From Salinicoccus halitifaciens (GTDB lineage: Bacteria > Bacillota > Bacilli > Staphylococcales > Salinicoccaceae), in the NCBI RefSeq assembly GCF_021026095.1, contig NZ_JAJNCU010000001.1:744001-808000 (forward strand): a DNA stretch of 64,000 nt. The letters run 5' to 3'. The notes beneath the pieces were generated by a model. That model searched no databases and was not told the DNA's origin. It saw only the letters and a list, made by a program, of their open reading frames with translations. How positions within the stretch are numbered: the first letter of the stretch is position 1; the number at the start of each line of letters is the position of its first letter. Below are positions 1 through 64,000 of this stretch, in pieces. Both the position numbers and the translations under genes were made by a program.

Positions 1-1
1 T

Positions 2-33
2 AAAAGACCAATCATTGAATGATTGGTCTTTTA
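2..33. terminator. Bidirectional rho-independent terminator
   Basis: A perfect stem (AAAGACCAATCAT with its complement) around a TTGA loop has A/T runs on both sides. It overlaps the stop codon of the lipoprotein gene that follows and can act on either strand. Confidence 0.8.
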
Positions 34-798
34 CATGCCGTTCGGCTTTTCTATGACAGGTATATTATTGATATCTTCAATCGTCATGCTTGAAGACAAG
101 TCGATCTCTTCGCCCCCGCTCACCAGCACGGCCGTCATTTCGCCGCCGGTGTACCGGTATTCTTCATCGAAGGTCAGATTGATTTCACCTGTAATGTCCT
201 CCGCCTCCTGCAGCAGTCCGCTCATCTCACCGGACAGGAGGTTTTCGGCATCCTCCATATTTTCAACCTGCATGGTCAGTGTGTAGCCTTCATCCGTACC
301 CTCCACTTCACCGGAACGGTAAGGATCCAGCTGGCTGATCAGATCGCCGTATGTGGTGCCCTCTATATCGGGTGCTTCTGCCTGCGGTTCCATTTCATGC
401 CCGCTGTATATATGATGGCTGTCATCCACGATGTAATGGGTCACAGTCGCGTCATCACGGTTGATCTCCACCTTCAGTTCATTCTGATCGCTGTGTGTCG
501 TGATCGTCCGGATGGATTCGGACATATCATTACCTTCGATCATATAAACCTGATTCAGTTCATAACTGTCGGTTCCTCCCCATTCCTCCTGGGCTGAATC
601 GATCAATTCATCGGCTGAAATCGCAGGCGCCTCATCGGCGTCGGGGCTTTCGTCAGCTTCATCGGATGTCTCTTCAGCGGTGTCAGCTGTATCGTCCGCC
701 TCTTCACCGGAATCTGCCGGCGCCGCTTCATCCCCGTTGCAGGCCGTGAGTATCAGTACAAAAGTAAACATGATCATCAATAAAAAACGCATCTTCAT
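31..798 (-). CDS. Secreted lipoprotein, DUF6612/LolA-like fold
   Basis: The 255-residue product starts with a type II signal peptide: positive N-terminus, hydrophobic core, lipobox LTAC with Cys near residue 20. It should be lipidated and held on the outer face of the membrane. Residues 23-60 are an acidic Asp/Glu/Ala linker. The rest is a globular region with alternating beta strands, resembling the DUF6612/LppX-like lipoproteins common in Staphylococcaceae, whose ligands are mostly unknown. It is alone between two terminators, so it is probably monocistronic. The lipoprotein call is secure; the family assignment is by pattern only. Confidence 0.75.
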   Translation of the reverse strand: MKMRFLLMIMFTFVLILTACNGDEAAPADSGEEADDTADTAEETSDEADESPDADEAPAISADELIDSAQEEWGGTDSYELNQVYMIEGNDMSESIRTITTHSDQNELKVEINRDDATVTHYIVDDSHHIYSGHEMEPQAEAPDIEGTTYGDLISQLDPYRSGEVEGTDEGYTLTMQVENMEDAENLLSGEMSGLLQEAEDITGEINLTFDEEYRYTGGEMTAVLVSGGEEIDLSSSMTIEDINNIPVIEKPNGM

Positions 799-863
799 AT
801 GAACACCTCAGAATCATTATACCAGTGTAATTTTAAGAGGGAAACAATAACTTCATCAAAAAT

Positions 864-893
864 GCCCGCCGGCTTCACTCAAGCCGGCGGGCC
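864..893 (-). terminator. Terminator of the pfkA-pyk transcript
   Basis: A GC-rich 12-bp stem (GCCCGCCGGCTT and its complement) with a 5-nt loop lies just past the pyk stop codon and is followed by a T run on the minus strand. Confidence 0.85.
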
Positions 894-905
894 CATTTTA
901 AATTC

Positions 906-2666
906 TTAAAGCACGTTCGCATGTCCGCTGTAGATGGAATGCTGTTCTGCATCTATCGTCACCAGTTTATCATCCTCCAGGACATCGAATGCTTTCACTG
1001 CACCGACAATCGTCGGGAGCCCGAGGTTCAGACCGATGATCGCACCGTGTGAGGTGAGTCCGCCCTCCACCGTGACAAGGCCCGCCGCTTCTTCGAGGAG
1101 CGTCGTCATCTCCGGCTCTACAGACTGGAGCACGACGATTTTATCCTTCAAATCTTTCGACTTCAGTTCTTCGAGGTCATGCGCCGTGACGACTTCCCCC
1201 ACGGCACTCCTTCTGCCGATGCCCTGGGCTTTCAATATCACATCACCCACGACATGCAGCTTCATCAGGTTGGTCGTCCCCGCGTGTCCGGTCGGTACAC
1301 CGGCGGTGATGATCAGAAGATCTCCATTGTTCGCATAGCCTTTTTCAAGGGTGACGGCAACGGAGGTGTTGAGCAGTGTATCTGTATCCTTCGTCGCATC
1401 CTCGACGATCGGATGGACGCCCCAGACGAGCTCAAGCTGCCTTGCGACATATCCGTAAGGGGTGACGGCAATGATATCTGAGTGCGGGCGGTATTTGGAG
1501 ATCATCCGTGCCGTATGGCCGGATTCCGTCGCAGCGACGATCGCCTTCGAGTTCAGGTTCAGTGCCGTATGGGCGACGGAAACGCCGATCGCTGTTACAA
1601 GGTTGGTCTGCTGCACTTTCGTCCGCTCCGACAGCAGCTTTTTATAATCCTGTGCCGCTTCGGCGGAAACCGCGATGGAGGCCATCGTCCGCACCGCTTC
1701 CACAGGGTAGTCGCCCGCCGCCGTCTCACCGCTCAGCATCACGGCATCCGTGCCGTCGTAGATAGCGTTCGCCACATCACTTGCCTCGGCACGGGTGCAG
1801 CGCGGGTTCACCTGCATCGAATCGAGCATCTGTGTGGCGGTGATGACCGGTTTGCCGATGATGTTGCATTTTTTGATCAGATCTTTCTGGACCATAGGCA
1901 CCGTCTCCGGCGGGATTTCCACACCAAGATCCCCGCGCGCCACCATCAGGCCGTCCGATATTTCAAGGATGGAATCGATGTTATCGATCCCCTCCTGGTT
2001 TTCAATTTTAGGAATGATGTTGATATGTGTCGCATCATGCTTTTCAAGGAGCTCGCGTATTTCAAGCACATCTTTGTTCCTTCTTATGAAGCTTGCCGCG
2101 ATGAAATCCACTTCCTGCTCGATGCCGAAAATGATGTCGCCTTCGTCCTTTTCGGTGATGCCCGGCAGATTGACCGATACGCCGGGGACGTTCACGCCCT
2201 TTTTATTTTTAAGGATGCCGCCGTTCAGCACTTCGCACAGTATTTCATTTGATGATTTATCGATGTTCTTTATCTTCAGTTCGATCAGCCCGTCATCCAG
2301 CAGGATCCTGCTGTCGGAATCGACGTCATCGATCAGCCCTGAATAAGAGATCGAGAATTTCTCGGAAGTTCCGGTGACTTCATCCATGCTGACGATGATG
2401 TCCTGGCCCCTCTTCAGTTCGACTGCACCTTTCTCCATCGAGTGGGTCCTCATTTCCGGACCTTTCGTATCCAGCAGTATGCCGATCGTCTTATCCAGTT
2501 TTTCTGCGACTTCACGGATGTTTTTGATGCGTGCCGCATGCTCCTCGTGGTCGCCGTGTGAAAAGTTCAGCCTGGCGACATTCATCCCTTCATTCATCAA
2601 TTTCTCGAGCATTTCCGGTGATTCTGAAGCTGGTCCGATGGTACAGACAATCTTAGTGTTCCTCAT
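906..2666 (-). CDS. pyk: Pyruvate kinase with C-terminal PEP-utilising domain
   Basis: Catalyses phosphoenolpyruvate + ADP to pyruvate + ATP, the last step of glycolysis. The N-terminus has the classic [11 protein letters not shown] start of the TIM barrel and the middle has the active-site segment [10 protein letters not shown]. The protein is 586 residues, about 110 longer than the enterobacterial enzyme, because of a C-terminal phosphohistidine-type domain ([15 protein letters not shown]) typical of Bacillus and Staphylococcus pyruvate kinases. An AGGAGG ribosome site lies 8 nt before the ATG. The gene follows pfkA by 12 nt, so the irreversible upper and lower glycolytic enzymes share one transcript. 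Confidence 0.98.
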
Positions 2667-2678
2667 TGAATGATCCTC

Positions 2679-3659
<981 letters not shown>

Positions 3660-3724
3660 TTACTTTAAAAATATCACATACCCTTTATTCTAGCCATTAT
3701 TTATCATTACAAAACTTGGCGCAC

Positions 3725-3751
3725 AAAAAAAAGCAGCCCTGTGGGCTGCTT
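3725..3751 (-). terminator. Terminator of the acc transcript
   Basis: The stem AAGCAGCCC/GGGCTGCTT with a 3-4 nt loop is followed on the minus strand by eight T. It overlaps the accA stop codon. Confidence 0.9.
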
Positions 3752-4703
3752 AAGTCTGTTCCTCATATTCACCGATTGCCATGTACTTTTGGAACCTGTC
3801 CTCGACCAGGGCATCACCCGGCATTTTCCTGAGTTCCTCAAGGTAATCGGCCAATGTTTCATCAAGGCTCTTGAACACATATTCCTTGTCGTTATGCGCG
3901 CCGCCGTCCGGTTCCTTGATGACCGCATCGGCGATGCCGAGCGATTTCAGGTTGTCCGCGGTGATCTTCAACGATTCCGCTGCGATCTCTTTCAGGGAGG
4001 CATCCTTGAAAAGTATGCTCGCGGCACCTTCCGGTGAAATGACCGAGTAAGTCGCATTTTCAAGCATCAGAAGACGGTTGCAGACGCCGAGCGCGAGTGC
4101 ACCGCCCGAGCCGCCCTCACCGATCACGATGCTGATCACCGGCACTTTAAGGCCTGCCATTTCGACCAGGTTGCGCGCGATGGATTCGCTCTGTCCGCGT
4201 TCCTCCGCCGCTTTCCCCGGATATGCACCTTTCGTATCGATGAAGCATATGACCGGCCGGTTGAACTTGTCAGCCTGCTTCATCAGCCTGAGCGCTTTCC
4301 TGTAGCCGTCGGGATGCGCCATGCCGAAATTGCGCCTGATGTTCCCTTTCGTATCACGGCCCCTCTGATGGCCGATGACCGTGACGGGGGCGCCTTTGTA
4401 CATCGCAATCCCGCCGACGATCGCCGCATCGTCGCTGTATACCCGGTCGCCGTAAAACTCGATGAAGTCATCGAACAGCGTCTCGATATATTCGAGGGTC
4501 GTCGGCCTTTTTGCATACCTTGCGATCTCCACCCTCTGCCACGGCGTCAAATTCTCATAGATCTCTTTTTTCTTCTCTTCCACCTTGTCTTCAAGGAAAC
4601 TGATCTCCTTGGAGAGGTCCAGCTTATTCTTAGCGGCATATTTCTCCAATTCCCTGATCTTGTCCTGAAGTTCCTCCAGTGGTTTCTCAAAATCGAAAGC
4701 CAT
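3750..4703 (-). CDS. accA: Acetyl-CoA carboxylase carboxyltransferase subunit alpha
   Basis: Alpha half of the carboxyltransferase that moves CO2 from carboxybiotin to acetyl-CoA, making malonyl-CoA for fatty acid synthesis. The 317-residue protein has the coiled N-terminus ([18 protein letters not shown]) and the crotonase-fold core with [12 protein letters not shown], an oxyanion-hole segment. Its ATG overlaps the accD stop by one base (TAATG), so the two subunits are translationally coupled, as expected for a 1:1 complex. Confidence 0.97.
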
Positions 4704-5572
4704 TACTTCACCTCGCTGTGCATGGATAAGATCCGACTTAAATAGTCACGCATGCTGCGTCTGTCCACAACATCGTCAAGCTGCCCGTGCTTAAGCAAGA
4801 ATTCAGCAGTCTGGAAATCATCCGGCAATTTTTCTTTGATCGTCTCTTCGATGACCCTGCGGCCGGCAAAGCCGATCAGGGCACCGCTTTCGGCCAGGTT
4901 GATGTCACCGACCGAGGCAAAACTCGCCGACACACCGCCGGTCGTCGGATTGGTCATGTAGGCGATGTAGAGCAGCCCCGCACTGCTGTGCCGCTCCACC
5001 GCAACGCTCACTTTCGCCATCTGCATCAGGGAGATGATGCCTTCCTGCATCCTCGCACCGCCGCTTGCCGTGAAGACGATGACGGGCAGGCGCTTCTCGG
5101 TTGCATGATTGAACGCACGCGCGAGCTTCTCACCGACTGCCGAGCCCATGCTGCCCATGCGGAACCGCGCATCCATGATGGCGATCACCACAGGAGAGCC
5201 GTCCAGGGTGCCTTCACTCACGATCACAGCTTCATTCAGCCCCGTCTTTTCCTTGTCGCTCTCAAGCTTCGATTCGTAGTTCGGAAAATCCAGCGGGTTC
5301 ACCGAAGTGACGCCTTCGAACAGTCTTGTTTCCGAACCTTCATCAAGGAGGGCCTCCATCCTGTCCGTACTCGAGATCATCAGGTGATGATCACAGTTCG
5401 AACAGACATTCAGCCTTTTATACAGCTCTTTTGAATATAGTATCTTTTTGCAGTTTGGACACTTCGTGATGATCGATTCGTTATTTTGGAACACGCCGGG
5501 TTCCTCTTTAGTGTCGTTCACTTTTTTATTCAACTTGAAAAATAAATCCCTTAGCATATTTGAATTCCCCAT
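4703..5572 (-). CDS. accD: Acetyl-CoA carboxylase carboxyltransferase subunit beta
   Basis: Beta half of the carboxyltransferase. An N-terminal zinc ribbon (CPNC...CSNC, residues about 38-60) precedes the crotonase-fold domain with [11 protein letters not shown]. Length is 289 residues, normal for the family. It overlaps accA and lies 12 nt downstream of a GntR-type regulator, which suggests a regulator-accD-accA unit possibly extended from the malic enzyme gene. Confidence 0.97.
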
Positions 5573-5584
5573 TTATAACACAGC

Positions 5585-5998
5585 TTACCGTCCTGTATAT
5601 TTTTTTAAGATGACATAGATCTTTCTCATGATCTTATTGTCGTATGTGAGGACAGTGTCTTCACTGCCAGTTTTCCTGTCCACGTATTCTTCCATCATGT
5701 GCTGGACTTCGCCGAGTTCATGCCGCTGCTTATCCGTACGGATCAGATATTTGGCGATCAGTTCGAACAGCTGATGGCTGTCGATGTCTGCAAGGTAGGT
5801 GCCTTCGCCTCTCCTGACATAGATGATGCCGAGGAATTCCAGGGCCCTCAATGCTTCACGGACACTCTGCCTGCTGACATTCAGATTTTCACTTAAATAT
5901 CGTTCACTTGGAATCTTTTGTCCGACCTGGATGTCTTTAGAGTCTATGATTGCATATATTTCCTCTATAACAGCTTCAAGTCCTTTTTTCTCACTCAT
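5585..5998 (-). CDS. Short GntR/FadR-type transcription regulator
   Basis: The 137-residue protein has a GntR winged helix in residues 8-75, with recognition segment NVSRQSVREALRALE followed by the wing (VRRGEGTYL). Only about 60 residues remain for the effector domain, whereas full FadR-type proteins have about 150. That part (HELGEVQHMMEEYV...) resembles the first helices of an FCD domain. Its position between malic enzyme and accD suggests control of malonyl-CoA or pyruvate/malate metabolism (inference). Because the frame is clean and the gene tightly packed, it is probably a genuinely short family rather than decay. Confidence 0.8.
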   Translation of the reverse strand: MSEKKGLEAVIEEIYAIIDSKDIQVGQKIPSERYLSENLNVSRQSVREALRALEFLGIIYVRRGEGTYLADIDSHQLFELIAKYLIRTDKQRHELGEVQHMMEEYVDRKTGSEDTVLTYDNKIMRKIYVILKKYTGR

Positions 5999-6001
5999 AT
6001 T

Positions 6002-7231
6002 TTACTCCGATTCTGTTAATTCGAGCGTTCTGTCATAAACGTACTGAGGATCCACCTTGATCCTGCTCACTCCCGAATGCATCGCCGCTTCAGCGACCGC
6101 TTTCGCCACCGACGGCGCAACAAGGGGGTTGAAGGGATCGGGGATGACATATTCGCTGCTCAGTTCATCTTCAGGGATCAGGTCCGCGATTGCACGCACC
6201 GCCGCCTTTTTCATTTCTTCATTGATGTGGGTTGCACGCACATCGAGCGCCCCCCTGAAGATGCCCGGGAACGCAAGCACATTGTTGATCTGGTTCGGGA
6301 AATCACTGCGGCCCGTCCCGATCACGCCGGCACCTGCGGCCAATGCCGCATCCGGCATGATTTCAGGGTTAGGATTCGCCATGGCGAAGATGATCGCTTC
6401 ATCCGCCATCGACTTCACCATGTCCTCCGTCAATGCATCGGCCACGGACACACCGATGAACACATCCGCACCTTCAATCACCTCTTCAAGCCGGCCTTCA
6501 AGGTTGTCCATGTTCGTGTACTTGCTGATCTCTTCCTTGATGGGGTTCATACCGTTCGGGCGCCCTTCATAGATCGCGCCTTTCGAGTCGCACATGATCA
6601 TATCCTTGACGCCGAAGCTGTGCAGAAGTTTGACGATGGCCACACCCGCAGCACCCGCACCGTTCAGCACCACTTTAATATCCTTGAATGAGCGGTCCGT
6701 CAGTTTCATTGCATTCAGCAGGCCGCTCAAAGTGACGATCGCCGTACCATGCTGATCGTCATGGAAGACGGGGATGTCCGTCTCCCTTTTCAGGCGTTCT
6801 TCGATTTCAAAGCAGCGCGGGGCGGAGATGTCTTCGAGGTTGATTCCGCCGAAGACCGGGGTCATGAGTTTCACCGTATTGACGATTTCATCGACATCAT
6901 TCGTCTTCAAAGCAATCGGAAAAGAATCGACACCTGCAAATGACTTGAGCAGCACGCTTTTGCCTTCCATCACCGGAAGGCTCGCCTCCGCGCCGATATT
7001 GCCGAGGCCGAGTACCGCAGAACCGTCCGTCACCACTCCGACAGTGTTCCCCTTGATCGTATAATCGAATAAAGTCCTCGGGTCTTCATATATCTCCTTG
7101 CATGGCTCAGCCACCCCGGGTGAATAGGCCAGACTCAAATCTTCTTTCGTTTTCAGTTCGACTTTCGAAGTTAAGCTGAGTTTTCCCTGGTTGATCTTGT
7201 GCATGTGCAGTGCGTCATCTCTTAAAGACAT
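6002..7231 (-). CDS. NAD(P)-dependent malic enzyme
   Basis: Oxidatively decarboxylates malate to pyruvate, yielding NAD(P)H. The malic N-terminal domain has SPGVAEPCKEI, and the Rossmann domain has NGAGAAGVAIVKLL (residues about 185-200). The first possible codon is a GTG at 7249, but an AGGAG lies 10 nt before the ATG at 7231, giving MSLRDDALHMH and 409 residues, the YtsJ/MaeA-like length. It supplies pyruvate and reductant next to the fatty acid carboxyltransferase genes, a common arrangement in staphylococci. Confidence 0.93.
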   Translation of the reverse strand: MSLRDDALHMHKINQGKLSLTSKVELKTKEDLSLAYSPGVAEPCKEIYEDPRTLFDYTIKGNTVGVVTDGSAVLGLGNIGAEASLPVMEGKSVLLKSFAGVDSFPIALKTNDVDEIVNTVKLMTPVFGGINLEDISAPRCFEIEERLKRETDIPVFHDDQHGTAIVTLSGLLNAMKLTDRSFKDIKVVLNGAGAAGVAIVKLLHSFGVKDMIMCDSKGAIYEGRPNGMNPIKEEISKYTNMDNLEGRLEEVIEGADVFIGVSVADALTEDMVKSMADEAIIFAMANPNPEIMPDAALAAGAGVIGTGRSDFPNQINNVLAFPGIFRGALDVRATHINEEMKKAAVRAIADLIPEDELSSEYVIPDPFNPLVAPSVAKAVAEAAMHSGVSRIKVDPQYVYDRTLELTESE

Positions 7232-7302
7232 TCGACTATCTCTCCTCACGTGGTGGTCATACCACTGTATATTATCAAATTATATTACTTTACACAACAA
7301 AC

Positions 7303-10300
7303 TTACGACATAAATCTCAAATCCGACGGCGCGATGATATTCTGGAGGTTTTCGAGGCTCGCACCTGCCACCCTTCCGAGGATCCGGTTCTGTTCAAATG
7401 AAAATACCGTTATGCCGGAATCCCCCAGAAGGTGGTCGAAATCGTATTTATCTTCATTCCTCACATAAATCTTCTTGACCCGCTTCAAATAATCTTCTTT
7501 GAAGCTCTCCAGTTCCTCCACTTTTTCCACAATCATCTGCGGCTGGCCTTTCCTTTCATCAAGTTTTCCCCTGATGACAAGCGCCTTTTCCGCAAGCTTC
7601 TGGTGTTCCGTGAAATAGACGCTCGGAAAGATCACCGCATCCATATCACTGATGCCGTCCGTAATTTTGGCAAATGCCATGTTCTGGCCTTTTTTCGTCT
7701 TGATGACCTTCAGCTCTTCGAAAAACACGAGATATGTCCCGTATAATTTCTGCTGGCTGAAAAGGTTGAACGGGATCGACTGGTTTTCGCGCTGGAGCAG
7801 GTTGATCGGATGGCTGGATAAGTAGAAGCCGAGTGATGCCTTCTCCCCTTCGATCTTCTCCATCTGCGACATCTCTTCCACATATTCATATTCCTTTTTG
7901 ACATTGAAGCCGAGTGCGCTCAAAAAGGATTCATTTGAAAATTCCTCTGCGTTGATATCCTTCAGATGGGCCATCGACTGGAGCATGGTTTTGCGGTTTT
8001 CCTCAAAACCGTCGAGCGCCCCCGACAGGATCAGGTTCCTCAGCACCTTCTCGGACAGGTTCGCCTCCACCCGGGTCTTCAGGTCGTATATATCCTTGAA
8101 CGCCCCGTCTTCCCTTGCCTTCAGTATGGACTCCGCGATTTTATAAGTGACGCCCTCTATCATGCCGAGCCCGAGCCGGACGCCCTTCTCCGCCGTGTTG
8201 GCGTATCTTGAGCGGTTGATGTCCGGCGGATGCATGCGCACCTTCAATAGTTTCATCTCTTCAATCAATTCATTGATTTTTCCATGGTTGCCGATGTTCT
8301 GCATCAATATGACCGAATAAAAGATATCCGGATACCGCGCTTTGATGTAGGCCATGATGTATGAAATCCTGGAATACGCGACGGCATGGCTTTTCGGGAA
8401 ACCGTAATCTGCAAACTTCAAAATCAAATCAAAGATGTGTTCGGCAAGCGACGCCTCATAGCCTTTATTTCTCGCGCCGTTCAGGAAGTTCTCCTTTTCC
8501 CGAAGGAGCGTCGGCCGGTCCTTCTTGCTCATCGCCCGCCTCAGTATATCCGCCTGGGCGTAGGTGTAGCCGGCGATCCGGCTTGCGATCTGCATGATCT
8601 GTTCCTGATAGACGATGACGCCGTTCGTCTCACGCAGTATTTCCTCAAGGTCTTCATGGGGGTATGTGACGATTTCCGGCTGGTGCTTGCCGCGCACGAA
8701 GTTCGGAATCTCCCGCATCGGACCGGGCCTGTACAGGGCGAGCACCGCGGCAAGGTCCATGAAGACGGTCGGCCGCACTTCCCTCAGCACATTGCGGATG
8801 CCGGCGGATTCCAGCTGGAAGACGCCGAGGCCGAGACCATGCCCGAGCATCTTATAGACCCTCGGATCCTCCTCAAGGTTGTGGATGTCGATTTCATCCC
8901 CCCTGTACCTCACCATGTTCACCATCCTTCTGATCAGGGAAAGGTTCCTGAGGCCGAGCACATCGATCTTGAGCAGCCCGGCCCCTTCCACTTCGTTCAT
9001 CGGCCACTGGCTGATCGTATGGCCTTCGGTGAACATGATTGGAATGTTCTCCGTGAGCTTCGCCTCACTGACGAGCACACCCGCTGCATGTGTGGATGCA
9101 TGCCTTGGCAACCCTTCGACGGAAAGGCATATATCCTTATAGAGCTTATACTTGTCATCCCCGGCCATCAGCCTTTTGAATGCGTCGCTGCTGAATGCCT
9201 TATCGAGCGTGACATTCAGCTCGGGTCCGATGATGTTTGCAATGTATTTCAGCTCCTCATCACTGAATTTCAGCACCCTGCCGACATCCCTTGCCGCCAT
9301 CTTCGCACTGAGTGTGCCGTAAGTGATGATATTCGACACATTCATCTGCCCGTATTTTTCTATGAGGTAGCTGACGACCTTGTCCCTGTTCGTATCTTCA
9401 AAGTCGATATCGATATCCGGCATGGTCACGCGTTCAGGGTTTAGAAAACGTTCGAACAGCAGGTTGTATTTGAGCGGATCGACTTCGGTGATGTTCAACA
9501 GGAACGAAACGAGGCTCGCACTGGATGAGCCACGGCCCGGACCGACGTATATATCATTGTTCTTTGCATAGTTGACGGCATCACTGACGATGAGGAAGTA
9601 ATCGGAATATCCCATGTTTTTTATGACATCGAACTCATACTCGAGCCTTTCGGTGTACGCATCACTGCCATCGGTCTTCTCCTTGAGCCGCCTGTCCAGC
9701 CGGCGCCGGAGGAACGCATCAGAATCATCGTTTTCCGGATGCGGGAAATGCGGCAGCGTCGTACGCACTTTCGGCACGGACACATTGCATTTTGCGGCAA
9801 TCTCCTCATTCACCCGGAGGAACGGCTGCATATCCTCCCCAATGTCTTCTTTTTTCAATATGTATTCTTCCCCGGATATTTCAGTCAGCTCATGAAGCTC
9901 CAGCCGGTCGTTATCCCGGATGGCATTCAGCACCTTCAATGCTTTCCTGTCCTGCTTACGCATATAGCGCGAAGTATGGATGAAGGCACGCTTGTAATCC
10001 GTGTCTTCGATGGTGTGGGCCGCATACCTGTCATCCCAGTCCGTCGGAAGCGCATCCAGTAAAGCAATGCCTGCATCGGATTTGGCGATGCAGACACAGC
10101 CCTGGACATTTTTGAGGAAGAAATCTTTCGGGGTTTTTGTGATGCTTTTATAGGAAAGCATCGCAGAAATCCTGATGAGGGAGCGGTACCCCTCCTCATT
10201 TTTTGCAAGCAGGATGAACGGGATGCCGCCCAGGCCGTCGTCGACGAGGATCTCCATGCCGGCGAGCGGCTTGATGCCGTAAGCGGGTGCTTTGGCCAGC

Positions 10301-10443
10301 AGCTGGTAGATGCCGTGCATATGATTGAGGTCCGTCACGGCGACGGCCGTCTGGCCATCTTCCTTCAGAAGATTTAAAAGAGGATCAATTTTGATGTTGC
10401 TGTTCAAAAATTCGTAACTCGAATGGACGTTAAAATTGATCAT
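7303..10443 (-). CDS. dnaE: DNA polymerase III alpha subunit, DnaE type
   Basis: The 1046-residue C-family polymerase has an N-terminal PHP domain (residues 1-200), palm with the catalytic PDIDIDF motif and GPGRGSSSASLVSF, fingers, helix-hairpin-helix region, and a C-terminal OB fold. In Firmicutes this enzyme extends the RNA primer briefly before PolC takes over and helps in error-prone bypass. An AGGAGGGG ribosome site precedes the ATG. Length matches Firmicute DnaE and is shorter than proteobacterial DnaE (about 1160). Confidence 0.97.
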   Translation of the reverse strand: MINFNVHSSYEFLNSNIKIDPLLNLLKEDGQTAVAVTDLNHMHGIYQLLAKAPAYGIKPLAGMEILVDDGLGGIPFILLAKNEEGYRSLIRISAMLSYKSITKTPKDFFLKNVQGCVCIAKSDAGIALLDALPTDWDDRYAAHTIEDTDYKRAFIHTSRYMRKQDRKALKVLNAIRDNDRLELHELTEISGEEYILKKEDIGEDMQPFLRVNEEIAAKCNVSVPKVRTTLPHFPHPENDDSDAFLRRRLDRRLKEKTDGSDAYTERLEYEFDVIKNMGYSDYFLIVSDAVNYAKNNDIYVGPGRGSSSASLVSFLLNITEVDPLKYNLLFERFLNPERVTMPDIDIDFEDTNRDKVVSYLIEKYGQMNVSNIITYGTLSAKMAARDVGRVLKFSDEELKYIANIIGPELNVTLDKAFSSDAFKRLMAGDDKYKLYKDICLSVEGLPRHASTHAAGVLVSEAKLTENIPIMFTEGHTISQWPMNEVEGAGLLKIDVLGLRNLSLIRRMVNMVRYRGDEIDIHNLEEDPRVYKMLGHGLGLGVFQLESAGIRNVLREVRPTVFMDLAAVLALYRPGPMREIPNFVRGKHQPEIVTYPHEDLEEILRETNGVIVYQEQIMQIASRIAGYTYAQADILRRAMSKKDRPTLLREKENFLNGARNKGYEASLAEHIFDLILKFADYGFPKSHAVAYSRISYIMAYIKARYPDIFYSVILMQNIGNHGKINELIEEMKLLKVRMHPPDINRSRYANTAEKGVRLGLGMIEGVTYKIAESILKAREDGAFKDIYDLKTRVEANLSEKVLRNLILSGALDGFEENRKTMLQSMAHLKDINAEEFSNESFLSALGFNVKKEYEYVEEMSQMEKIEGEKASLGFYLSSHPINLLQRENQSIPFNLFSQQKLYGTYLVFFEELKVIKTKKGQNMAFAKITDGISDMDAVIFPSVYFTEHQKLAEKALVIRGKLDERKGQPQMIVEKVEELESFKEDYLKRVKKIYVRNEDKYDFDHLLGDSGITVFSFEQNRILGRVAGASLENLQNIIAPSDLRFMS

Positions 10444-10458
10444 TTCATCCCCTCCTGA

Positions 10459-11430
10459 TCATTTCTTTTTCATTTTTTCTTCAAGTGCCCGGATGAGTGT
10501 GTCGATCTCATCCTTATGGTCGAGCTTTACGCCTGAGGCGAGCGGGTGGCCGCCGCCGCCGAAATCACGTGCCACTTCATTGATCACCGTCGATTTCGAA
10601 CGCAGCCTGACCCTGATCTCATCCTCTTCCTCGATCGCCATGAACCACACATCGACTTCGTCGAGGTCCCTGTAAAGGTTGACGCTGAGGCTCGCTTCAT
10701 TGCCACTCACCCCGAATTCCTCCAGATCCTTACGGCTGACGAAAGTGTAAAGCAGCCCGCTTGGGCGCAGGGTGAAGTTGCTGATCAGATACCCCTTGAA
10801 CCTGAATGATTCAATCGACGTCTTCTGCATCTCCTGGATCAGCCCGGTCGCATCGAAATCATACCGCTTCAGCTCCGAGACGACGTAATGCGTCCTGCTT
10901 GTCGTGTTGTCGAACAGAAAACGCCCCGTGTCCCCGACGATGCCCATGTACAGCAGCTTCGCCGATTCATCGTTGATATAATCGTTCTCATAGCCCCACA
11001 TGTTCGCAATCAGGTAGAGCAGTTCAGACGTCGAGGATACTTTCGTCTCCACGAGGTTGATATCACCGAACGGGTCGAAATCGGGATGATGATCGATCTT
11101 GATCACTTTCGCACCTTCCGGGATATGGCCGTCGATGCGGTCTTTATTCGCAGTATCCACCACGATGCAGAGCGCATCCTCACCCGCTTTTGCTTCATCC
11201 ATCTGTCCGAGGAACGACAGGCTCGGTTCCTCCGTCCCGAGTGCACTGACGTTTTTGTTCGGGAAGAGTTTCCTGATGATCTCCTTTAAACCCAGCTGGG
11301 CGCCGTAGGCGTCGGGATCCGGCCTGATATGCCTGTATATGAAGATGTCATCGTGCTGATTGATCATGTTCAGGATTTCCTTATAATTCTCTTTCAAAGA
11401 TGTCAATTCGTTTATATAATTTGTGTGCAA
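10459..11430 (-). CDS. nrnA: NrnA-type DHH phosphoesterase (nanoRNase / pAp phosphatase)
   Basis: Degrades 2-5-nt RNAs and dephosphorylates 3'-phosphoadenosine 5'-phosphate. The DHH domain shows RPDPDAYGAQLGL, VDTAN and IDHHPDF, which bind two Mn ions. The DHHA1 domain ends in GGGGHPLASG, which binds RNA. Length 323 is normal. It lies 15 nt upstream of dnaE in the same direction, the conserved Bacillus/Staphylococcus pair. Confidence 0.95.
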   Translation of the reverse strand: MHTNYINELTSLKENYKEILNMINQHDDIFIYRHIRPDPDAYGAQLGLKEIIRKLFPNKNVSALGTEEPSLSFLGQMDEAKAGEDALCIVVDTANKDRIDGHIPEGAKVIKIDHHPDFDPFGDINLVETKVSSTSELLYLIANMWGYENDYINDESAKLLYMGIVGDTGRFLFDNTTSRTHYVVSELKRYDFDATGLIQEMQKTSIESFRFKGYLISNFTLRPSGLLYTFVSRKDLEEFGVSGNEASLSVNLYRDLDEVDVWFMAIEEEDEIRVRLRSKSTVINEVARDFGGGGHPLASGVKLDHKDEIDTLIRALEEKMKKK

Positions 11431-11508
11431 AATATGATCTCCCCTTAAAAAGATTTGACGCAGGTAATTACCAAATATTATACTACATGAGGAATGGAGT
11501 TGTAACTG

Positions 11509-11865
11509 ATGGAGCTAATGTACCAAATCACCGTCTCATTACTTGTCACAATACTGCTCGTCTCCTTTTTCATGTTCCTGGTTTATAAAATCAGGCAGGT
11601 CAGGACCAACCGTGAAGTGCGGACCGTTTACTACAACAGCATTTCCAGGATCTGGTTCGGCATCCTCATGGTCTCTTTCGGATTGAATTCAATCATCCAG
11701 TTCGGCACGGCCGTCTCCTACATAATCGGCCTCCTCTTCATAGCCGTCGGCGGCTACAACATCTGGTATTTCAATAAAGCCCGCCGGAAATTCAAGGGCA
11801 ACCTCCCGATCGAGGAAAAAGCATGGGAAGAATTTGAAAAGAAGAAGAAGACAAGTACCAAATGA
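11509..11865 (+). CDS. YtpI-like small membrane protein
   Basis: The 118-residue protein has three predicted membrane helices (residues about 5-25, 48-65, 70-88) and a lysine-rich tail. It is divergent from nrnA, the location of ytpI in Bacillus and of its staphylococcal homologues. The start was chosen because GGAG lies 9 nt before the ATG. No function is known for the family. Confidence 0.75.
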   Translation: MELMYQITVSLLVTILLVSFFMFLVYKIRQVRTNREVRTVYYNSISRIWFGILMVSFGLNSIIQFGTAVSYIIGLLFIAVGGYNIWYFNKARRKFKGNLPIEEKAWEEFEKKKKTSTK

Positions 11866-11892
11866 ACCGGCAGGGATGCCGGTTTTTTTATT
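11866..11892 (+). terminator. Terminator of the ytpI-like gene
   Basis: An ACCGGCA/TGCCGGT stem with a GGGA-type loop follows the stop codon directly and is followed by seven T. Confidence 0.85.
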
Positions 11893-12056
11893 TGCTGGAA
11901 TTGCTGACGGTTGATCCGATCTGGATTGACGTTCAGGGTGCCTGTGATCGGATTAGATTTGCGTTTCCTATTTGCAGGCCGCCTGGAACCTACTGAGATC
12001 GGATCTCTCCCTTAATTCCGATCTCATCCATGATTTCCGGCGTCTCTGTCCGCTTT

Positions 12057-13322
12057 TTATTTGAAATACTGCACCATGAGCCCCACTTTGCTGTAGAGCA
12101 CGCCGTCGCTCATCGTCCTCACTTCCATCTTGATGTACTGATCGCCGATGTCCAGGATTTCGCCGTTAAGCTGGATTGCCTGATTGATCTGGACCAGCCT
12201 CAGGTTGGTCACATTCAGCGAGTCGATGTGGTAATTCTTGATATCCCGCTCTTTCGCCACCATCATGACCATCCTCTCGACGAGGCGCATGAACCCGGCC
12301 TGTGTCAGTGTACCGAATTCATCGGTCATGAAAGGCATCACCTTGATATGCAGTTCATTTTCCCTGACTGTGATCTCACGGTCGATGATCTCCTCGGTCG
12401 ACATGCCCGTCTGAAGCGTATGGGGAGCCACATCCTTGAAGACTTCCCGCCGGTGGACGACGCCCAGGAATTCGCGTGAACTGCCGACGACCGGGATGAT
12501 GTTCAGCTGGTGCCATGTCATCATCTGCCTCATGCTCTGGATCGTCGTATGTGCCGGCACGTAGATGTCCTGATACAGGTATTTCCTATAATTGCTTTTG
12601 TTGATATGGGGCAGGTCCCGGGACTTCACGGTGCCGAGGAACCTGTCGCCGTCAAGCAGGAAAGTGACGGATTCACCGGGGACGAAACGTGAAAGGTCTG
12701 CCGTCACATCTGTAGCATACCCTTCCTGCTTCAGCATCAGGTCATTCGCCGTTGTCACCTCATTAATCAGCGACAGGCTGTACAGCTCACGATGGATGAG
12801 CGAGGCGATCGAAAACGTATCATGCTCGGTTGAAATGACCGGGACTTTATGCGCTTCCGCCTTCTTCAGTATTTCCGGGCTGGCACCAAAACCTCCGGTG
12901 ATCAGAATCCCTGCACCGCTGTTGATCGCCCTGAGTTGTGCATCTTCCCTGTTTCCTACGATCAAAAACGCACCATCCTCCAAATATTTTCCGATCTCCT
13001 CGGTCCGCATCGCCCCGATGATGAACCGGCTGATCTCACGGTCCAGATACTGATGTCCCGTCAGCACCGCCCCCTGGATGACGCGGTTCACCTGATCAAA
13101 CGTCAGATCGCCGACGATATGATCTTCTTTCTTGATGACCCTGATCGTCCCGACGCGCTCGATCGTCTTGACGAGCCCCTCCTCTTCAGCCTGCTTGATC
13201 GCACGGTAGCTTGTGCCTTCAGACACACCGAGGTGGCTCGAGACCTGGCGGACGGAAATCTTCGTCCCTTCCGGCAGCCCTTTTATGTATTCTATTATCT
13301 TCTCCGCTTTCGTCTTCGTCAT
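12057..13322 (-). CDS. YtoI-like protein: HTH, DRTGG, CBS pair, hotdog domain
   Basis: Domain order is an N-terminal helix-turn-helix (residues about 1-60, VRQVSSHLGVSEGTSYRAI), a DRTGG domain (about 80-190), two CBS motifs (about 190-310, one beginning with PVVGSSREFLGVVHRREV) and a C-terminal thioesterase-like hotdog fold. This matches the YtoI family found beside nrnA in Firmicutes. It probably senses an adenine nucleotide through the CBS pair and acts as a regulator (inference). An upstream in-frame codon exists, but AGGGTGAT just before the ATG at 13322 sets the start. Confidence 0.85.
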   Translation of the reverse strand: MTKTKAEKIIEYIKGLPEGTKISVRQVSSHLGVSEGTSYRAIKQAEEEGLVKTIERVGTIRVIKKEDHIVGDLTFDQVNRVIQGAVLTGHQYLDREISRFIIGAMRTEEIGKYLEDGAFLIVGNREDAQLRAINSGAGILITGGFGASPEILKKAEAHKVPVISTEHDTFSIASLIHRELYSLSLINEVTTANDLMLKQEGYATDVTADLSRFVPGESVTFLLDGDRFLGTVKSRDLPHINKSNYRKYLYQDIYVPAHTTIQSMRQMMTWHQLNIIPVVGSSREFLGVVHRREVFKDVAPHTLQTGMSTEEIIDREITVRENELHIKVMPFMTDEFGTLTQAGFMRLVERMVMMVAKERDIKNYHIDSLNVTNLRLVQINQAIQLNGEILDIGDQYIKMEVRTMSDGVLYSKVGLMVQYFK

Positions 13323-13363
13323 AATATCACCCTGTTCCATTATACCGCTTTATCCGCAAAATA

Positions 13364-13387
13364 AAAAAGACCTGCCGGAGCAGGTCA
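13364..13387 (-). terminator. Terminator after the UPF0173 hydrolase-to-YtoI junction
   Basis: The stem GACCTGC/GCAGGTC with loop TCCG is followed on the minus strand by six T. It terminates the hydrolase transcript before the ytoI-like gene. Confidence 0.85.
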
Positions 13388-13402
13388 TCTGAATCATTTC
13401 AT

Positions 13403-14086
13403 TTAAAAGTTGACGGATTCGCCGGGTTTCAGCACCTGGCAGTCCGTATCCACTTTGTCCTTGAATTGTTCCGCATCCACTTCAATCGGCGGGAACGTAT
13501 TGTAGTGTATCGGCACAACGGCCGCAGGCTTAACCAGCTCATTGACTGCATATGCCGCATCCTCGATGCCCATCGTGAAGTGGTCGCCGATCGGCACGAA
13601 CATCAAATCAATCGGACCGTTGACATCGCTGATCAGTTTCATATCACCGAACAGGCCGGTGTCCCCCGTATGATACACCGTCTTGCCGCCGATGTTGAAG
13701 ATCAGGCCCGTCGGCATGCCCGTATACTGGATGGTGCCGTCCTCCTGTGTAAAGCTCGACGAATGGAACGCATGGACCATCTTCACTGTGCCGAATCCGA
13801 AATCATAGGTGCCGCCGATGTTCATGCCCACTGCGTCAACACCCTGGGCCCCCAAAAAGTCTGCAAGCTCCACAGGTGCGACGACCGTCGCATCATTTTT
13901 CTTTGCAATCTCGACCGTATCCCCCACATGGTCATTGTGCCCATGGGTCAGGATGATGTAATCCACTTCCACATTTTCTACTTCGAGGTCCGTAAGTCCA
14001 TTGCCGTTTATGAATGGATCGACAATCGCTTTCTTTCCGTCATTTTCGAACATTACTACAGAATGGCCATGAAAACTGATATTCAT
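13403..14086 (-). CDS. UPF0173 metal-dependent hydrolase (YtkL-like)
   Basis: The 227-residue metallo-beta-lactamase-fold protein has the metal motif [10 protein letters not shown] and later ligands in [12 protein letters not shown] and [10 protein letters not shown]. The family is small (about 225-230 residues) and widespread; the substrate is not known. Two bases before a good ribosome site it is separated from the acetyltransferase gene by a short AT-rich spacer. Confidence 0.92.
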
Positions 14087-14143
14087 GAATTTTTCCCCTC
14101 CAAGAGATTTGTTTATTTACCCTCTTCCCTTAACCACTTGCCG

Positions 14144-14656
14144 TTAATCATCATACACCGTATTGAAAATCCAGTCTTTGAACAATAAAAACCGCTCTTC
14201 CGTCAAAACATCCGGAGTGCTCATCAGCACAAGCGGCACGCCTTCATGATTGTTGTTGATCACCGGCTGGATGTAGCCGTATTCTGAAAGGTGATAACCG
14301 TTCCTTTCATAGAACGCTATCCGCCTTCTCTGCAACTCATCTTCAGGCGGCTCCACTTCCAGAATGACGGGCTTATCACTCAAGTCATGATAGGCATGGA
14401 GGAGTCTTGTCCCTGTGCCGCCACCCCTCGAATGCACACTTACCGCGAAATGTTCGACGAAGCGGTGGTCCGGTGCCTCCCATTCCGCAATAAAGCCCTT
14501 GATCTCCCCGTCTTCCCTCAACCCGTACAGGCGGTAGGCCTTCAAATCAAGCAGCTGCCTCTGCCCTTCCTTCGTCCGGATCTCACTTTCGGGAAAACTG
14601 CGCTCCATGATGGCATAAACCTCTTCAAAGTCCTCTTTCTTCAGTTCTTCAAGCAT
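14144..14656 (-). CDS. GNAT-family N-acetyltransferase
   Basis: The 170-residue single-domain acetyltransferase has the acetyl-CoA binding strand-loop in HSRGGGTGTRLLHAYHD (residues about 85-100, the usual Q/RxxGxG/A motif as RGGGTG) and the C-terminal FYERNGYHLSEYGY segment. It would move an acetyl group from acetyl-CoA to an amine. The substrate cannot be read from sequence. Confidence 0.85.
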   Translation of the reverse strand: MLEELKKEDFEEVYAIMERSFPESEIRTKEGQRQLLDLKAYRLYGLREDGEIKGFIAEWEAPDHRFVEHFAVSVHSRGGGTGTRLLHAYHDLSDKPVILEVEPPEDELQRRRIAFYERNGYHLSEYGYIQPVINNNHEGVPLVLMSTPDVLTEERFLLFKDWIFNTVYDD

Positions 14657-14817
14657 ATATAAACTCTCCTTCAGACGGACCGTGTCCTTCTGTTGAATCT
14701 GTCCGGAAAATCAGACAAAATCCGGATGCAGCCTCAAATGCAGTGGGAACCCTCCGGGTTTCCGCCCTTTTTCCGGACGGCGCACCACAGATCAAGCCGA
14801 CAATCCGGATATAAAAG

Positions 14818-14872
14818 AATAATCCGGACGGATGCACTTTATTGCGCATTCCATCCGGATCGGCATCTGCCG
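14818..14872 (-). terminator. Probable terminator of the cysteine synthase gene
   Basis: An imperfect stem built on ATCCGGAT repeats follows the stop codon on the minus strand and leads into a TATTCTTTTATA stretch. The remaining bases 14657-14817 hold further scattered TCCGGA half-repeats and no gene. Confidence 0.5.
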
Positions 14873-15790
14873 CTATTCGATCAGTCCCATGCTTAAATAC
14901 CTTTCACCGGAGTCCGGAGCGATGCAGAGCACCCGCTTGCCTTTGCCGAGTTTTTGGCCGACCTGGATCGCTGCATGGACAGCCGCCGCCGCGGAAGGGC
15001 CGACAAACAGGCCTTCTTCTTTTGCGAGACGCCTGAACATGTTCACGGCATCATCGTCATCGATCTGGATGATTTCATCATAAACATCTTCATTCAGTAT
15101 GACCGGTATGAAGCCCGGGGAGGTCCCGACCAGCTTGTGCTTGCCAGGCTTGCCGCCGGATAGTACCGGTGAGCCGCTCGGCTCCACCACTGCAACGTGG
15201 AGTCCCGGAAGTTTCTCCTTCAACGTTTCACCGGTGCCGGTGATCGTCCCGCCCGTTCCGGAAGTCGCAACGAACGCATCCAAATCGCCTTCCATCTGCT
15301 CCATTATTTCAAGGGCGGTCGTCGTCCTATGGATGTCCGGGTTCGCATAGTTTTCAAACTGCTGCGGTATGAAAGCGTTCGGGATCTCCTCTTTCAATTC
15401 CTCCGCTTTCCTGATCGCACCTGGCATCTTTTCCTCACTCGGTGTGAGCACCACTTTGGCACCGTAGGCCTTCAGCAGGTTGATGCGCTCTTCGGTCATA
15501 TTGTCCGGCAGCACAAAAATTGCCTTGTAGCCTTTTGCGGCGGCATTCATCGCAAGACCAATGCCCGTGTTGCCGCTTGTCGGTTCAATCAACGTATCCC
15601 CCGGCTTGATCAGGCCATCCTCTTCGGCCTGTTTGATCATGTTGAAAGCCGCACGGTCCTTCACACTGCGTGAAGGGTTGAACATCTCGAGTTTCACGAA
15701 GATGTCCGCACAGTCATCAGGCACGACTTTATTCAGTTTTACAGCGGGCGTCCCGCCGATCAATTCCGTCATATCATTATATCTTGTCAT
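14873..15790 (-). CDS. cysK: O-acetylserine-dependent cysteine synthase (PLP enzyme)
   Basis: The 305-residue fold-type II PLP enzyme has the Schiff-base lysine in PSRSVKDRAAF, the substrate loop EPTSGNTGIGLA, and the phosphate-binding GTGGTITG. It makes cysteine from O-acetylserine and sulfide. The frame extends upstream to 15886, but AAAGGTGAT sits 6 nt before the ATG at 15790, which also gives the family-normal N-terminus (TELIGGTPAVKL). Bacillus has a similar paralogue, YtkP, near ytkL, so it could be the secondary rather than the main CysK. Confidence 0.9.
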   Translation of the reverse strand: MTRYNDMTELIGGTPAVKLNKVVPDDCADIFVKLEMFNPSRSVKDRAAFNMIKQAEEDGLIKPGDTLIEPTSGNTGIGLAMNAAAKGYKAIFVLPDNMTEERINLLKAYGAKVVLTPSEEKMPGAIRKAEELKEEIPNAFIPQQFENYANPDIHRTTTALEIMEQMEGDLDAFVATSGTGGTITGTGETLKEKLPGLHVAVVEPSGSPVLSGGKPGKHKLVGTSPGFIPVILNEDVYDEIIQIDDDDAVNMFRRLAKEEGLFVGPSAAAAVHAAIQVGQKLGKGKRVLCIAPDSGERYLSMGLIE

Positions 15791-15915
15791 GTTTATCACC
15801 TTTAAGTTAGAGTCATACAGAGTATATAGGAAAACATTTTGCATATCAAACAAGTAGGAATTGCTCCTCCGAAAAACAATCTTCAATTATGTTAATATAA
15901 TCTCGAGGTGAAAAA

Positions 15916-16494
15916 ATGAAAACAATATTCCACAGTCATGATTTGAATACAGATCATCAGTCCGTCGTCATGTCCCAGCACAATCTCAATGCACCGAACC
16001 CTGTGCTTCCGGATATGCTGAAGGCTTTGAAACCTGATATGGAGATTTTTGCGAGCGTCAACCATCAGGAGGAAGATGATCCGTTCATGCATAAAAACAT
16101 CATCTTTGAAACAATCAAACATTTCACGTCTGCAGACGGATATATTACGGACCAGGTGTTCACGGACCGCCACCATCACCTGGATTCCATGTTCGTGAGC
16201 GAACTGTCGAAGCTGATCGGTGACAAACATTTCATCATCGGTCCGGATTTTGCGAAAATCCCCTACTTCAGACAGAGCCACATACTCGATGAACTGATCG
16301 AATATGATGTATCGGGTGTGATGTACGACCTCCGCGGCACCGACTTCAAAAACTACAGCGAGCTGCAGCCCCTGGCCAAACTGAAGATTCACGCCAAAAA
16401 GAGGATCCAGATCATTCCGGTCGTCGAATCCCCGGAAAGGCAGGAAGAGCTTTTGAAAAGCATTCCTTTTGAAATCGTCTATATACACGCATAA
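15916..16494 (+). CDS. Conserved hypothetical protein
   Basis: The 192-residue soluble protein is not recognised. It is rich in His and Asp (HSHDLNTDH, DRHHHLDS), has no signal peptide, and ends with an alpha/beta pattern (IIPVVESPERQEELLKSIPFEIVYIHA). The start is set by GAGGTG 6 nt before the ATG. It is divergent from cysK and followed by its own terminator. Clustered His/Asp residues could bind metal, but no known metallohydrolase motif is complete. Confidence 0.65.
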   Translation: MKTIFHSHDLNTDHQSVVMSQHNLNAPNPVLPDMLKALKPDMEIFASVNHQEEDDPFMHKNIIFETIKHFTSADGYITDQVFTDRHHHLDSMFVSELSKLIGDKHFIIGPDFAKIPYFRQSHILDELIEYDVSGVMYDLRGTDFKNYSELQPLAKLKIHAKKRIQIIPVVESPERQEELLKSIPFEIVYIHA

Positions 16495-16496
16495 TA

Positions 16497-16527
16497 AAAT
16501 CGGGATGCCGTAAGCATCCCGATTTTT
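16497..16527. terminator. Bidirectional terminator between convergent genes
   Basis: An 11-bp stem (AAATCGGGATGC and complement) with loop CGTAA lies between the convergent hypothetical gene and ald, with T runs on both strands. Confidence 0.9.
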
Positions 16528-16530
16528 CGT

Positions 16531-17643
16531 TTACAGCAGTTCATTTATATCCTTATACTCAAGGTTCTGCGCTTCTGCGACAGCCTTGTAGGTCACATGG
16601 CCGTCGAGCGTATTGAATCCGCCGAGCAGCATCGGATTGTCCTCTGCCGCCTTCTTATACCCCTTGCTTGCGATCTGGACGCCGAGGTTCATCGTGGCGT
16701 TCGTAAGCGCAATCGTCGACGTGCGCGGCACGGCACCCGGCATGTTTGCTACCGCATAGTGGACGATATCATGTTTGATGTAAGTCGGATCATCATGTGT
16801 CGTGACTTTGTCGGTCGTCTCAAAGATGCCGCCCTGGTCGATCGCGATATCGATGACCACCGATCCCGGACTCATTGATTTCAGCATCTCCTCAGTGACC
16901 AGTTTCGGTGCTTTCGCTCCCGGAATCAGTACTGCGCCGATGACCAGGTCACTTTCTTTGACGGCATTCGAGATGTTCATTGGTGAAGACATCATCGTCT
17001 GCACCCCGGAACCGAACAAGTCATCCAGCTCCCTCAGCCTCTGAGGATTCAAGTCGAGGACGTTCACCCTCGCACCAAGGCCGATCGCCATCTTGGCGGC
17101 ATTCGTACCGGCCATGCCCCCGCCGATGATCGTCACCGTCGCACGCTCCACCCCCGGAACGCCTGCGAGCAGTATGCCTTTTCCGCCTTTGGTCTTCTGT
17201 AAGAATTCGCTTCCAATTTGTGTGGCCATACGTCCCGCCACTTCACTCATAGGCGCAAGCAGCGGCAGCGAGCCGTTCGGTGCCTGAATGGTTTCATAAG
17301 CAATCGATATGACCTTTTTATCCAGCAGGGCTTTAGTCAGTTCGACTTCAGGCGCCAGATGGAGGAATGTATATAAAATCATGCCTTCTTTGAAATAATC
17401 GTATTCTTCCTTCAAAGGCTCCTTGACCTTGACGATCATCTCGGCATCCCAGGCCTCATCTGCAGAACCTGCAATTTCGGCGCCGGCATCTATGTAATCC
17501 TGATCTTCAAAATAAGAGGCAGATCCGGCACCGGTTTCAACCTTCACGGTATGGCCCGCATTGACGAATGCATGGACGCCCCCGGGTGTCAGTCCTACCC
17601 TGCTTTCATTATTTTTTATCTCTTTAGGTACCCCGATTATCAA
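16531..17643 (-). CDS. ald: Alanine dehydrogenase
   Basis: Interconverts L-alanine and pyruvate + ammonia with NAD. The 370-residue protein shows the N-terminal [17 protein letters not shown], the catalytic segment around residues 70-100 ([18 protein letters not shown]), and the Rossmann loop [10 protein letters not shown]. The start codon is TTG at 17643, supported by GGGAG 10 nt upstream and by the family N-terminus. It is divergent from the universal stress protein gene, the same neighbourhood as in staphylococci. Confidence 0.97.
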
Positions 17644-17802
17644 TCTAAAACATCTCCCTTCTGTATTGCATCAATTGTATCACGAGTTTTTAAATTCGTC
17701 ATGATTAATACATATGGATTATTGTCAATTTTCTCAATTCTGGGTATAATATAAGTAAGGAAGACATTTTACATCATCGTTAGATGAAAGGGGTTACACA
17801 AA

Positions 17803-18324
17803 ATGATAGAATACAAAAACTTTTTAATCGCCGTCGACGGGTCCAGGGAAGCAGAATGGGCATTCCATAAAGCACTCGGCGCAGCAAAACGTAACAACGC
17901 GAGACTGACCATCATTAATGTTATCGACACTCGTTCATTTGCATCTGTTGAAGCATACGACCGTTCCATCTCAGACCGTGCAAATGAGTTTGCCAAAAAA
18001 TTATTGGATGGATACGAAGCTCTGGCACATGAACAGGGCGTCAAAGATGTAGACAAAATTATCGACTATGGTTCCCCGAAAGCGATCATTCCTAAAAAAG
18101 CAGTTGAAAAAACAGGTGCGGACATCATCGTCTGCGGTTCCTCGGGTCTTAACGCGGTGGAAAGGTTCATCGTCGGCTCGGTTTCCGAAGCGATTGTAAG
18201 GAACGCACGGGTGGATGTTCTGGTCGTCAGGACTGAAAACATCCCGACAGACTTCGAAACGACCGTTGCGACGGAAGAACTCGTTGCCGAAGGCCAGGAA
18301 ATCGATGAAGAAACCAACCGTTAA
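17803..18324 (+). CDS. Universal stress protein (UspA family)
   Basis: The 173-residue single Usp domain begins with the FLIAVDGSREAEWAF strand and has the ATP-binding motif CGSSGLNAVERFIVGSVS (G-2x-G-9x-G-S). It has a short acidic C-terminal extension. Usp proteins of this type bind ATP and support survival under starvation or oxygen change. The ribosome site AAAGGGG precedes the ATG and a terminator follows at once. Confidence 0.93.
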   Translation: MIEYKNFLIAVDGSREAEWAFHKALGAAKRNNARLTIINVIDTRSFASVEAYDRSISDRANEFAKKLLDGYEALAHEQGVKDVDKIIDYGSPKAIIPKKAVEKTGADIIVCGSSGLNAVERFIVGSVSEAIVRNARVDVLVVRTENIPTDFETTVATEELVAEGQEIDEETNR

Positions 18325-18335
18325 AATTTCAAATG

Positions 18336-18362
18336 AAAAAAGCCCTCATCCGAGGGCTTTTT
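18336..18362 (+). terminator. Terminator of the universal stress protein gene
   Basis: The stem AAAGCCCTC/GAGGGCTTT with loop ATCC is flanked by A and T runs. Confidence 0.9.
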
Positions 18363-18373
18363 AAATTCCATTT

Positions 18374-18829
18374 TTATTCATTATGAATATACTCTTCGCC
18401 CAGCATTTTCACCATCACCATGTCCGCAAATTCTGCATAGCCCATGCTGTTGATCTCCCACGTGCCTTCGACGACATACACTTCATCTTCCGTATATCTA
18501 TCGAGCGGGAGGATGAACCTCTCGTTCCGGACACTCACTTCCAATGCGTCCACGGAGCCGGTATAGGAGATGACGACGTTTTCCTTCAGTCCTGATATGT
18601 TGATGGAAGTTTCCATATCATCTTCCCCGCCTGAATTGATGTGCAGGTCGATATCCTTTCCTTCAAGGCTCTTTTTATAGTCCTCAATTTCTTCAAGGAT
18701 GCGGTCAAGCAGCTTTTGGCCTGCCTCATGGTTATTCTCAGAGCTTTCAACATCCTCGGTAGTTTCAGCATCTTCATTGCCGGATTTGATCTTCTCATCA
18801 AACTTATTTATTATTTCTTCTCTATTCAA
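18374..18829 (-). CDS. Acidic conserved hypothetical protein
   Basis: The 151-residue acidic protein is not recognised. Residues 1-65 are charged and probably helical; residues 70-140 alternate strands (METSINISGLKENVVISYTG...). It has no signal peptide or membrane helix. It sits between the universal stress gene and the ackA remnant, on the ackA strand. Confidence 0.6.
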   Translation of the reverse strand: MNREEIINKFDEKIKSGNEDAETTEDVESSENNHEAGQKLLDRILEEIEDYKKSLEGKDIDLHINSGGEDDMETSINISGLKENVVISYTGSVDALEVSVRNERFILPLDRYTEDEVYVVEGTWEINSMGYAEFADMVMVKMLGEEYIHNE

Positions 18830-18912
18830 AATGATTCCTCCTTAGAAAGTCATCTGTTTTGCTCTTATGTATATTTCCCGATTTGGGCCCGGGCAAACCA
18901 TTATCATAGGAA

Positions 18913-18948
18913 ATAAAAAATCACCCCAGCCGGTGACTGGAGTGATTT
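18913..18948 (-). terminator. Original ackA terminator, now 39 kb from the gene
   Basis: The stem AATCACTCCAGTCACC/GGCTGGGGTGATT (with mismatches) has a T run on the minus strand and lies 17 bases past the ackA remnant stop codon. The prophage has separated it from the ackA body. Confidence 0.75.
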
Positions 18949-18964
18949 GAAATGATAGCGAGTT

Positions 18965-19085
18965 TTACATCCCGGAGATGCGCATGACATCCCTTGCGAT
19001 CATCACTTCCTCGTTCGTCGGTATGATGAGGATCTTCACCGGGGAATAAGGATAGTTGATGAATTTTTCCTTGCCTCTCACATCA
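18965..19085 (-). pseudogene. ackA: Orphan 3' end of ackA left at attL
   Basis: Read on the minus strand, these bases encode the last 39 codons or so of acetate kinase ([19 protein letters not shown], then [19 protein letters not shown] and a stop). The upstream body is now at 58227-59296. The sequence is the native chromosomal C-terminus; the intact gene across the prophage ends instead with a phage-supplied IADIPRG. It has no start codon and should not be translated. Confidence 0.92.
19023..19085. other. attL core of the prophage
   Basis: These 63 bases are identical to 58164-58226. The left neighbour is chromosomal (ackA 3' end), the right neighbour is prophage. Upstream of the core the two copies still match closely for some 15-20 bases with substitutions, as expected for homologous ackA ends from two sources. 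Confidence 0.93.
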
Positions 19086-19232
19086 GAGGCTTCTCAAGGG
19101 TTTTAGCTAATCTTAACTAATTAATCACATAATATTTAACATCAGTATAGCTCTTATATTCAAGATTGTAAAGAAGTTGGTGTTGTCTTCAAGGAGGTAA
19201 AAGTCATGCAATCATCAGGGAGAATATACATA

Positions 19233-19263
19233 AAAAAGACGAACAAGAAAATCTCATTCGTCT
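19233..19263 (-). terminator. Terminator of the HEPN/small-protein operon
   Basis: The stem AGACGAA/TTCGTCT with a 13-nt loop is followed on the minus strand by six T, just beyond the 48-residue gene. Confidence 0.8.
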
Positions 19264-19272
19264 TATCAAATT

Positions 19273-19419
19273 TTAATAGTGTTTCGAAATCACTTTAGCA
19301 ATATTGCTAACGACTTCATCAGGTAGCTTTGCTTCCTTCTTTTGCTTCTCATATTCAGGTGTACTAATGAATTTCATTTCTTTCTTCTTTTTGTTCTTAG
19401 AGTCATTTTTCTTAGCCAC
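19273..19419 (-). CDS. 48-residue basic protein, partner of the HEPN gene
   Basis: A GTG start preceded by an excellent AGGAGGGG site (6-nt spacing) opens a 48-codon frame. The product is lysine-rich in residues 3-16 and then has the pattern FISTPEYEKQKKEAKLPDEVVSNIAKVISKHY, one or two helices. It follows the HEPN-motif gene by 34 bases and ends before a strong terminator, so the two are one operon. It could be an antitoxin, a regulator or an RNA-binding accessory protein; no family is recognised. Confidence 0.7.
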   Translation of the reverse strand: MAKKNDSKNKKKKEMKFISTPEYEKQKKEAKLPDEVVSNIAKVISKHY

Positions 19420-19453
19420 AATAACCCCTCCTTTTGATTCTAAGTAATTAGCA

Positions 19454-20548
19454 TTAAATTATTACATCGTGCCTTTTTTTAAGGTCAGCAATATCTACTT
19501 CAGCACTATTATAGAGATGGGTAAAATACTCTGTAAAGGCATTGCTTGGAGCTTTTCTGATATCATGTAACAATAAGTTGAATATATCCGCAGACAATTG
19601 TTTAGTGTGGCTAGCTTCATATCTACTATAATGCATTCCTTCATGAACTATATTATTTCTATATTGAAAAGAAGTTTCTTTATATCTTTTGACCATATCG
19701 ACTAACAGATCTGCATTCTTTAAATTTAGGTCATCAAATAACCTTATAAAATGATGATCCACATGCTTACTAAACTCCTTCTTTTTTTCAAGATTCTCTA
19801 TCTTATGCTCTGGTTTCCATTTCATCAATCTATAGCATTCAACAATAAAGTGTTGAACATAAATCTCCATAGAGGTTTGGAAGTATATTATAGCTTGATT
19901 AAAGTCTTCTTCACGATTAGCTTTTTCACCTCTTCTGCCGTAAATAATGTGCATATGCAGTGGATGATTTTTAAATGTATTATAGTTCTGTATTGAGTTT
20001 TCTAATTCTGCAGCAGTAAACTTCTTCTGATGAATTTTAGTTAGATATTCGTTGTTCTTAATGAAAAAAGGGCCCAACAATTTCGGCTTTTCTTCTTCTT
20101 TATAAATCATATATTCTGGAATCCCTACTATCTTGTTTAAAGAGAGGTATTCAATATTATAAAGGTTATGCATAACTAGGAGCACTTGACAATAATCATT
20201 TAAAACATTTAATTGATGATCAAATTTTTCAGAAGTTATATCATCAGAGGTAGTAGATTTTTTCCTCATTTCTCTAATCATATTGTCACTTTTCTTTTTA
20301 GTAAGTGGTAGTGTCGCCTCAACAACAGTATGTCTCATCAGATTATCATCTAGAGGAAATTCTCCTTTAGCATAGTGTTTATAAACCCTATGTAAAAAAG
20401 TGAACAATACACCGTCTAACTCTATATGAGTTGCTCCTGTGAACGGTAATCGAAATGGAATCATATACCTGAATGTTATAAAGTAATTATAATCTGGAAA
20501 GTTTTTTTTAAGATATTTATAGTGCTTATTTTCATAAGAGTAAAACAT
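19454..20548 (-). CDS. HEPN-motif protein, putative defence or abortive-infection RNase
   Basis: The 364-residue protein has a large N-terminal region without recognised motif and a helical C-terminal half (from about residue 215, QAIIYFQTSMEIYVQHFIVECYR). That half contains FQYRNNIVHEGMHY: Arg297 and His302 form the R-4x-H signature of HEPN RNases. The layout resembles ApeA-like and other HEPN abortive-infection proteins. AAGGTGAT precedes the ATG. It is located in the cargo zone between endolysin and attL, has its own extended -10 promoter, and is followed by a 48-residue gene. HEPN assignment is by motif and helix pattern only. Confidence 0.6.
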   Translation of the reverse strand: MFYSYENKHYKYLKKNFPDYNYFITFRYMIPFRLPFTGATHIELDGVLFTFLHRVYKHYAKGEFPLDDNLMRHTVVEATLPLTKKKSDNMIREMRKKSTTSDDITSEKFDHQLNVLNDYCQVLLVMHNLYNIEYLSLNKIVGIPEYMIYKEEEKPKLLGPFFIKNNEYLTKIHQKKFTAAELENSIQNYNTFKNHPLHMHIIYGRRGEKANREEDFNQAIIYFQTSMEIYVQHFIVECYRLMKWKPEHKIENLEKKKEFSKHVDHHFIRLFDDLNLKNADLLVDMVKRYKETSFQYRNNIVHEGMHYSRYEASHTKQLSADIFNLLLHDIRKAPSNAFTEYFTHLYNSAEVDIADLKKRHDVII

Positions 20549-20577
20549 CTTATCACCTTATTCTTTATAATATCTCT

Positions 20578-20586
20578 ATTATAACA
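20578..20586 (-). promoter_or_regulatory. Extended -10 promoter of the HEPN operon
   Basis: On the minus strand the sequence TGTTATAAT (TGnTATAAT) lies about 30 nt before the start codon. No good -35 is seen at 17 nt, which extended -10 promoters tolerate. Confidence 0.55.
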
Positions 20587-20610
20587 TTTTTAACTGTTAA
20601 AATTACCCAT

Positions 20611-20645
20611 AAAAAAACGGATGAACACCTCCACAGTGTCCACCC
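20611..20645 (-). terminator. Terminator downstream of the toxin-like gene
   Basis: A 10-bp stem (GGGTGGACAC with GTGTTCATCC, two G-U pairs) is followed by seven T on the minus strand. It separates the RNase-like gene from the HEPN promoter. Confidence 0.75.
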
Positions 20646-20796
20646 AAGTCATCATTATCTATATAATCACTAAACTAAAAAGCTTAGAAATCACCTGAAT
20701 AAAATGTTCCTTTTATGCCTTGCTTTTGAATCCTAAATCAGGCACAAAAAAATTCGGAAGTAATAAAATCACCTAATACTTATTGTAAATATAGTA

Positions 20797-21381
20797 TCAT
20801 ATTACATTTAATTTTAACGCCTTTTCTAAATCAAAGCTTGGTTTAGCATCTAACTTTTTGTCTTTTGATATTTCACCTCTAAATACGGCTAAAACCTCAC
20901 ACAAATTAGTTTTGAGCTTAACAGTCCTTGCATTGAATATTGAGGACGGAACATAAAATTCTTTAGTATATCTAAGACCCAACAGTAAAAAGTTTTTTCG
21001 CTTTAAAGATTTTTCAAATTCTGCATGAAATAAAGTTAATTGATTATCAACTACCCTCATTTGACATGTATTTAAGAACTTAATATCCTTTATAACTTGT
21101 AATTTTAATTGAGTAGTTCCATCTTTTTTGATGTCCACTTTATCTAAATCTAAGTTGTTGTGGGATAATGCATTATAGAACTCCTTAGGGCTAATCCTAC
21201 CTTTATGATAATAGTTCACCCCACATAAATGCATGAAATTACTACTGCGAAAATCTACTTTTAAATATTTATATTTATTTTTATCACCAACATAAACATA
21301 AATCAAAGGTTCTCCTATTAATTGGTCATAGTATGAATGAGCCTCTTTTATTGTTTCAAGATCTTTCTTTTTTAACTTCAT
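20797..21381 (-). CDS. Putative PBECR4-type RNase, toxin of a type III-like TA module
   Basis: The 194-residue protein (ATG at 21381, AGGAG 11 nt upstream; a GTG 12 nt earlier is possible) has no membrane helix. The segment YKYLKVDFRSSNFMHLCGV, then FYNALSHNNLDLDKV, fits the PBECR4 family (phage barnase-EndoU-ColicinE5/D-RelE-like nucleases), which keeps F-x-HLxG followed by an FY..L helix. Candidate catalytic residues are His51 and downstream Lys/Arg. The gene lies directly behind a strong promoter, two tandem RNA repeats and a terminator, exactly as in type III toxin-antitoxin loci. It does not look like ToxN/AbiQ. Family call moderate; context strong. Confidence 0.65.
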   Translation of the reverse strand: MKLKKKDLETIKEAHSYYDQLIGEPLIYVYVGDKNKYKYLKVDFRSSNFMHLCGVNYYHKGRISPKEFYNALSHNNLDLDKVDIKKDGTTQLKLQVIKDIKFLNTCQMRVVDNQLTLFHAEFEKSLKRKNFLLLGLRYTKEFYVPSSIFNARTVKLKTNLCEVLAVFRGEISKDKKLDAKPSFDLEKALKLNVI

Positions 21382-21402
21382 TACTACAACCACTCCTATA
21401 TA

Positions 21403-21430
21403 ATAAAAAAAGAGGGGTTTCCCCCTCTTC
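21403..21430 (-). terminator. Terminator between RNA repeats and the RNase gene
   Basis: The stem AAGAGGGG/CCCCTCTT with a GAAA-like loop is followed by seven T on the minus strand, 9 bases before the toxin ribosome site. In type III systems a leaky terminator here sets the excess of RNA antitoxin over toxin mRNA. Confidence 0.9.
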
Positions 21431-21444
21431 TATATAAGATCCTA

Positions 21445-21550
21445 GTTTTTCTGTTGCCTGCCAACTAACGAGCCCTTAAGTCTCGCATTAATTTTAGGTT
21501 TTTCTGTTGCCTACCAACTAGTGAGCCCTCAAGTCTCACATTAATTTCAG
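21445..21550 (-). repeat. Two tandem 53-bp direct repeats
   Basis: Units 21445-21497 and 21498-21550 match at 47 of 53 positions. They are the repeat core of the candidate antitoxin RNA. Confidence 0.95.
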
Positions 21551-21588
21551 GTTATTATCAGGAGCTAGGCCTCCTTATTACTAATATT

Positions 21589-21618
21589 ACTATAGCACTT
21601 TATTTAAATAACTGTCAA
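21589..21618 (-). promoter_or_regulatory. Strong sigma-A promoter of the RNA-RNase module
   Basis: On the minus strand: consensus -35 TTGACA, an 18-nt spacer ending in TGC, and -10 TATAGT (extended -10). It is among the best promoters in the prophage and lies just upstream of the repeats, so the RNA should be expressed in the lysogen. Confidence 0.85.
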
Positions 21619-21649
21619 CTTAATAAGAATTTGAAAAACAAAAATTGAC

Positions 21650-21711
21650 TGAGATCTATAATGTACTTAAGTAGAGGTTTGAACCTCTACTTAAGTACAT
21701 TATAGATCTCA
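21650..21711. repeat. 62-bp perfect palindrome (30-bp arms, 2-base centre)
   Basis: The arm TGAGATCTATAATGTACTTA... is matched without error for 30 bases around a TG centre. It lies between the endolysin gene and the module promoter. Transcripts through it would form a very stable hairpin, followed on the minus strand by a T-rich stretch. It may insulate the late lysis transcript from the module. The rest of 21712-21820 holds a 9-bp hairpin (AGGAGTACA/TGTACTCCT) and no gene. Confidence 0.95.
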
Positions 21712-21820
21712 CACAAATTATGTCAAGTTATATGCTCAAAATTTCCGTTGGGAAAACCAGGAGTACAGCTTCGTATGTACTCCTTAGTTTACCACATGCT
21801 TTTCCTTTTGTCAAGGTTCT

Positions 21821-22918
21821 TCAATCTGCTTTACTAAAGTATCCAAAAAGTCCTTTATTAGTAACTCGTCCACCTTTACCGTTCCACTTCTTGATAGGGA
21901 GGTATCTCAAGCGACCTGAGCCAGTCCTGTATACTGCCCAGACATGGCCATCACAACGGCAAAGCTCTACAACTTTAATTCTAGCACCAGCTTTCGCCAT
22001 ACTAGGCGCTCTGTGGATTCTCTTGGGTACATGTTCATAAGCGTAAATCGGCTGATCACCAACAATGAAATCAACAGTGACAGGAACCCAATAAGCGCCT
22101 GTATTGCTGTTGTATCTCCAATCGCCATGATATCTGATATTCTTAACGCCACCTGTGCCCTTACCTTTAGAAGATTTCTTCTTAGTGGATTTCTTAGCAG
22201 GTTTTTTGAGAGACAGATTTTGACCAACATGAATAGTGTTACTGCTCAGGTTGTTCCAAGACTTGAGGTTGGCTACGCTAACTCCGCTAGCCTTAGAGAT
22301 TGCCCACAGGCTGTCTCCACTCTTAACAGTGTATGTAGACCCTTTTGCTTTCTGAGTTGTTTTCTTCTTAGTAGTAGTTTTCTTAGTAGCTGAAGTGTTA
22401 CCTTTCTTGATAGCATTCAGGTGTGCCTGAACCCTATTCTTGAAGGCATTCCAGCGACCGTGCGCTCTCATCTTATGAGGACAATCTTTCCTTGACCAGT
22501 CATAGTGCTGACGAAGGCGATTAACTCCCCAGCCATACTGATGCAGGACATAGGCAGTGTAGAGTGCAGTATTCTCTTCAGCCTGTGCATAGCGGTTAGA
22601 GTAAGCGCCACTGTAACCATTATCCATAGAGTAGCAGATCTCAATATGGATACTCCTACGGTTACCAGTACCATTAAGGCCATCCCCAGCTGCCCAACTG
22701 TTACGGTTGAATGGAATAGCCTGAACTACTTCTTTGTCATCAATAGCAACATGATATGAAGTCATATTATTATTGTTCCTCATGTAAGCTACTTCGTTTC
22801 TGGCTGGTGCTACATTCGCTGTATTGTGGATTGTAATAGTCGTAGGAGACATAGCATAAGTCGCCTTAATGTTGTACTTGCTAGGACTCACCCACATGTT
22901 AACTATCTTGTAGCTCAT
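21821..22918 (-). CDS. Endolysin: N-acetylmuramoyl-L-alanine amidase with LysM and SH3 domains
   Basis: Cuts the amide bond between MurNAc and L-Ala to release progeny phage. Residues about 20-165 form an amidase_2 domain with zinc ligands in ITIHNTAN, the first His, and HYDWSRKDCPHKM, the later His and Cys. A Thr/Lys linker, one LysM motif (YTVKSGDSLWAISKASGVS, about 195-240), a second basic linker, and a C-terminal bacterial SH3 domain follow. It has no signal peptide, so it needs the holin. Length is 365. It follows a 70-residue gene by a few bases. Confidence 0.93.
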   Translation of the reverse strand: MSYKIVNMWVSPSKYNIKATYAMSPTTITIHNTANVAPARNEVAYMRNNNNMTSYHVAIDDKEVVQAIPFNRNSWAAGDGLNGTGNRRSIHIEICYSMDNGYSGAYSNRYAQAEENTALYTAYVLHQYGWGVNRLRQHYDWSRKDCPHKMRAHGRWNAFKNRVQAHLNAIKKGNTSATKKTTTKKKTTQKAKGSTYTVKSGDSLWAISKASGVSVANLKSWNNLSSNTIHVGQNLSLKKPAKKSTKKKSSKGKGTGGVKNIRYHGDWRYNSNTGAYWVPVTVDFIVGDQPIYAYEHVPKRIHRAPSMAKAGARIKVVELCRCDGHVWAVYRTGSGRLRYLPIKKWNGKGGRVTNKGLFGYFSKAD

Positions 22919-22919
22919 A

Positions 22920-23132
22920 TTATTTCACCTCCCTTACTTCTTTTGGGAGGTCTTTAAGATGTTTCTCGAACTCTGCAATTAGTTCATCATCATCAATATC
23001 GTTCTCTTCATCGGATGCAAAGCAGGTGAATAATTCATCATCTGCCTCTTCTACTTCGTAACCGTCTTCTTCGATTTCAGGAATACCAATTCCGTATTCC
23101 AGTTCTGCTTTAGTTGCTTTTCTTTTTGCCAT
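22920..23132 (-). CDS. Small acidic phage protein before the endolysin
   Basis: The frame extends upstream, but GGAGA lies 10 nt before the ATG at 23132, giving 70 residues starting MAKRKATKAE. The rest is strongly acidic (DDELFTCFASDEENDIDDDEL). It is co-transcribed with the endolysin and separated from the holin gene by a terminator. Function unknown. Confidence 0.6.
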   Translation of the reverse strand: MAKRKATKAELEYGIGIPEIEEDGYEVEEADDELFTCFASDEENDIDDDELIAEFEKHLKDLPKEVREVK

Positions 23133-23183
23133 AATTTCTTCATCTCCATAATTTATTTGAAATAAAATTTCTATAGTAGGCAT

Positions 23184-23213
23184 AAAAAAAGAACACCCGT
23201 TAAGGTGTTCTTG
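23184..23213 (-). terminator. Terminator after the holin gene
   Basis: The stem AAGAACACC/GGTGTTCTT is followed by seven T on the minus strand. Confidence 0.88.
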
Positions 23214-23238
23214 GTTTGTTTCTTATTTGTTATTAAAG

Positions 23239-23544
23239 TTATTTTAGTTCTGCTTCCTTCAACTTCTTATTTTGCTTCTGTGCTTTCTTTCCTGAGTACC
23301 AGTTTTTATAGATTGTATAAGCGGTGTAGCTGAAGCCTGCTACTGCATATAAAAGCACTGTAAATGAGTTAACTACTTCTTCGTTTAACCATTCCATCTG
23401 GAAGCCTACAACCCCACTAAATGCTGAAAAGGCTAGTAGCATACCTCCGAATTGATTGATTAAGCCTTTCACCTTATCTTTTTTAACTTCATTTTCTATT
23501 TGAACATCATTTGTTGTTTGAGTTTTCATGTGTTTCTCTTCCAT
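23239..23544 (-). CDS. Phage holin, phi-LC3-like
   Basis: The 101-residue protein has a charged N-terminus, two membrane helices (about residues 33-52 and 58-77) and a lysine-rich cytoplasmic tail (KKAQKQNKKLKEAELK). This is the layout of small class II holins, which make the membrane lesion that lets the endolysin out. Position just before the endolysin supports the call. Confidence 0.8.
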   Translation of the reverse strand: MEEKHMKTQTTNDVQIENEVKKDKVKGLINQFGGMLLAFSAFSGVVGFQMEWLNEEVVNSFTVLLYAVAGFSYTAYTIYKNWYSGKKAQKQNKKLKEAELK

Positions 23545-23548
23545 CCTC

Positions 23549-23974
23549 TTAATTCTCCTTCAAGCTATTCACTAGTATCTTCTTAGCTTTCTCATCTTCG
23601 CTCTCGTCAATTAGTTGATATGTCTCATGAATCTGCCAGATGATCATAACGACTAATAACCCCAGAACTAAGTTAGGGTAGTCGAATACATATGATGCTG
23701 TAATAAAAGTTGTATATGTAATTCCTGCGATATTCGTCATAATCCTCAAAGTATAATTCTTCGTGAAAAATGATGAGAATATAATCACTCCGACTCCTAA
23801 AGAAATAAAGGCTAAATTCTGTTGTGAGCCCACTATTGCTATATAGCCTACATATAAAGACTCTGGATTATCAGCAATCATTTCAGCGAATAGATCAGGA
23901 GCGACAAGTAAAGTGAAAAATATTGAACAAGCAAACATCATTGTTGCTAACTCGTTCATTCGAGGTTTTCTCAT
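23549..23974 (-). CDS. Four-helix membrane protein of the lysis cassette
   Basis: The 141-residue protein has about four hydrophobic segments (residues 8-28, 42-66, 74-90, 98-115) and a charged C-terminus. It lies 5 bases before the holin gene with AGGAGG upstream. It could be a second holin, an antiholin or an exclusion protein; no family is recognised. Confidence 0.6.
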   Translation of the reverse strand: MRKPRMNELATMMFACSIFFTLLVAPDLFAEMIADNPESLYVGYIAIVGSQQNLAFISLGVGVIIFSSFFTKNYTLRIMTNIAGITYTTFITASYVFDYPNLVLGLLVVMIIWQIHETYQLIDESEDEKAKKILVNSLKEN

Positions 23975-23990
23975 AGTACTGCCTCCTCTC

Positions 23991-24272
23991 TTAAACTATT
24001 CCAAAGTGCCTTAAAATAAATGTTACGACTGTAGTAACTACAACTGTTAAACCAGTCTTCTTTATAAGTTTTCTAGTTTCTGCTTTGTTCTCTACCTCTG
24101 CTTTTGTAGGCTCAAAATCACTCTCAAACTTTTCTAATTTTTCTTCTAGGGTGTCCAATCTATCATTATGATCATCAAGCGTTTCATCAATGTAAGAGAG
24201 AATGGCTATCCAAGCATGTGTGGATAAGCTTTCTACCTTATCTATAAATTTCTTAATCACAATGCGACTCAC
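23991..24272 (-). CDS. XhlA-like protein, coiled coil with C-terminal membrane anchor
   Basis: The 93-residue product (GTG start) has a central coiled coil (DDHNDRLDTLEEKLEKFE) and one C-terminal membrane helix (GLTVVVTTVVTFILRHFGIV). This resembles XhlA/haemolysin-type lysis accessory proteins, which cooperate with holins. The assignment rests on layout and position. Confidence 0.6.
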   Translation of the reverse strand: MSRIVIKKFIDKVESLSTHAWIAILSYIDETLDDHNDRLDTLEEKLEKFESDFEPTKAEVENKAETRKLIKKTGLTVVVTTVVTFILRHFGIV

Positions 24273-24279
24273 TTCTTTC

Positions 24280-24447
24280 TTATGTTAATAAACTCTTTAG
24301 AACCTCAGAAATAATGTCCTCATCGCTCTTGCCCTCCCAGTCTCCTTCAAGGCTTCTCTCAATTCTGATAAAAGGCTCTGTGCTCACAATGATTACAGAG
24401 GTTTCATTAAGTGAAGGAATATAAATTTTGTATTTCAGGTTAAACAT
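24280..24447 (-). CDS. Small phage protein between tail fibre and lysis genes
   Basis: GGAAG lies 6 nt before the ATG at 24447, giving 55 residues (MFNLKYKIYIPSLNETSV...). It overlaps the end of the preceding gene by 8 bases. The position is that of XkdX-like short proteins, but no family signature is clear. Confidence 0.5.
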   Translation of the reverse strand: MFNLKYKIYIPSLNETSVIIVSTEPFIRIERSLEGDWEGKSDEDIISEVLKSLLT

Positions 24448-24823
24448 GTTTATCTTCCTCCACATCCTCTACTAAGATAGGCATTAACTGCCCTAATGCT
24501 AGAGGTGTGATAGTTTCTCCAAGTTGTGAATGTTTGATTGAAGTCAATTCAATCTCTACTTTATGTTGCATTAGTTCATCATATTCTTTGCGAAATTCTT
24601 CTAAGTTTTCATGAGGAATATCAGCTGAACCATCCTCTCTGATTTCAGAAGCGAACTTTTGTATAATTTTGTCTCTTAATTTGTCACTTGTTTCTAGCTC
24701 GGCTGTCACTATTGATATATTTTTTTGAATAGAAAAAGCTGCCGAAATTGGCAGCTCCTTCTCTACTAAGCTATTTAAACCCTCTACTAGCGCATATAAT
24801 TTTTCTATTGATAATTCCATCAT
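24440..24823 (-). CDS. Hypothetical protein downstream of the tail fibre
   Basis: The 127-residue, mostly helical acidic protein is not recognised. It overlaps the tail fibre stop by 4 bases (ATGA), so it is translationally coupled and likely acts with the fibre, for example as an assembly factor or baseplate part. Its C-terminal half (HSQLGETITPLALGQLMPILVEDVEED) may form strands. Confidence 0.6.
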   Translation of the reverse strand: MMELSIEKLYALVEGLNSLVEKELPISAAFSIQKNISIVTAELETSDKLRDKIIQKFASEIREDGSADIPHENLEEFRKEYDELMQHKVEIELTSIKHSQLGETITPLALGQLMPILVEDVEEDKHV

Positions 24824-27800
24824 TTATTCTCCTCAATGCTTCTCAGTCTATCTTCTAGACTGTCTAATTTTTCTTTCAAACTAGCATTTTCATGAGCCAG
24901 CTCTTGAATACCTTTGAGAGCCCATGAAATAACCTCGTATTGGTTAATCCCATCACCAGAAACGAATTCTGAAGGTGTATTTCTTTCAACAATAAGACCT
25001 CGCTGGTAGAAGTCTTTTGCATCATCTTTTGCATCATCAGCATCTTCCTCATCCACTTTGTATTTGTACTGATAAATTGTTACTTCGTCCTTCAGGATAT
25101 CAAGAACATTTAGATTCCACTCGCTTATATCTGTCTTATATTTTTCACTAGAAACAGATCTCCAGTTTCTGAATCGGATATCTCGGTAGTTGCTTGTGCT
25201 ACCTCTTGAGGTGATCCTCAGCTCACTAGGCGTTCTCACCCAGTAATTGTCATACTGATGAGACCAAACACTATCACTGTAAAGTTTTGCCGCTCTAAGG
25301 TCTCTGTAGGTAATTCCACCATTGCCTAGACCATCTTGGTTTCGACCATAACCATTTGTGATTCTTACTTCTCCACCGCTCAGTGTGCCAAGGTATAAAT
25401 GGCTCCATCCTGAAAGAGTTCTCAAGCCTCCAGCATGTAAAGCAGTATCTCTGTTCAGTGAGTTGGAACCTGTGCCGTTCGCATAAAACTCGTTGCCGTT
25501 CCAGTCTTGAACGCTATCTCTAAAACGAACTCTATTTGATTCGATAATCATTTTAGATTGCCAAGTTGAGGTAGATGTTCTAAATCTCACTCTCCATTGC
25601 GCACTGTTTCTGTTATTAACCCCGCCAAAATACTGCGTAATATGATTAGTCGAGTTACTCTGATCCAAAATGATAGTAGGCTGGTCGTATGCTGTGTACT
25701 CATTAGCATAGTCAGTGTCGCTTGAGACTATTCGCCTGTTAGCATACAATCTTAGAGTTGAGCCTGCATTTGCACTATTAAATGGGCCGCTCACAACCGT
25801 CTCATTAGCGGCAAAGTCAGACCTAAGCACAGCTCTGTATAGACCATGTGCTCTATAACCGATATTGATTACATCACTTTGTGCAATAATTCCTAAGCCT
25901 GGCCTGCTTGAACCAGTAGAGTAGATAGGTTGAATTCGACCAATAGGGTCATCGGCATGGTTATAGAATTCCATATTATAACCGCCAAACTTCATAGTTA
26001 GGTCGCCACCTGCATAGCTACTGATTTCACCATTAACCATTTCAATCCTTCTAGAACTATTTGAGTTTTTCACTATGAGACCATTACCCCCATCTACACT
26101 GATTGTTCCAGTGTTAAGGTTAAATGAAGTCCTTCCGTTAGAGCTTTGAAGCAACCCAGTTCTAATATTATCTCCGCTAATGGTAGTTCTTCCCGAAGTG
26201 GAAAGATCATTAAAGGTTGCATAACCTGACAGGTTAATCTTGCTAGCCGCAATGTTGACTGTTGTAGTTGAAGCATTAAGAGCTCTAGCAATATTGTTTC
26301 CGTCCCTTGCGGCATTTGCTTGATTTCTAGCGTTAGTTGCTTTTGTATCAACATTATCAACAGCTGAGTTCAAACTTGTAACAGTTGGATTAGAACCGAT
26401 GTTGATTGTTCTTCCATCAATATCTACTTTTTCTGCTTTGATTTTTACAGCTTCATCAGATAAGTTAATCTCAGAGATTATCTTTTTCTTTTCCACATTA
26501 TCCTCAGGTGCTGGGCTCCATCCCGTGGCTTGTTTACCGTATTCCAGCTTCATCCACTCGACTTCACTTGTTGTGGTAGTAGCACTAGGCATGTGATAGA
26601 GCCTTAAGAAAGTGTTATTAGAAGATCCTACTCTCCAATTGAATGTGTATGTATATACTTCAAACTCTCCTGATTTAGAAGGATAGAAGTTTCTACCCAT
26701 AGAAACAGATCCTCCTGAATTGTAAAGTCTGAAGTGAGTTTTTGTTGTAGCAAGCTTAGCTTTAAATGATACTGTGACTTCAGTTCCTTCAGCTATTTTC
26801 TCTGTCAGATAGTAATCAGCGATATTGTATCTGCTAGTAGATACTTTTCTACCAGAATCAAGTAGTAGGTTTCTCCCACCTTTAGCCATATCATCCAGCT
26901 TCTCAGTCGCTTCATCAGCAGTGTCCTGAGCAACATTAGCTACTTTCTTAGCGGCAATTTCAGCTTCTCTCGCTTTTGTATCAGCATGAGTCTTAGCTTC
27001 TTGAAGTTTAGCATTAGCATCTTTAATTCTAGCTTCCTCTTCAGCAGTTACTTTCCCATCTGCATAAGCCTCTGCAATAATACGCTCTGCCCTTGCTTTA
27101 GCATCAGCATGATCTTTAGCCGCCTTCTCTGCTTCATTGGCCTTTGTTTCAGCATGTCTCTTGGCGTTGTTTTCAGCAGTGTTAGCTCTAGAATTAGCAT
27201 GATCTTTAGCCGCTTTCTCAGCCGCTTGAGCAGTTTCGTTAGCGTGATCCTTTGCTTCTTTCAATTTAGCCTTTACATCTGCTATTCTAGCTTCTTCTTC
27301 TTTAGTGATTTCGCCATCTGCGTATGACTCTGCTTTCACTCTCTCTGCTTTAGCTTGAGCAAGAGCATATTCTTCAGCGGCTTCCTGAGCGGCTTTCGCT
27401 TTGTTATCAGCATGTTTTTTAGCATTAGACTCTGCTGTGGAAGATACATTATCTGCATATCTTTTAGCATCATCAATAGCGATTCTGATAGAAGAACCTG
27501 CTGAGATATCTACCTTATCACCGTTAATCTTGACACCTTCAGTGGAGGCATTGATAGAAGCTACTACTTCAGTCTTTCCGACCTTCTCAGTCATTTCCCC
27601 ATCTATCTGAGTAAATTTATTAGTGTTCTCCCTGACAGAAACATCAAACTCTTCTTTATTTTGAGTTACTGTAGTAGATACTTCAGATAGTCTATCTGAT
27701 ACACCTTTGACCTCACCTTTGATATTTTCTGCATCAAGAGATAACTCTGCTTGTTTTTCACTAAGTGTTTTGTTAACACTATCAAGCTCTTCTTGAGAAG

Positions 27801-30800
27801 CTTTAAGTGAGATTTCTTTACCATTGTTCGTAATTGAGGCCTCATGCTTTCTTAAAATGCCGTTTGTGGAAGCTTCTTCGTTGATATCATATTCAGTTGC
27901 TTTGTATCCGTGTGGGATTTCTGCTTCAGGAAGGTCTTGTAGTACCCAACCCGTAGTTTGAATGTTGTCTTTCATCCAAATCGAGATGCTGTTAGTTGAG
28001 TCTCTTGTAGGATTGAAATATAAGTCTAGATATTGCTCATCATATGTATCTTTAGTGAGGAATCTTGCTTTTGTGAAGGGGAATGAGGTCATTTTAGCAA
28101 AGCTATTTACAATAAACTCTGCATTATTTGCCCTATTGAAGAATACTGAGGCGTTGAATTCAACAGTACCGTGTTGGGAGGAAGTTCTATCGGCTATGAT
28201 GAATCTAGCTGATGCTCTGTTTCCTGCATTCATAGCTAGTCTTAACCATTTGCCTTTTTTGTCAGTAGTAATATTTAATACTCTATTAGCATCTCCTAGA
28301 GTACCAGTTTCAACCTTGTAGTTCTCATACTCTGTCAGAGTCACTTTGTCTTTAATTTCTTCTGCTAACTGAACTCTTTCACTAGTAGCTGTGTCAATAC
28401 TTGATATAATACCTTCTTGATCAGTGTTATATTGAGCAGTTGATAGCTTAGTACTAATCTCTTCAGCATTAGTTTTAATATCAGCTTGAGCTTGCTTAAT
28501 CTGTTTCTCAGCATCTTCTAAAGCACTCTCAGTTTCAGTTACTTTAGTGATAGTCTGCTCTAAACCTCCTGCTGTCTCATTTGTTTTGTTAGTTACAACA
28601 GTGAGAGATTCATCAGTAGCTTCTGTCTTTTCAATAAGTTTATCTATACCTTCCGCATGAGTCTCAATCTGAGTTCCATGAGTTGTGACTGTGTTATTTA
28701 AAGTGTCTACCACACTTTTATCTGCTTTTTGAGTGATAGCTTTAGCTGTTTGGGTAACTTCAGTGCTTACACTTTCAATTTGCCCTTCAAGAAGATCATA
28801 ATCATCTCTAGTCATCTTAGTTGATAGCTGATTCTCTAATTTTGTAATCTCTCTTGATAACTGAGTGATATATTGTCTGTTATCCTCTGGAGCAGGTTGC
28901 CATGCCATTTCACTTGTACCTTTGTATAAGTGAATCTGCCTAATATCAAACTCTCCAACGATATCGTCTGTGTAGTCAGTACCTACCTTTAACTGTGCTC
29001 TCAGAATATCTTCAGTTGGGGTGAATTGCATGTAATACCTATTCCACTCACCTGTTGCTTCTAGATTGAGTGGTTGAGGGATCATTGTGTCATGAAGAAT
29101 GTGCTTTGTAGAATCAGTAGATAAGAATATATAGTCTAACTCATCGACTACATCACTTCTGAAGTCTAATGCTAGTGTGTATGTTTCTTCTGCAAGGTAG
29201 TCCATTTTGTTATGGAAGAGTATGAATGCTTCATCTCTACTAGCATCCTCTTTATTAATTCTTACATATTCTAGCTCTTCATCATCTAGAATCGTGTAGC
29301 CACCTACTACTGTAAAGTGAGATTCATCTATAAGAGAAGTACCTACGATCATATTTCTACTATCGCCTGTAATCTCTTCAATCATGTCATTGAGAGTATT
29401 TCTAGCACTTTCTATCTTGTCTTCAAGCTCTAACCTAGTACCTTCTAAATCTTGAGCTAACCTAGGATCGCCTCTCAATACACCATCTTCAAAAGTAAGT
29501 CCAAATTTACTAGCGACTTCCTGCATAGCACCCTCATACTGCTCATCACTGTACTGAGACTGTAAGTATGCTAAGTGATCCATTGCAAATTCAGTTGTTT
29601 TAACAATTGTTTCTCTGAGCTCATTGATAGCACTACTGTAATCAAGCATCATTTGATGAATAATATTAGATTGCTCTAGATTAAGTCTTCTATCTTCTTT
29701 GAATCTTTCAACTTCTGACATTAGAGTGTCATATGTTTCAATAACAATTTGAACATTATTGTCGATAGTAGTTCTGTGAGAATCATTGATATATTGATTT
29801 TCTTTGACTTGATTAGCTTCAGTAAGAAGTGTCAGGTGGTTAACTTCAATGTTCGCAAGGGAGGACAGTACAGCTTCATACATAGCTTCTTCTCTTGTAA
29901 CAGCATCAATATCAGAAGCTTCTGTTACTGCCTTGATCTCTGTATTCCAATAGCCATTGAAGTATCTTTTTAGAATAGGTTTTTCGGGGTTTGAGGTATC
30001 TAACCAAAGTTGGTCATTAATAGGATTATCAGGAGGGGTATCTTGCTTGAAGATTCTTCTTTCAACTTGTGTATCTATGATTGTTACTATGTTATCAAAG
30101 TTGCTTCTAGTTTCAGTCATTCTTTGAGTGAATAGAGCTCTCAAGTCTTCAAATCTTTTAGTGATATCTTCTTGAGTGAACTCGATGATTTCACCTAAAG
30201 TATAAGTCTTGTCCTCAGGATTGAAGATACTTCTTCTAATCTCTTTAACTACAGCTTCAACATAAAAATAAGGTTCTTTCAAATCATCTTTAACTCTAAT
30301 CTTATCACCGATTAAGACTCTCTCATGATCTAAAAATTCATCTAAGTATACAGCCTCAATAGTATAATCAATTCTAGGCTTATTTCTCTTATTGAGTTCT
30401 GTTCTGCCTAAAGTTTTAAGCCTGTTGAGAGTCATGTCTGAGTCGTCTGACTCTGGCTCGTAAATACCCCAGATATACTCTCGTGGATTGCCGTACAATG
30501 CTTGAGCTTCGTCATCAACTACAATAGTAGTAAGTCTTTCTTGACCTTCTTCTTCAGGTTCAGGAGCTAAACAAAGTAAAGCTGTGACTACTTCAGTAGC
30601 ATTTCTCTGTACTTGTAGATCAGCTAAGTCCTTGCCTCTTCTAACTTCTTTACCACTGAATAGAGCTGTTTTCTCTCTCATATGAACATATCTTCTAGTT
30701 ACTCTATTACCATTTGTCTCAATAGTGAAATCTAATTGTAAATCAAATCTGTTAGCAATTATTTTAAGCACTTCATAAGGAGAGTTGTAACTTGTCCAGC

Positions 30801-31230
30801 TGATAGTTCTGAAGCCAGCATATTCAATGTCTCCAACCTCCCAGCCTGCTACATTAAATAGCGCAAATTCTACAGCTTGCTGTGCAGTATGCTGATCAAT
30901 CGTTTGTGGTTCGATTGGTTTAGCTTTCTGCAAATCTTCAAGGTATGAAGAAGTTGTCTTAATCTCAGCCTCGCCCTCATATGTATCTATGTTAATGTCA
31001 TCGACTATAAACTCTCTATAATTGCCTAACTCTTCGTCAGGAATGAGTACTCTGTCTCTCTCTTGAATGTTTTCAGATGCTTTATAATCAATAACAAAAT
31101 CAAATGTTTCTGAGTTGTTCTCAATGTTTCTTATGTGTAAATCATCTAAAACAATTTTAGAATTTTGTCTGTTAGATAGCACCTCTTTTATTCTTTCAGA
31201 GTATCTATCCAGTATATGTATTTGACTCAA
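24820..31230 (-). CDS. 2136-residue tail fibre / tail-associated protein with S74 chaperone domain
   Basis: Residues 1-370 match the N-terminal region of Gram-positive minor structural (Tal/prophage endopeptidase tail) proteins that attach below Dit. Long coiled coils follow. Beta-rich modules end twice in PAPEDN (near residues 770 and 1590). Residues about 1245-1430 are an Ala/Lys/Glu helical stretch with a duplicated unit (YADGxxTxEEEARI). From about 2030 lies an intramolecular chaperone, peptidase S74: SSEKYKTDI with the catalytic Ser/Lys, ending in a coiled coil (LKEKLDSLEDRL). Such domains trimerise the fibre and cut themselves off. It should bind the host wall. Confidence 0.85.
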   Translation of the reverse strand: MSQIHILDRYSERIKEVLSNRQNSKIVLDDLHIRNIENNSETFDFVIDYKASENIQERDRVLIPDEELGNYREFIVDDINIDTYEGEAEIKTTSSYLEDLQKAKPIEPQTIDQHTAQQAVEFALFNVAGWEVGDIEYAGFRTISWTSYNSPYEVLKIIANRFDLQLDFTIETNGNRVTRRYVHMREKTALFSGKEVRRGKDLADLQVQRNATEVVTALLCLAPEPEEEGQERLTTIVVDDEAQALYGNPREYIWGIYEPESDDSDMTLNRLKTLGRTELNKRNKPRIDYTIEAVYLDEFLDHERVLIGDKIRVKDDLKEPYFYVEAVVKEIRRSIFNPEDKTYTLGEIIEFTQEDITKRFEDLRALFTQRMTETRSNFDNIVTIIDTQVERRIFKQDTPPDNPINDQLWLDTSNPEKPILKRYFNGYWNTEIKAVTEASDIDAVTREEAMYEAVLSSLANIEVNHLTLLTEANQVKENQYINDSHRTTIDNNVQIVIETYDTLMSEVERFKEDRRLNLEQSNIIHQMMLDYSSAINELRETIVKTTEFAMDHLAYLQSQYSDEQYEGAMQEVASKFGLTFEDGVLRGDPRLAQDLEGTRLELEDKIESARNTLNDMIEEITGDSRNMIVGTSLIDESHFTVVGGYTILDDEELEYVRINKEDASRDEAFILFHNKMDYLAEETYTLALDFRSDVVDELDYIFLSTDSTKHILHDTMIPQPLNLEATGEWNRYYMQFTPTEDILRAQLKVGTDYTDDIVGEFDIRQIHLYKGTSEMAWQPAPEDNRQYITQLSREITKLENQLSTKMTRDDYDLLEGQIESVSTEVTQTAKAITQKADKSVVDTLNNTVTTHGTQIETHAEGIDKLIEKTEATDESLTVVTNKTNETAGGLEQTITKVTETESALEDAEKQIKQAQADIKTNAEEISTKLSTAQYNTDQEGIISSIDTATSERVQLAEEIKDKVTLTEYENYKVETGTLGDANRVLNITTDKKGKWLRLAMNAGNRASARFIIADRTSSQHGTVEFNASVFFNRANNAEFIVNSFAKMTSFPFTKARFLTKDTYDEQYLDLYFNPTRDSTNSISIWMKDNIQTTGWVLQDLPEAEIPHGYKATEYDINEEASTNGILRKHEASITNNGKEISLKASQEELDSVNKTLSEKQAELSLDAENIKGEVKGVSDRLSEVSTTVTQNKEEFDVSVRENTNKFTQIDGEMTEKVGKTEVVASINASTEGVKINGDKVDISAGSSIRIAIDDAKRYADNVSSTAESNAKKHADNKAKAAQEAAEEYALAQAKAERVKAESYADGEITKEEEARIADVKAKLKEAKDHANETAQAAEKAAKDHANSRANTAENNAKRHAETKANEAEKAAKDHADAKARAERIIAEAYADGKVTAEEEARIKDANAKLQEAKTHADTKAREAEIAAKKVANVAQDTADEATEKLDDMAKGGRNLLLDSGRKVSTSRYNIADYYLTEKIAEGTEVTVSFKAKLATTKTHFRLYNSGGSVSMGRNFYPSKSGEFEVYTYTFNWRVGSSNNTFLRLYHMPSATTTTSEVEWMKLEYGKQATGWSPAPEDNVEKKKIISEINLSDEAVKIKAEKVDIDGRTINIGSNPTVTSLNSAVDNVDTKATNARNQANAARDGNNIARALNASTTTVNIAASKINLSGYATFNDLSTSGRTTISGDNIRTGLLQSSNGRTSFNLNTGTISVDGGNGLIVKNSNSSRRIEMVNGEISSYAGGDLTMKFGGYNMEFYNHADDPIGRIQPIYSTGSSRPGLGIIAQSDVINIGYRAHGLYRAVLRSDFAANETVVSGPFNSANAGSTLRLYANRRIVSSDTDYANEYTAYDQPTIILDQSNSTNHITQYFGGVNNRNSAQWRVRFRTSTSTWQSKMIIESNRVRFRDSVQDWNGNEFYANGTGSNSLNRDTALHAGGLRTLSGWSHLYLGTLSGGEVRITNGYGRNQDGLGNGGITYRDLRAAKLYSDSVWSHQYDNYWVRTPSELRITSRGSTSNYRDIRFRNWRSVSSEKYKTDISEWNLNVLDILKDEVTIYQYKYKVDEEDADDAKDDAKDFYQRGLIVERNTPSEFVSGDGINQYEVISWALKGIQELAHENASLKEKLDSLEDRLRSIEENK

Positions 31231-31251
31231 TATAGTTCACCTTTCTCTTTT

Positions 31252-32715
31252 TTAATGGTATCTATCTCTCCATTCCGCTGTCACATCGAATGTGTCTTCA
31301 GGATGAATGAAGATTTCTGTTAAACTTGCAGGCACATCAAAGTATGTAGCACCAAAGTCCTTAAGCTCTGTAGCAGGTGCACCGTTTAACAGCATGATCT
31401 CTTGTTGATTATCTATCTCGATAATATCTCCTCTTTTGATAGCTAGAGGGATGACTCCTGCTTCATCAGGTAGTATTCTTTTTACTTTCGTTTCATATAT
31501 GTATAATGGTACTTCATTATCTTCACCAGTGTATTTAGATACATATGTGATTAACTGTCTTACACTTCTATCATAATCACCTGTCGTATCTATAAACTTT
31601 CTATTCATTCTTGAAGAAATCTTAGTGCTACCATTTTCCTCGGTAGACTTAAAGGCACTAGCTGTAAACGCATTGCCTTGCTTCTTCAATGTGATATGTA
31701 CTTTCCCGAATCTGAAAGCATTGGGTGATTGTCTTGCATAGTATATGTTTTTTGCATTTCCATTTCGATCATAGATCCTCACTACAACTCTTGTATCTTT
31801 AACTGATAACTGAGTATCAATCAGACCTATGCTGGCTACAAGGTTTCCAGTTTCATCAGCTAAGTGTACAGTGCCTTTAATCAAGCCTTTCCTTCTGCGG
31901 TTCAAATCTGGGTGTATCTCTATAACAGTTGATATCTCAAAGTCACTTAAAGTACTGCTTAAGCTTCTTTGTAAAGCTCCACCGTACCAACCATTTGTAC
32001 TCTCTCCGTAGTCAGAAACAATAAATGATTCACCATCTGATGTTAAGCTGCCACCGACTGCTCCACCTGTAATGTTGTCGTCAATACTATTTGTTCTTCT
32101 AGTCCACCCTGATATAGACGAATGATCAGTTGAGTAAACTACAGGAGATAAGTCTTTAGTCTCTTGAAACACATCAGCACCCTCGCCCAACATGAAGTAC
32201 TCTTCATCATTCTTTGATATCATAATCATTGTGCTATCTCTCTTAGCAGTAGCCTTGAAGACAGGATAAGTAGGAGCTGTACCTCTGTTATAAATAGTTA
32301 AATGATCATCTTCAGAGACTGTGCTATACCGTTCATTAGAATACTTATAAGGATCAGCAATGATACAATTAAGCTCAAACCTTACAAAGCCATCAGTTTC
32401 TTGTTTGAATTGAATAGTCCCTGTAAATACTACATTCCAGTACCAATATTCATTTTCAAATCTTAGTCTTACTTCTTCTTCTCTATTGAAGAATTCAACT
32501 AGCTCATTGACGATATCTTGATATTCTTTATTCTCATGATTTACATATATGAAAGGAATAGGAAAGTTAAATCCCTCTACTTTCCTCTCTCCAAGCAGGA
32601 ACCCATCTCTGCCTTTGATCTCTCTTGTCTCTATCATTGTATTCAAGGAAGGAATTTCAAATTCATCCTCAATATATAGATTGTCGTTCATAATATTATT
32701 TATATAAAACTGCAA
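31252..32715 (-). CDS. Distal tail protein (Dit) with large internal insertion
   Basis: N-terminal residues 1-140 match siphovirus Dit (EIPSLNTMIETREIKGRDG..., ending in NCIIADPYKYSN). The C-terminal region after about 415 completes the fold. In between lies a roughly 220-residue beta-rich insert (SGWTRRTNS... to ...VKRILPDEAG), making 487 residues instead of about 250. Evolved Dit proteins carry carbohydrate-binding modules at such a point, so this may be a second receptor-binding site. Confidence 0.85.
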   Translation of the reverse strand: MQFYINNIMNDNLYIEDEFEIPSLNTMIETREIKGRDGFLLGERKVEGFNFPIPFIYVNHENKEYQDIVNELVEFFNREEEVRLRFENEYWYWNVVFTGTIQFKQETDGFVRFELNCIIADPYKYSNERYSTVSEDDHLTIYNRGTAPTYPVFKATAKRDSTMIMISKNDEEYFMLGEGADVFQETKDLSPVVYSTDHSSISGWTRRTNSIDDNITGGAVGGSLTSDGESFIVSDYGESTNGWYGGALQRSLSSTLSDFEISTVIEIHPDLNRRRKGLIKGTVHLADETGNLVASIGLIDTQLSVKDTRVVVRIYDRNGNAKNIYYARQSPNAFRFGKVHITLKKQGNAFTASAFKSTEENGSTKISSRMNRKFIDTTGDYDRSVRQLITYVSKYTGEDNEVPLYIYETKVKRILPDEAGVIPLAIKRGDIIEIDNQQEIMLLNGAPATELKDFGATYFDVPASLTEIFIHPEDTFDVTAEWRDRYH

Positions 32716-32750
32716 TTACTTCACTTCCTTTATAAAAAGAAGCTAGACTC

Positions 32751-35700
32751 TTATGAGAATCTAGCTCTTCTACCATTTTCATATTCTGCTCTTTTAGTGA
32801 TTTCAGGCTCTAATTCTTTAGCCAATTTTCGCTTATCATAAAGAGCTACATACTCTTTCTCAGCTATCTTAGCTAGAAGCTCAATCATCTGATTGTTCTG
32901 GTCTAACTGTTCTTGTTGCTTATTGATAAGCTGTTTAAGCTCACTTACCTCATTGCTCGTATTTATGTTCGGCAAGTTATTAGGTCTTAAGTTACCATTG
33001 TTCTTCTGTAGTGATTTACCAGCATATGCTAGGAGTTTCATAGCATCTGTTCTTCTTTTAGGATCGGTAGGTATGATCCATTCACCATATCCTTCTTCTC
33101 CGAGCCTGTAGAGACCATCAGTTACAAAGCCTCCTGTTGCATATCCAGCTTTCTTAAGCAGTGGTAGAGGGTCAATAGCAAATGCGTTACCTATACCGCC
33201 TCTCATCGCTTGAGTATGTAAGTGATAACCAGTTGTACGAAGTCCTGTGTTTCCTGTAACACCTAGGTTAGTCTTACCAGCTTTAACCATGTCTCCGACT
33301 TGTCGAGCAATAGATTGCATGTGCATGAACCACCAGTTAAGCTCACCCGATTTGATCTGGATAGAGTTACCACCGTATTTGTCATGCCACACTCTTGTTA
33401 CCTTACCTGTGACAGGTGAAGTGAGTCTCTCGTATCTATGAGCCGTATCTAGTCCATAGTGGCGAGTAACGCCCAATTGTCTAGCTATGTGTGCAGGGTA
33501 TCTACCGAAACGAGCTGTGATAGCTCTGTTCAGTATACTACCGCCACTTACCTCTCCACCTTCGTTATCTTTAAAGATGCCTGTGATCCAATCCAGAGCC
33601 TTGTCTTTGAAGAAGTTAAAGCCACCTCTTAAGAGTGCGCCTGCAAATCCTGAAAATCCACTGAAATCAGGAGCGATACTATCAATAACAGCATCCAGAG
33701 CTTTCCCTGGGTTTTTAATGTAATCCCATGTGTTCGAGAGTACATCTCCAATTGTTCCAAATAAGCCCTTCTTATCCTTCTTATTATTCCCATTTTTAGT
33801 GCCTGATCCAGCATTAGTTGTACCTTTACTGAACCTTGGTAGGCTATCTAGAATCTCTTCTGTTTGCCTGTTGTTGTAAATGATAGTGCCTTTAGGAGCA
33901 AAGATCGTAGCATCATTATCATATAAGCCTGCTGTACCGTCTGGGTATTGTACAAGCTCTCTAGTACCTTTACCGTTGCCGATACCTCTGTCTCCGACTG
34001 TTGCAAGCATGTCATGAGCTATTGCACCGTTCTTAGTTGCACTTGAAGGAGCTCCTGTTCCTTTAGAGAATCTATTGATGCTAACTTCACTGATTGTAGA
34101 TGTTATACCTAGTTTTCCAGTGATATTGTTGAGTCCACCGATTACTCTGTTGATTACTTTTTCAAGTTGATTGATGATACTATTTCCAAGCGATTTGACT
34201 CCATCTACAGCTTTAGAAGCACCATTTTTAATAGCATTTCCCAGTCTGCGAGGTAATTTTTTAGCTCCATCGACCATCTTATCGAAGATATCAGTAGCCC
34301 TGTCTCGAATTCTCCCGAAGAGATTTGATACCTTATCTCTTAGATTTTGTACTCCTGAAACAACTCTCGTTCTCATATTCGTGAAAAGATTAACTACTCT
34401 GTTTCTCAGATTAGTTACTGTGCTTCTTACATTACTAAGTAGATTTGAGAAGAGATTTCGTACAGAGTTGTAGAGGTTTCGTACTGTATTAGTAACTCTC
34501 GTTCTAAGAGCATTAAATAGATTTACAGCAGTGTCACGAAGTCTAGTAGTGATACTAGTGACATTCGATCTCATATTAGTGAAGAAATTTCGCACAGAAC
34601 GGAATAGGTTACCTACGGTATTAGATACTCTAGTACCCATATTTCTAAATAATTCATAAGCTCTAGATCCTAGTCTTCTTACTGTATCAATAGTGTTATT
34701 GAACATTCTTCTGAAGAAATTGATAACAGAGCTTACTAACCTTGAAACAATATTATTGATTCTGGTGTTAAGCTGTCCGATGATTATGACACCATCATCA
34801 AATAAATTCCTAAAGAATCCTGTTACACTAGTCCACAAACCTCTAATAGAGCCTGTAAATAGTTTTACGAGTGATCCTACACCTTTAATGATTCTTCCGT
34901 AGAAGAGAAGTTGGAATCCATTCCATACCGCTTGAATAGCTCCAGTAAAAATGGATTTTACACCTTCCCACATTTTGGAGAAGTCGCCTGTAAAGATTCC
35001 AGAGAACAATTTTACAAGTCCATCTATGACCTTGAGACCGCCTCTTATAACTCCTTGAATATTCTCCCAGACCATTTTTATAATGAATTCCACAGCAGGC
35101 ATAATGAATTCTATAGTTGCTAAAATACCTTTAAATACATTAGATATTCCGTTGCCTATGTTGGTTACTATTGGAATAATATTAGCTGAATTATCTTCCC
35201 ACATTGAGGTTAATGAAGTGCCTACTTCATCAATAAAGTCCATTACACCTTGTAGTGCAGGTCTCACTCTATCAGCAATAGAATTACCTAGTTCCAGCAC
35301 TCTATCCTTTACTTCGAGAATGTTATCTCTTAACCCAGTGATTCGACTGATGTTGTCATCAGTCACACCTATAGCAGATAGTATCTTCTTACCATTCTCT
35401 TCTGAACCAGTGAAAAGATTCTTAACTCCAGATCCAAATTCTTTTATGTAATCCCAAACTTCTTTAGCTTTGTCTCCAACTGCTTGAATACCATTCCTGA
35501 AAGTCTCTGAATTAGTGTAAGCTGTCATAAAGGCAGTAACTAGTACACCTATGATAGTAATACCTAAGCCAATCGGCCCCGTAAGTCCTCTAAATGCTAA
35601 TCCAAGTGTTTTAAGTAAACCCCCATTCTTAGCAATGGATGAAGCCAAGGGAGCTAATGAGGTCATAGCACTTCCAACTATCTTAATGAATCCACCAACA

Positions 35701-37232
35701 CCTACTAACACAGGAGGTATTGCAGCTGCTACTCCTCCAAAGGCTACAATTGCACCTTTAGTACCGTCAGACAGATCATTAAACTTATTAATCATATCTG
35801 TCATCCACTGAATGATATTTCTAACAGCAGGTAACAACATTTCTCCTATGCTCAAAGCAGTTGCTTCAAGAGAAGATACAAACTCTTCAAAGTCGCCTTT
35901 CAAGTTGTCTTTCATAATAGTGTGCAGTTCATCTAGTGCACCGTTTGATTCTTCATTCAGCTTTGTATATTCTTCTAACTTACCGCCTGATGCATCTAAT
36001 AGTGTATTCATGGAAGACAAGTTCTCAGTACCAGCTATCATACTGATATACCTGTTTCTCTCTGCATCTGTTAAGCCTTCAGTTTTAGTTTTTATTTCTT
36101 GTAGAATTTCATCAGAAGACTTCATCGTACCGTCTGCATTTGCCATTGAGATACCAAGGTCTTCAAATGCTTGAGCAGTTTGTCCTGTTGGGTTAACAAG
36201 CTTAGCAAAAATACTATTCAGCTTAGTACCTGCTTCAGCACCTTTAATACCGTTGTCCGCAAGCACACCAAGCATTGCGTTTGTTTCATCTACAGAGAAG
36301 TTCATTGCATTCATAGTAGAACCTGCTCTGATATAAGCTTGCATCATTTCTTCAGCTGTAGTGTTACTGTTAGACTGAGTGGCTACCAAACTATCCAGAT
36401 ACCCATCTAAGTCTGCTGTCTCTATACCTAAAGCGCCCATCGAGTCTGTGATGAGGTCAACGCCATGAGCCAACTCTAACCCTGTAGCTTCTGTAAATTT
36501 AAGAGCTCCACCGATTGATTGAGTTTGCTGTTCAACATCCCAGCCTGCAAGCGACATGAATTCAAAGGCATTCGCTACTTCTGTAGCTGAATAAGATGTA
36601 GAGCCACCCCACTCTTTGGCACTGGCATCAAGTTTACTCATGTCTTCATCAGTAGCATTAAGTAGTCCTTGTACTTTACTCATTGCATACTCATAATCCA
36701 TCGCTGATTTAACACCGACTGTGCCGAGAGCTACAGCAGGAGCTGTAATCCACTTCATACCAGTTTTACCGATTTGCATAGTGTGATCGCCAATGCTCTT
36801 CAACCTGTTACCATAATCATCTAAACCTTGACTCAGCTTCGTCCAAGGGGAGGTCATAACCTTGTGCTGTCTTTCCATCTCTTCAAGCTCAGCAGTTACA
36901 TCTCTTAATTTTGCTTGTTCTTTATTCAAATTATTTGCATAGGCTTCAGCTTCTTTAGAAGCCGCACCTTTTGTTTTTACTAACTCTTGATAATTCTTTT
37001 CTGTTTCTTCAACTATTGCTTCCTGAATCTTTTGTTTCTTGTTTAAACCATCTATCTTAGTTGCTAATCTGTCTGACTCTGAACCACTGTCCTTCAATCC
37101 TGACAGGTTAGCTTTCAATGCAGAGTTAACCATCCGCATCTGTCTTTGTAGGCCTGTAACAGAACTATTGAGTTTCGTAGTATTTAAATCCAAATCCACA
37201 ACCATATTTCCCAACGGGGTGTTTCCTGTCAT
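32751..37232 (-). CDS. Tail tape measure protein with C-terminal M23 peptidase
   Basis: The 1493-residue protein sets tail length. It has an N-terminal coiled coil, a TP901-type core (WGGSTSYSATEVANAFEFMSLAG...), membrane-like segments near residues 530-580, and a run of helical repeats near 830-1010 (patterns like VRNLFxN-LxxRVxxxV). Residues about 1245-1370 form an M23 endopeptidase with HYGLD and HLHTQ zinc ligands and GNTG. The peptidase should open peptidoglycan during DNA entry. Confidence 0.93.
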   Translation of the reverse strand: MTGNTPLGNMVVDLDLNTTKLNSSVTGLQRQMRMVNSALKANLSGLKDSGSESDRLATKIDGLNKKQKIQEAIVEETEKNYQELVKTKGAASKEAEAYANNLNKEQAKLRDVTAELEEMERQHKVMTSPWTKLSQGLDDYGNRLKSIGDHTMQIGKTGMKWITAPAVALGTVGVKSAMDYEYAMSKVQGLLNATDEDMSKLDASAKEWGGSTSYSATEVANAFEFMSLAGWDVEQQTQSIGGALKFTEATGLELAHGVDLITDSMGALGIETADLDGYLDSLVATQSNSNTTAEEMMQAYIRAGSTMNAMNFSVDETNAMLGVLADNGIKGAEAGTKLNSIFAKLVNPTGQTAQAFEDLGISMANADGTMKSSDEILQEIKTKTEGLTDAERNRYISMIAGTENLSSMNTLLDASGGKLEEYTKLNEESNGALDELHTIMKDNLKGDFEEFVSSLEATALSIGEMLLPAVRNIIQWMTDMINKFNDLSDGTKGAIVAFGGVAAAIPPVLVGVGGFIKIVGSAMTSLAPLASSIAKNGGLLKTLGLAFRGLTGPIGLGITIIGVLVTAFMTAYTNSETFRNGIQAVGDKAKEVWDYIKEFGSGVKNLFTGSEENGKKILSAIGVTDDNISRITGLRDNILEVKDRVLELGNSIADRVRPALQGVMDFIDEVGTSLTSMWEDNSANIIPIVTNIGNGISNVFKGILATIEFIMPAVEFIIKMVWENIQGVIRGGLKVIDGLVKLFSGIFTGDFSKMWEGVKSIFTGAIQAVWNGFQLLFYGRIIKGVGSLVKLFTGSIRGLWTSVTGFFRNLFDDGVIIIGQLNTRINNIVSRLVSSVINFFRRMFNNTIDTVRRLGSRAYELFRNMGTRVSNTVGNLFRSVRNFFTNMRSNVTSITTRLRDTAVNLFNALRTRVTNTVRNLYNSVRNLFSNLLSNVRSTVTNLRNRVVNLFTNMRTRVVSGVQNLRDKVSNLFGRIRDRATDIFDKMVDGAKKLPRRLGNAIKNGASKAVDGVKSLGNSIINQLEKVINRVIGGLNNITGKLGITSTISEVSINRFSKGTGAPSSATKNGAIAHDMLATVGDRGIGNGKGTRELVQYPDGTAGLYDNDATIFAPKGTIIYNNRQTEEILDSLPRFSKGTTNAGSGTKNGNNKKDKKGLFGTIGDVLSNTWDYIKNPGKALDAVIDSIAPDFSGFSGFAGALLRGGFNFFKDKALDWITGIFKDNEGGEVSGGSILNRAITARFGRYPAHIARQLGVTRHYGLDTAHRYERLTSPVTGKVTRVWHDKYGGNSIQIKSGELNWWFMHMQSIARQVGDMVKAGKTNLGVTGNTGLRTTGYHLHTQAMRGGIGNAFAIDPLPLLKKAGYATGGFVTDGLYRLGEEGYGEWIIPTDPKRRTDAMKLLAYAGKSLQKNNGNLRPNNLPNINTSNEVSELKQLINKQQEQLDQNNQMIELLAKIAEKEYVALYDKRKLAKELEPEITKRAEYENGRRARFS

Positions 37233-37285
37233 TTACTTCACTTCCTTTTACTTTTACTAATTAAAAAATCATTAAAAAATGGCAT

Positions 37286-37313
37286 AAAAAAAGACCCCTC
37301 GATGAGGGGAGTC
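37286..37313 (-). terminator. Terminator between tail chaperone and tape measure genes
   Basis: The stem CCCCTC/GAGGGG with loop ATC is followed by seven T on the minus strand. An internal terminator here would lower tape measure mRNA relative to the tail tube. Confidence 0.85.
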
Positions 37314-37328
37314 ATCAAGGGGTAATTC

Positions 37329-37867
37329 TTAAATCAAATCAAATGCTGTTTCAGCATCAATTTCTTTTTCTTTCTTCTTCTTGTTATAAATTCTCATTTC
37401 AGCTTCCATTAATGAAAATATATCTGATTCCATGAATTCACTGTGAGACATATGTTTACCATCTTCCCTACTTAACATATAATCCATGAAATCAGTTAGA
37501 TACTGTTGTTGCTTTTCTATTGAGTAATCCTCTTCGTCTATTTCTGACTCAGAAAAGCTTGTTTCTTTACACTATCTACATCCCGTGTCATCACCATGAT
37601 CAACTGTGTTTGCAGTTCTTCCATGAAGTCAGCTGCATCAATACCATCGAGGATATCGTCTTTCGTGAACTCACTATGGTAGATATCTTTAGCAATAAAG
37701 TCTAAAATCTCATCAATGATCTCCATTTCTTTATCAGGTTCTTGTTCCATTCTTTTAAACATATCTTGTGCTTTAAATACATTCCTTGCACTTGCAAACT
37801 TAGAATAGAATGTTTTCTCTTTACCATCTATAAGCAATGTAATTTTTCTATGTGTTTGTTTAGCCAT
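37329..37867 (-). CDS. Tail assembly chaperone, frameshifted long form (gpGT-like)
   Basis: After the short chaperone frame, the -1 frame is open from a TAG near 37577 down to a stop at 37329-37331, encoding an acidic then lysine-rich tail (ESEIDEEDYSIEKQQQYL... to DAETAFDLI). It has no good independent ribosome site. This matches gpG/gpGT of siphoviruses, where a programmed -1 shift joins the two. The shift must occur in the last dozen codons of the short frame; no canonical slippery heptamer is seen there, with TTTTCTG or AAAGAAA as the closest. Confidence 0.65.
37538..37867 (-). CDS. Tail assembly chaperone, short form (gpG-like)
   Basis: The 109-residue protein, between the major tail and tape measure genes, begins with a beta segment (HRKITLLIDGKEKTFYSK) and then helices (KAQDMFKRMEQEP...). 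This is the size and place of gpG-type chaperones that hold the tape measure protein while the tube assembles around it. Confidence 0.75.
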   Translation of the reverse strand: MAKQTHRKITLLIDGKEKTFYSKFASARNVFKAQDMFKRMEQEPDKEMEIIDEILDFIAKDIYHSEFTKDDILDGIDAADFMEELQTQLIMVMTRDVDSVKKQAFLSQK

Positions 37868-37943
37868 CTTGTAATTTCTCCTTCAATTTTGGGTTTAGTA
37901 ATTATTCGATAATATGATTTTTTAATTAGTAAAAATATGAAAG

Positions 37944-37972
37944 CACACTCAATAAAGAATGTGCTTTCTATG
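37944..37972 (-). terminator. Hairpin after the major tail gene
   Basis: The stem AAAGCACA/TGTGCTTT with a 12-nt loop follows the major tail stop codon, with a weak T stretch. It may terminate or protect the abundant tail tube mRNA. Confidence 0.6.
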
Positions 37973-37979
37973 TAATCTA

Positions 37980-38570
37980 TTAAGCTTCTGGAGTTCCTGT
38001 TTCGTTCTTAAATACTGCGTTAGATAGTATTGAGAAGTCGTAGTCTTCATCAGCAGATGATTTAGAGATTTTACGCTCGCCATCAAACAGCCTATCCATC
38101 GCTTCACCTTCGAATGCCAGCTCTCCGAATTCAGTTCCATCTTCTTTAGTAGAGCCTTCCTCAGCCGCTGGGGTCAATACTGCTTTAGTAAGACCAACGA
38201 ATCGAGAAGTTCCATCTTCCTTAGTAAACTCAGCAATAATACCCAAATACGGGGATTTATGAGTAGAGTTAGAGTATGTGAGTCCATCTTCACGCTTTTC
38301 TTCACCCAGAATTTCTGCTTGTAGATCTTCAGGCAGAGAGTGGAAAGTCATATTGAATGTAGCACCAGAACGGCTTTGAGCTGTTTGTACAACTCTGTTA
38401 CCTGCGTAAGCTTTATCCAATGAAGACTCAGGTGTAACACCGAAGGATCGAACAGAGTCTACTTCGTGAATTTCACCGTATGAAACCTCTTCTTTTGTAT
38501 CTGTATTTTGTACTGCAATGTACACTCGTGCTAATCCAGTGATTGCTTGGTAATCGTTAGTGTATGCCAT
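37980..38570 (-). CDS. Major tail protein (phi13 family)
   Basis: The 196-residue tail tube subunit starts with the family-like ITGLARVYIAVQNTDTKEE and continues with GATFNMTFHSLPEDLQAEILG. A hairpin follows the gene and the ribosome site is strong, fitting a highly expressed structural protein. Position between the completion genes and the tail chaperone is canonical. Confidence 0.88.
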   Translation of the reverse strand: MAYTNDYQAITGLARVYIAVQNTDTKEEVSYGEIHEVDSVRSFGVTPESSLDKAYAGNRVVQTAQSRSGATFNMTFHSLPEDLQAEILGEEKREDGLTYSNSTHKSPYLGIIAEFTKEDGTSRFVGLTKAVLTPAAEEGSTKEDGTEFGELAFEGEAMDRLFDGERKISKSSADEDYDFSILSNAVFKNETGTPEA

Positions 38571-38592
38571 TTTTTCATTTCTCCTTAAATAT

Positions 38593-38982
38593 TTAAATTA
38601 ATATATTGCCTGCATATGTTCTGGAATCTCGATACAAATCAGTATCTTCATCCTCTTCAAACACAGGGCTTGTTTGTCTGAAATTCATTTCTCTTAGTAC
38701 TTGTTGAACATGTTGACCAATGACGAAAGCTTGGTGATAATCTTCATGCCATATGTCTATGAGAAACTCATAGTAATAACCAACTACCTTATCCCCAGCC
38801 CATCTGTTTGGCCTCATATCAGCAAGATTTAATCGAATGCATGGAGATAGTTCCGCATCTGAAAGCTCATCAGGCACACTAAACTTATAGATCCTATCTT
38901 CATCAACTAGTTCAGTAAGTTTCTCAGCTAGATTAGCTCTTAGAACTTCTAGCATGTCTTCTAGATATATTTCTTGTGTCAT
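38593..38982 (-). CDS. Tail terminator / tail completion protein
   Basis: The 129-residue protein has an alpha/beta pattern (IYLEDMLEVLRANLAEKLTELV, then FLIDIWHEDYHQAFVIGQHVQQVL) and lies just before the major tail gene, the place of tail terminator (gpU-like) proteins. It overlaps the gp10-like gene by 4 bases. Confidence 0.7.
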   Translation of the reverse strand: MTQEIYLEDMLEVLRANLAEKLTELVDEDRIYKFSVPDELSDAELSPCIRLNLADMRPNRWAGDKVVGYYYEFLIDIWHEDYHQAFVIGQHVQQVLREMNFRQTSPVFEEDEDTDLYRDSRTYAGNILI

Positions 38983-39383
38983 AAGTCCAATGCTCCTTTC
39001 AGATGTTTTGCTATCTCTTCTCTCACTGCATCTTTTGTGTTATTGATTGTTCTTGTCATAAACAATTTTGGTGGTTGTCTGATCGTTCCAAATTCAATGA
39101 AGTGAATCCTCCACTTAATGTCTTTGGGATATCCAACCGTTATGTATTTGTCGCCTGTGCTTTTATTTGTCTTCACATTTGAAATCACTACATTATGTTT
39201 CGCATGTTCTTTAGAAAGATAAGAGCCCTTTGGAGTGTTCTTAGTCAGCTCTTTCTGAACGATTTGAGCACTCTCTCTCAATGCTTGTCTTGAAGCCTTA
39301 TTAGCTTTCTGACCAAGATTTTCAATTTCAATCATCAGCTCTTCATATCCTTTAATTTCAAAACCATCTCTTTTAAGAGACAT
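38979..39383 (-). CDS. HK97 gp10-like head-tail joining protein
   Basis: The 134-residue protein shows the family pattern: N-terminal helix (KGYEELMIEIENLGQKANKA), the KNTPKGSY motif, and HFIEFGT near residue 100. It helps join tail to head. It overlaps both neighbours by 1-4 bases. Confidence 0.85.
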   Translation of the reverse strand: MSLKRDGFEIKGYEELMIEIENLGQKANKASRQALRESAQIVQKELTKNTPKGSYLSKEHAKHNVVISNVKTNKSTGDKYITVGYPKDIKWRIHFIEFGTIRQPPKLFMTRTINNTKDAVREEIAKHLKGALDL

Positions 39384-39703
39384 TACAATCCAACTCTTTC
39401 AGCCATGATTGTGATTACTTCATGATTAGTGAAGTCTGGATAAACTTCTTTAATGTCATAGGTTTGATTTTTAAAATGGATATGCATTTTGTTAGTGATC
39501 TCTACAGGTATAAAACGGATAGTAAACTTCAATCTATTTTGAGTACCTGAACTAACAGCCGTCTGATAGTCTTTCGCCCAAACTGTGTCTATGTGTGCAT
39601 AAGCTTTAAAAACAGTCTTATAAACTTCTTTTGATATTCCTTTGTCGTTGATTCTTTGCTTCTCTTGAAATTCAATGACTTGATTCATCTTATTAATATT
39701 CAT
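39383..39703 (-). CDS. Head closure protein (SPP1 gp16-like)
   Basis: The 106-residue beta-barrel protein starts with INKMNQVIEFQEKQ and continues with AHIDTVWAKDYQ and FTIRFIPVEITNKMHIHF, the pattern of phage head-tail adaptors (Phage_H_T_join). It plugs the portal after DNA packaging. Confidence 0.87.
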   Translation of the reverse strand: MNINKMNQVIEFQEKQRINDKGISKEVYKTVFKAYAHIDTVWAKDYQTAVSSGTQNRLKFTIRFIPVEITNKMHIHFKNQTYDIKEVYPDFTNHEVITIMAERVGL

Positions 39704-40019
39704 CGTATTCAGCTTCTAGTTCTTTTTTGTAGTGTATGAAATCGACTTGTAAGTGAGATAGGGCATCTCTAAGTCCATAAGTGAGATTGTGTTGAGGTTT
39801 ATCAACCAGGGGTAGTCTGTTTCTAAAGTAGTGAGCTGTGAGAAGTGCTACAGCTCTTTTGTAGTGAGTGTTTTCAGTGAAGAATAATTCATAAGGCATT
39901 GGATCATTGGTTACAGAGTCTTTTACTTTCTGTTTAGCCCAATCTAGATACATTTCAATAACATCATCTTCAAAATCATCTATGACTCTTAAGTGTTTCT
40001 TTACTGTTTCTAATTCCAT
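39693..40019 (-). CDS. Head-tail connector (gp6/gp15-like)
   Basis: The 108-residue helical protein begins VKKHLRVIDDFEDDVIEMYLDWAKQ, the typical start of the gp6-like DNA packaging/connector family that docks under the portal. It overlaps the closure gene by 11 bases. Confidence 0.87.
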   Translation of the reverse strand: MELETVKKHLRVIDDFEDDVIEMYLDWAKQKVKDSVTNDPMPYELFFTENTHYKRAVALLTAHYFRNRLPLVDKPQHNLTYGLRDALSHLQVDFIHYKKELEAEYDEY

Positions 40020-40021
40020 TT

Positions 40022-40228
40022 TTAAGCACCTTCTTCTTCAGACGGTTGCTCAGCTTTCTTCTTTCTTTTGCGTTGTTTGATTTCTTTAATGAATTCACCA
40101 TCATGTTTAGCTAAGTTCTTTTGAATCTCTTTAAATCTTTCATCAGAGACTTCCTGAACAGAACTTACTTTGTATACTTCTTTAGAGTGAATGTCTTTAA
40201 ATTCTTTAAGTACTTCAAACTTCTTCAA
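40022..40228 (-). CDS. Small basic phage protein after the capsid gene
   Basis: The 68-residue protein has a beta start (KKFEVLKEFKDIHSKEVY) and a strongly basic tail (KQRKRKKKAEQ). Short proteins of this kind often lie between capsid and connector genes; some act in head-tail joining. Function not known. Confidence 0.65.
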   Translation of the reverse strand: MKKFEVLKEFKDIHSKEVYKVSSVQEVSDERFKEIQKNLAKHDGEFIKEIKQRKRKKKAEQPSEEEGA

Positions 40229-40253
40229 ACATTCTCATCTCCTTCAATATGTT

Positions 40254-40285
40254 CATAGTGCTCAGTATTGGACAGGAGCACTATG
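40254..40285 (-). repeat. Perfect 10-bp inverted repeat after the capsid gene
   Basis: CATAGTGCTC and its exact complement enclose 12 bases. No T run follows, so it is more likely an mRNA stabiliser, processing site or weak attenuator than a full terminator. Confidence 0.7.
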
Positions 40286-40331
40286 AATAATGCTGTCCTC
40301 ATTCAAAATATTATGTTTATGTATTTATTTA

Positions 40332-41525
40332 TTAAGCTTCTACTGGAGCTGTGAAAGTTACTTTACGAACTGCATCAGCATTAAGCTCTTTAACTTGGTG
40401 ACGAATAGCAACCATCAGACACTCACCGTACTGCATGTAGTTAGTCCACTGTGCTTGATACTGACTACGATCAAACAGTACAACAGCTTCAGCAAAGTTA
40501 CCGACATACATAGTATCTTGACCAATAAGGTCATCTTCAAAGATTACAACTTCCATACCAAACAGTTGTTTACCTGATGCAGCAGAGATAGAATTCTGAA
40601 GCAGATACTGACCATTACCGTCTTTCATCTTGTCAATTGTGTTATAGACTGACTGAGACATGATCATGTGCTTCTTGAATTTTGGTTTCAAATCAACATT
40701 AATAATATCCTTAAGTTTATCGAGTGAGTCAGCTTCTACAGCTTCGAAACCATTTGCAATCTCAAGAATATGAGCATTACGAGTGTTAACTACTGCTTCA
40801 GAGAGAATGTCTTTAACTAGCTTCTCAGCGCCAATGCCGTCTTCGATAGCTTCACGAGAAACTGGAATATAACCACGATATGTAGCTACTTTGTAATCAA
40901 TTTCATCCAAAGGCTGAACTCCGAGTTTCGGGTTATCTTGTAGCTCTTGAGTTGTCTGCAATATTGGTGCTGAATCACCTTTGTATACAGGTTTTGTGCC
41001 TGCTGGAGTGCTAACAGGTTCAATAGTTACATACTTATCAAGAGATACTACCTCGTCAGTCATATCTTTAACTTCTGTACCAATATACTCAGGAATTACT
41101 ACTGCACCTGATTCAGTTGTAAGATCCCTTACTTCGTTGTTCATAATAAAGTTCTGAAAATTAGAGCGAACTTCTTCTTTGTTATCTAATACTACTTCCT
41201 CAATTACTTCTGTCATTTTTCTTTCTCCTTCGATTTCAATGTTTTCTTGCGCTTCTTCAGTGCCATCGTTACTATCTTCATCAGATTCTTCTGATTCAGT
41301 TCTTTCTTCTTTTACTTCTTCTGCTGAAACTTCTTCAGATTTTTCCTCTTCAGGATCTTCAGCTTCTTCTTCAGCTAATTCAGCTTCAAGCTCTTTAATC
41401 TTTTCTTGAAGTGCCTGAATTTCTGCTTTGATTTCTTCAGCTTTGCTCAGGTCATCATTCTCAAGAGCTTCATTAGCTTCTTCGAATTTAGCTTCTACCT
41501 CACTTCTTAATTCAGTGACAGTCAT
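40332..41525 (-). CDS. HK97-type major capsid protein with delta domain
   Basis: The 397-residue protein has an N-terminal coiled-coil delta (scaffold) domain (residues 1-50), a very acidic linker (51-100) and the HK97 capsid fold from about residue 115 (LTTESGAVVIPEYIG). The prohead protease encoded upstream should cut near residues 105-115. An AAGGAG exactly 8 nt before the codon for Met104 (41216) suggests internal initiation of a capsid form without the delta domain. Confidence 0.92.
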   Translation of the reverse strand: MTVTELRSEVEAKFEEANEALENDDLSKAEEIKAEIQALQEKIKELEAELAEEEAEDPEEEKSEEVSAEEVKEERTESEESDEDSNDGTEEAQENIEIEGERKMTEVIEEVVLDNKEEVRSNFQNFIMNNEVRDLTTESGAVVIPEYIGTEVKDMTDEVVSLDKYVTIEPVSTPAGTKPVYKGDSAPILQTTQELQDNPKLGVQPLDEIDYKVATYRGYIPVSREAIEDGIGAEKLVKDILSEAVVNTRNAHILEIANGFEAVEADSLDKLKDIINVDLKPKFKKHMIMSQSVYNTIDKMKDGNGQYLLQNSISAASGKQLFGMEVVIFEDDLIGQDTMYVGNFAEAVVLFDRSQYQAQWTNYMQYGECLMVAIRHQVKELNADAVRKVTFTAPVEA

Positions 41526-42145
41526 TATTGTTCTCCTTTCATTTGCATCAACTCTAATTCGAGTTGTAACTTTCTTTTCTGCTGTTCTTTAAGTTGTTCA
41601 GCTTCTTTATCTGCCTCTTCGATACTTCTCAAAGCAGGAGCAACATCAGTGTCGCTATAAGCTGGATAAGTAACAGCTGAAACATCAATGATCTTCTTAA
41701 ATGAGTTCAGTGTTCGTTCATACATCCTTGTTTCTTTGTTGTATCGAACAGAATCACCTTTTTCATCGAGCTCAAAAGCAAATGAGCACTGATTAATGTT
41801 TCCAGCCTCAATGTTTTTATAAAGATCTCTTGCATATGTAGTATCAGCAAGCTCAGCTCTAAACTTTAAGCCGACTTCATCAACTTCAAGTTTTAATGTA
41901 TCTGCTGTAGTTCTAGCTAGAACTAATGAAGGATTATGATCAATTAGTGCTCTAACATCCTCCATGTCAGCATCCTTTAGGGCTTCAGGCGAGATAGTTT
42001 CAACAAAGCTAATATCATTGCTTCGAAGAGGATTACTCTTTGTATTAAACTTAAGAGCATAGCCTTCAATAACCATCTTTTCTTGTTCGTTTGATTCAGC
42101 TCTGACTTCTACATCAATAAATCTTTTCTCTACATTACTCATCAT
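41525..42145 (-). CDS. Prohead protease (U35/HK97 family)
   Basis: The serine protease removes the capsid delta domain. The family residues are visible: His in LIDHNPS and Ser in NQCSFAFE. AAGGTGG precedes two ATG codons at 42145 and 42142; the first is given, making 207 residues. Its start overlaps the portal gene, and its stop touches the capsid gene. Confidence 0.9.
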   Translation of the reverse strand: MMSNVEKRFIDVEVRAESNEQEKMVIEGYALKFNTKSNPLRSNDISFVETISPEALKDADMEDVRALIDHNPSLVLARTTADTLKLEVDEVGLKFRAELADTTYARDLYKNIEAGNINQCSFAFELDEKGDSVRYNKETRMYERTLNSFKKIIDVSAVTYPAYSDTDVAPALRSIEEADKEAEQLKEQQKRKLQLELELMQMKGEQ

Positions 42146-43406
42146 TCTCACCACCTTCTAAAGTGGCTTCATCTACTGTATTGTTCTGAACTGAATCCAC
42201 TCTCTTGAGCTGGTATTCATCTATCAAATCAACATTCATATAGTTCAATGATTGAATTCTTCTGTCTCCACCTTCAACTGGAGGTTTGCCAATTTCTTCT
42301 CTGGCTTCATTCAGGTCAATGAGACCCATTTCCCAGTCAGCTTTAACAATTTCTCGCTTCGTTTTTGCATCTACATACTTGTAAACATCTGTATTAAATG
42401 AAATCTTGTTCTCTTGTCTCATAGCTTTCACATTGAATAGCTTTCTGTTTAATTCACTTTCAAAACTTGAGATATAATCATTTAAAGTATTGATCACATA
42501 GTCACTGTTAGCTTGTTCGAGACTCATTGAATGAGTTTCAATCTTCATCTTATGTAAAGGAACACCTAAAACTTGAGCAACTTTCACATCGCTGTGTTTA
42601 CTCTCATTAATCAACTTGAGTATTTCAGTATCCACTTTGATTGGCTCATAAGAAGTACCATCATCAAGTACAATGACTTTATGAGCATTATCAGACCCAG
42701 CATTAGCTTCTTGCCACTTTTCTCTGATAACCTCTTTGTCATCGGCATTTAAGTTACCTTGAACATTAAGAATTGAGCCTGCTTGAGTACCATTTTTAAA
42801 GAAGTTAGTGAAGAATCGCTTACTGTGCTTCTCAGTTTCAATCTCTTCTTTCAGAGCAATTAAAGGTGACTTACCGATTAAACCATCTAAAGTAAAAGGC
42901 TTAATATGGATCATATCTTCACCATTAACTTTTCTGTTTCCAGAGCCTTTTCCAATCTTTTGAACTTCGTACTCTAGCTCTACTAAATATTTAGTCGTGC
43001 TTTTCTTCTTGATATTTACTACTTTGTCATTAGTAATATGATGTAAAGCAACTGGCACACCATTAGAATCTCTTTCTATTTCTGCATAAGAGTTTCCATT
43101 CAAAATCGCATTAGCAATTAATATGTATTTCAAATCTTTACCTGTCATCACACTGTTAGGTTCAACATTCAGTAGGTATTCAAGCTCTTCGTTATAGTCA
43201 TACTTTGAATCTTTAACTTTGATCGGTAGAGCTGATATATCTCCTGCAATTGTTCTGATAGCTGTAAACACTGCACTGTTCTCAATAGCAGAAACAGGGC
43301 TGTACTCGACAGCTTTCATCACTTCATTAAAACTACGGAAGGGTGAAAAATCGTTATTCACTGCTTCTCTTTTTTCAAATGCTTTTAATATATTAAAACC
43401 TGCCAT
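42135..43406 (-). CDS. Portal protein (HK97 family)
   Basis: The 423-residue portal forms the dodecameric ring for DNA entry and exit. Features are VEYSPVSAIENSAVFTAIRTIAGDISALPI, GNSYAEIERD, and the long C-terminal helix region with HSMSLEQANSDYVINTL. It overlaps the protease gene. Confidence 0.93.
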   Translation of the reverse strand: MAGFNILKAFEKREAVNNDFSPFRSFNEVMKAVEYSPVSAIENSAVFTAIRTIAGDISALPIKVKDSKYDYNEELEYLLNVEPNSVMTGKDLKYILIANAILNGNSYAEIERDSNGVPVALHHITNDKVVNIKKKSTTKYLVELEYEVQKIGKGSGNRKVNGEDMIHIKPFTLDGLIGKSPLIALKEEIETEKHSKRFFTNFFKNGTQAGSILNVQGNLNADDKEVIREKWQEANAGSDNAHKVIVLDDGTSYEPIKVDTEILKLINESKHSDVKVAQVLGVPLHKMKIETHSMSLEQANSDYVINTLNDYISSFESELNRKLFNVKAMRQENKISFNTDVYKYVDAKTKREIVKADWEMGLIDLNEAREEIGKPPVEGGDRRIQSLNYMNVDLIDEYQLKRVDSVQNNTVDEATLEGGENDE

Positions 43407-43488
43407 TAAATTTTAATTCACCCCGTTCTCTTGGGAATTCATATTTCTTTTCTCAATTACAGTATTATTAGTTGAATTGTCTTTTAAG

Positions 43489-43698
43489 CTATTTTTGAGC
43501 TTGATATAGCAATAAAGCTACAGCTATTAACACAATACCTAGTGAGAAACCGAATGCAGTCAAACTGATCGAGTAAATTGTGTAGAGGATTACTCCCATT
43601 CCCAATAAAAATAGCAGTGTTATAAATGTGTCTAAGCTAAACACAAATCCAACGACTGCTTGTAGTACTTCTAGTATTTTGTTGTTGAACTTTTCCAT
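43489..43698 (-). CDS. Small two-helix membrane protein
   Basis: The 69-residue protein has two hydrophobic segments (about residues 20-38 and 43-62). It is inserted between terminase and portal. Small membrane proteins here are seen in several siphoviruses and may act in exclusion or assembly; function not known. Confidence 0.6.
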   Translation of the reverse strand: MEKFNNKILEVLQAVVGFVFSLDTFITLLFLLGMGVILYTIYSISLTAFGFSLGIVLIAVALLLYQAQK

Positions 43699-43711
43699 GT
43701 TATCCTCCTTC

Positions 43712-45451
43712 TTAAAAGCTAAATTTACCTTTTGCTATTTTCTCTGAGATAGATTCAGGTGCATACTCATACTCTTTAGCTTCTGAAAAAGCGTTAAACA
43801 GAGCCATCAGACTATCAATTTTGTCTGTTCTCTTCTCTTTGACTATTCTCAAGTTATTATTGAACTCTTTTACTCTTGCATCATAAATTGCTCTATTGAG
43901 CACTGGATTATCATTATGAATAATCTCTTTATTAAATACTGCATATCTGAAGCCTTTGATATTAGGTGACAAGTTCTTATAATCTTGTCTTAACTCAATG
44001 AAATCCCATTTGACTCCTTTTCTTTCAGCCGCTTTGATGAAAACATCAATGTTATAAGGATCATATACTATATACTTGATATTTAGATTGTGCTTCTTCT
44101 CATATTCAAGTAGCCATTCAATCATTTGTTCATAATCAATGATGCCTGAGAGCTCATTATTCGACATTGTTACATAGCCTTCTTGAGCAAGCTTCATATA
44201 ATCAATCTTATCTCTCTTAGACTTCACTTCTATATCTTCAACTGTACTGACAAAAGCATGAGTATCTACATACATCTTCTTGTTTTCTAGCATATGAATA
44301 AATGAGAAAGCAGATAAGTCATGGATCTTAGATAAGTCCAAGCCGACAAAAGCATCTGTTCCTGTAATATCAATTTGCTTATCTGTTCTACAAGCTTCCC
44401 ACCTATCTAATGATAGATAGTTTTTCTCGTTTGTTGCTTGCCAGAGATTAAAGTTTTTGATGAGGATCTTAGTAGTTTCACCTTTCTCTCTTTGCTCTTC
44501 AATGTCCTGCCTGATATTCTTAAGAATGGTTGGACGATGCTTCTTATTTTCTAAGAGCGGCATAGCTTTCATCCATAAGCCTTCATTCTCTATCTCTTCT
44601 TCTGAATCCATCTCTGCACAGAATACAAAGTATCTATCATTCTTTATTTCACCATTTAACAAGCGAGTTATGTATTGATACTCTTCAAACATCGGACTGG
44701 TTAAGTTGTCTGAAGCTGTAGAAATCAATAATGTCAAAGGGTTCTCTTGTAGACCCATACCTGTTTTTAATCTCGAATACATCTCGTCATCAGGTACACT
44801 AGCTAACTCATCCAGCAGGACTACAGCAGGGTTCTTACCATCTACAGCATCAGGGTTATTACTTAGAGCCATCATTTTTGAATCTGATGGTTTATCTACT
44901 ATGTCAGTCTTTCTCATCTCTAGTCTATTTCTAAGAGTCTTAGAGTTAGCTTTGATAATATTAAGCTGTCTATAAGCCATATTATAAATCGTCTTCGCTT
45001 GGCTCAATGTGTAACTGGATATGTATATCTCTCTGCCTTCCGCAGGTGATTTTCCAAATAATAATTCGTATAGAGCTATACCTGAACTTAGGATCGACTT
45101 CCCTTGTTTTCTCGCCATTGAGATATAGGCCTTTGTGAATCTTCTGTTGCCGTCTTTATCAACCCAGCCATATAGTGAACCGACTATAAACTTCTGAAAG
45201 AGCATGAGTGGCATTGGCTTCCCTGTTTTAGTATCAGGTAGTTTCTCTATGAACCTAATAACATGTGATGCTTTTTCAGGCTTCCAGTGATAATTCAATA
45301 CTTTCAAGTTAATCTCATCTAAATGTCTTTTAGCAACTTGAATATTCTTTTTAGAAGCTATAATCTCACCAGAAACTACTTTTTTAGCATACTCTGTCGC
45401 CCAGTCATAGTGCTTAGGAGGTCTACCCACTGCTGGTCTTGCTGTAGTCAT
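43712..45451 (-). CDS. Terminase large subunit
   Basis: The packaging motor and DNA-cutting nuclease has Walker A (SMARKQGKS), Walker B (AVVLLDELAS), and nuclease acidic residues in FVGLDLSKIHD, IKYIVYDPYNIDVF and DKIDSLMAL. GAGGGG lies 10 nt before the ATG at 45451; a TTG six bases further up is less likely. The length of 579 fits the P27-associated Terminase_1 type. Confidence 0.95.
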   Translation of the reverse strand: MTTARPAVGRPPKHYDWATEYAKKVVSGEIIASKKNIQVAKRHLDEINLKVLNYHWKPEKASHVIRFIEKLPDTKTGKPMPLMLFQKFIVGSLYGWVDKDGNRRFTKAYISMARKQGKSILSSGIALYELLFGKSPAEGREIYISSYTLSQAKTIYNMAYRQLNIIKANSKTLRNRLEMRKTDIVDKPSDSKMMALSNNPDAVDGKNPAVVLLDELASVPDDEMYSRLKTGMGLQENPLTLLISTASDNLTSPMFEEYQYITRLLNGEIKNDRYFVFCAEMDSEEEIENEGLWMKAMPLLENKKHRPTILKNIRQDIEEQREKGETTKILIKNFNLWQATNEKNYLSLDRWEACRTDKQIDITGTDAFVGLDLSKIHDLSAFSFIHMLENKKMYVDTHAFVSTVEDIEVKSKRDKIDYMKLAQEGYVTMSNNELSGIIDYEQMIEWLLEYEKKHNLNIKYIVYDPYNIDVFIKAAERKGVKWDFIELRQDYKNLSPNIKGFRYAVFNKEIIHNDNPVLNRAIYDARVKEFNNNLRIVKEKRTDKIDSLMALFNAFSEAKEYEYAPESISEKIAKGKFSF

Positions 45452-45453
45452 GA

Positions 45454-45651
45454 TCAATCAACCCCTCTGTAGTCAATGAGGTGGCTGTATTTATCGACTT
45501 CATCAGTGCTGTCCTCTGCAAAGCTCATGACAACACAGGCTAACAGTTCCTCATCTTCTGTATTGTTCGCAAGCTTGACTAATTCTGAAAGACTAGTAAA
45601 TGCACCTTCCACACCGTTTTGATTTTCAAGTACATATATCACTTTCTTCAT
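45454..45651 (-). CDS. Small phage protein between terminase subunits
   Basis: The 65-residue protein (ATG at 45651; MKKVIYVLENQNGVEGAF) has an N-terminal strand, then a helix. Both of its borders share the same GATTGATCATGA stop-start arrangement. Unknown function; a packaging accessory role is suggested by position. Confidence 0.6.
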   Translation of the reverse strand: MKKVIYVLENQNGVEGAFTSLSELVKLANNTEDEELLACVVMSFAEDSTDEVDKYSHLIDYRGVD

Positions 45652-45653
45652 GA

Positions 45654-46133
45654 TCAATCATCCTCTTCAAAGAGGTCAGCAAATGGATCATCTTCATTTA
45701 TAGTCGGCTCAATTAACTTCATACGGGAGTTGATAGTCATTCCAAGTTCAGCTGAGATTGCTCTAATCTCTTTGGTGACTTTCAGCATTTCATGGATAGC
45801 TGGGTTAGCTTTTCTTTCTTTGAGTGTGCCGTCTGCAAAGTATGTATTGATCATCTCGCCTGTTTCATTGATTTCTTCTTCTAATTCTCTATAAATTGAA
45901 TAAAGATTACAGTATGTTGCAATAGAGGTTCTATCGAGGTTTGATATAGGGAGGTCATTTAAAAGAGGAGTGATTCTTCGCCATTCAGCTTTAGCTGTTT
46001 TATTGAGGTAAACTGGAGGGGTTGTTTGGATTTTTTCAAAATCATTTAATTTATTCTTGATAGCTTCTCGTTGAGCTTTTTCTTCATTTGACTCATTGCG
46101 AGAAACATTTAGTTTTCGTTTTCTGCCTGACAA
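45654..46133 (-). CDS. Terminase small subunit (P27 family)
   Basis: Recognises the packaging site and recruits the large subunit. The 159-residue protein begins with a basic stretch (SGRKRKLNVSRNE) and has the P27-like pattern PVYLNKTAKAEWRRITPLLND and LDRTSIATYCNLYSIYRELEEEI. The start is TTG, with AAGGA 6 nt upstream. Confidence 0.87.
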   Translation of the reverse strand: MSGRKRKLNVSRNESNEEKAQREAIKNKLNDFEKIQTTPPVYLNKTAKAEWRRITPLLNDLPISNLDRTSIATYCNLYSIYRELEEEINETGEMINTYFADGTLKERKANPAIHEMLKVTKEIRAISAELGMTINSRMKLIEPTINEDDPFADLFEEDD

Positions 46134-46410
46134 TTTGCATCCTTTCCTTTCTTTATATTTTAGTTGTAAACACTGGGTATGTTCGGGTATATTCGATGCT
46201 GAGAGAGCGATTTAGAGGCAAGTTAGAAGAGTTAGATGGGTAGTTGTCCAGTTATATCGCTTGTAGAGGCTCTACGAGGGAATTTGTAAATCGTAAACTT
46301 TTCGAATCGAGCAATTTTTGCGGGAAACATGCATCGCCGTTTCATTAGAGACTGACCCCTACCCCCTCAATCCCTTGGGGGACAAGGGTTACAGCGTTTC
46401 TTTTTTCCAC
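46134..46410. other. Gene-free stretch, candidate cos/packaging region
   Basis: No frame is open here. The stretch holds GC-rich clusters unusual for this AT-rich phage, including CCCCCT..GGGGG and a CCCTACCCCCTCAATCCC block near 46349-46374. It lies directly upstream of terS, the usual place of cos in P27-terminase siphoviruses. The cut positions cannot be read from sequence. Confidence 0.45.
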
Positions 46411-46448
46411 ACAAAAAAGACAACCGACTTGTTCAGCCAGTTGTCTTT
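46411..46448 (-). terminator. Terminator ending the accessory operon before terS
   Basis: The stem AAGACAAC/GTTGTCTT with a central region of about 15 bases is followed by T-rich sequence on the minus strand. Confidence 0.75.
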
Positions 46449-46455
46449 CTCATTA

Positions 46456-46905
46456 CTATTTCTTATATCTTTTATTGCTTTCTTCAAGTAGAGCATTGCC
46501 CTTTTCAATCATTCGTACCACATGTTCTTGGTAAGATTCATTAGTGCCATCGGTAAATACTATTGTATTAACATCTGATTTCACAGCATCAATTCTTTCA
46601 GAAAGATTGACATGTATCACTCCAGCTTTATTCATTTGATTGTAATTTACTCTTATCTCACTATCTTTTCCTACAGATACAGTAATGTTATTATAACTTA
46701 CAATTTTATTTGTCTTCGCATTAGTTGTAGGAAAAGAGCCCACACTATAAGGTATATCTCTATCTCTAAATTCGTCTTCAAATTTCTTATACTCGTTATA
46801 TAGTTTATCCATTACAACAAAAATTGCCTCTTCTTTCGGCTTTTCAATATTGTCATCAACTTGTAAATTATTTTTTATGGAATCAAATAACTCTTCTCTA
46901 ATCAT
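46456..46905 (-). CDS. Accessory phage protein of unknown function
   Basis: AAGGA lies 8 nt before the ATG at 46905, giving 149 residues. Layout: N-terminal amphipathic helix (IREELFDSIKNN), helical segment, beta-rich middle (NNITVSVGKDSEIRVNYN), C-terminal helix. The proteins at 47699-48268 and 48355-48774 have the same layout, so the three may be distant relatives. It is the last gene of the operon driven from the palindromic promoter at 47.6 kb. Confidence 0.6.
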   Translation of the reverse strand: MIREELFDSIKNNLQVDDNIEKPKEEAIFVVMDKLYNEYKKFEDEFRDRDIPYSVGSFPTTNAKTNKIVSYNNITVSVGKDSEIRVNYNQMNKAGVIHVNLSERIDAVKSDVNTIVFTDGTNESYQEHVVRMIEKGNALLEESNKRYKK

Positions 46906-46934
46906 TACCATCATCCTTTATAATTTTTCGATAA

Positions 46935-47177
46935 CTAAACTTTCGACAGTTTATAAATTTCTTGATAATTTTTGCTAAAATGAGTATAACCATCTTCATA
47001 AGAATGTAAGTTACCTTTTAAAGCATCTTCTATCCTACACATATCAGATGCTCTACTATCATAAATACTACTTCCTATATAGCTTGCTTTATGAGTTTGC
47101 AAATATTGTTTAATAACATTTACTGTGTATACTTGCCCCACCTCTAAAGTTTCCGGTATTTCAGATTGCTCCAACAC
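46935..47177 (-). CDS. Small accessory phage protein
   Basis: The 80-residue protein with GTG start has AGGAG 9 nt upstream. It has no recognised motif; there is a Lys/Tyr-rich helical pattern and two cysteine-free strands. It lies 21 bases after the coiled-coil membrane protein in the same operon. Confidence 0.55.
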   Translation of the reverse strand: MLEQSEIPETLEVGQVYTVNVIKQYLQTHKASYIGSSIYDSRASDMCRIEDALKGNLHSYEDGYTHFSKNYQEIYKLSKV

Positions 47178-47198
47178 GCTTCAACACTCCTGTTATTT

Positions 47199-47591
47199 TC
47201 ATTTCCTTCTTCTAGATTTTCTATTTTTTGGTTTATTATACTGAGTTTTCTTCGTCTTCTCGGCTAAACGCTCTATTTCATCAAAACTTATTTCTCCTGT
47301 AAAAACTTTCATTGCTAACTCATTTATCTGTGTATCACTGTTACTCTTTGATTGAACAGTAGATTGAAATTCTATTCTTTCTTTTTCATGCCTATGTTCT
47401 TTATCTTTTATTTCAAGCTCATGCTTGTGCTTCGCCTCTTGTTTTTCTAATTCAACTTTATACTTTTCGATTTCCCTTGCATACTGCTTTTCTGCTAATT
47501 CCAGCTTAGTTTTGTTTTTATTGCCCATAACCATCACAGTTACAATAGCAGATATAGTAGCTGGTGTTAACGCAATCATCAATTCATACAA
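47199..47591 (-). CDS. Membrane-anchored coiled-coil protein
   Basis: One N-terminal membrane helix (IALTPATISAIVTVMVMG) is followed by a long charged coiled coil (YAREIEKYKVELEKQEAKHKH...) and a basic tail (KPKNRKSRRRK). A TTG at 47591, 8 nt after GGGGG, is the best start; an ATG at 47606 lies inside the palindromic operator. It could act at the membrane in exclusion or scaffold other accessory proteins. No family recognised. Confidence 0.6.
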   Translation of the reverse strand: MYELMIALTPATISAIVTVMVMGNKNKTKLELAEKQYAREIEKYKVELEKQEAKHKHELEIKDKEHRHEKERIEFQSTVQSKSNSDTQINELAMKVFTGEISFDEIERLAEKTKKTQYNKPKNRKSRRRK

Positions 47592-47602
47592 ATTTCCATC
47601 CC

Positions 47603-47638
47603 CCATTGTATAATATTTACATCTATATTATACAATGG
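47603..47638 (-). promoter_or_regulatory. Palindromic operator-promoter, 14-bp perfect arms
   Basis: CCATTGTATAATAT, 8 bases, then its exact complement. The upstream arm contains a TATAAT -10, so a bound dimer would block transcription. The ribosome site follows the palindrome directly. Confidence 0.75.
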
Positions 47639-47651
47639 CTATGCAAATAAA

Positions 47652-47682
47652 AAAAGAAGTCTCTCATTAGAGATGCCTTATC
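47652..47682 (-). terminator. Terminator after the 47.7-48.3 kb gene
   Basis: The stem TCTCT/AGAGA with extensions is followed by a run of seven T on the minus strand. Confidence 0.7.
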
Positions 47683-47698
47683 ATTCAGTCTATATTAA

Positions 47699-48268
47699 TT
47701 ACCAATCTACCCTCGCTACTCTTCCACCTTCTGGCTCGTCTTTAATTCCATGATGAGTTTTTGCTATATAATTAGCAATATATTTTACATGCTTAATCAT
47801 TACTTTATTCAAGTTATTATCTTCTACTCCATCATCAATAGTACGAGCAGGAGCATCTATATACTCTTCTCCCTCGTCCACCCTGTACTCTTCTTCCTCT
47901 TGATAATAATAGTTATTTTTATCTAAATATCTTAAAAACAAGTGAGGTAAACCAAATTGAGAATATACTAGAATCCTATACTTATTTGTTTCTGAGTTAT
48001 CATATTTAAACTCATAACCAAGAATGTTTTCACCCTCAAATCTTACTTCCAGTTTCATGCCCTCATTATCAAAACTTACAAAGTCTTTGCGAATAATATT
48101 ACTAGATGTCGGTGCTTCATAAAGTAACTCACTTATTTTATTTCCAATAGATTCAAAATCTCTTCGTACAACCTCTTCTTGGACAACTAATACTTCATTC
48201 TTTTCCCTTTCAAGTTCTTCTTTCTTACTTTGATATGCTTCATCAAAAATCCTCTTAAAATCCGTCAA
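47699..48268 (-). CDS. Accessory phage protein, separately transcribed
   Basis: A TTG at 48268 with AAGGG 8 nt upstream gives 189 residues starting TDFKRIFDEAYQSKKEE. It has an N-terminal helix, a coiled segment, a beta-rich middle (MKLEVRFEGENILGYEFKYD) and a very acidic loop (YYQEEEEYRVDEGEEY). It has its own promoter, palindrome and terminator. Not recognised; same layout as the proteins at 46456-46905 and 48355-48774. Confidence 0.6.
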   Translation of the reverse strand: MTDFKRIFDEAYQSKKEELEREKNEVLVVQEEVVRRDFESIGNKISELLYEAPTSSNIIRKDFVSFDNEGMKLEVRFEGENILGYEFKYDNSETNKYRILVYSQFGLPHLFLRYLDKNNYYYQEEEEYRVDEGEEYIDAPARTIDDGVEDNNLNKVMIKHVKYIANYIAKTHHGIKDEPEGGRVARVDW

Positions 48269-48281
48269 ACCAATCACCCTT

Positions 48282-48315
48282 TGTATAATATTGTAAATCC
48301 AACTTATATTATACA
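48282..48315 (-). promoter_or_regulatory. Second palindromic operator-promoter
   Basis: TGTATAATAT and its exact complement enclose 14 bases. The -10 TATAAT is within the upstream arm and a -35 TTGAGA lies 18 nt before it. Both the arm and the following AAGGGTGATT match the operator at 47.6 kb. Confidence 0.7.
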
Positions 48316-48354
48316 TGACTATCTTCTAACTTCTCAATGAATATTCTCTACTTA

Positions 48355-48774
48355 TTACCCTTCAGCCACCATCTCAGCAACAGCTTCTACAACAAATTTA
48401 AACATGTCTTCTTTAGCTTCAGTACTATATACTATCTTGTCATTCAAACTATGTATTTCATACTCTTTCAGCACAGTCTCATTTACTTCTATATTGCCAT
48501 CCATGTCAAATCTCACTTTAAACTTTTCTACTGTTACTCTCATAGATTCAGTATATAGTTTAACTTTAATGTTATCCCTATCTCCAACTATGACTTCCTT
48601 ATTTTCATCTATATACTCAGACTCGACACCTTCAATATCCTCTACAATATTTTTAAGTATTTCAGACAACTCTTCTAGATCAGCTCTAACCTTCTCACCT
48701 TTTATATGTAATAAACTATTAACCTCTGCTTTCTCTTTGAGCTTAGTATCAAATAGTTCTCTATAATCCACCAT
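48355..48774 (-). CDS. Accessory phage protein of unknown function
   Basis: The 139-residue protein has an N-terminal helix (VDYRELFDTKLKEKAEVNS), a helical segment (DLEELSEILKNIVEDIEG), a beta-rich middle and a C-terminal helix (FKFVVEAVAEMVAEG). It overlaps the preceding membrane protein gene by 1 base. Not recognised. Confidence 0.6.
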   Translation of the reverse strand: MVDYRELFDTKLKEKAEVNSLLHIKGEKVRADLEELSEILKNIVEDIEGVESEYIDENKEVIVGDRDNIKVKLYTESMRVTVEKFKVRFDMDGNIEVNETVLKEYEIHSLNDKIVYSTEAKEDMFKFVVEAVAEMVAEG

Positions 48775-49013
48775 TATTTAAGTTTCCCTTTCTTTTCATT
48801 CATCTCTATAATTCTATTCAAAAACTCTTCTGATCTTAGTACTCCTGTTACCAGCAATACAGTTATAAAAATAAGCATCAATGCTATTATTCCTGCCCAT
48901 GCGATAGTCGGTAGAAATACTGTCCACCAGCTGATCTGAATGAAATCAAACAGCCTTAATATCAATAGGAATAGTGTTATCCAGTTTAAAAAACTAATGT
49001 GACTCAAACTCAT
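48774..49013 (-). CDS. Small two-helix membrane protein
   Basis: The 79-residue protein has two membrane helices (residues about 8-25 and 35-58) and a charged C-terminus. It is tightly packed with its neighbours. It could serve superinfection exclusion; no family recognised. Confidence 0.6.
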   Translation of the reverse strand: MSLSHISFLNWITLFLLILRLFDFIQISWWTVFLPTIAWAGIIALMLIFITVLLVTGVLRSEEFLNRIIEMNEKKGKLK

Positions 49014-49205
49014 CTAATCAATTTCTCCGTTCCTGATTTTGTACTCAGCTTCTTGATAAGCCATTAAATATTCATCTTCATCTAGCTCATCATACTCATG
49101 AACTAATTCTAAATAATCTATAATTTCATCATGTAACTCAGTCACATATTTTAATTTCTCTTCTACACAATAGTGTTTCATGTCATTCTTATTGCTCCTT
49201 TCCAT
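49014..49205 (-). CDS. Small acidic phage protein
   Basis: The 63-residue acidic helical protein (YVTELHDEIIDYLELVHEYDELDEDEYL) is preceded by GGAGC. It directly abuts the membrane protein gene. Function unknown. Confidence 0.55.
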   Translation of the reverse strand: MERSNKNDMKHYCVEEKLKYVTELHDEIIDYLELVHEYDELDEDEYLMAYQEAEYKIRNGEID

Positions 49206-49207
49206 AA

Positions 49208-49236
49208 CAAAAAAGTGAGAGAACTTAATCTCTCAC
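49208..49236 (-). terminator. Terminator after the HNH gene
   Basis: The stem GTGAGAGA/TCTCTCAC is followed by six T on the minus strand. Confidence 0.88.
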
Positions 49237-49260
49237 CTTATTACTATTAGCTATATTCTC

Positions 49261-49620
49261 TTATCTATTGTGTCTCTTGTTATGGCATAGCTTACACAGA
49301 CTAACTAAGTTATCTATATCTAGTCTCTTCTTCCAGTCGTCTTTAACTTCGATGATATGGTGCACTTCTTCAGCAATTTGATAGAGGCCTGCCTGCTCAC
49401 AGTCTTTACATATCCAGTTATCTCGTCTCAGAGCTTCCTTCCTCTTCTTTCTCCAGCTTGGGCTTCTATAGAAGCTTATGTACTCTCTATCATATTTATT
49501 TCTATAATCGTTATATCTCTTATCCACAACTCCCTTATGTTTCTCACAATAAGTCTCTCGTCTCTCTATAAGTTCCCTGCATCCGACTTCATTACAACGC
49601 TTCTTTATATTCAACTTCAT
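49261..49620 (-). CDS. HNH endonuclease, packaging-associated
   Basis: The 119-residue protein has an N-terminal CxxxxC...CxxH zinc site and the HNH motif: CKDCEQAGL, then EEVHHIIEV, then NLVSLCKLCHNKRH. HNH proteins beside the terminase assist cos cleavage in many siphoviruses. Here seven accessory genes separate it from terS, which is unusual. The ATG at 49620 is preferred over a GTG nine bases upstream. It overlaps the sigma-like gene by 29 bases. Confidence 0.9.
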   Translation of the reverse strand: MKLNIKKRCNEVGCRELIERRETYCEKHKGVVDKRYNDYRNKYDREYISFYRSPSWRKKRKEALRRDNWICKDCEQAGLYQIAEEVHHIIEVKDDWKKRLDIDNLVSLCKLCHNKRHNR

Positions 49621-50824
49621 CGTGCTCACTTTCTATTATGTCTTCAAAGCTCGTAGCATGTACATAACCCTTGGCATTGATGAAGAAGTGAGCAGACTGT
49701 CCAGTGGACTCACCTAGAATATTTTCTGAGTATGTACTCTTTGCTTCTGAAGGTTCTACCTTGATCATTTCATTCTCTTCTAAATATGTATGTATGTTGT
49801 TATAAATCTTATACAGCACTTTATTACTCACATAGTGCTGACCTTTGACAGCTCTTACAATATGTATCTTTTCTTCAGTGTTCATATCTTTAAGGATCAC
49901 AATCTCAAAGTCTTCAGTCTCATAGTTTTCTTGTATGATCCTTGTTAGATTTAGTTGCTGATTATTTAAGTTCTCATCACTGTCAGCTATCTTAATGAAG
50001 TTGTTCATCACTCTATAAAGATTAGAGCGAAGATCCTCATTAACTGCTTTCTTCTTACCGAATTTTTCAAAGTCTGTTTCAGCTCTCTTAGCTATGTTCT
50101 GCATAAACTTGTGATGCTGTGATTGAGTATATCCTGCTTCAGCTAGCATCTCTTTCTTAGTCACTTCAGAGCTCTTAGGTACATAGACTTCTTTAATTTT
50201 TTCATAGTAATCCAATTGTTTTTTCGTCAGAATTCTAGACTTGTTCTTTAAAAAGTGCTGTATGTAATAATTGAATTCATAAAGCTTATCTTCATCTATA
50301 TTGAGATTGAACAATCTGTTCTCATCACTCAGTTCAAACTCATTATCATGCTTTCTATAAGCATCTTGTATAGCATCTAAGCTTGATATATCAGCATGAA
50401 CAAACACATTCTTACCTTTTGCTTTAGTTTGGATTGAGTCAGGATTGTTCAGTCTGTATAAGCTGTTTTCAATAACTACTTTCAGATATCTCATAGTCTC
50501 CATTTGTACCTTCTTGTCATACTTGAAGTCTCTGAAGTCGGGGAATCTTTCACCCAAAGCAGCACAGGCTTCTGTAAGAGCTACTGAATATACTCCGATA
50601 AATTCTTCATAGTTGAAGTTTCTACTGTACTTCTTATAGAACTTCAAAAAGTGAGTGAATATAAACACTCTGTAGTCATGTTCATAGCCTTTTTTATTTC
50701 TGAATTGCTCACCTGCAAACTTTAATTTTGATCCGCTTAGTGTTTTATCTTTAACTTCTTGCTTCACAAACAGGCTCTCAATGAACATTTCTGCATCTTT
50801 ACTAATATATTTCTCTTTATTCAA
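49592..50824 (-). CDS. Sigma-factor-like phage regulator
   Basis: The 410-residue protein starts with TTG (GGAATGG 8 nt upstream). Residues about 65-125 resemble sigma-70 region 2 (NYEEFIGVYSVALTEACAAL... METMRYLKVVIENSLYRL), and about 205-255 has a helix-turn-helix like region 4 (ILTKKQLDYYEKIKEV..., KKEMLAEAGYTQSQHHKFMQ). The C-terminal 150 residues are not recognised. Its place just before the late genes fits an activator of late transcription. The assignment is by pattern and should be tested. Confidence 0.5.
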   Translation of the reverse strand: MNKEKYISKDAEMFIESLFVKQEVKDKTLSGSKLKFAGEQFRNKKGYEHDYRVFIFTHFLKFYKKYSRNFNYEEFIGVYSVALTEACAALGERFPDFRDFKYDKKVQMETMRYLKVVIENSLYRLNNPDSIQTKAKGKNVFVHADISSLDAIQDAYRKHDNEFELSDENRLFNLNIDEDKLYEFNYYIQHFLKNKSRILTKKQLDYYEKIKEVYVPKSSEVTKKEMLAEAGYTQSQHHKFMQNIAKRAETDFEKFGKKKAVNEDLRSNLYRVMNNFIKIADSDENLNNQQLNLTRIIQENYETEDFEIVILKDMNTEEKIHIVRAVKGQHYVSNKVLYKIYNNIHTYLEENEMIKVEPSEAKSTYSENILGESTGQSAHFFINAKGYVHATSFEDIIESEHDEVEYKEAL

Positions 50825-51032
50825 TTACTATTCCATTCCTTTTTTCTTTAAGTAGTTCTCTCCCTTTTTTTGTGCTCTGTCGCACTTATTTATAGTTGTA
50901 TTTCAGCTTTTTATGTAAGCTGTATTTCACCTGTATACTGCTCTCTGAGCCCTCTCCTTCTCATGAGAACAGTTAGTATTATGTATGTGTTAATCGCTCG
51001 CTATCGCACTCTGAAGCTATCTAATTAGCTTG

Positions 51033-51890
51033 TTAATCTTCTATCCAGCTCACAGTACCGAATCCTCTTTTTCTTGTTTGTCTCTTGCTTCTTCTTATGT
51101 ATTTCAACTCTTCATATTGACTCTTATCGCACTCACCGTAGTTTTCTTCTAATAGCTCTCTCACATAATCATCTTTGAAGATATATACACCGTTTATGAT
51201 GTGATTGTTCTTTCCTTTATCATCATAGAGTGCTAAAACATGTCCTTTTGTGTTTCTGTAGTACTGAGTTGTACCATCGGAGTTAAAGAAGTCAATTTCA
51301 CGACTATCGAGTACTGTGACTACCTGACCACTTTTTCTCTTTAGCTTTTCATGAGCAAACTGAGAATCTTTAGTGACATGAACATAATGTGCTACATCTT
51401 CATCTCTACTAAGCACAGCTAAATCAACAGCTAAGATTCTGTCGAGATCATCACTCATTTTCACTTCATATTTTTCGTTCAGAATATTCTGAACGACTAA
51501 CTTAAAAGAAATCTCGGCTAAATTAGATTTATAAGCCGAGTATCCTCGTAAACGCATTATTATTCTGTATACTTCTATCTCTTCACTCTGCAAACTTTGG
51601 ATCTTATCACTATCTTCGAGTGCTTCTTCTACTCTATTCATGTACTCTTCTAAATATGTATGTATATCTATGATTTCTTTATGTTCTGCACATAGTTCAT
51701 TGAATAAATCCTGTACAGAAGTCACATTAAATCTATCTGCATCCTTCTTAGTCCTTGGATGCATCATTCTTGCATACTGCATGTCATGAATAAGATTGTT
51801 ATAGCTAATCTCTTCCACTTTAAACTTGTCTTCTTTGACTTGTGCTACAAAATCATCATAATTTAACTTTCTTACTTTTTCTTTTATCAA
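51033..51890 (-). CDS. Unknown phage protein of the replication region
   Basis: The 285-residue protein (TTG start, AAGGA 10 nt upstream) has a helical N-terminal half. The middle (ISFKLVVQNILNEKYEVKMSD, then DRILAVDLAVL, then HYVHVTK) could be a divergent PD-(D/E)xK-type nuclease core, though the second acidic residue is not clear. The tail is basic (RRSKRQTRKRGF). A DNA-acting enzyme is the best guess. Confidence 0.5.
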   Translation of the reverse strand: MIKEKVRKLNYDDFVAQVKEDKFKVEEISYNNLIHDMQYARMMHPRTKKDADRFNVTSVQDLFNELCAEHKEIIDIHTYLEEYMNRVEEALEDSDKIQSLQSEEIEVYRIIMRLRGYSAYKSNLAEISFKLVVQNILNEKYEVKMSDDLDRILAVDLAVLSRDEDVAHYVHVTKDSQFAHEKLKRKSGQVVTVLDSREIDFFNSDGTTQYYRNTKGHVLALYDDKGKNNHIINGVYIFKDDYVRELLEENYGECDKSQYEELKYIRRSKRQTRKRGFGTVSWIED

Positions 51891-51967
51891 TTGAGAAACA
51901 TCCTTTATCTTTTAATGTTTCCCTCCCATGGTTTATAGTCCGATCTCTCCTTCAGACTCTCTTTAAA

Positions 51968-52804
51968 TCAAAATGGCAACTTCTCTATTTGTTCTTCTTT
52001 CTTTCTTTGTGCTAAGTGTGTTTGATATTTGAAGTAAGATTCTTCCGAATGAAAATTTTTCTCACCGTCTACGATTTTGTAGAATTCGTTTACCTCTTCC
52101 TTCTCTTTAGTCTTTTTTCTAGCATCTTTGCCGCTCGACTTTATTACTCTTACTTCAGCTTCTTCACTTACCTCTTCTTCTAGTAGTCCACATTTTCTCA
52201 AGAATTGATCATCAATTTGATAATGATTAGTGAAATTCACACCATTTTCTTTTGTTCTCTTTACCTTAATAATCTTAAGTTCTTCAAGCTCTTCTATATA
52301 CTTATACAATGTTGTCTTAGAGATCTTCATAACATCTGTGATAATACTTGTTGCTAAGTGCACTGAGTCATATTTTCTTCTAGTTTCAAGAAGCGCATAG
52401 AAGTAAACCATCTTAAAGTTGTTAGTCATCTCTAAGAGCTCATCTATTTCATCTAAAGAAATTGGTTCAAATCCTGTCCATCCGTTGTAAAGTGGATCTA
52501 TACCAATGATGCTTTTTTCTTCGTGAAATATATCTATAATTCCTTTAGCCTCTAATCCTTTTAATGACTTTAAAAGTTTATTTTTATTTCTGCTATTTAT
52601 CTCTTTTCTTGCATGAAATAGCATCACTTCAAGAGACATGATATAGTCTGTTCTATCTGATACACTTCTACTTCTCTCAAGCAGTATGTAAGCTTCCAGC
52701 TCATCTACTGTTAAATGATATTGATTATGTCCTTCTCTGCTATCTGTAAAACAATTAAACATTCTTATAAAAGCTCTATTCTTTCTTTCTGTACTTAATT
52801 CCAT
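51968..52804 (-). CDS. Double winged-helix replication-type protein
   Basis: The 278-residue protein has two winged-helix regions, about residues 30-100 (HLTVDELEAYILLERSRSVSD...) and 135-205 (MKISKTTLYKYIEELEELKIIKVKR), a charged linker, and a C-terminal EEQIEKLPF. Two wHTH domains in tandem are found in phage and plasmid replication initiators. The last residues resemble the SSB acidic tip (DDxxPF), which recruits replication proteins. It follows a second wHTH gene by 2 bases. Confidence 0.6.
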   Translation of the reverse strand: MELSTERKNRAFIRMFNCFTDSREGHNQYHLTVDELEAYILLERSRSVSDRTDYIMSLEVMLFHARKEINSRNKNKLLKSLKGLEAKGIIDIFHEEKSIIGIDPLYNGWTGFEPISLDEIDELLEMTNNFKMVYFYALLETRRKYDSVHLATSIITDVMKISKTTLYKYIEELEELKIIKVKRTKENGVNFTNHYQIDDQFLRKCGLLEEEVSEEAEVRVIKSSGKDARKKTKEKEEVNEFYKIVDGEKNFHSEESYFKYQTHLAQRKKEEQIEKLPF

Positions 52805-52806
52805 TT

Positions 52807-53307
52807 TTATTCTCCTTTTTCTTTTGCAATGAATTTATTTTCAATTAACAGTTCCAATGCTTCTTCAATCTCTTCATCAGTAATGTTGTCGAGCTGTCTA
52901 GCAAACTTATACAATTGAACTGGTTCATTTGCTTGTTCTAAGTAGTAATATAAATAGATTGCTAAACAATTGTATGATCTAGAAAACTTCTTAAAGAAGT
53001 CTGTATCTATCTCAAAACTATTTATGCTTCTCACTTTAGTATTTGGAAGCTCTAATATAATCTCATTGAGATCTGGCTTCTCGATATACTTAATAACTCT
53101 TTTAACTCTCATCATTCTCAGAGTCTCCAGCACATCTTTTAAGTCGGATAAGTCTATATTTGCTTCTTCTAGAAAGTCACTCGTTTTAATCTTTACGATG
53201 TTGTTATCACTCAAAGCATATAAATGAATAAGTAAGTAGAATTCTTTTTCATTTAAAAAGTACAAGTCATCTTTATTAAATATATTTTTATCAATGTATA
53301 GCTTCAT
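52807..53307 (-). CDS. Winged-helix protein beside iteron-like repeats
   Basis: The 166-residue protein has a wHTH-like N-terminal half (LNEKEFYLLIHLYALSDNNIVKIKTSDFLEEANIDLSDL) and a second helical half (YKFARQLDNITDEEIEEALELLIENKFI). AAGGATGAT precedes the ATG. Three direct repeats lie 27-145 bases upstream and may be its binding sites, for replication or autoregulation. Confidence 0.6.
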   Translation of the reverse strand: MKLYIDKNIFNKDDLYFLNEKEFYLLIHLYALSDNNIVKIKTSDFLEEANIDLSDLKDVLETLRMMRVKRVIKYIEKPDLNEIILELPNTKVRSINSFEIDTDFFKKFSRSYNCLAIYLYYYLEQANEPVQLYKFARQLDNITDEEIEEALELLIENKFIAKEKGE

Positions 53308-53333
53308 TTAGATCATCCTTTTGATTTTATTTT

Positions 53334-53466
53334 AGTAGTCCAATTTCTGTTCAAAATTGAGTGTATATTTTTAAGTAGTCCATTTGATGTTTAAAATTGA
53401 ACAAAAACTTTACTACCCGCTGTATGTCCAATTAATGCTCAAAAATGAACACTAATTGGACATACA
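53334..53466. repeat. Three iteron-like repeats and a 14-bp inverted repeat
   Basis: Related units begin near 53334, 53374 and 53421 (pattern GTCCAwTT..TG.T.AAAATTGA). Their GTCC cores are 40 and 48 bases apart. The third unit is the left part of a perfect inverted repeat, TGTATGTCCAATTA at 53421-53434 with its complement at 53453-53466. The site is AT-rich and lies directly before two wHTH genes, so it is an origin or operator candidate. Confidence 0.6.
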
Positions 53467-53534
53467 ACATAAAGACCTTCTACAGAAAGATTTACTCGCC
53501 TTCGGCTCAGACAGCGTTCGCTTCGCTCTCTTTT

Positions 53535-53597
53535 GAGAGCAATCACTTAACTTATCGCTATCGCTCAAGTAAGTGATTGCTCTCATTATTTTTTTAT
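53535..53597 (+). terminator. Plus-strand-oriented hairpin with T run
   Basis: A perfect 15-bp stem (GAGAGCAATCACTTA and complement) around 20 bases is followed on the plus strand by ATTATTTTTTTATT. No plus-strand gene precedes it, so it may end an antisense or small RNA. The rest of 53467-53706 shows no gene. Confidence 0.6.
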
Positions 53598-53706
53598 TTA
53601 TCTCTAAACTCTATTGACTTTATTGCAAATAAGAATTAATATAGTATTATGAATGATTATATGTATTATTTTATAGACACAAATCAATAATCCATTATAT
53701 CACACT

Positions 53707-53868
53707 TCACTTCTTATAGCAAGTCTTCTTTTGTCTACGCTCTTTTATGTCTTTAATTATCATTGCACTCTCTTCTGTAAGACTATTAATCTCTTCTAGT
53801 ATCTTAATTTGTTTCTCATGCTCCTGCTTTATACTTTCAATATTCTTCTCTAGTTTTTCAATACTCAT
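53707..53868 (-). CDS. 53-residue coiled-coil protein
   Basis: A frame with GGAG 10 nt before the ATG encodes a Glu/Lys-rich helix (MSIEKLEKNIESIKQEHEKQ...), ending in a basic stretch (KERRQKKTCYKK). It lies between the HTH gene and the replication region. Probably real; function unknown. Confidence 0.55.
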   Translation of the reverse strand: MSIEKLEKNIESIKQEHEKQIKILEEINSLTEESAMIIKDIKERRQKKTCYKK

Positions 53869-53993
53869 GATTTATAATCTCCTTTTAAATGCTCTATATT
53901 CTTCTGTGAGAGCTTTATATTTCTCTCTATACTTAAACTACTCATTTAGCATTGACAGCTCTACAAATCGACTTGAGGATAGCTGGATTAAGC

Positions 53994-54254
53994 TTATGAT
54001 CTTTCTTGTAGTACTTTCTCATAGAGTTGATTAATTTGTTCTTGTCTAATGCTTAACCTATAAAAATACTTTCTGATCTCTCTAAGAGAATTTCTAGAAT
54101 AATCATGCTTACCTGTCTTCCAGCTGACAAAAGTGTTGTAATTCAATCCGATACCCTCTGAGACTAATCTCAAATTTGGCTTGTTAGAGAGTTCGTACCA
54201 TTCGTTGAATAGTCTTCTTAGAACAGCGTTCTCTGCTTTTATTGCGTAGTTCAT
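53994..54254 (-). CDS. Small helix-turn-helix protein
   Basis: The 86-residue protein has a Cro/XRE-like pattern: NLRLVSEGIGLNYNTFVSWKTGKHDY, where the first helix is followed by the recognition helix NYNTFVSWK, then SRNSLREIRKYF. AAAGGATG precedes the ATG. It is the only small HTH regulator in the early region and so a candidate for the lysis-lysogeny switch or for binding the repeat array next to it. Confidence 0.65.
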   Translation of the reverse strand: MNYAIKAENAVLRRLFNEWYELSNKPNLRLVSEGIGLNYNTFVSWKTGKHDYSRNSLREIRKYFYRLSIRQEQINQLYEKVLQERS

Positions 54255-54301
54255 TTATCTTTCATCCTTTCTAACTAATGATTATTCGTTTAGTTTTACA
54301 T

Positions 54302-54333
54302 AAAAAAACCACTCAACATTTCTGCTGAGTGGA
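54302..54333 (-). terminator. Terminator between the repeat array and the HTH gene
   Basis: The stem CCACTCA/TGAGTGG is followed by seven T on the minus strand. Confidence 0.85.
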
Positions 54334-54462
54334 AAGGAATTAAATTTAATATGAGAGCTTATAGCACTTCTTCTGCTACTGATATACTATTAGTTAAATT
54401 GTCTTATTAGCTCTCTCATCTATAATGCCGGGAATAGGCAACATTTTTCCGAATTTTAAATG

Positions 54463-54960
54463 CCTCTCACTATACTGTATCAATAAGTCTGGTTTTAGAA
54501 AGAGTTTGTCGTAAATCGGGTGAAAAGAGTAATATTACAATGAATTTTAGAACGCTTGTCTATTTTATATAGACAAGTGTCAAAAAAGTACCTCTCACTA
54601 TACTGTATCAATAAGTCTGGTTTTAGAAAGAGTTTGCGTGGTTTTAGGTCAGAAAGTGTAATATTACAATGAATTTTAGAACGCTTGTCTATTTTATATA
54701 GACAAGTGTCAAAAAAGCACCTCTCACTATACTGTAGCATTAAGTCAACTTTTGGCGAAGGTTTGTCGTAATTCGGAGTGAATAGTATAATATTACAATG
54801 GGTTTTAGAGTTCTTGTATGTTTTATATAGACAAGTATCTAAAAAGCACCTCTCACTATACTGTAGCATTAAGTCAACTTTTGGCGAAGGTTTGCGTGGT
54901 TTTTGGTCAAAAAGTGTAAAAAGTTTATGAATTTAGAGATGCTTGTATAGAAAAAACATA
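54463..54960. repeat. Four 128-129-bp tandem repeats with hairpins, no gene
   Basis: Units begin at 54463, 54591, 54720 and 54849 with CCTCTCACTATACTGTA. Each ends with TTTTAGA...CTTGTCTAT-5 nt-ATAGACAAG, a perfect 9-bp hairpin in units 1 and 2, altered in 3 and partial in 4. Between lie two variable blocks: block A is shared by 1+2 and by 3+4, while block B is shared by 1+3 and by 2+4. Unit 3 holds a plus-strand promoter, TTGTCG-17-TATAAT (54763-54791), starting just before its hairpin. A minus-strand frame through units 1-3 exists because 129 is divisible by 3, but lacks a ribosome site. Flanked by terminators on both sides. Confidence 0.9.
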
Positions 54961-54968
54961 CATATAGT

Positions 54969-54998
54969 AAAAAGTAGCTACTCAAAGTAGCTACTAAA
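54969..54998 (-). terminator. Terminator of the lipoprotein gene
   Basis: The self-complementary arm AGTAGCTACT occurs twice around a 3-base loop and is followed by five T on the minus strand. Confidence 0.8.
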
Positions 54999-55015
54999 TA
55001 ACTTATTTTATGTGA

Positions 55016-55798
55016 TTAATCTACTAGATACCAAGCTTCTGCTTCCATATAATCGTCAAATTTAATCAAGAATGACTCTCCTTCTGGAGCAGGTCTCGCT
55101 ACTTTACCAGATGCACTCCCACCCTCGTAAATATTTCCTGACTGGAAGTCATCATCTAATACAGCCATCTCTGAAGGTGCTTGAGATCCATCTTCATGAT
55201 AAATTCGTATATCATCAGAAACAAACAGAGGTGTGTCAGTATCTTCAAATTCTGTTAATTCATAAGATAAATCAAATACAACCCACTCATAACCTTCTTC
55301 TTCATATGGTTCATAGTAAGAATATTCACCCTCCATTTCATCAAGAGCTTCCTGACCTCTTAAAACATTATCAATCGTTACACTGGCTGTACCAGTGAGC
55401 TCTTCACCTTCATCATTATAGGTCACTACGCTAACCTCAGCCGTTTCTCCTAGTGCTAAAGGGTTACTTCTACTACTATCATTACCTGCACTCTCAGAGT
55501 CTTCAGAATCGCCTTCTGAACTATCTGTAGACTCTTCTGATGCTACATCACTAGTATTATCTAATTGCTCTTGTAAGTCTTCTACTTGAGTCTGTAACTC
55601 TTCATTTTCAGCTTGTAATTCTTCATTCTCAGCTTGTAATTGATCTACTTCCTCAGAACTTCCTGAGCTCTCAGCACTCTCTGAAGACTCTTCTGCTGTC
55701 GTTTCTTCTGTGCTCTCTTCTTCATTAGTAGTGTCTTCACCACATGCTCCGAGAAGCAGAACTGTTGAAAGCCCGCCTGCAAGTAAATATTTTTTCAT
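55016..55798 (-). CDS. Phage-encoded secreted lipoprotein
   Basis: The 260-residue protein has a signal peptide with lipobox LLGAC (Cys19), a Glu/Ser-rich linker, a coiled coil (LQAENEELQAENEELQTQVEDLQ, heptads) and a C-terminal beta domain from about 115 (NPLALGETAEVSVVTYND...) like DUF4352/DUF5067 lipoproteins. It is monocistronic in the lysogeny region, which suggests expression from the prophage. Surface lipoproteins of prophages often block superinfection; that role is an inference. Confidence 0.8.
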   Translation of the reverse strand: MKKYLLAGGLSTVLLLGACGEDTTNEEESTEETTAEESSESAESSGSSEEVDQLQAENEELQAENEELQTQVEDLQEQLDNTSDVASEESTDSSEGDSEDSESAGNDSSRSNPLALGETAEVSVVTYNDEGEELTGTASVTIDNVLRGQEALDEMEGEYSYYEPYEEEGYEWVVFDLSYELTEFEDTDTPLFVSDDIRIYHEDGSQAPSEMAVLDDDFQSGNIYEGGSASGKVARPAPEGESFLIKFDDYMEAEAWYLVD

Positions 55799-56019
55799 AG
55801 TTAATTATCTCCTTTAAATTATATTATCTTTACTTCATTTGAATTTCTAATTACTATTACCAATTTAGTATTAAATTACCAGATTATTCTTTATAAGTAT
55901 TATATCTTACTTAAATATTGAATTCTAGTACCTTTAATTTTAGTTTTATATTTATCAAGAAAAATATTTCACTTACTTTAGTCACGAAGAGCTTCGACTA
56001 AGCATACAGCTCAAATAAA

Positions 56020-56820
56020 CTATACATAAGAAAACTCATCTTTAACAGCTATGTTCAATGCTGTCTGATAGACATAGCTATACATATTCTTCACAGCAGA
56101 ATACTTCTGAGGATTATGTCTATGATTCTTAATAGCTAAGATCAAAGCGTTTGTTGCTCTGTACATCCAGTCTACTATGTGTTCTGAGCCAAACTCTTCT
56201 CTACCCTTGTAAACCCTCAAAGCGTTACTCATTGAGTTATAGAGTCTTGTGACAGTAGCAGAATCAAAGAATTTAATCATATATTCGCCTAGTCGAGTCG
56301 GGATAAAGGAAGGCACAACATCTTTATAGCTTAAATTATACTCACGCTGTGCATCAGAACTATTGGGTACTACTGAATTATTGTATTTAGATTTAGAAAA
56401 GGTAGTGTTTGTTTTCTTTAATCGCTCTCTAAGTCGCTCCCCTGCTGTGTCCTGAGAGTTGTTACGAGTAGACAAATCCGAGTGGTCATCTTCTTCTATA
56501 TACTCTTTAATGATGAAAATAGAAGCTCCGAATCCTCCCCTAATCTTCCTGAAGCAATGGACTTTCTCAATGATTTCTAACTCTACTAATACATTTAGAT
56601 TGCGTTGTACAGTTCTTTTAGACACATCTAATAAGCCAGCTAAAGTATCTAGCTTTAGATAGCTTGCTCCAAGGTATTTACATGAATACTGTGCAAGAAC
56701 AGTAAGAAGTTTATACTGAGTATCATTAAGATTATTATTTTTAACATGAAGTGATACATGATGATTCATTTCTTCAAGAGATTCAAAATTGATATACTGC
56801 TCCAATTTGAGGGTGGACAT
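56020..56820 (-). CDS. Winged-helix protein of the lysogeny/replication region
   Basis: The 266-residue protein has a wHTH at about 35-110 (LNDTQYKLLTVLAQYSC..., LAGLLDVSKRTVQRNLNVLVELEIIEKV), a polar linker, and a helical C-terminal domain (LGEYMIKFFDSATVTRLYNSMSNALRVY...). This layout is common in Bacillus and Staphylococcus plasmids and phages, often annotated as helix-turn-helix proteins of unknown role. AAAGGAG precedes the ATG. With no classic CI repressor present, it is a candidate main regulator. Confidence 0.6.
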   Translation of the reverse strand: MSTLKLEQYINFESLEEMNHHVSLHVKNNNLNDTQYKLLTVLAQYSCKYLGASYLKLDTLAGLLDVSKRTVQRNLNVLVELEIIEKVHCFRKIRGGFGASIFIIKEYIEEDDHSDLSTRNNSQDTAGERLRERLKKTNTTFSKSKYNNSVVPNSSDAQREYNLSYKDVVPSFIPTRLGEYMIKFFDSATVTRLYNSMSNALRVYKGREEFGSEHIVDWMYRATNALILAIKNHRHNPQKYSAVKNMYSYVYQTALNIAVKDEFSYV

Positions 56821-56939
56821 GATAGTTTGCTCCTTTTGAGCTCATGACCTACCACTTGATTTATAAGCAGTTAAATAGTACACTAAACTTGTCTAGGGCT
56901 TGTGTTTGCTACTTTTTTAGTGGTGGGCACGAGTTTTTT

Positions 56940-57962
56940 TTATTTTACATATCTTCTGTGTGATCTAATATTTCTTCTAGTTTTCACTTTGTTTTCTTTC
57001 AAAATATTTAGAGGTGAGTGCTTCGCTTGATTCCGTATGTTCTTCACCTCATCTATGTGCAGATAGATTTCTGTGACTGATATATCTGAGTGACCCAAAT
57101 AATATTGAAGTGTTTTTAATGATCCTTTTTGCTCCATAAAAGCAGTTGCCGCTGTATGTCGGAACATATGATTAGTGATATGTTGCTTCACACCTGCTCT
57201 TTTCAGACACTTCTCTAAGTGAGCACCAAATGAATCTCGCTTGAGAGGATTACCAACATTCGTAAGGAATATTCTCCCCTCATTCTTAGTGAAGCTCTCA
57301 TTGTGATCTAATAGCCTATCTACTAAATCAATTGTCTTCTGAGACACTGGTACACTTCTGAATAAGCTATTCTTTGTTTTGTTGAAAGTAACGATATTTC
57401 TATCAAAATCAATATCATCTTCAGTAAGCTCTAATACTTCACTTACTCTTCCGAATGATTCTAAAAATAAATGAATCGCTGTGAGCATCCTTAAGTCTGT
57501 GTAGTATCTTTCATCCAAAGATTTGATTAGTTTATTCAGCTCACTCGGTTTGATCACTTTAGGACTCTGCTTTTGATATTTCAGCTGGTTAATATCTCTG
57601 AATACATCGTGTTTAGACTTGATGTAACCCAGTTCTAGAAGGACTGTGTAAGCTCCTTTTGTGAGTGTGAGGTAGGTATTCACACTTCTGCGAGCTAATC
57701 CAACTTTGCTACTTCTATTCTTATCTCCTCTGAAATGAGGTTTGTCATTCAACAAATAATCTAAGTAGTCGTATGCATCCTCAATTGTTAAGTCTTTTAC
57801 ATATCCATCATCAAAGAAATAAATGAGTTCATTCAACGCTTTGATATAGTTATCTGCTGTTTCTTTTGAGGTTGTACCCAATTTCTGAGAGTAGACAATT
57901 TCTTTCATATCGCTAAATCTAATGGCAGCTGGCTTCTTTGATTTTCTTCTTTTTAAAGACAA
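56940..57962 (-). CDS. Tyrosine recombinase (phage integrase)
   Basis: Joins attP and attB in ackA. The N-terminal SAM-like DNA-binding domain covers residues about 20-110. The catalytic domain has Arg in FGRVSEVLEL, HMFRHTAATAF (H-x-x-R), LGHSDISVTEIYLHI (His and the Tyr nucleophile). A TTG at 57962 lies 8 nt after GGAG and gives 340 residues; a GTG 9 bases upstream overlaps the ribosome site. It is adjacent to attR, with arm-type repeats between. Confidence 0.93.
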   Translation of the reverse strand: MSLKRRKSKKPAAIRFSDMKEIVYSQKLGTTSKETADNYIKALNELIYFFDDGYVKDLTIEDAYDYLDYLLNDKPHFRGDKNRSSKVGLARRSVNTYLTLTKGAYTVLLELGYIKSKHDVFRDINQLKYQKQSPKVIKPSELNKLIKSLDERYYTDLRMLTAIHLFLESFGRVSEVLELTEDDIDFDRNIVTFNKTKNSLFRSVPVSQKTIDLVDRLLDHNESFTKNEGRIFLTNVGNPLKRDSFGAHLEKCLKRAGVKQHITNHMFRHTAATAFMEQKGSLKTLQYYLGHSDISVTEIYLHIDEVKNIRNQAKHSPLNILKENKVKTRRNIRSHRRYVK

Positions 57963-58004
57963 AAAAATCACTCCTCATCAAAAATTTGATAAAAAGTGAT
58001 TAAT

Positions 58005-58051
58005 TAGTAGATTGTACAACCCCAACTTTTAGTAGTAGAGATTGCACAACC
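58005..58051. repeat. Arm-type direct repeats of the integrase (putative)
   Basis: AGATTGTACAAC (58009-58020) and AGATTGCACAAC (58039-58050) differ at one base and lie exactly 30 bases apart between the integrase gene and attR. Spacing and place fit integrase arm sites. Confidence 0.6.
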
Positions 58052-58096
58052 TTGAATATAAGAATTTTCCCTTGTGAACAATTCACAATATACTAC

Positions 58097-59296
58097 CTAA
58101 CCCCTTGGTATATCAGCAATCCTCATCACATCTCTAACTATTTCAATCTCCTCATTCGTCGGGATGATGAGGATCTTCACCGGGGAATAAGGATAGTTGA
58201 TGAATTTTTCCTTGCCTCTCACATCATTCAGTGATTTATCGAAATAAACACCCATGAACTCGAGGCCTTTCAGCACTTTTTCGCGTATTATGTCGGAATT
58301 CTCGCCGACGCCTGCCGTGAAGATGATCGCATCAAGTCCGCCCATCCTCGTTGCATAGGACCCCATGTATTTGTGGATCCGTTCGCCGAAGACATCCAGT
58401 GCGAGTTCGGCACGCTGATTGCCTTTCCTCGCCTCTTCTTCGATATCGCGGAGGTCGCTTGAAAATCCGCTGACCCCGAGGAGGCCGGATTCTTTATTCA
58501 GGACGTTCAGCACTTCCGTTGCGGTTTTCCCGGTCTTTTCCATGATGAACGGGATGAGCGCGGGGTCCAGGTTCCCGGAGCGGGTCCCCATCGTGACGCC
58601 GGCAAGCGGCGTGAAGCCCATGGACGTGTCTATCGACTCCCCGCCCTTCACAGCTGCGATGCTCGCGCCGTTGCCGAGGTGGCAGCTGATCAGCTTCAGT
58701 TCCTTCAGCGGCCTGCCGAGCATCTCACTTGCCCTCTGGGTCACATACTTATGGCTTGTGCCGTGGAAACCGTACTTCCTGATGCCGTATTCCTTGTAAT
58801 AATCGTAAGGCAGACTGTACAGATATGAGCTTTCCGGCATCGTCTGATGGAAGGCGGTGTCGAATACCGCCACATGGGGCACATCCGGAAGGTGCTCCAT
58901 AAATGCCCTGATGCCCATCAGGTTGGCCGGATTATGGAGCGGTGCGAGTTCACTCAGGTTCTCGATCTTCTCCACCACTTCATCCGTAATCAGTACAGAG
59001 TCATCAAAACTCTCACCGCCGTGGACCACCCTGTGGCCCGAGCCGACGATCTCATTGATGTCGGCGACCGCACCATGTTCAACCAGCTCTTCCAGCATGA
59101 GGTCGACCGCTTCTTCATGCGTCTCAAAATTCCGGTTCCTGGTTATCTTCTCACCGCCGACCGTAATGGTGAACACACCATTATCCATGCCGATCCGTTC
59201 GACCAGCCCTTTGGCGATCTCAGTTTCTTCGGGCATTTCAAAAAGCTGGAATTTGAATGAGGAGCTTCCTGCGTTGACCGCTATAATTTTAGCCAC
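58097..59296 (-). CDS. ackA: Acetate kinase with phage-supplied C-terminus
   Basis: Interconverts acetyl phosphate + ADP and acetate + ATP. Motifs: [42 protein letters not shown]. The 399-residue length is normal. The reading frame crosses the attR core, and the last 20 codons (58097-58163, ending [13 protein letters not shown]) come from the phage and replace the native end now stranded at attL (ending [10 protein letters not shown] type). Function should be kept. The 3' untranslated region and terminator are also changed. Confidence 0.97.
58164..58226. other. attR core of the prophage
   Basis: These 63 bases are identical to the attL core. The left neighbour is phage-derived ackA 3' sequence and the right neighbour is the chromosomal ackA body. 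Confidence 0.93.
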
Positions 59297-59304
59297 ATTT
59301 TCAC

Positions 59305-60219
59305 CTACTTTTTCTTAACAGCATATTTATCGTGCCATGCATCCGTCCTGTCGAGGAACAATTTCATCTGTTCCGCGTTCTTGAAATCAGGCACATCTCC
59401 GAGGAGCACTTCAATGTCCTCAATTGGTTTATATCCTTTTTTCAGGACAATAATCGATTTATGCATATTTTCCGTCTTAAACAGCGTATCCGGCAGGTTC
59501 AAAAACATCAGCAGCGTCGCTTCCGTCGATATATACTCTTTAATCGTCTCATTGTTTTCTTCCAGGATGTTCGAAGGTACGACGAAGATGCCGATGCCGT
59601 CCTCTTTCACGTAATTCATTGCCGCTTCAATCATCAACAGATGTGCAAAGCTCCTGCCTTCTTTGAAGGCAGTTGTAAAACCTTCAACATCGAGCGGATA
59701 ATATCCGATCGGAAGGTCCCCGACGGCGATGTCCATATCACTCAGCATGGCAGGTTCGATGATGTTCTGAGGATAGATGTCCATCGGGACTTTGAGGAAT
59801 TCGCATAATGCGACATTGAATCTTGCAAGCACGGGATCCACTTCCGCGCCGTACAGGTTCACGTTTTCTGCATGCTCCCTGATCGTCATGGACAGATGGC
59901 CGGTGCCGCTGCCTGCATCAAGTACATTGATTCCATCCTCCTCTTTGAAGAGCTCGACAAGGTGTGCAATCAGGTAGCCGATCGAGTCCGGCGTGAGCTG
60001 ATGGTTCGGCTGCACGCTTTCTTTATTCAGCTGGTAAAGGTATGCAAACTGCACACCCTTCCGCATATCCGAATAGGCGTACTTGCCTTCATCAATATCG
60101 ATGGACAGCAATGCTTCAGACATCGCTTCGATCCGCGACATGTCACTGTTTTCCTTTAAAACTGCTTCAGTCTGATCTACAATCAGCTGATAAACTTTCT
60201 CCAAATCACTTTTCGCCAT
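59305..60219 (-). CDS. YtxK-like class I methyltransferase
   Basis: The 304-residue protein has the SAM-binding motif [13 protein letters not shown] and a DLPIGYYP motif in place of NPPY/F, the signature of the YtxK family of N6-adenine-type methyltransferases encoded beside ackA in Firmicutes. The target nucleic acid is not known. It lies 8 bases upstream of ackA, so the two are likely co-transcribed. Confidence 0.92.
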
Positions 60220-60254
60220 TATATCCCCACTTACATAAAAGATGGACTGTCCAT

Positions 60255-60290
60255 TGCCGGACAGTCCTTTTCACACATTATATTACATTT
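60255..60290 (-). terminator. Hairpin after tpx
   Basis: GGACTGTCC and related GGACAGTCC repeats at about 60242-60268 form a stem followed by T-rich sequence on the minus strand, ending the sppA-RDD-tpx unit. Confidence 0.55.
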
Positions 60291-60787
60291 TATAAAGATT
60301 TCAAAGCATCAACAGCTGCGTCATAGTCCGGCGCTTCCGTGCCTTCGGATACATATTCCGCATGGACAACCTTATCATTTTCATCGAGAACGAACACGCT
60401 GCGTGCCTGCAGCCTGAGCTCATCCATCACGGTGCCGTAATTTTCACCGAAGGAAAGGTCCCTGTGGTCGCTTAAAGTGATGACATTATCGAGGCCTTCC
60501 GCTGCACACCATCTCGCCTGCGCAAAAGGCAGGTCATTCGATATCGTCAGAATGACCGCATTATCGACTGATGACGCATCCTCGTTGAACTTCCTCGTCT
60601 GTTTTGAACACAGACCCGTATCGAGTGACGGCACCACGCTGATCAATTTCTTTTTACCTTGATAGTCGGAAAGTGTGACTTCCTCAAGGCTGTTGTTCAA
60701 AACCGTGAAATCAGGCGCTGTGTCGCCGACTTTCACTTCTTTCCCGCTGAGTGAGACCGGATTGCCTTTAAACGTGACTTCTGCCAT
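60290..60787 (-). CDS. tpx: Thiol peroxidase (Tpx, 2-Cys peroxiredoxin)
   Basis: Reduces hydroperoxides with thioredoxin as donor. From the ATG at 60787 (AGGAGG 12 nt upstream) the product is 165 residues. It has [13 protein letters not shown] with the peroxidatic Cys and [12 protein letters not shown] with the resolving Cys. An upstream frame extension of 12 codons overlaps the RDD gene and is not used. It overlaps that gene by 20 bases. Confidence 0.95.
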
Positions 60788-61355
60788 TGTACAAATCATC
60801 CTCCTGGTAATTATGTCGTTCATCTTCGATTATACGCGCTTTGATCTCTTTTTTGTACAGATTGAAACTGTTCTTCACCACATAAGTATCCGCGAAGTAA
60901 TCATGCAGGCCGATCCTCCGCTCGGTGAAGAGCGCAACAAGGTACGGCAGGTACCATAATGTATTGTTGATGTATCTGCCGACGAGCTCACGGAATATCA
61001 CCTGGGACAGTGAAAGTTTTTCCGAGTCCCTGCCCACCACCGTGATGCCGGTGATCATTTTCCCGAGCGTCGCCTGTGCAAAGTACGTCATGAGTATGAA
61101 GTACAGGTAATAAAGGAGCCCCGTGGCGATGTTTGCCACACTCAGCATCGGTGTCAGGAAGTATACATCCCCCACCCCTGCCAATTGGAGGACCGGATGG
61201 ATGATGATCTGGCTGAGCCCCCATATCGCAAGGCCGTCAATGATGAATGCCACGGCCCGGCTCAGAAAGGAGGCAGTCGACATGTAATCGAGCTTATCCG
61301 CCCATGTGTCGCGTTCAGGCTCATATCGGATGCTTTCATTTTGTGCGTTTTCCAT
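60768..61355 (-). CDS. RDD-family membrane protein
   Basis: The 195-residue protein has the RDD domain with about three membrane helices: [19 protein letters not shown], with the key Arg-Asp, then segments near residues 75-105, and [11 protein letters not shown]. Function of most RDD proteins is unknown; some are ion transporters. It lies between sppA and tpx in one unit. Confidence 0.9.
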
Positions 61356-61366
61356 ACTGTCCCTCC

Positions 61367-62371
61367 TTATCTTTCATACAGGTACATCGGCTGAAGACCC
61401 TGGCGGTTATTGATCAGGTTTTCCATGCGTGCAATATCATTGCGGCCGGTGATGTCGCCGATCAGGCTGCCCAGGCCGTAATTCAGGTTGATGCCGGCGA
61501 AGTTCGTCGCGTAGCCATATTCGATGATCTGCGGGTTGCCGCCGATCTCTTCCTTCAATGCGGCCGTCGCATCTTCGATGTAGCCGATCTGATCGACAAG
61601 CCCGTTATCCAGCGCATCTTCACCAAGGTAGATTCGGCCGTCTGCGATGTCCCTCACTTCGTCCTCGCTCATGCCGCGGCCGTCTGCCACGACCTGGACG
61701 AAGTCATCGAACATGCTGTCGACCATGCCCTGGACATATTCGGTCTCTTCTTCGGTCGGTTCCCTTGTCGCACTCAGCATCTCTTTCATATCACCGCTTG
61801 TATAAGTGTTGAATTCGACACCCAGATCTTCAGCAAGCTGTTCGAAGTTCAACGACTGCATGATGACGCCGATCGAGCCGGTCATGGTTTCATTCGAAGC
61901 AAATATCTGGTCGGCCGGTGCAGACACATAATATCCTCCCGAGGCAGCCATGCCGCCCATTGAACTGTAGATGATCTTGCCGGCTTCTTTTGCTTCTGTA
62001 AGGTATTTATGTACTTCAGCTGATTCGTACACCCCGCCCCCGGGTGAATCCACATTCAAAAGGACAGCCTGGACTGTATCGTCTTCAATGATCTGCTTCA
62101 ATGATTCGATCACAAGCTGGTGGTTATATTGGTCCGGTGAAAACATGCCGGGTTCGCTGCCCGTGTCGATGATCGTCCCTTCAATATTGATCATGGCGAT
62201 CTTACTGCCCGGATCCCCCTGTTCAACGACCTGCGCCGGTGGGAAGTCTCCGCCCGCAAACTGATCGAAGGTCTCCTGGAAGTCACTGGCCCATAAATTC
62301 GTGAAAATCGAAAAGAATATGCCGAAAACGAGCAGTGTCCCCGCAATGACTGCAGCTATTATACGTTTCAT
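61367..62371 (-). CDS. sppA: Signal peptide peptidase SppA
   Basis: The 334-residue membrane-anchored Ser/Lys protease (S49) has an N-terminal helix (residues 4-25), NVDSPGGGV, GGMAASGGYYVSAPADQI, catalytic Ser in MTGSIGVI and Lys in SGDMKEMLS. It degrades leftover signal peptides in the membrane. It is first in the sppA-RDD-tpx unit and divergent from nadK. Confidence 0.95.
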   Translation of the reverse strand: MKRIIAAVIAGTLLVFGIFFSIFTNLWASDFQETFDQFAGGDFPPAQVVEQGDPGSKIAMINIEGTIIDTGSEPGMFSPDQYNHQLVIESLKQIIEDDTVQAVLLNVDSPGGGVYESAEVHKYLTEAKEAGKIIYSSMGGMAASGGYYVSAPADQIFASNETMTGSIGVIMQSLNFEQLAEDLGVEFNTYTSGDMKEMLSATREPTEEETEYVQGMVDSMFDDFVQVVADGRGMSEDEVRDIADGRIYLGEDALDNGLVDQIGYIEDATAALKEEIGGNPQIIEYGYATNFAGINLNYGLGSLIGDITGRNDIARMENLINNRQGLQPMYLYER

Positions 62372-62458
62372 AATCTCACTCCCTATTATTTAATCCTATT
62401 CCCTTTTTATGATAACATATAGATGATCGATTCAAATAATATTTGAGGGGTGGCACAC

Positions 62459-63259
62459 GTGGAGCAATTTAAGAATGTTTACTTCTTCGACCCTTTCGGT
62501 AAGGATACGGAAAGGATCAGGAAAGACCTGGTCGAAGTCTTCAAAAATATGGGTATCAGCACTGTCGATTCAAGTGCGGAGGCGGACCTGATCGCTTCAA
62601 TCGGAGGGGACGGCACGTTCCTGCAGGCCGTAAGGAAGACCGGGTTCCGGAATGACTGTGTCTATATCGGCATCGCAATCGAAGAAGATGACTATATGTA
62701 TGTGGATTTCAGCTACAAAGAGAGCCGCATGATCGAAGAGGCGCTGACTTCCGAGGAGACCCATGTGCGCAATTACCCGACCATCGCAGTGAAAATCAAC
62801 GACAACCAGGAAAGCTACTGCCTGAATGAATTCACGCTGAGGTCAAGCATCGTGAAGACGATCATGATGGATGTCTACATCGATGACTTTCTCTTCGAGC
62901 AGTTCCACGGGGACGGCATTCTGGTGTGCACCCCGACTGGTTCGACCGGCTACAACAAATCCCTGGGCGGCGCCGTCGTCGACCCGCTGCTGAAAGCGAT
63001 TCAGGTCACGGAACTTGCGAGCGTCAACAACAACAAGTACAGGACGCTCGGCACGAGCTTCCTGCTCAATAAAGACCGCCCGCTCACGCTGATGATCGAT
63101 AAGAAGCGTGATTACTACCCCATCATGTCCCTCGACAATGAAGCGCTCAGCCTGCAGAATACCGAAGAGGTCCAAATACGCGTCTCCGACAGGGTCATCA
63201 AGACATTGAAGCTCCCGAACAACACTTTCTGGCACAAAACGCAAAGAAACTTCCTGTAA
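62459..63259 (+). CDS. nadK: NAD kinase
   Basis: Phosphorylates NAD to NADP. The motifs GGDGTFLQA, NEFTLRSS and PTGSTGYNKSLGG are complete. The likely start is a GTG at 62459, 8 nt after GAGGGG, giving MEQFKNVYFF and 266 residues; an earlier GTG at 62450 overlaps the ribosome site. Normal length for the Gram-positive type. Confidence 0.95.
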   Translation: MEQFKNVYFFDPFGKDTERIRKDLVEVFKNMGISTVDSSAEADLIASIGGDGTFLQAVRKTGFRNDCVYIGIAIEEDDYMYVDFSYKESRMIEEALTSEETHVRNYPTIAVKINDNQESYCLNEFTLRSSIVKTIMMDVYIDDFLFEQFHGDGILVCTPTGSTGYNKSLGGAVVDPLLKAIQVTELASVNNNKYRTLGTSFLLNKDRPLTLMIDKKRDYYPIMSLDNEALSLQNTEEVQIRVSDRVIKTLKLPNNTFWHKTQRNFL

Positions 63260-63281
63260 ACCAGGAAGTTTCTTTTTTATA
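63243..63281. terminator. Bidirectional terminator between nadK and thiI
   Basis: The stem AAGAAACTTCCTG and its complement with loop TAAAC overlaps the nadK stop. It has T runs on both strands for the convergent genes. Confidence 0.92.
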
Positions 63282-63999
63282 ACAGTTCCCCGAATTCCTC
63301 GGCTTCTTCACTGTTCTGAGTATATGTTTCTATTCCCGAGAGTGCCTTCTCGATCAATGGACCGAAATCCACTCTCTCTTCGAACTTCCTGACCTTCTCA
63401 AGCGACGGTTTCGTTTTCGGCGACTTCGGCTTGAAGATCGTGCAGCAGTCCTCATAAGGGAGGATGGAAGTTTCATAAGTCCCGAACTGCTTCGCCATAT
63501 TGACGATTTCATTCTTCTCCAAAGTAAGCAGCGGCCGGAGCACCGGCATGTTCGTCACTTCGTTGATCGCATGCATGCTCGTCAGCGTCTGGGAGGCGAC
63601 CTGTCCGAGGTTCTCCCCGTTGATCACCGCTTCCGCCCCGGTCGCCCCGGCAAGCTTTTCAGCGATCTTGAGCATGACGCGTCTCGTCGACGTCATTGAC
63701 AGATTGTCCGGGATGCGGTCGTACAAAGTCGTCTGCAGCTCGGTGAATGGCACGATATGCAGTTTGATGTCATATCCCGTCCGTTCACTCATGATATCGA
63801 CGAGCTTCTTCACTTTCTCAGTGGCTTCAGGGCTTGTATAAGGCGGTGAATGGAAGTGCACCGCTTCGATTTCAACGCCCTTTCTCATGACATCGAGTCC
63901 CGCGACCGGGGAATCTATCCCCCCGGAGAGCATCAAGAGCCCTTTGCCGCCGGTGCCGAGCGGCAGTCCGCCCAGGCACTGCACAGTGTCATGGTACAT
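63277..63999 (-). CDS. thiI: tRNA 4-thiouridine synthetase ThiI, C-terminal part (cut by window edge)
   Basis: The 240 visible residues start within the PP-loop domain, with [10 protein letters not shown] (ATP binding) near the visible N-terminus, followed by [14 protein letters not shown] and the C-terminal [15 protein letters not shown]. ThiI adenylates U8 of tRNA and transfers sulfur to it. The THUMP domain lies beyond base 64000. No rhodanese domain follows, as usual in Gram-positive ThiI. Confidence 0.93.
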
Positions 64000-64000
64000 A

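Follow-up and report, generated by a model that had tools for sequence, protein, structure and literature searches.

The window, by which we mean the whole 64,000-nucleotide stretch of Salinicoccus halitifaciens DNA that was analysed, carries on its minus strand, in this order, a promoter-like site, a 5′ hairpin, two 53-nt units, a terminator and a gene for a 194-aa PBECR4 protein. The RNA promoter TTGACA-18-TATAGT, already proposed in a preliminary description of this DNA, was located at 21618..21589 (−), with 11 of 12 positions matching and a TG ahead of the −10 element; by itself this match is weak proof, because the region holds no more such matches than its shuffles (9 against a shuffle mean of 9.6, i.e., not enriched). 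The 5′ hairpin B0 (21561..21574, −) has the loop L0 (CCTAG, 21565-21569), whose partner is a receptor at the 3′ end, S3 (CTAGG, 21441..21445, −). Unit 1 (21551-21499, −) begins with the receptor S1 (CCTG, 21548-21551), followed by hairpin A1 (21521-21539) and hairpin B1 (21506-21518) with the loop L1 (TAGG, 21510-21513), and unit 2 (21498-21446, −) is built alike from S2 (CCTA, 21495-21498), A2 (21468-21486) and B2 (21453-21465) with the loop L2 (CAGG, 21457-21460); each unit ends in an A-rich linker. Tandem Repeats Finder (TRF) reported a repeat at 21445-21553 with a period of 53, 2.1 copies and a score of 176. A rho-independent terminator with 10 pairs and a T-run (21431..21408, −) separates the RNA from the toxin gene (20797..21381, −; ATG at 21381, stop at 20799-20797), and terminator-like sites number six in the region against a shuffle mean of 1.2. 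The tandem 53-nt repeats and the terminator followed by a 194-aa gene are thus as they had been described beforehand.

The two units of the window differ at 6 of 53 positions. Hairpin A holds two of them, which together turn a U-A into a C-G pair and so compensate each other, and a third is a G-C to G-U change, which agrees with the hairpin-preserving substitutions claimed earlier. Two more form a second compensatory pair, a receptor G/A with a loop U/C, in which the pairing runs between the units, and the remaining one falls in the loop of hairpin A. Five of the six differences therefore lie at paired positions, and four of them make up two compensated pairs, one of which spans the units. This second pair, and the crosswise loop-receptor code that joins the units and the ends of the RNA, had been missed in the preliminary description.

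A 63-bp direct repeat (19023-19085 and 58164-58226) delimits the prophage in which the module lies, and the right-hand copy of this repeat falls inside the 3′ part of an acetate-kinase-like ORF (58097-59296). An integrase-like ORF (56940-57971; both ORFs were named by eye) is found in the prophage, and the RNA-toxin module occupies the end opposite to it. The prophage end away from the integrase is a usual site of genes that benefit the lysogen. A single-protein scan of viral contigs matched one locus only, an identical stretch in a 38,998-base contig of IMG/VR. Several other features were observed in the prophage region. The endolysin gene and the promoter of the RNA are separated by a near-perfect inverted repeat with almost 30 bp per arm (21650-21709), perhaps the terminator of the lysis operon; a 12/12 promoter match (21726-21699, −) overlaps this repeat. 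After the toxin, at the prophage end, follows a 364-aa ORF (19454-20548, −), possibly a second lysogen-benefit gene, whose sole strong match is phrog_37158, of unknown function (1.3e-26). A tandem array with a period of 129 and 3.6 copies is present at 54463-54919 within the prophage.

In a Pfam profile search, the window protein matched PBECR4 (PF18813) with an E-value of 7.4e-21 and 75.8 bits against a curated cut-off of 27, no second Pfam family matched it convincingly, and the PBECR4 profile matched all 31 clade members. Pfam includes a ToxN model, and no ToxN-type profile was present among the matches of the window protein up to E 10, nor in 25 of the 26 Pfam families listed for the 31 clade members up to E 1. 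Both the resemblance to PBECR4 and the non-ToxN nature of the protein, as put forward earlier, are borne out by these searches as far as the Pfam matches listed go, and Abi_2 (AbiD/F) is likewise absent from the matches listed for the window protein and the 31 clade members. PHROGs returned families of unknown function only, PADLOC found nothing in the window, and NCBIfam gave a single weak and irrelevant match. An AlphaFold2 model computed with the 31 clade members reached a pLDDT of 90.1 and a pTM of 0.86. In this model, H51, invariant in 31 of 31 clade members, lies in a predicted helix (46-52), and residue 147, which is Ser in 30 of the 31 and Thr in one, lies in a predicted strand (143-150). 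Passages of PMC5512222 describe the active-site configuration of most PBECR families as a His in a helix and a Ser/Thr in a strand; the window protein matches this His-in-helix and later-strand Ser/Thr configuration in its predicted structure, and H51 and S147 are likely to be its active-site pair. The PDB was searched with a profile of the toxin, which gave 0 matches, and with Foldseek and VIA-align, which gave no clear match; ToxN was absent from the matches listed, and a Helicobacter pylori toxin chain (4lsy) scored a Z of only 2.0. Two BFVD entries matched the toxin model (E 4e-12 and 1e-11). Since no solved structure matched clearly, the assignment of a BECR fold rests on the Pfam classification. 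The protein is a predicted endoribonuclease toxin.

To place the locus among its relatives, PBECR4 loci were gathered by family and protein searches. The first set comprised 81 loci, mostly solo genes, with the window counted twice (L001 and L002); TRF repeats of 53-55 nt occurred in the 600 nt upstream of 17 of them, all belonging to one kind of PBECR4. A single-protein scan of genome contigs returned nothing, whereas alignment-based scans reached further: those of the RNA-linked PBECR4 kind yielded 53 loci, 51 of them on contigs of GTDB and the other two, both new, on viral contigs. These are not independent, as L117, L116 and L120 equal L033, L034 and L036, respectively, and near copies are numerous among the Streptococcus and Enterococcus rows. 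Repeats of 51-56 nt were detected by TRF upstream of the toxin in 39 of the 53; the downstream side, examined as a control, had such a repeat in L120 and a 44-nt repeat in L115, and no other. R1, a covariance model built from 34 RNAs of these loci, detected the RNA in 47 of the 53, the matches on its own 34 source RNAs being so by construction. No RNA was detected by R1 at L146, L153, L155, L157, L161 and L162. Of these, L161 appears to be on the same contig as L205 (G930), where about 4 kb, with frames that by eye look transposase-like and mercury-resistance-like, separates the RNA from a truncated toxin downstream of it; L155 resembles this arrangement by its coordinates. Because homologues carry the RNA at 47 of 53 sub-clade loci, we take the original observation as confirmed: the type III-like layout recurs in homologues and is thus more than chance.

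The proposed search of homologues for upstream repeats singled out one PBECR4 sub-clade that has them, the other branches examined being without. A tree was computed from the 69 proteins that remained after 100 unique sequences of 150-300 aa had been thinned at 90% identity; in it, all 30 RNA-bearing rows fell in one 34-row branch with a support of 97/97, and none of the remaining 35 rows had the RNA. The RNA label required 4 changes on this tree against a mean of 22.9 after shuffling, and 0 of 500 shuffles were as low. Within the branch, the RNA-less rows are L083, L111, L153 and L162; the contig of L111 starts 43 nt upstream of the toxin frame, and L083, L153 and L162 are long branches of unsure placement. 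No such RNA was found in the other solo PBECR4 branches (L004-L010, L018-L027 and L093-L108), and polyvalent-type PBECR4 loci gave no R1 match. The lack of the RNA in other PBECR4 branches indicates that RNA control is not general to PBECR4; the module is a co-inheritance of the RNA with one toxin clade. Its flanking signals recur as well. A promoter match of at least 9/12 was found within 60 nt upstream of the RNA at 27 of 34 loci, against 12% of mononucleotide shuffles, and a simple terminator followed the RNA at 29 of 34, against 0.4% of shuffles; among the five misses, three close Streptococcus rows (L132, L137 and L139) appear by eye to have a hairpin with one mismatch.

The hosts of the sub-clade include Sporosarcina, Planococcus, Listeria, Enterococcus, Streptococcus and several Lactobacillaceae, and also the Pasteurellaceae Mannheimia, Lonepinella and Actinobacillus. 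PBECR4 matches were found in 96 mobile-element records (5 phage and 91 plasmid), and the RNA was present in 9 of the 10 plasmid or phage loci inspected among them; the tenth, L216, encodes a long polyvalent-type protein and has no RNA. One of the plasmids is an Avibacterium replicon of 4,345 bp, and an Enterococcus faecium plasmid with the module also has vanA and mer genes. The PBECR4 protein was found in 1 of 33 genomes of the window's own family, namely this one, and the RNA in 2 of 157 genomes of its order, one of which (G005) is without PBECR4. In a class-wide sample, the RNA was present in 7 of 398 genomes, and PBECR4 adjoins it in only two of the seven (G000 and G472).

Each unit of the RNA thus consists of a 5′ receptor (S), hairpins A and B, and a loop code (L), and the codes pair crosswise, S1 with L2 and S2 with L1, while the loop of the 5′ hairpin (L0) pairs with the 3′ receptor S3. 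These three helices were suggested by reading the first loci and were then counted on 34 distinct RNAs (35 chosen loci minus the exact duplicate L126, with near copies, the truncated L136 and the one-unit L017 left out), which were aligned with MAFFT without structure, the columns being fixed from the window sequence. The results showed that all four positions are Watson-Crick pairs in 34 of 34 RNAs for both S1-L2 and S3-L0, and in 30 of 34 for S2-L1, where the other four RNAs each have one G-U; the ends of the 34 RNAs were picked by eye with the hypothesis in mind, which may flatter L0-S3. There are 19 distinct code sets, with 6 S1, 9 S2 and 9 S3 sequences. S1 and S2 differ in 13 of these sets, of which 12 pair completely in the crosswise manner and none does so within the unit, which rules out that the codes pair within their own unit. 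When the loops were shuffled among the 19 sets, the observed totals were never reached (0 of 10,000 per helix).

Eight further RNAs had their ends set by R1, which includes none of the loop-receptor pairs; they derive from the ten plasmid or phage loci, minus L208 (a near copy of L145) and the RNA-less L216. S1-L2 and S2-L1 are each full in seven of the eight and S3-L0 in six, the exceptions being L209 (S1 and L0 unrecognisable), L213 (S2-L1 3/4) and L210 (one G-U in S3-L0). In six of the eight, crosswise pairing is complete for both units and within-unit pairing is not. Five more RNAs with R1-set ends (L144, L121, L119, L116 and the second copy in L118) have full S1-L2 and S3-L0; in the same columns, S2-L1 is full in the second copy of L118 only; L144 and L121 have a G-U there, and L119 and L116 a mismatched pair. 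The Streptococcus family supplied 15 distinct RNAs that are toxin-less or toxin-split, and all three helices are full in 11 of them and incomplete in L187, L198, L200 and L201. The two-unit code columns do not fit the one-unit RNAs of L017, L159 and L165.

A second covariation count was made on an alignment (A3) of hairpins A and B together with S1-L2 and S2-L1. Paired cells amounted to 91.8% against 69.8% in shuffles, changes on both sides were seen in 25 of 26 pairs, and the covariation score was 0.617 against 0.224; four of the five measures were reached by 0 of 500 shuffles and the fifth (pair types) by 1 of 500, and sliding the pairing partners abolished the signal. Hairpins B1 and B2 are paired in all 34 RNAs, and hairpin A pairs less well in A3 (76.5% and 80.1%), perhaps owing to its variable length. 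The covariation test suggested in the preliminary description therefore gave a strong signal, both in the 34-RNA code counts and in the A3 shuffles. The minimum-energy fold of the window RNA includes all three loop-receptor helices, and its energy is no lower than those of shuffled sequences (z −0.09); thermodynamic stability was accordingly dropped as evidence, and the structural case rests on covariation, from which the putative antitoxin RNA is predicted to be pseudoknotted. Other identities for the repeats were considered. Coding repeats were ruled out, the periods of 51-56 nt often not being multiples of 3. At the gathering score, Rfam 15 gave no family in the window and, at 12 RNA-bearing loci, nothing but a tRNA in L033. 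With the limit relaxed to E 10, the top-scoring models were those of microRNAs, which fell on the long inverted repeat next to the RNA and were taken as chance.

The natural variants of the locus bear on how the RNA may act. At most loci the RNA lies directly upstream of the gene with a terminator between, an arrangement that would suit a cis-acting leader, i.e., a structured RNA that attenuates transcription of the nuclease gene without contacting the protein. However, L116 (Caryophanon latum), L120 (Planococcus ruber) and L209 (a Ligilactobacillus salivarius plasmid) have an RNA that is encoded on the other strand, downstream of the toxin; the first two form sister rows in the tree (as L034 and L036), and L209 comes from a different bacterial family. 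Moreover, intact-looking RNAs occur with no toxin nearby. In the Streptococcus family, 48 RNA places were found in 46 of 295 genomes, and 20 of these, picked since no PBECR4 had been seen beside them, were inspected: 18 had no tblastn match to nine toxins within about 4.1 kb, and the other two were L205, with its displaced truncated toxin, and L206, whose sequence is short and uninformative. Most of these toxin-less RNAs are near-identical to toxin-linked ones, which limits any inference that selection maintains them. The downstream opposite-strand RNAs and the toxin-less RNAs together indicate that the RNA is not simply a leader. A third variant also speaks against a leader: L017 has two one-unit RNA elements (2069-2213 and 2364-2501, −) about 200 nt apart, and all four pairings (GGTGGG/CCCACC, CTTG/CAAG, CCTG/CAGG and CAAG/CTTG) link the two, which suggests that assembly could also join separate elements. 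We therefore regard action as a cis leader as very unlikely. The three convergent loci, in which the RNA is oriented towards the toxin gene's 3′ end, would be compatible with a type I-like antisense RNA that pairs with the toxin mRNA and blocks its translation; yet RNA and gene stand in tandem on the same strand at most loci, and the conserved pairings are internal to the RNA, so that this mode of action seems highly improbable.

A further alternative is that PBECR4 and the RNA form an active ribonucleoprotein in which the RNA directs or activates the nuclease. Nuclease-RNA pairs of this kind exist, and the conservation of RNA and protein together would fit such a cofactor or guide, but no variable spacer or target-like segment was seen, and the variation of the RNA is largely compensated. 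Furthermore, L159 and L165, the only loci of the 53 in which a unit has been lost, have short, broken-looking toxin frames, so that damaged RNA accompanies apparently damaged toxin, and the order of RNA, terminator and gene is that of type III loci as treated in parts of PMC5086642. A guide or cofactor role is in our judgement unlikely. Within the sub-clade, toxins are rarely without the RNA (6 of 53), whereas RNAs are often without a toxin, and this asymmetry is the one expected of a toxin and its antidote.

We therefore propose, with a probability of roughly 0.8, that the locus is a prophage-borne, type III-like toxin-antitoxin module in which the PBECR4 toxin is neutralised by direct binding of an RNA that forms a two-unit ring. 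The computed basis of this proposal is the layout, the co-inheritance of the RNA with one toxin clade, the covarying RNA structure, the PBECR4 membership and the conserved His/Ser pair. Transcription from a single promoter would mostly end at the terminator and yield a non-coding RNA of about 150 nt, and read-through would give the mRNA of the PBECR4 endoribonuclease, for which we infer RNase activity and toxicity. The RNA would bind the nuclease directly and keep it inactive, closing as a two-unit ring in which each unit offers its 5′ receptor to the hairpin loop of its partner and the loop of the 5′ hairpin pairs with the 3′ end. The two units would probably hold two toxin molecules (a 2:2 stoichiometry). 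If the supply of RNA fails, for instance when a phage takes over transcription or when the prophage or plasmid is lost, the longer-lived nuclease would be freed, a trigger that would serve phage defence or maintenance of the element.

According to parts of PMC5086642, type III loci fall into three families and consist of a ToxN homologue with tandem repeats and a terminator ahead of it. The present module shares with ToxIN, CptIN and TenpIN (AbiQ) a tandem-repeat RNA, a terminator, a nuclease gene and a pseudoknotted RNA, and with CptI and TenpI the number of about two repeats; passages of PMC12373285 give 50 nt × 2.1 for TenpI and 45 nt × 2.1 for CptI. The repeat of 53 nt is therefore longer than the known ones, as the preliminary description had it, though by a slight margin given the 50 nt of TenpI. 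In CptIN, two proteins and two RNAs assemble into a ring, according to part of PMC4627078. In contrast to these three systems, the toxin here is PBECR4, for which no match to a ToxN profile was seen, the RNA is closed by a 5′ hairpin and a 3′ receptor that stand apart from the units, the codes that link the units crosswise are often not the same in both, and in some loci the RNA is convergent to the toxin. The identified type III systems besides ToxIN (AbiQ, TenpIN and CptIN) are homologous to ToxIN in the passages of PMC12373285; the present module would be type III-like by mechanism, the toxin sequence giving no support for descent from the ToxN superfamily.

Two further systems resemble it in part. 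As passages of PMC12373285 describe, AbiF/RCd22 of a Clostridioides difficile prophage has a two-motif RNA, active in cis and in trans, that binds and neutralises a toxic protein; a prophage RNA with two repeated motifs is common to both, whereas the AbiF protein is an Abi_2 protein linked to Cas13 and the RCd22 motifs measure 33 and 35 nt. AvcID, termed a novel type III system in part of PMC10511110, likewise combines an RNA antitoxin (AvcI) with a non-ToxN-like toxin, a likeness by description; AvcD is a deoxycytidylate deaminase, unlike the predicted RNase of our module. The PBECR domains of phage and polyvalent proteins belong to the same predicted-RNase clade and share the His and Ser/Thr and the mobile-element context; the passages of PMC5512222 on them mention solo PBECR proteins, there with no RNA partner, and do not use the name PBECR4. 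No system like the PBECR4-RNA module was found in the literature searched on PBECR4, PBECR and type III toxin-antitoxin systems, a scope that excludes preprints and most subscription journals.

AbiF and AvcID indicate that RNA can restrain toxins beyond the ToxN kind, and a type III layout with a PBECR nuclease would, if true, add another independent case. To our knowledge, it would be the first RNA-neutralised toxin with this predicted RNase fold, and the solo PBECR4 clade found on phages, plasmids and chromosomes would gain a likely function. Whether the module is, beyond this, an independently recruited RNA-neutralised lineage with a PBECR nuclease, whose antitoxin is a closed pseudo-two-fold ring of two units with reprogrammable four-base codes, we hold to be an evenly balanced question. 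In that reading, as each receptor fits the loop of the other unit, the ring would close only with both units and would likely present two toxin sites at once. Such code-matched closure would represent a compact natural example of RNA units with programmable loop-receptor recognition, and compensated drift of the codes between species could set which RNAs co-assemble. The toxin-less RNAs of Streptococcus-family chromosomes may be anti-addiction copies directed against incoming toxin-bearing elements.

Some additional RNA copies were observed. The toxin-less RNAs of L187-L204 occupy various sites, some beside transposase-, bacteriocin- or transporter-like frames (by eye). L118 has a second complete RNA (1664-1812, +) about 0.9 kb upstream of the toxin-linked one, and no PBECR4 frame was seen between the two. 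One-unit RNAs without a toxin were found in L221, L223 and L225 (read on the match strand); judged by eye, S1 pairs with its own loop and L0 with the 3′ end in L221 and L223, and L225 pairs differently.
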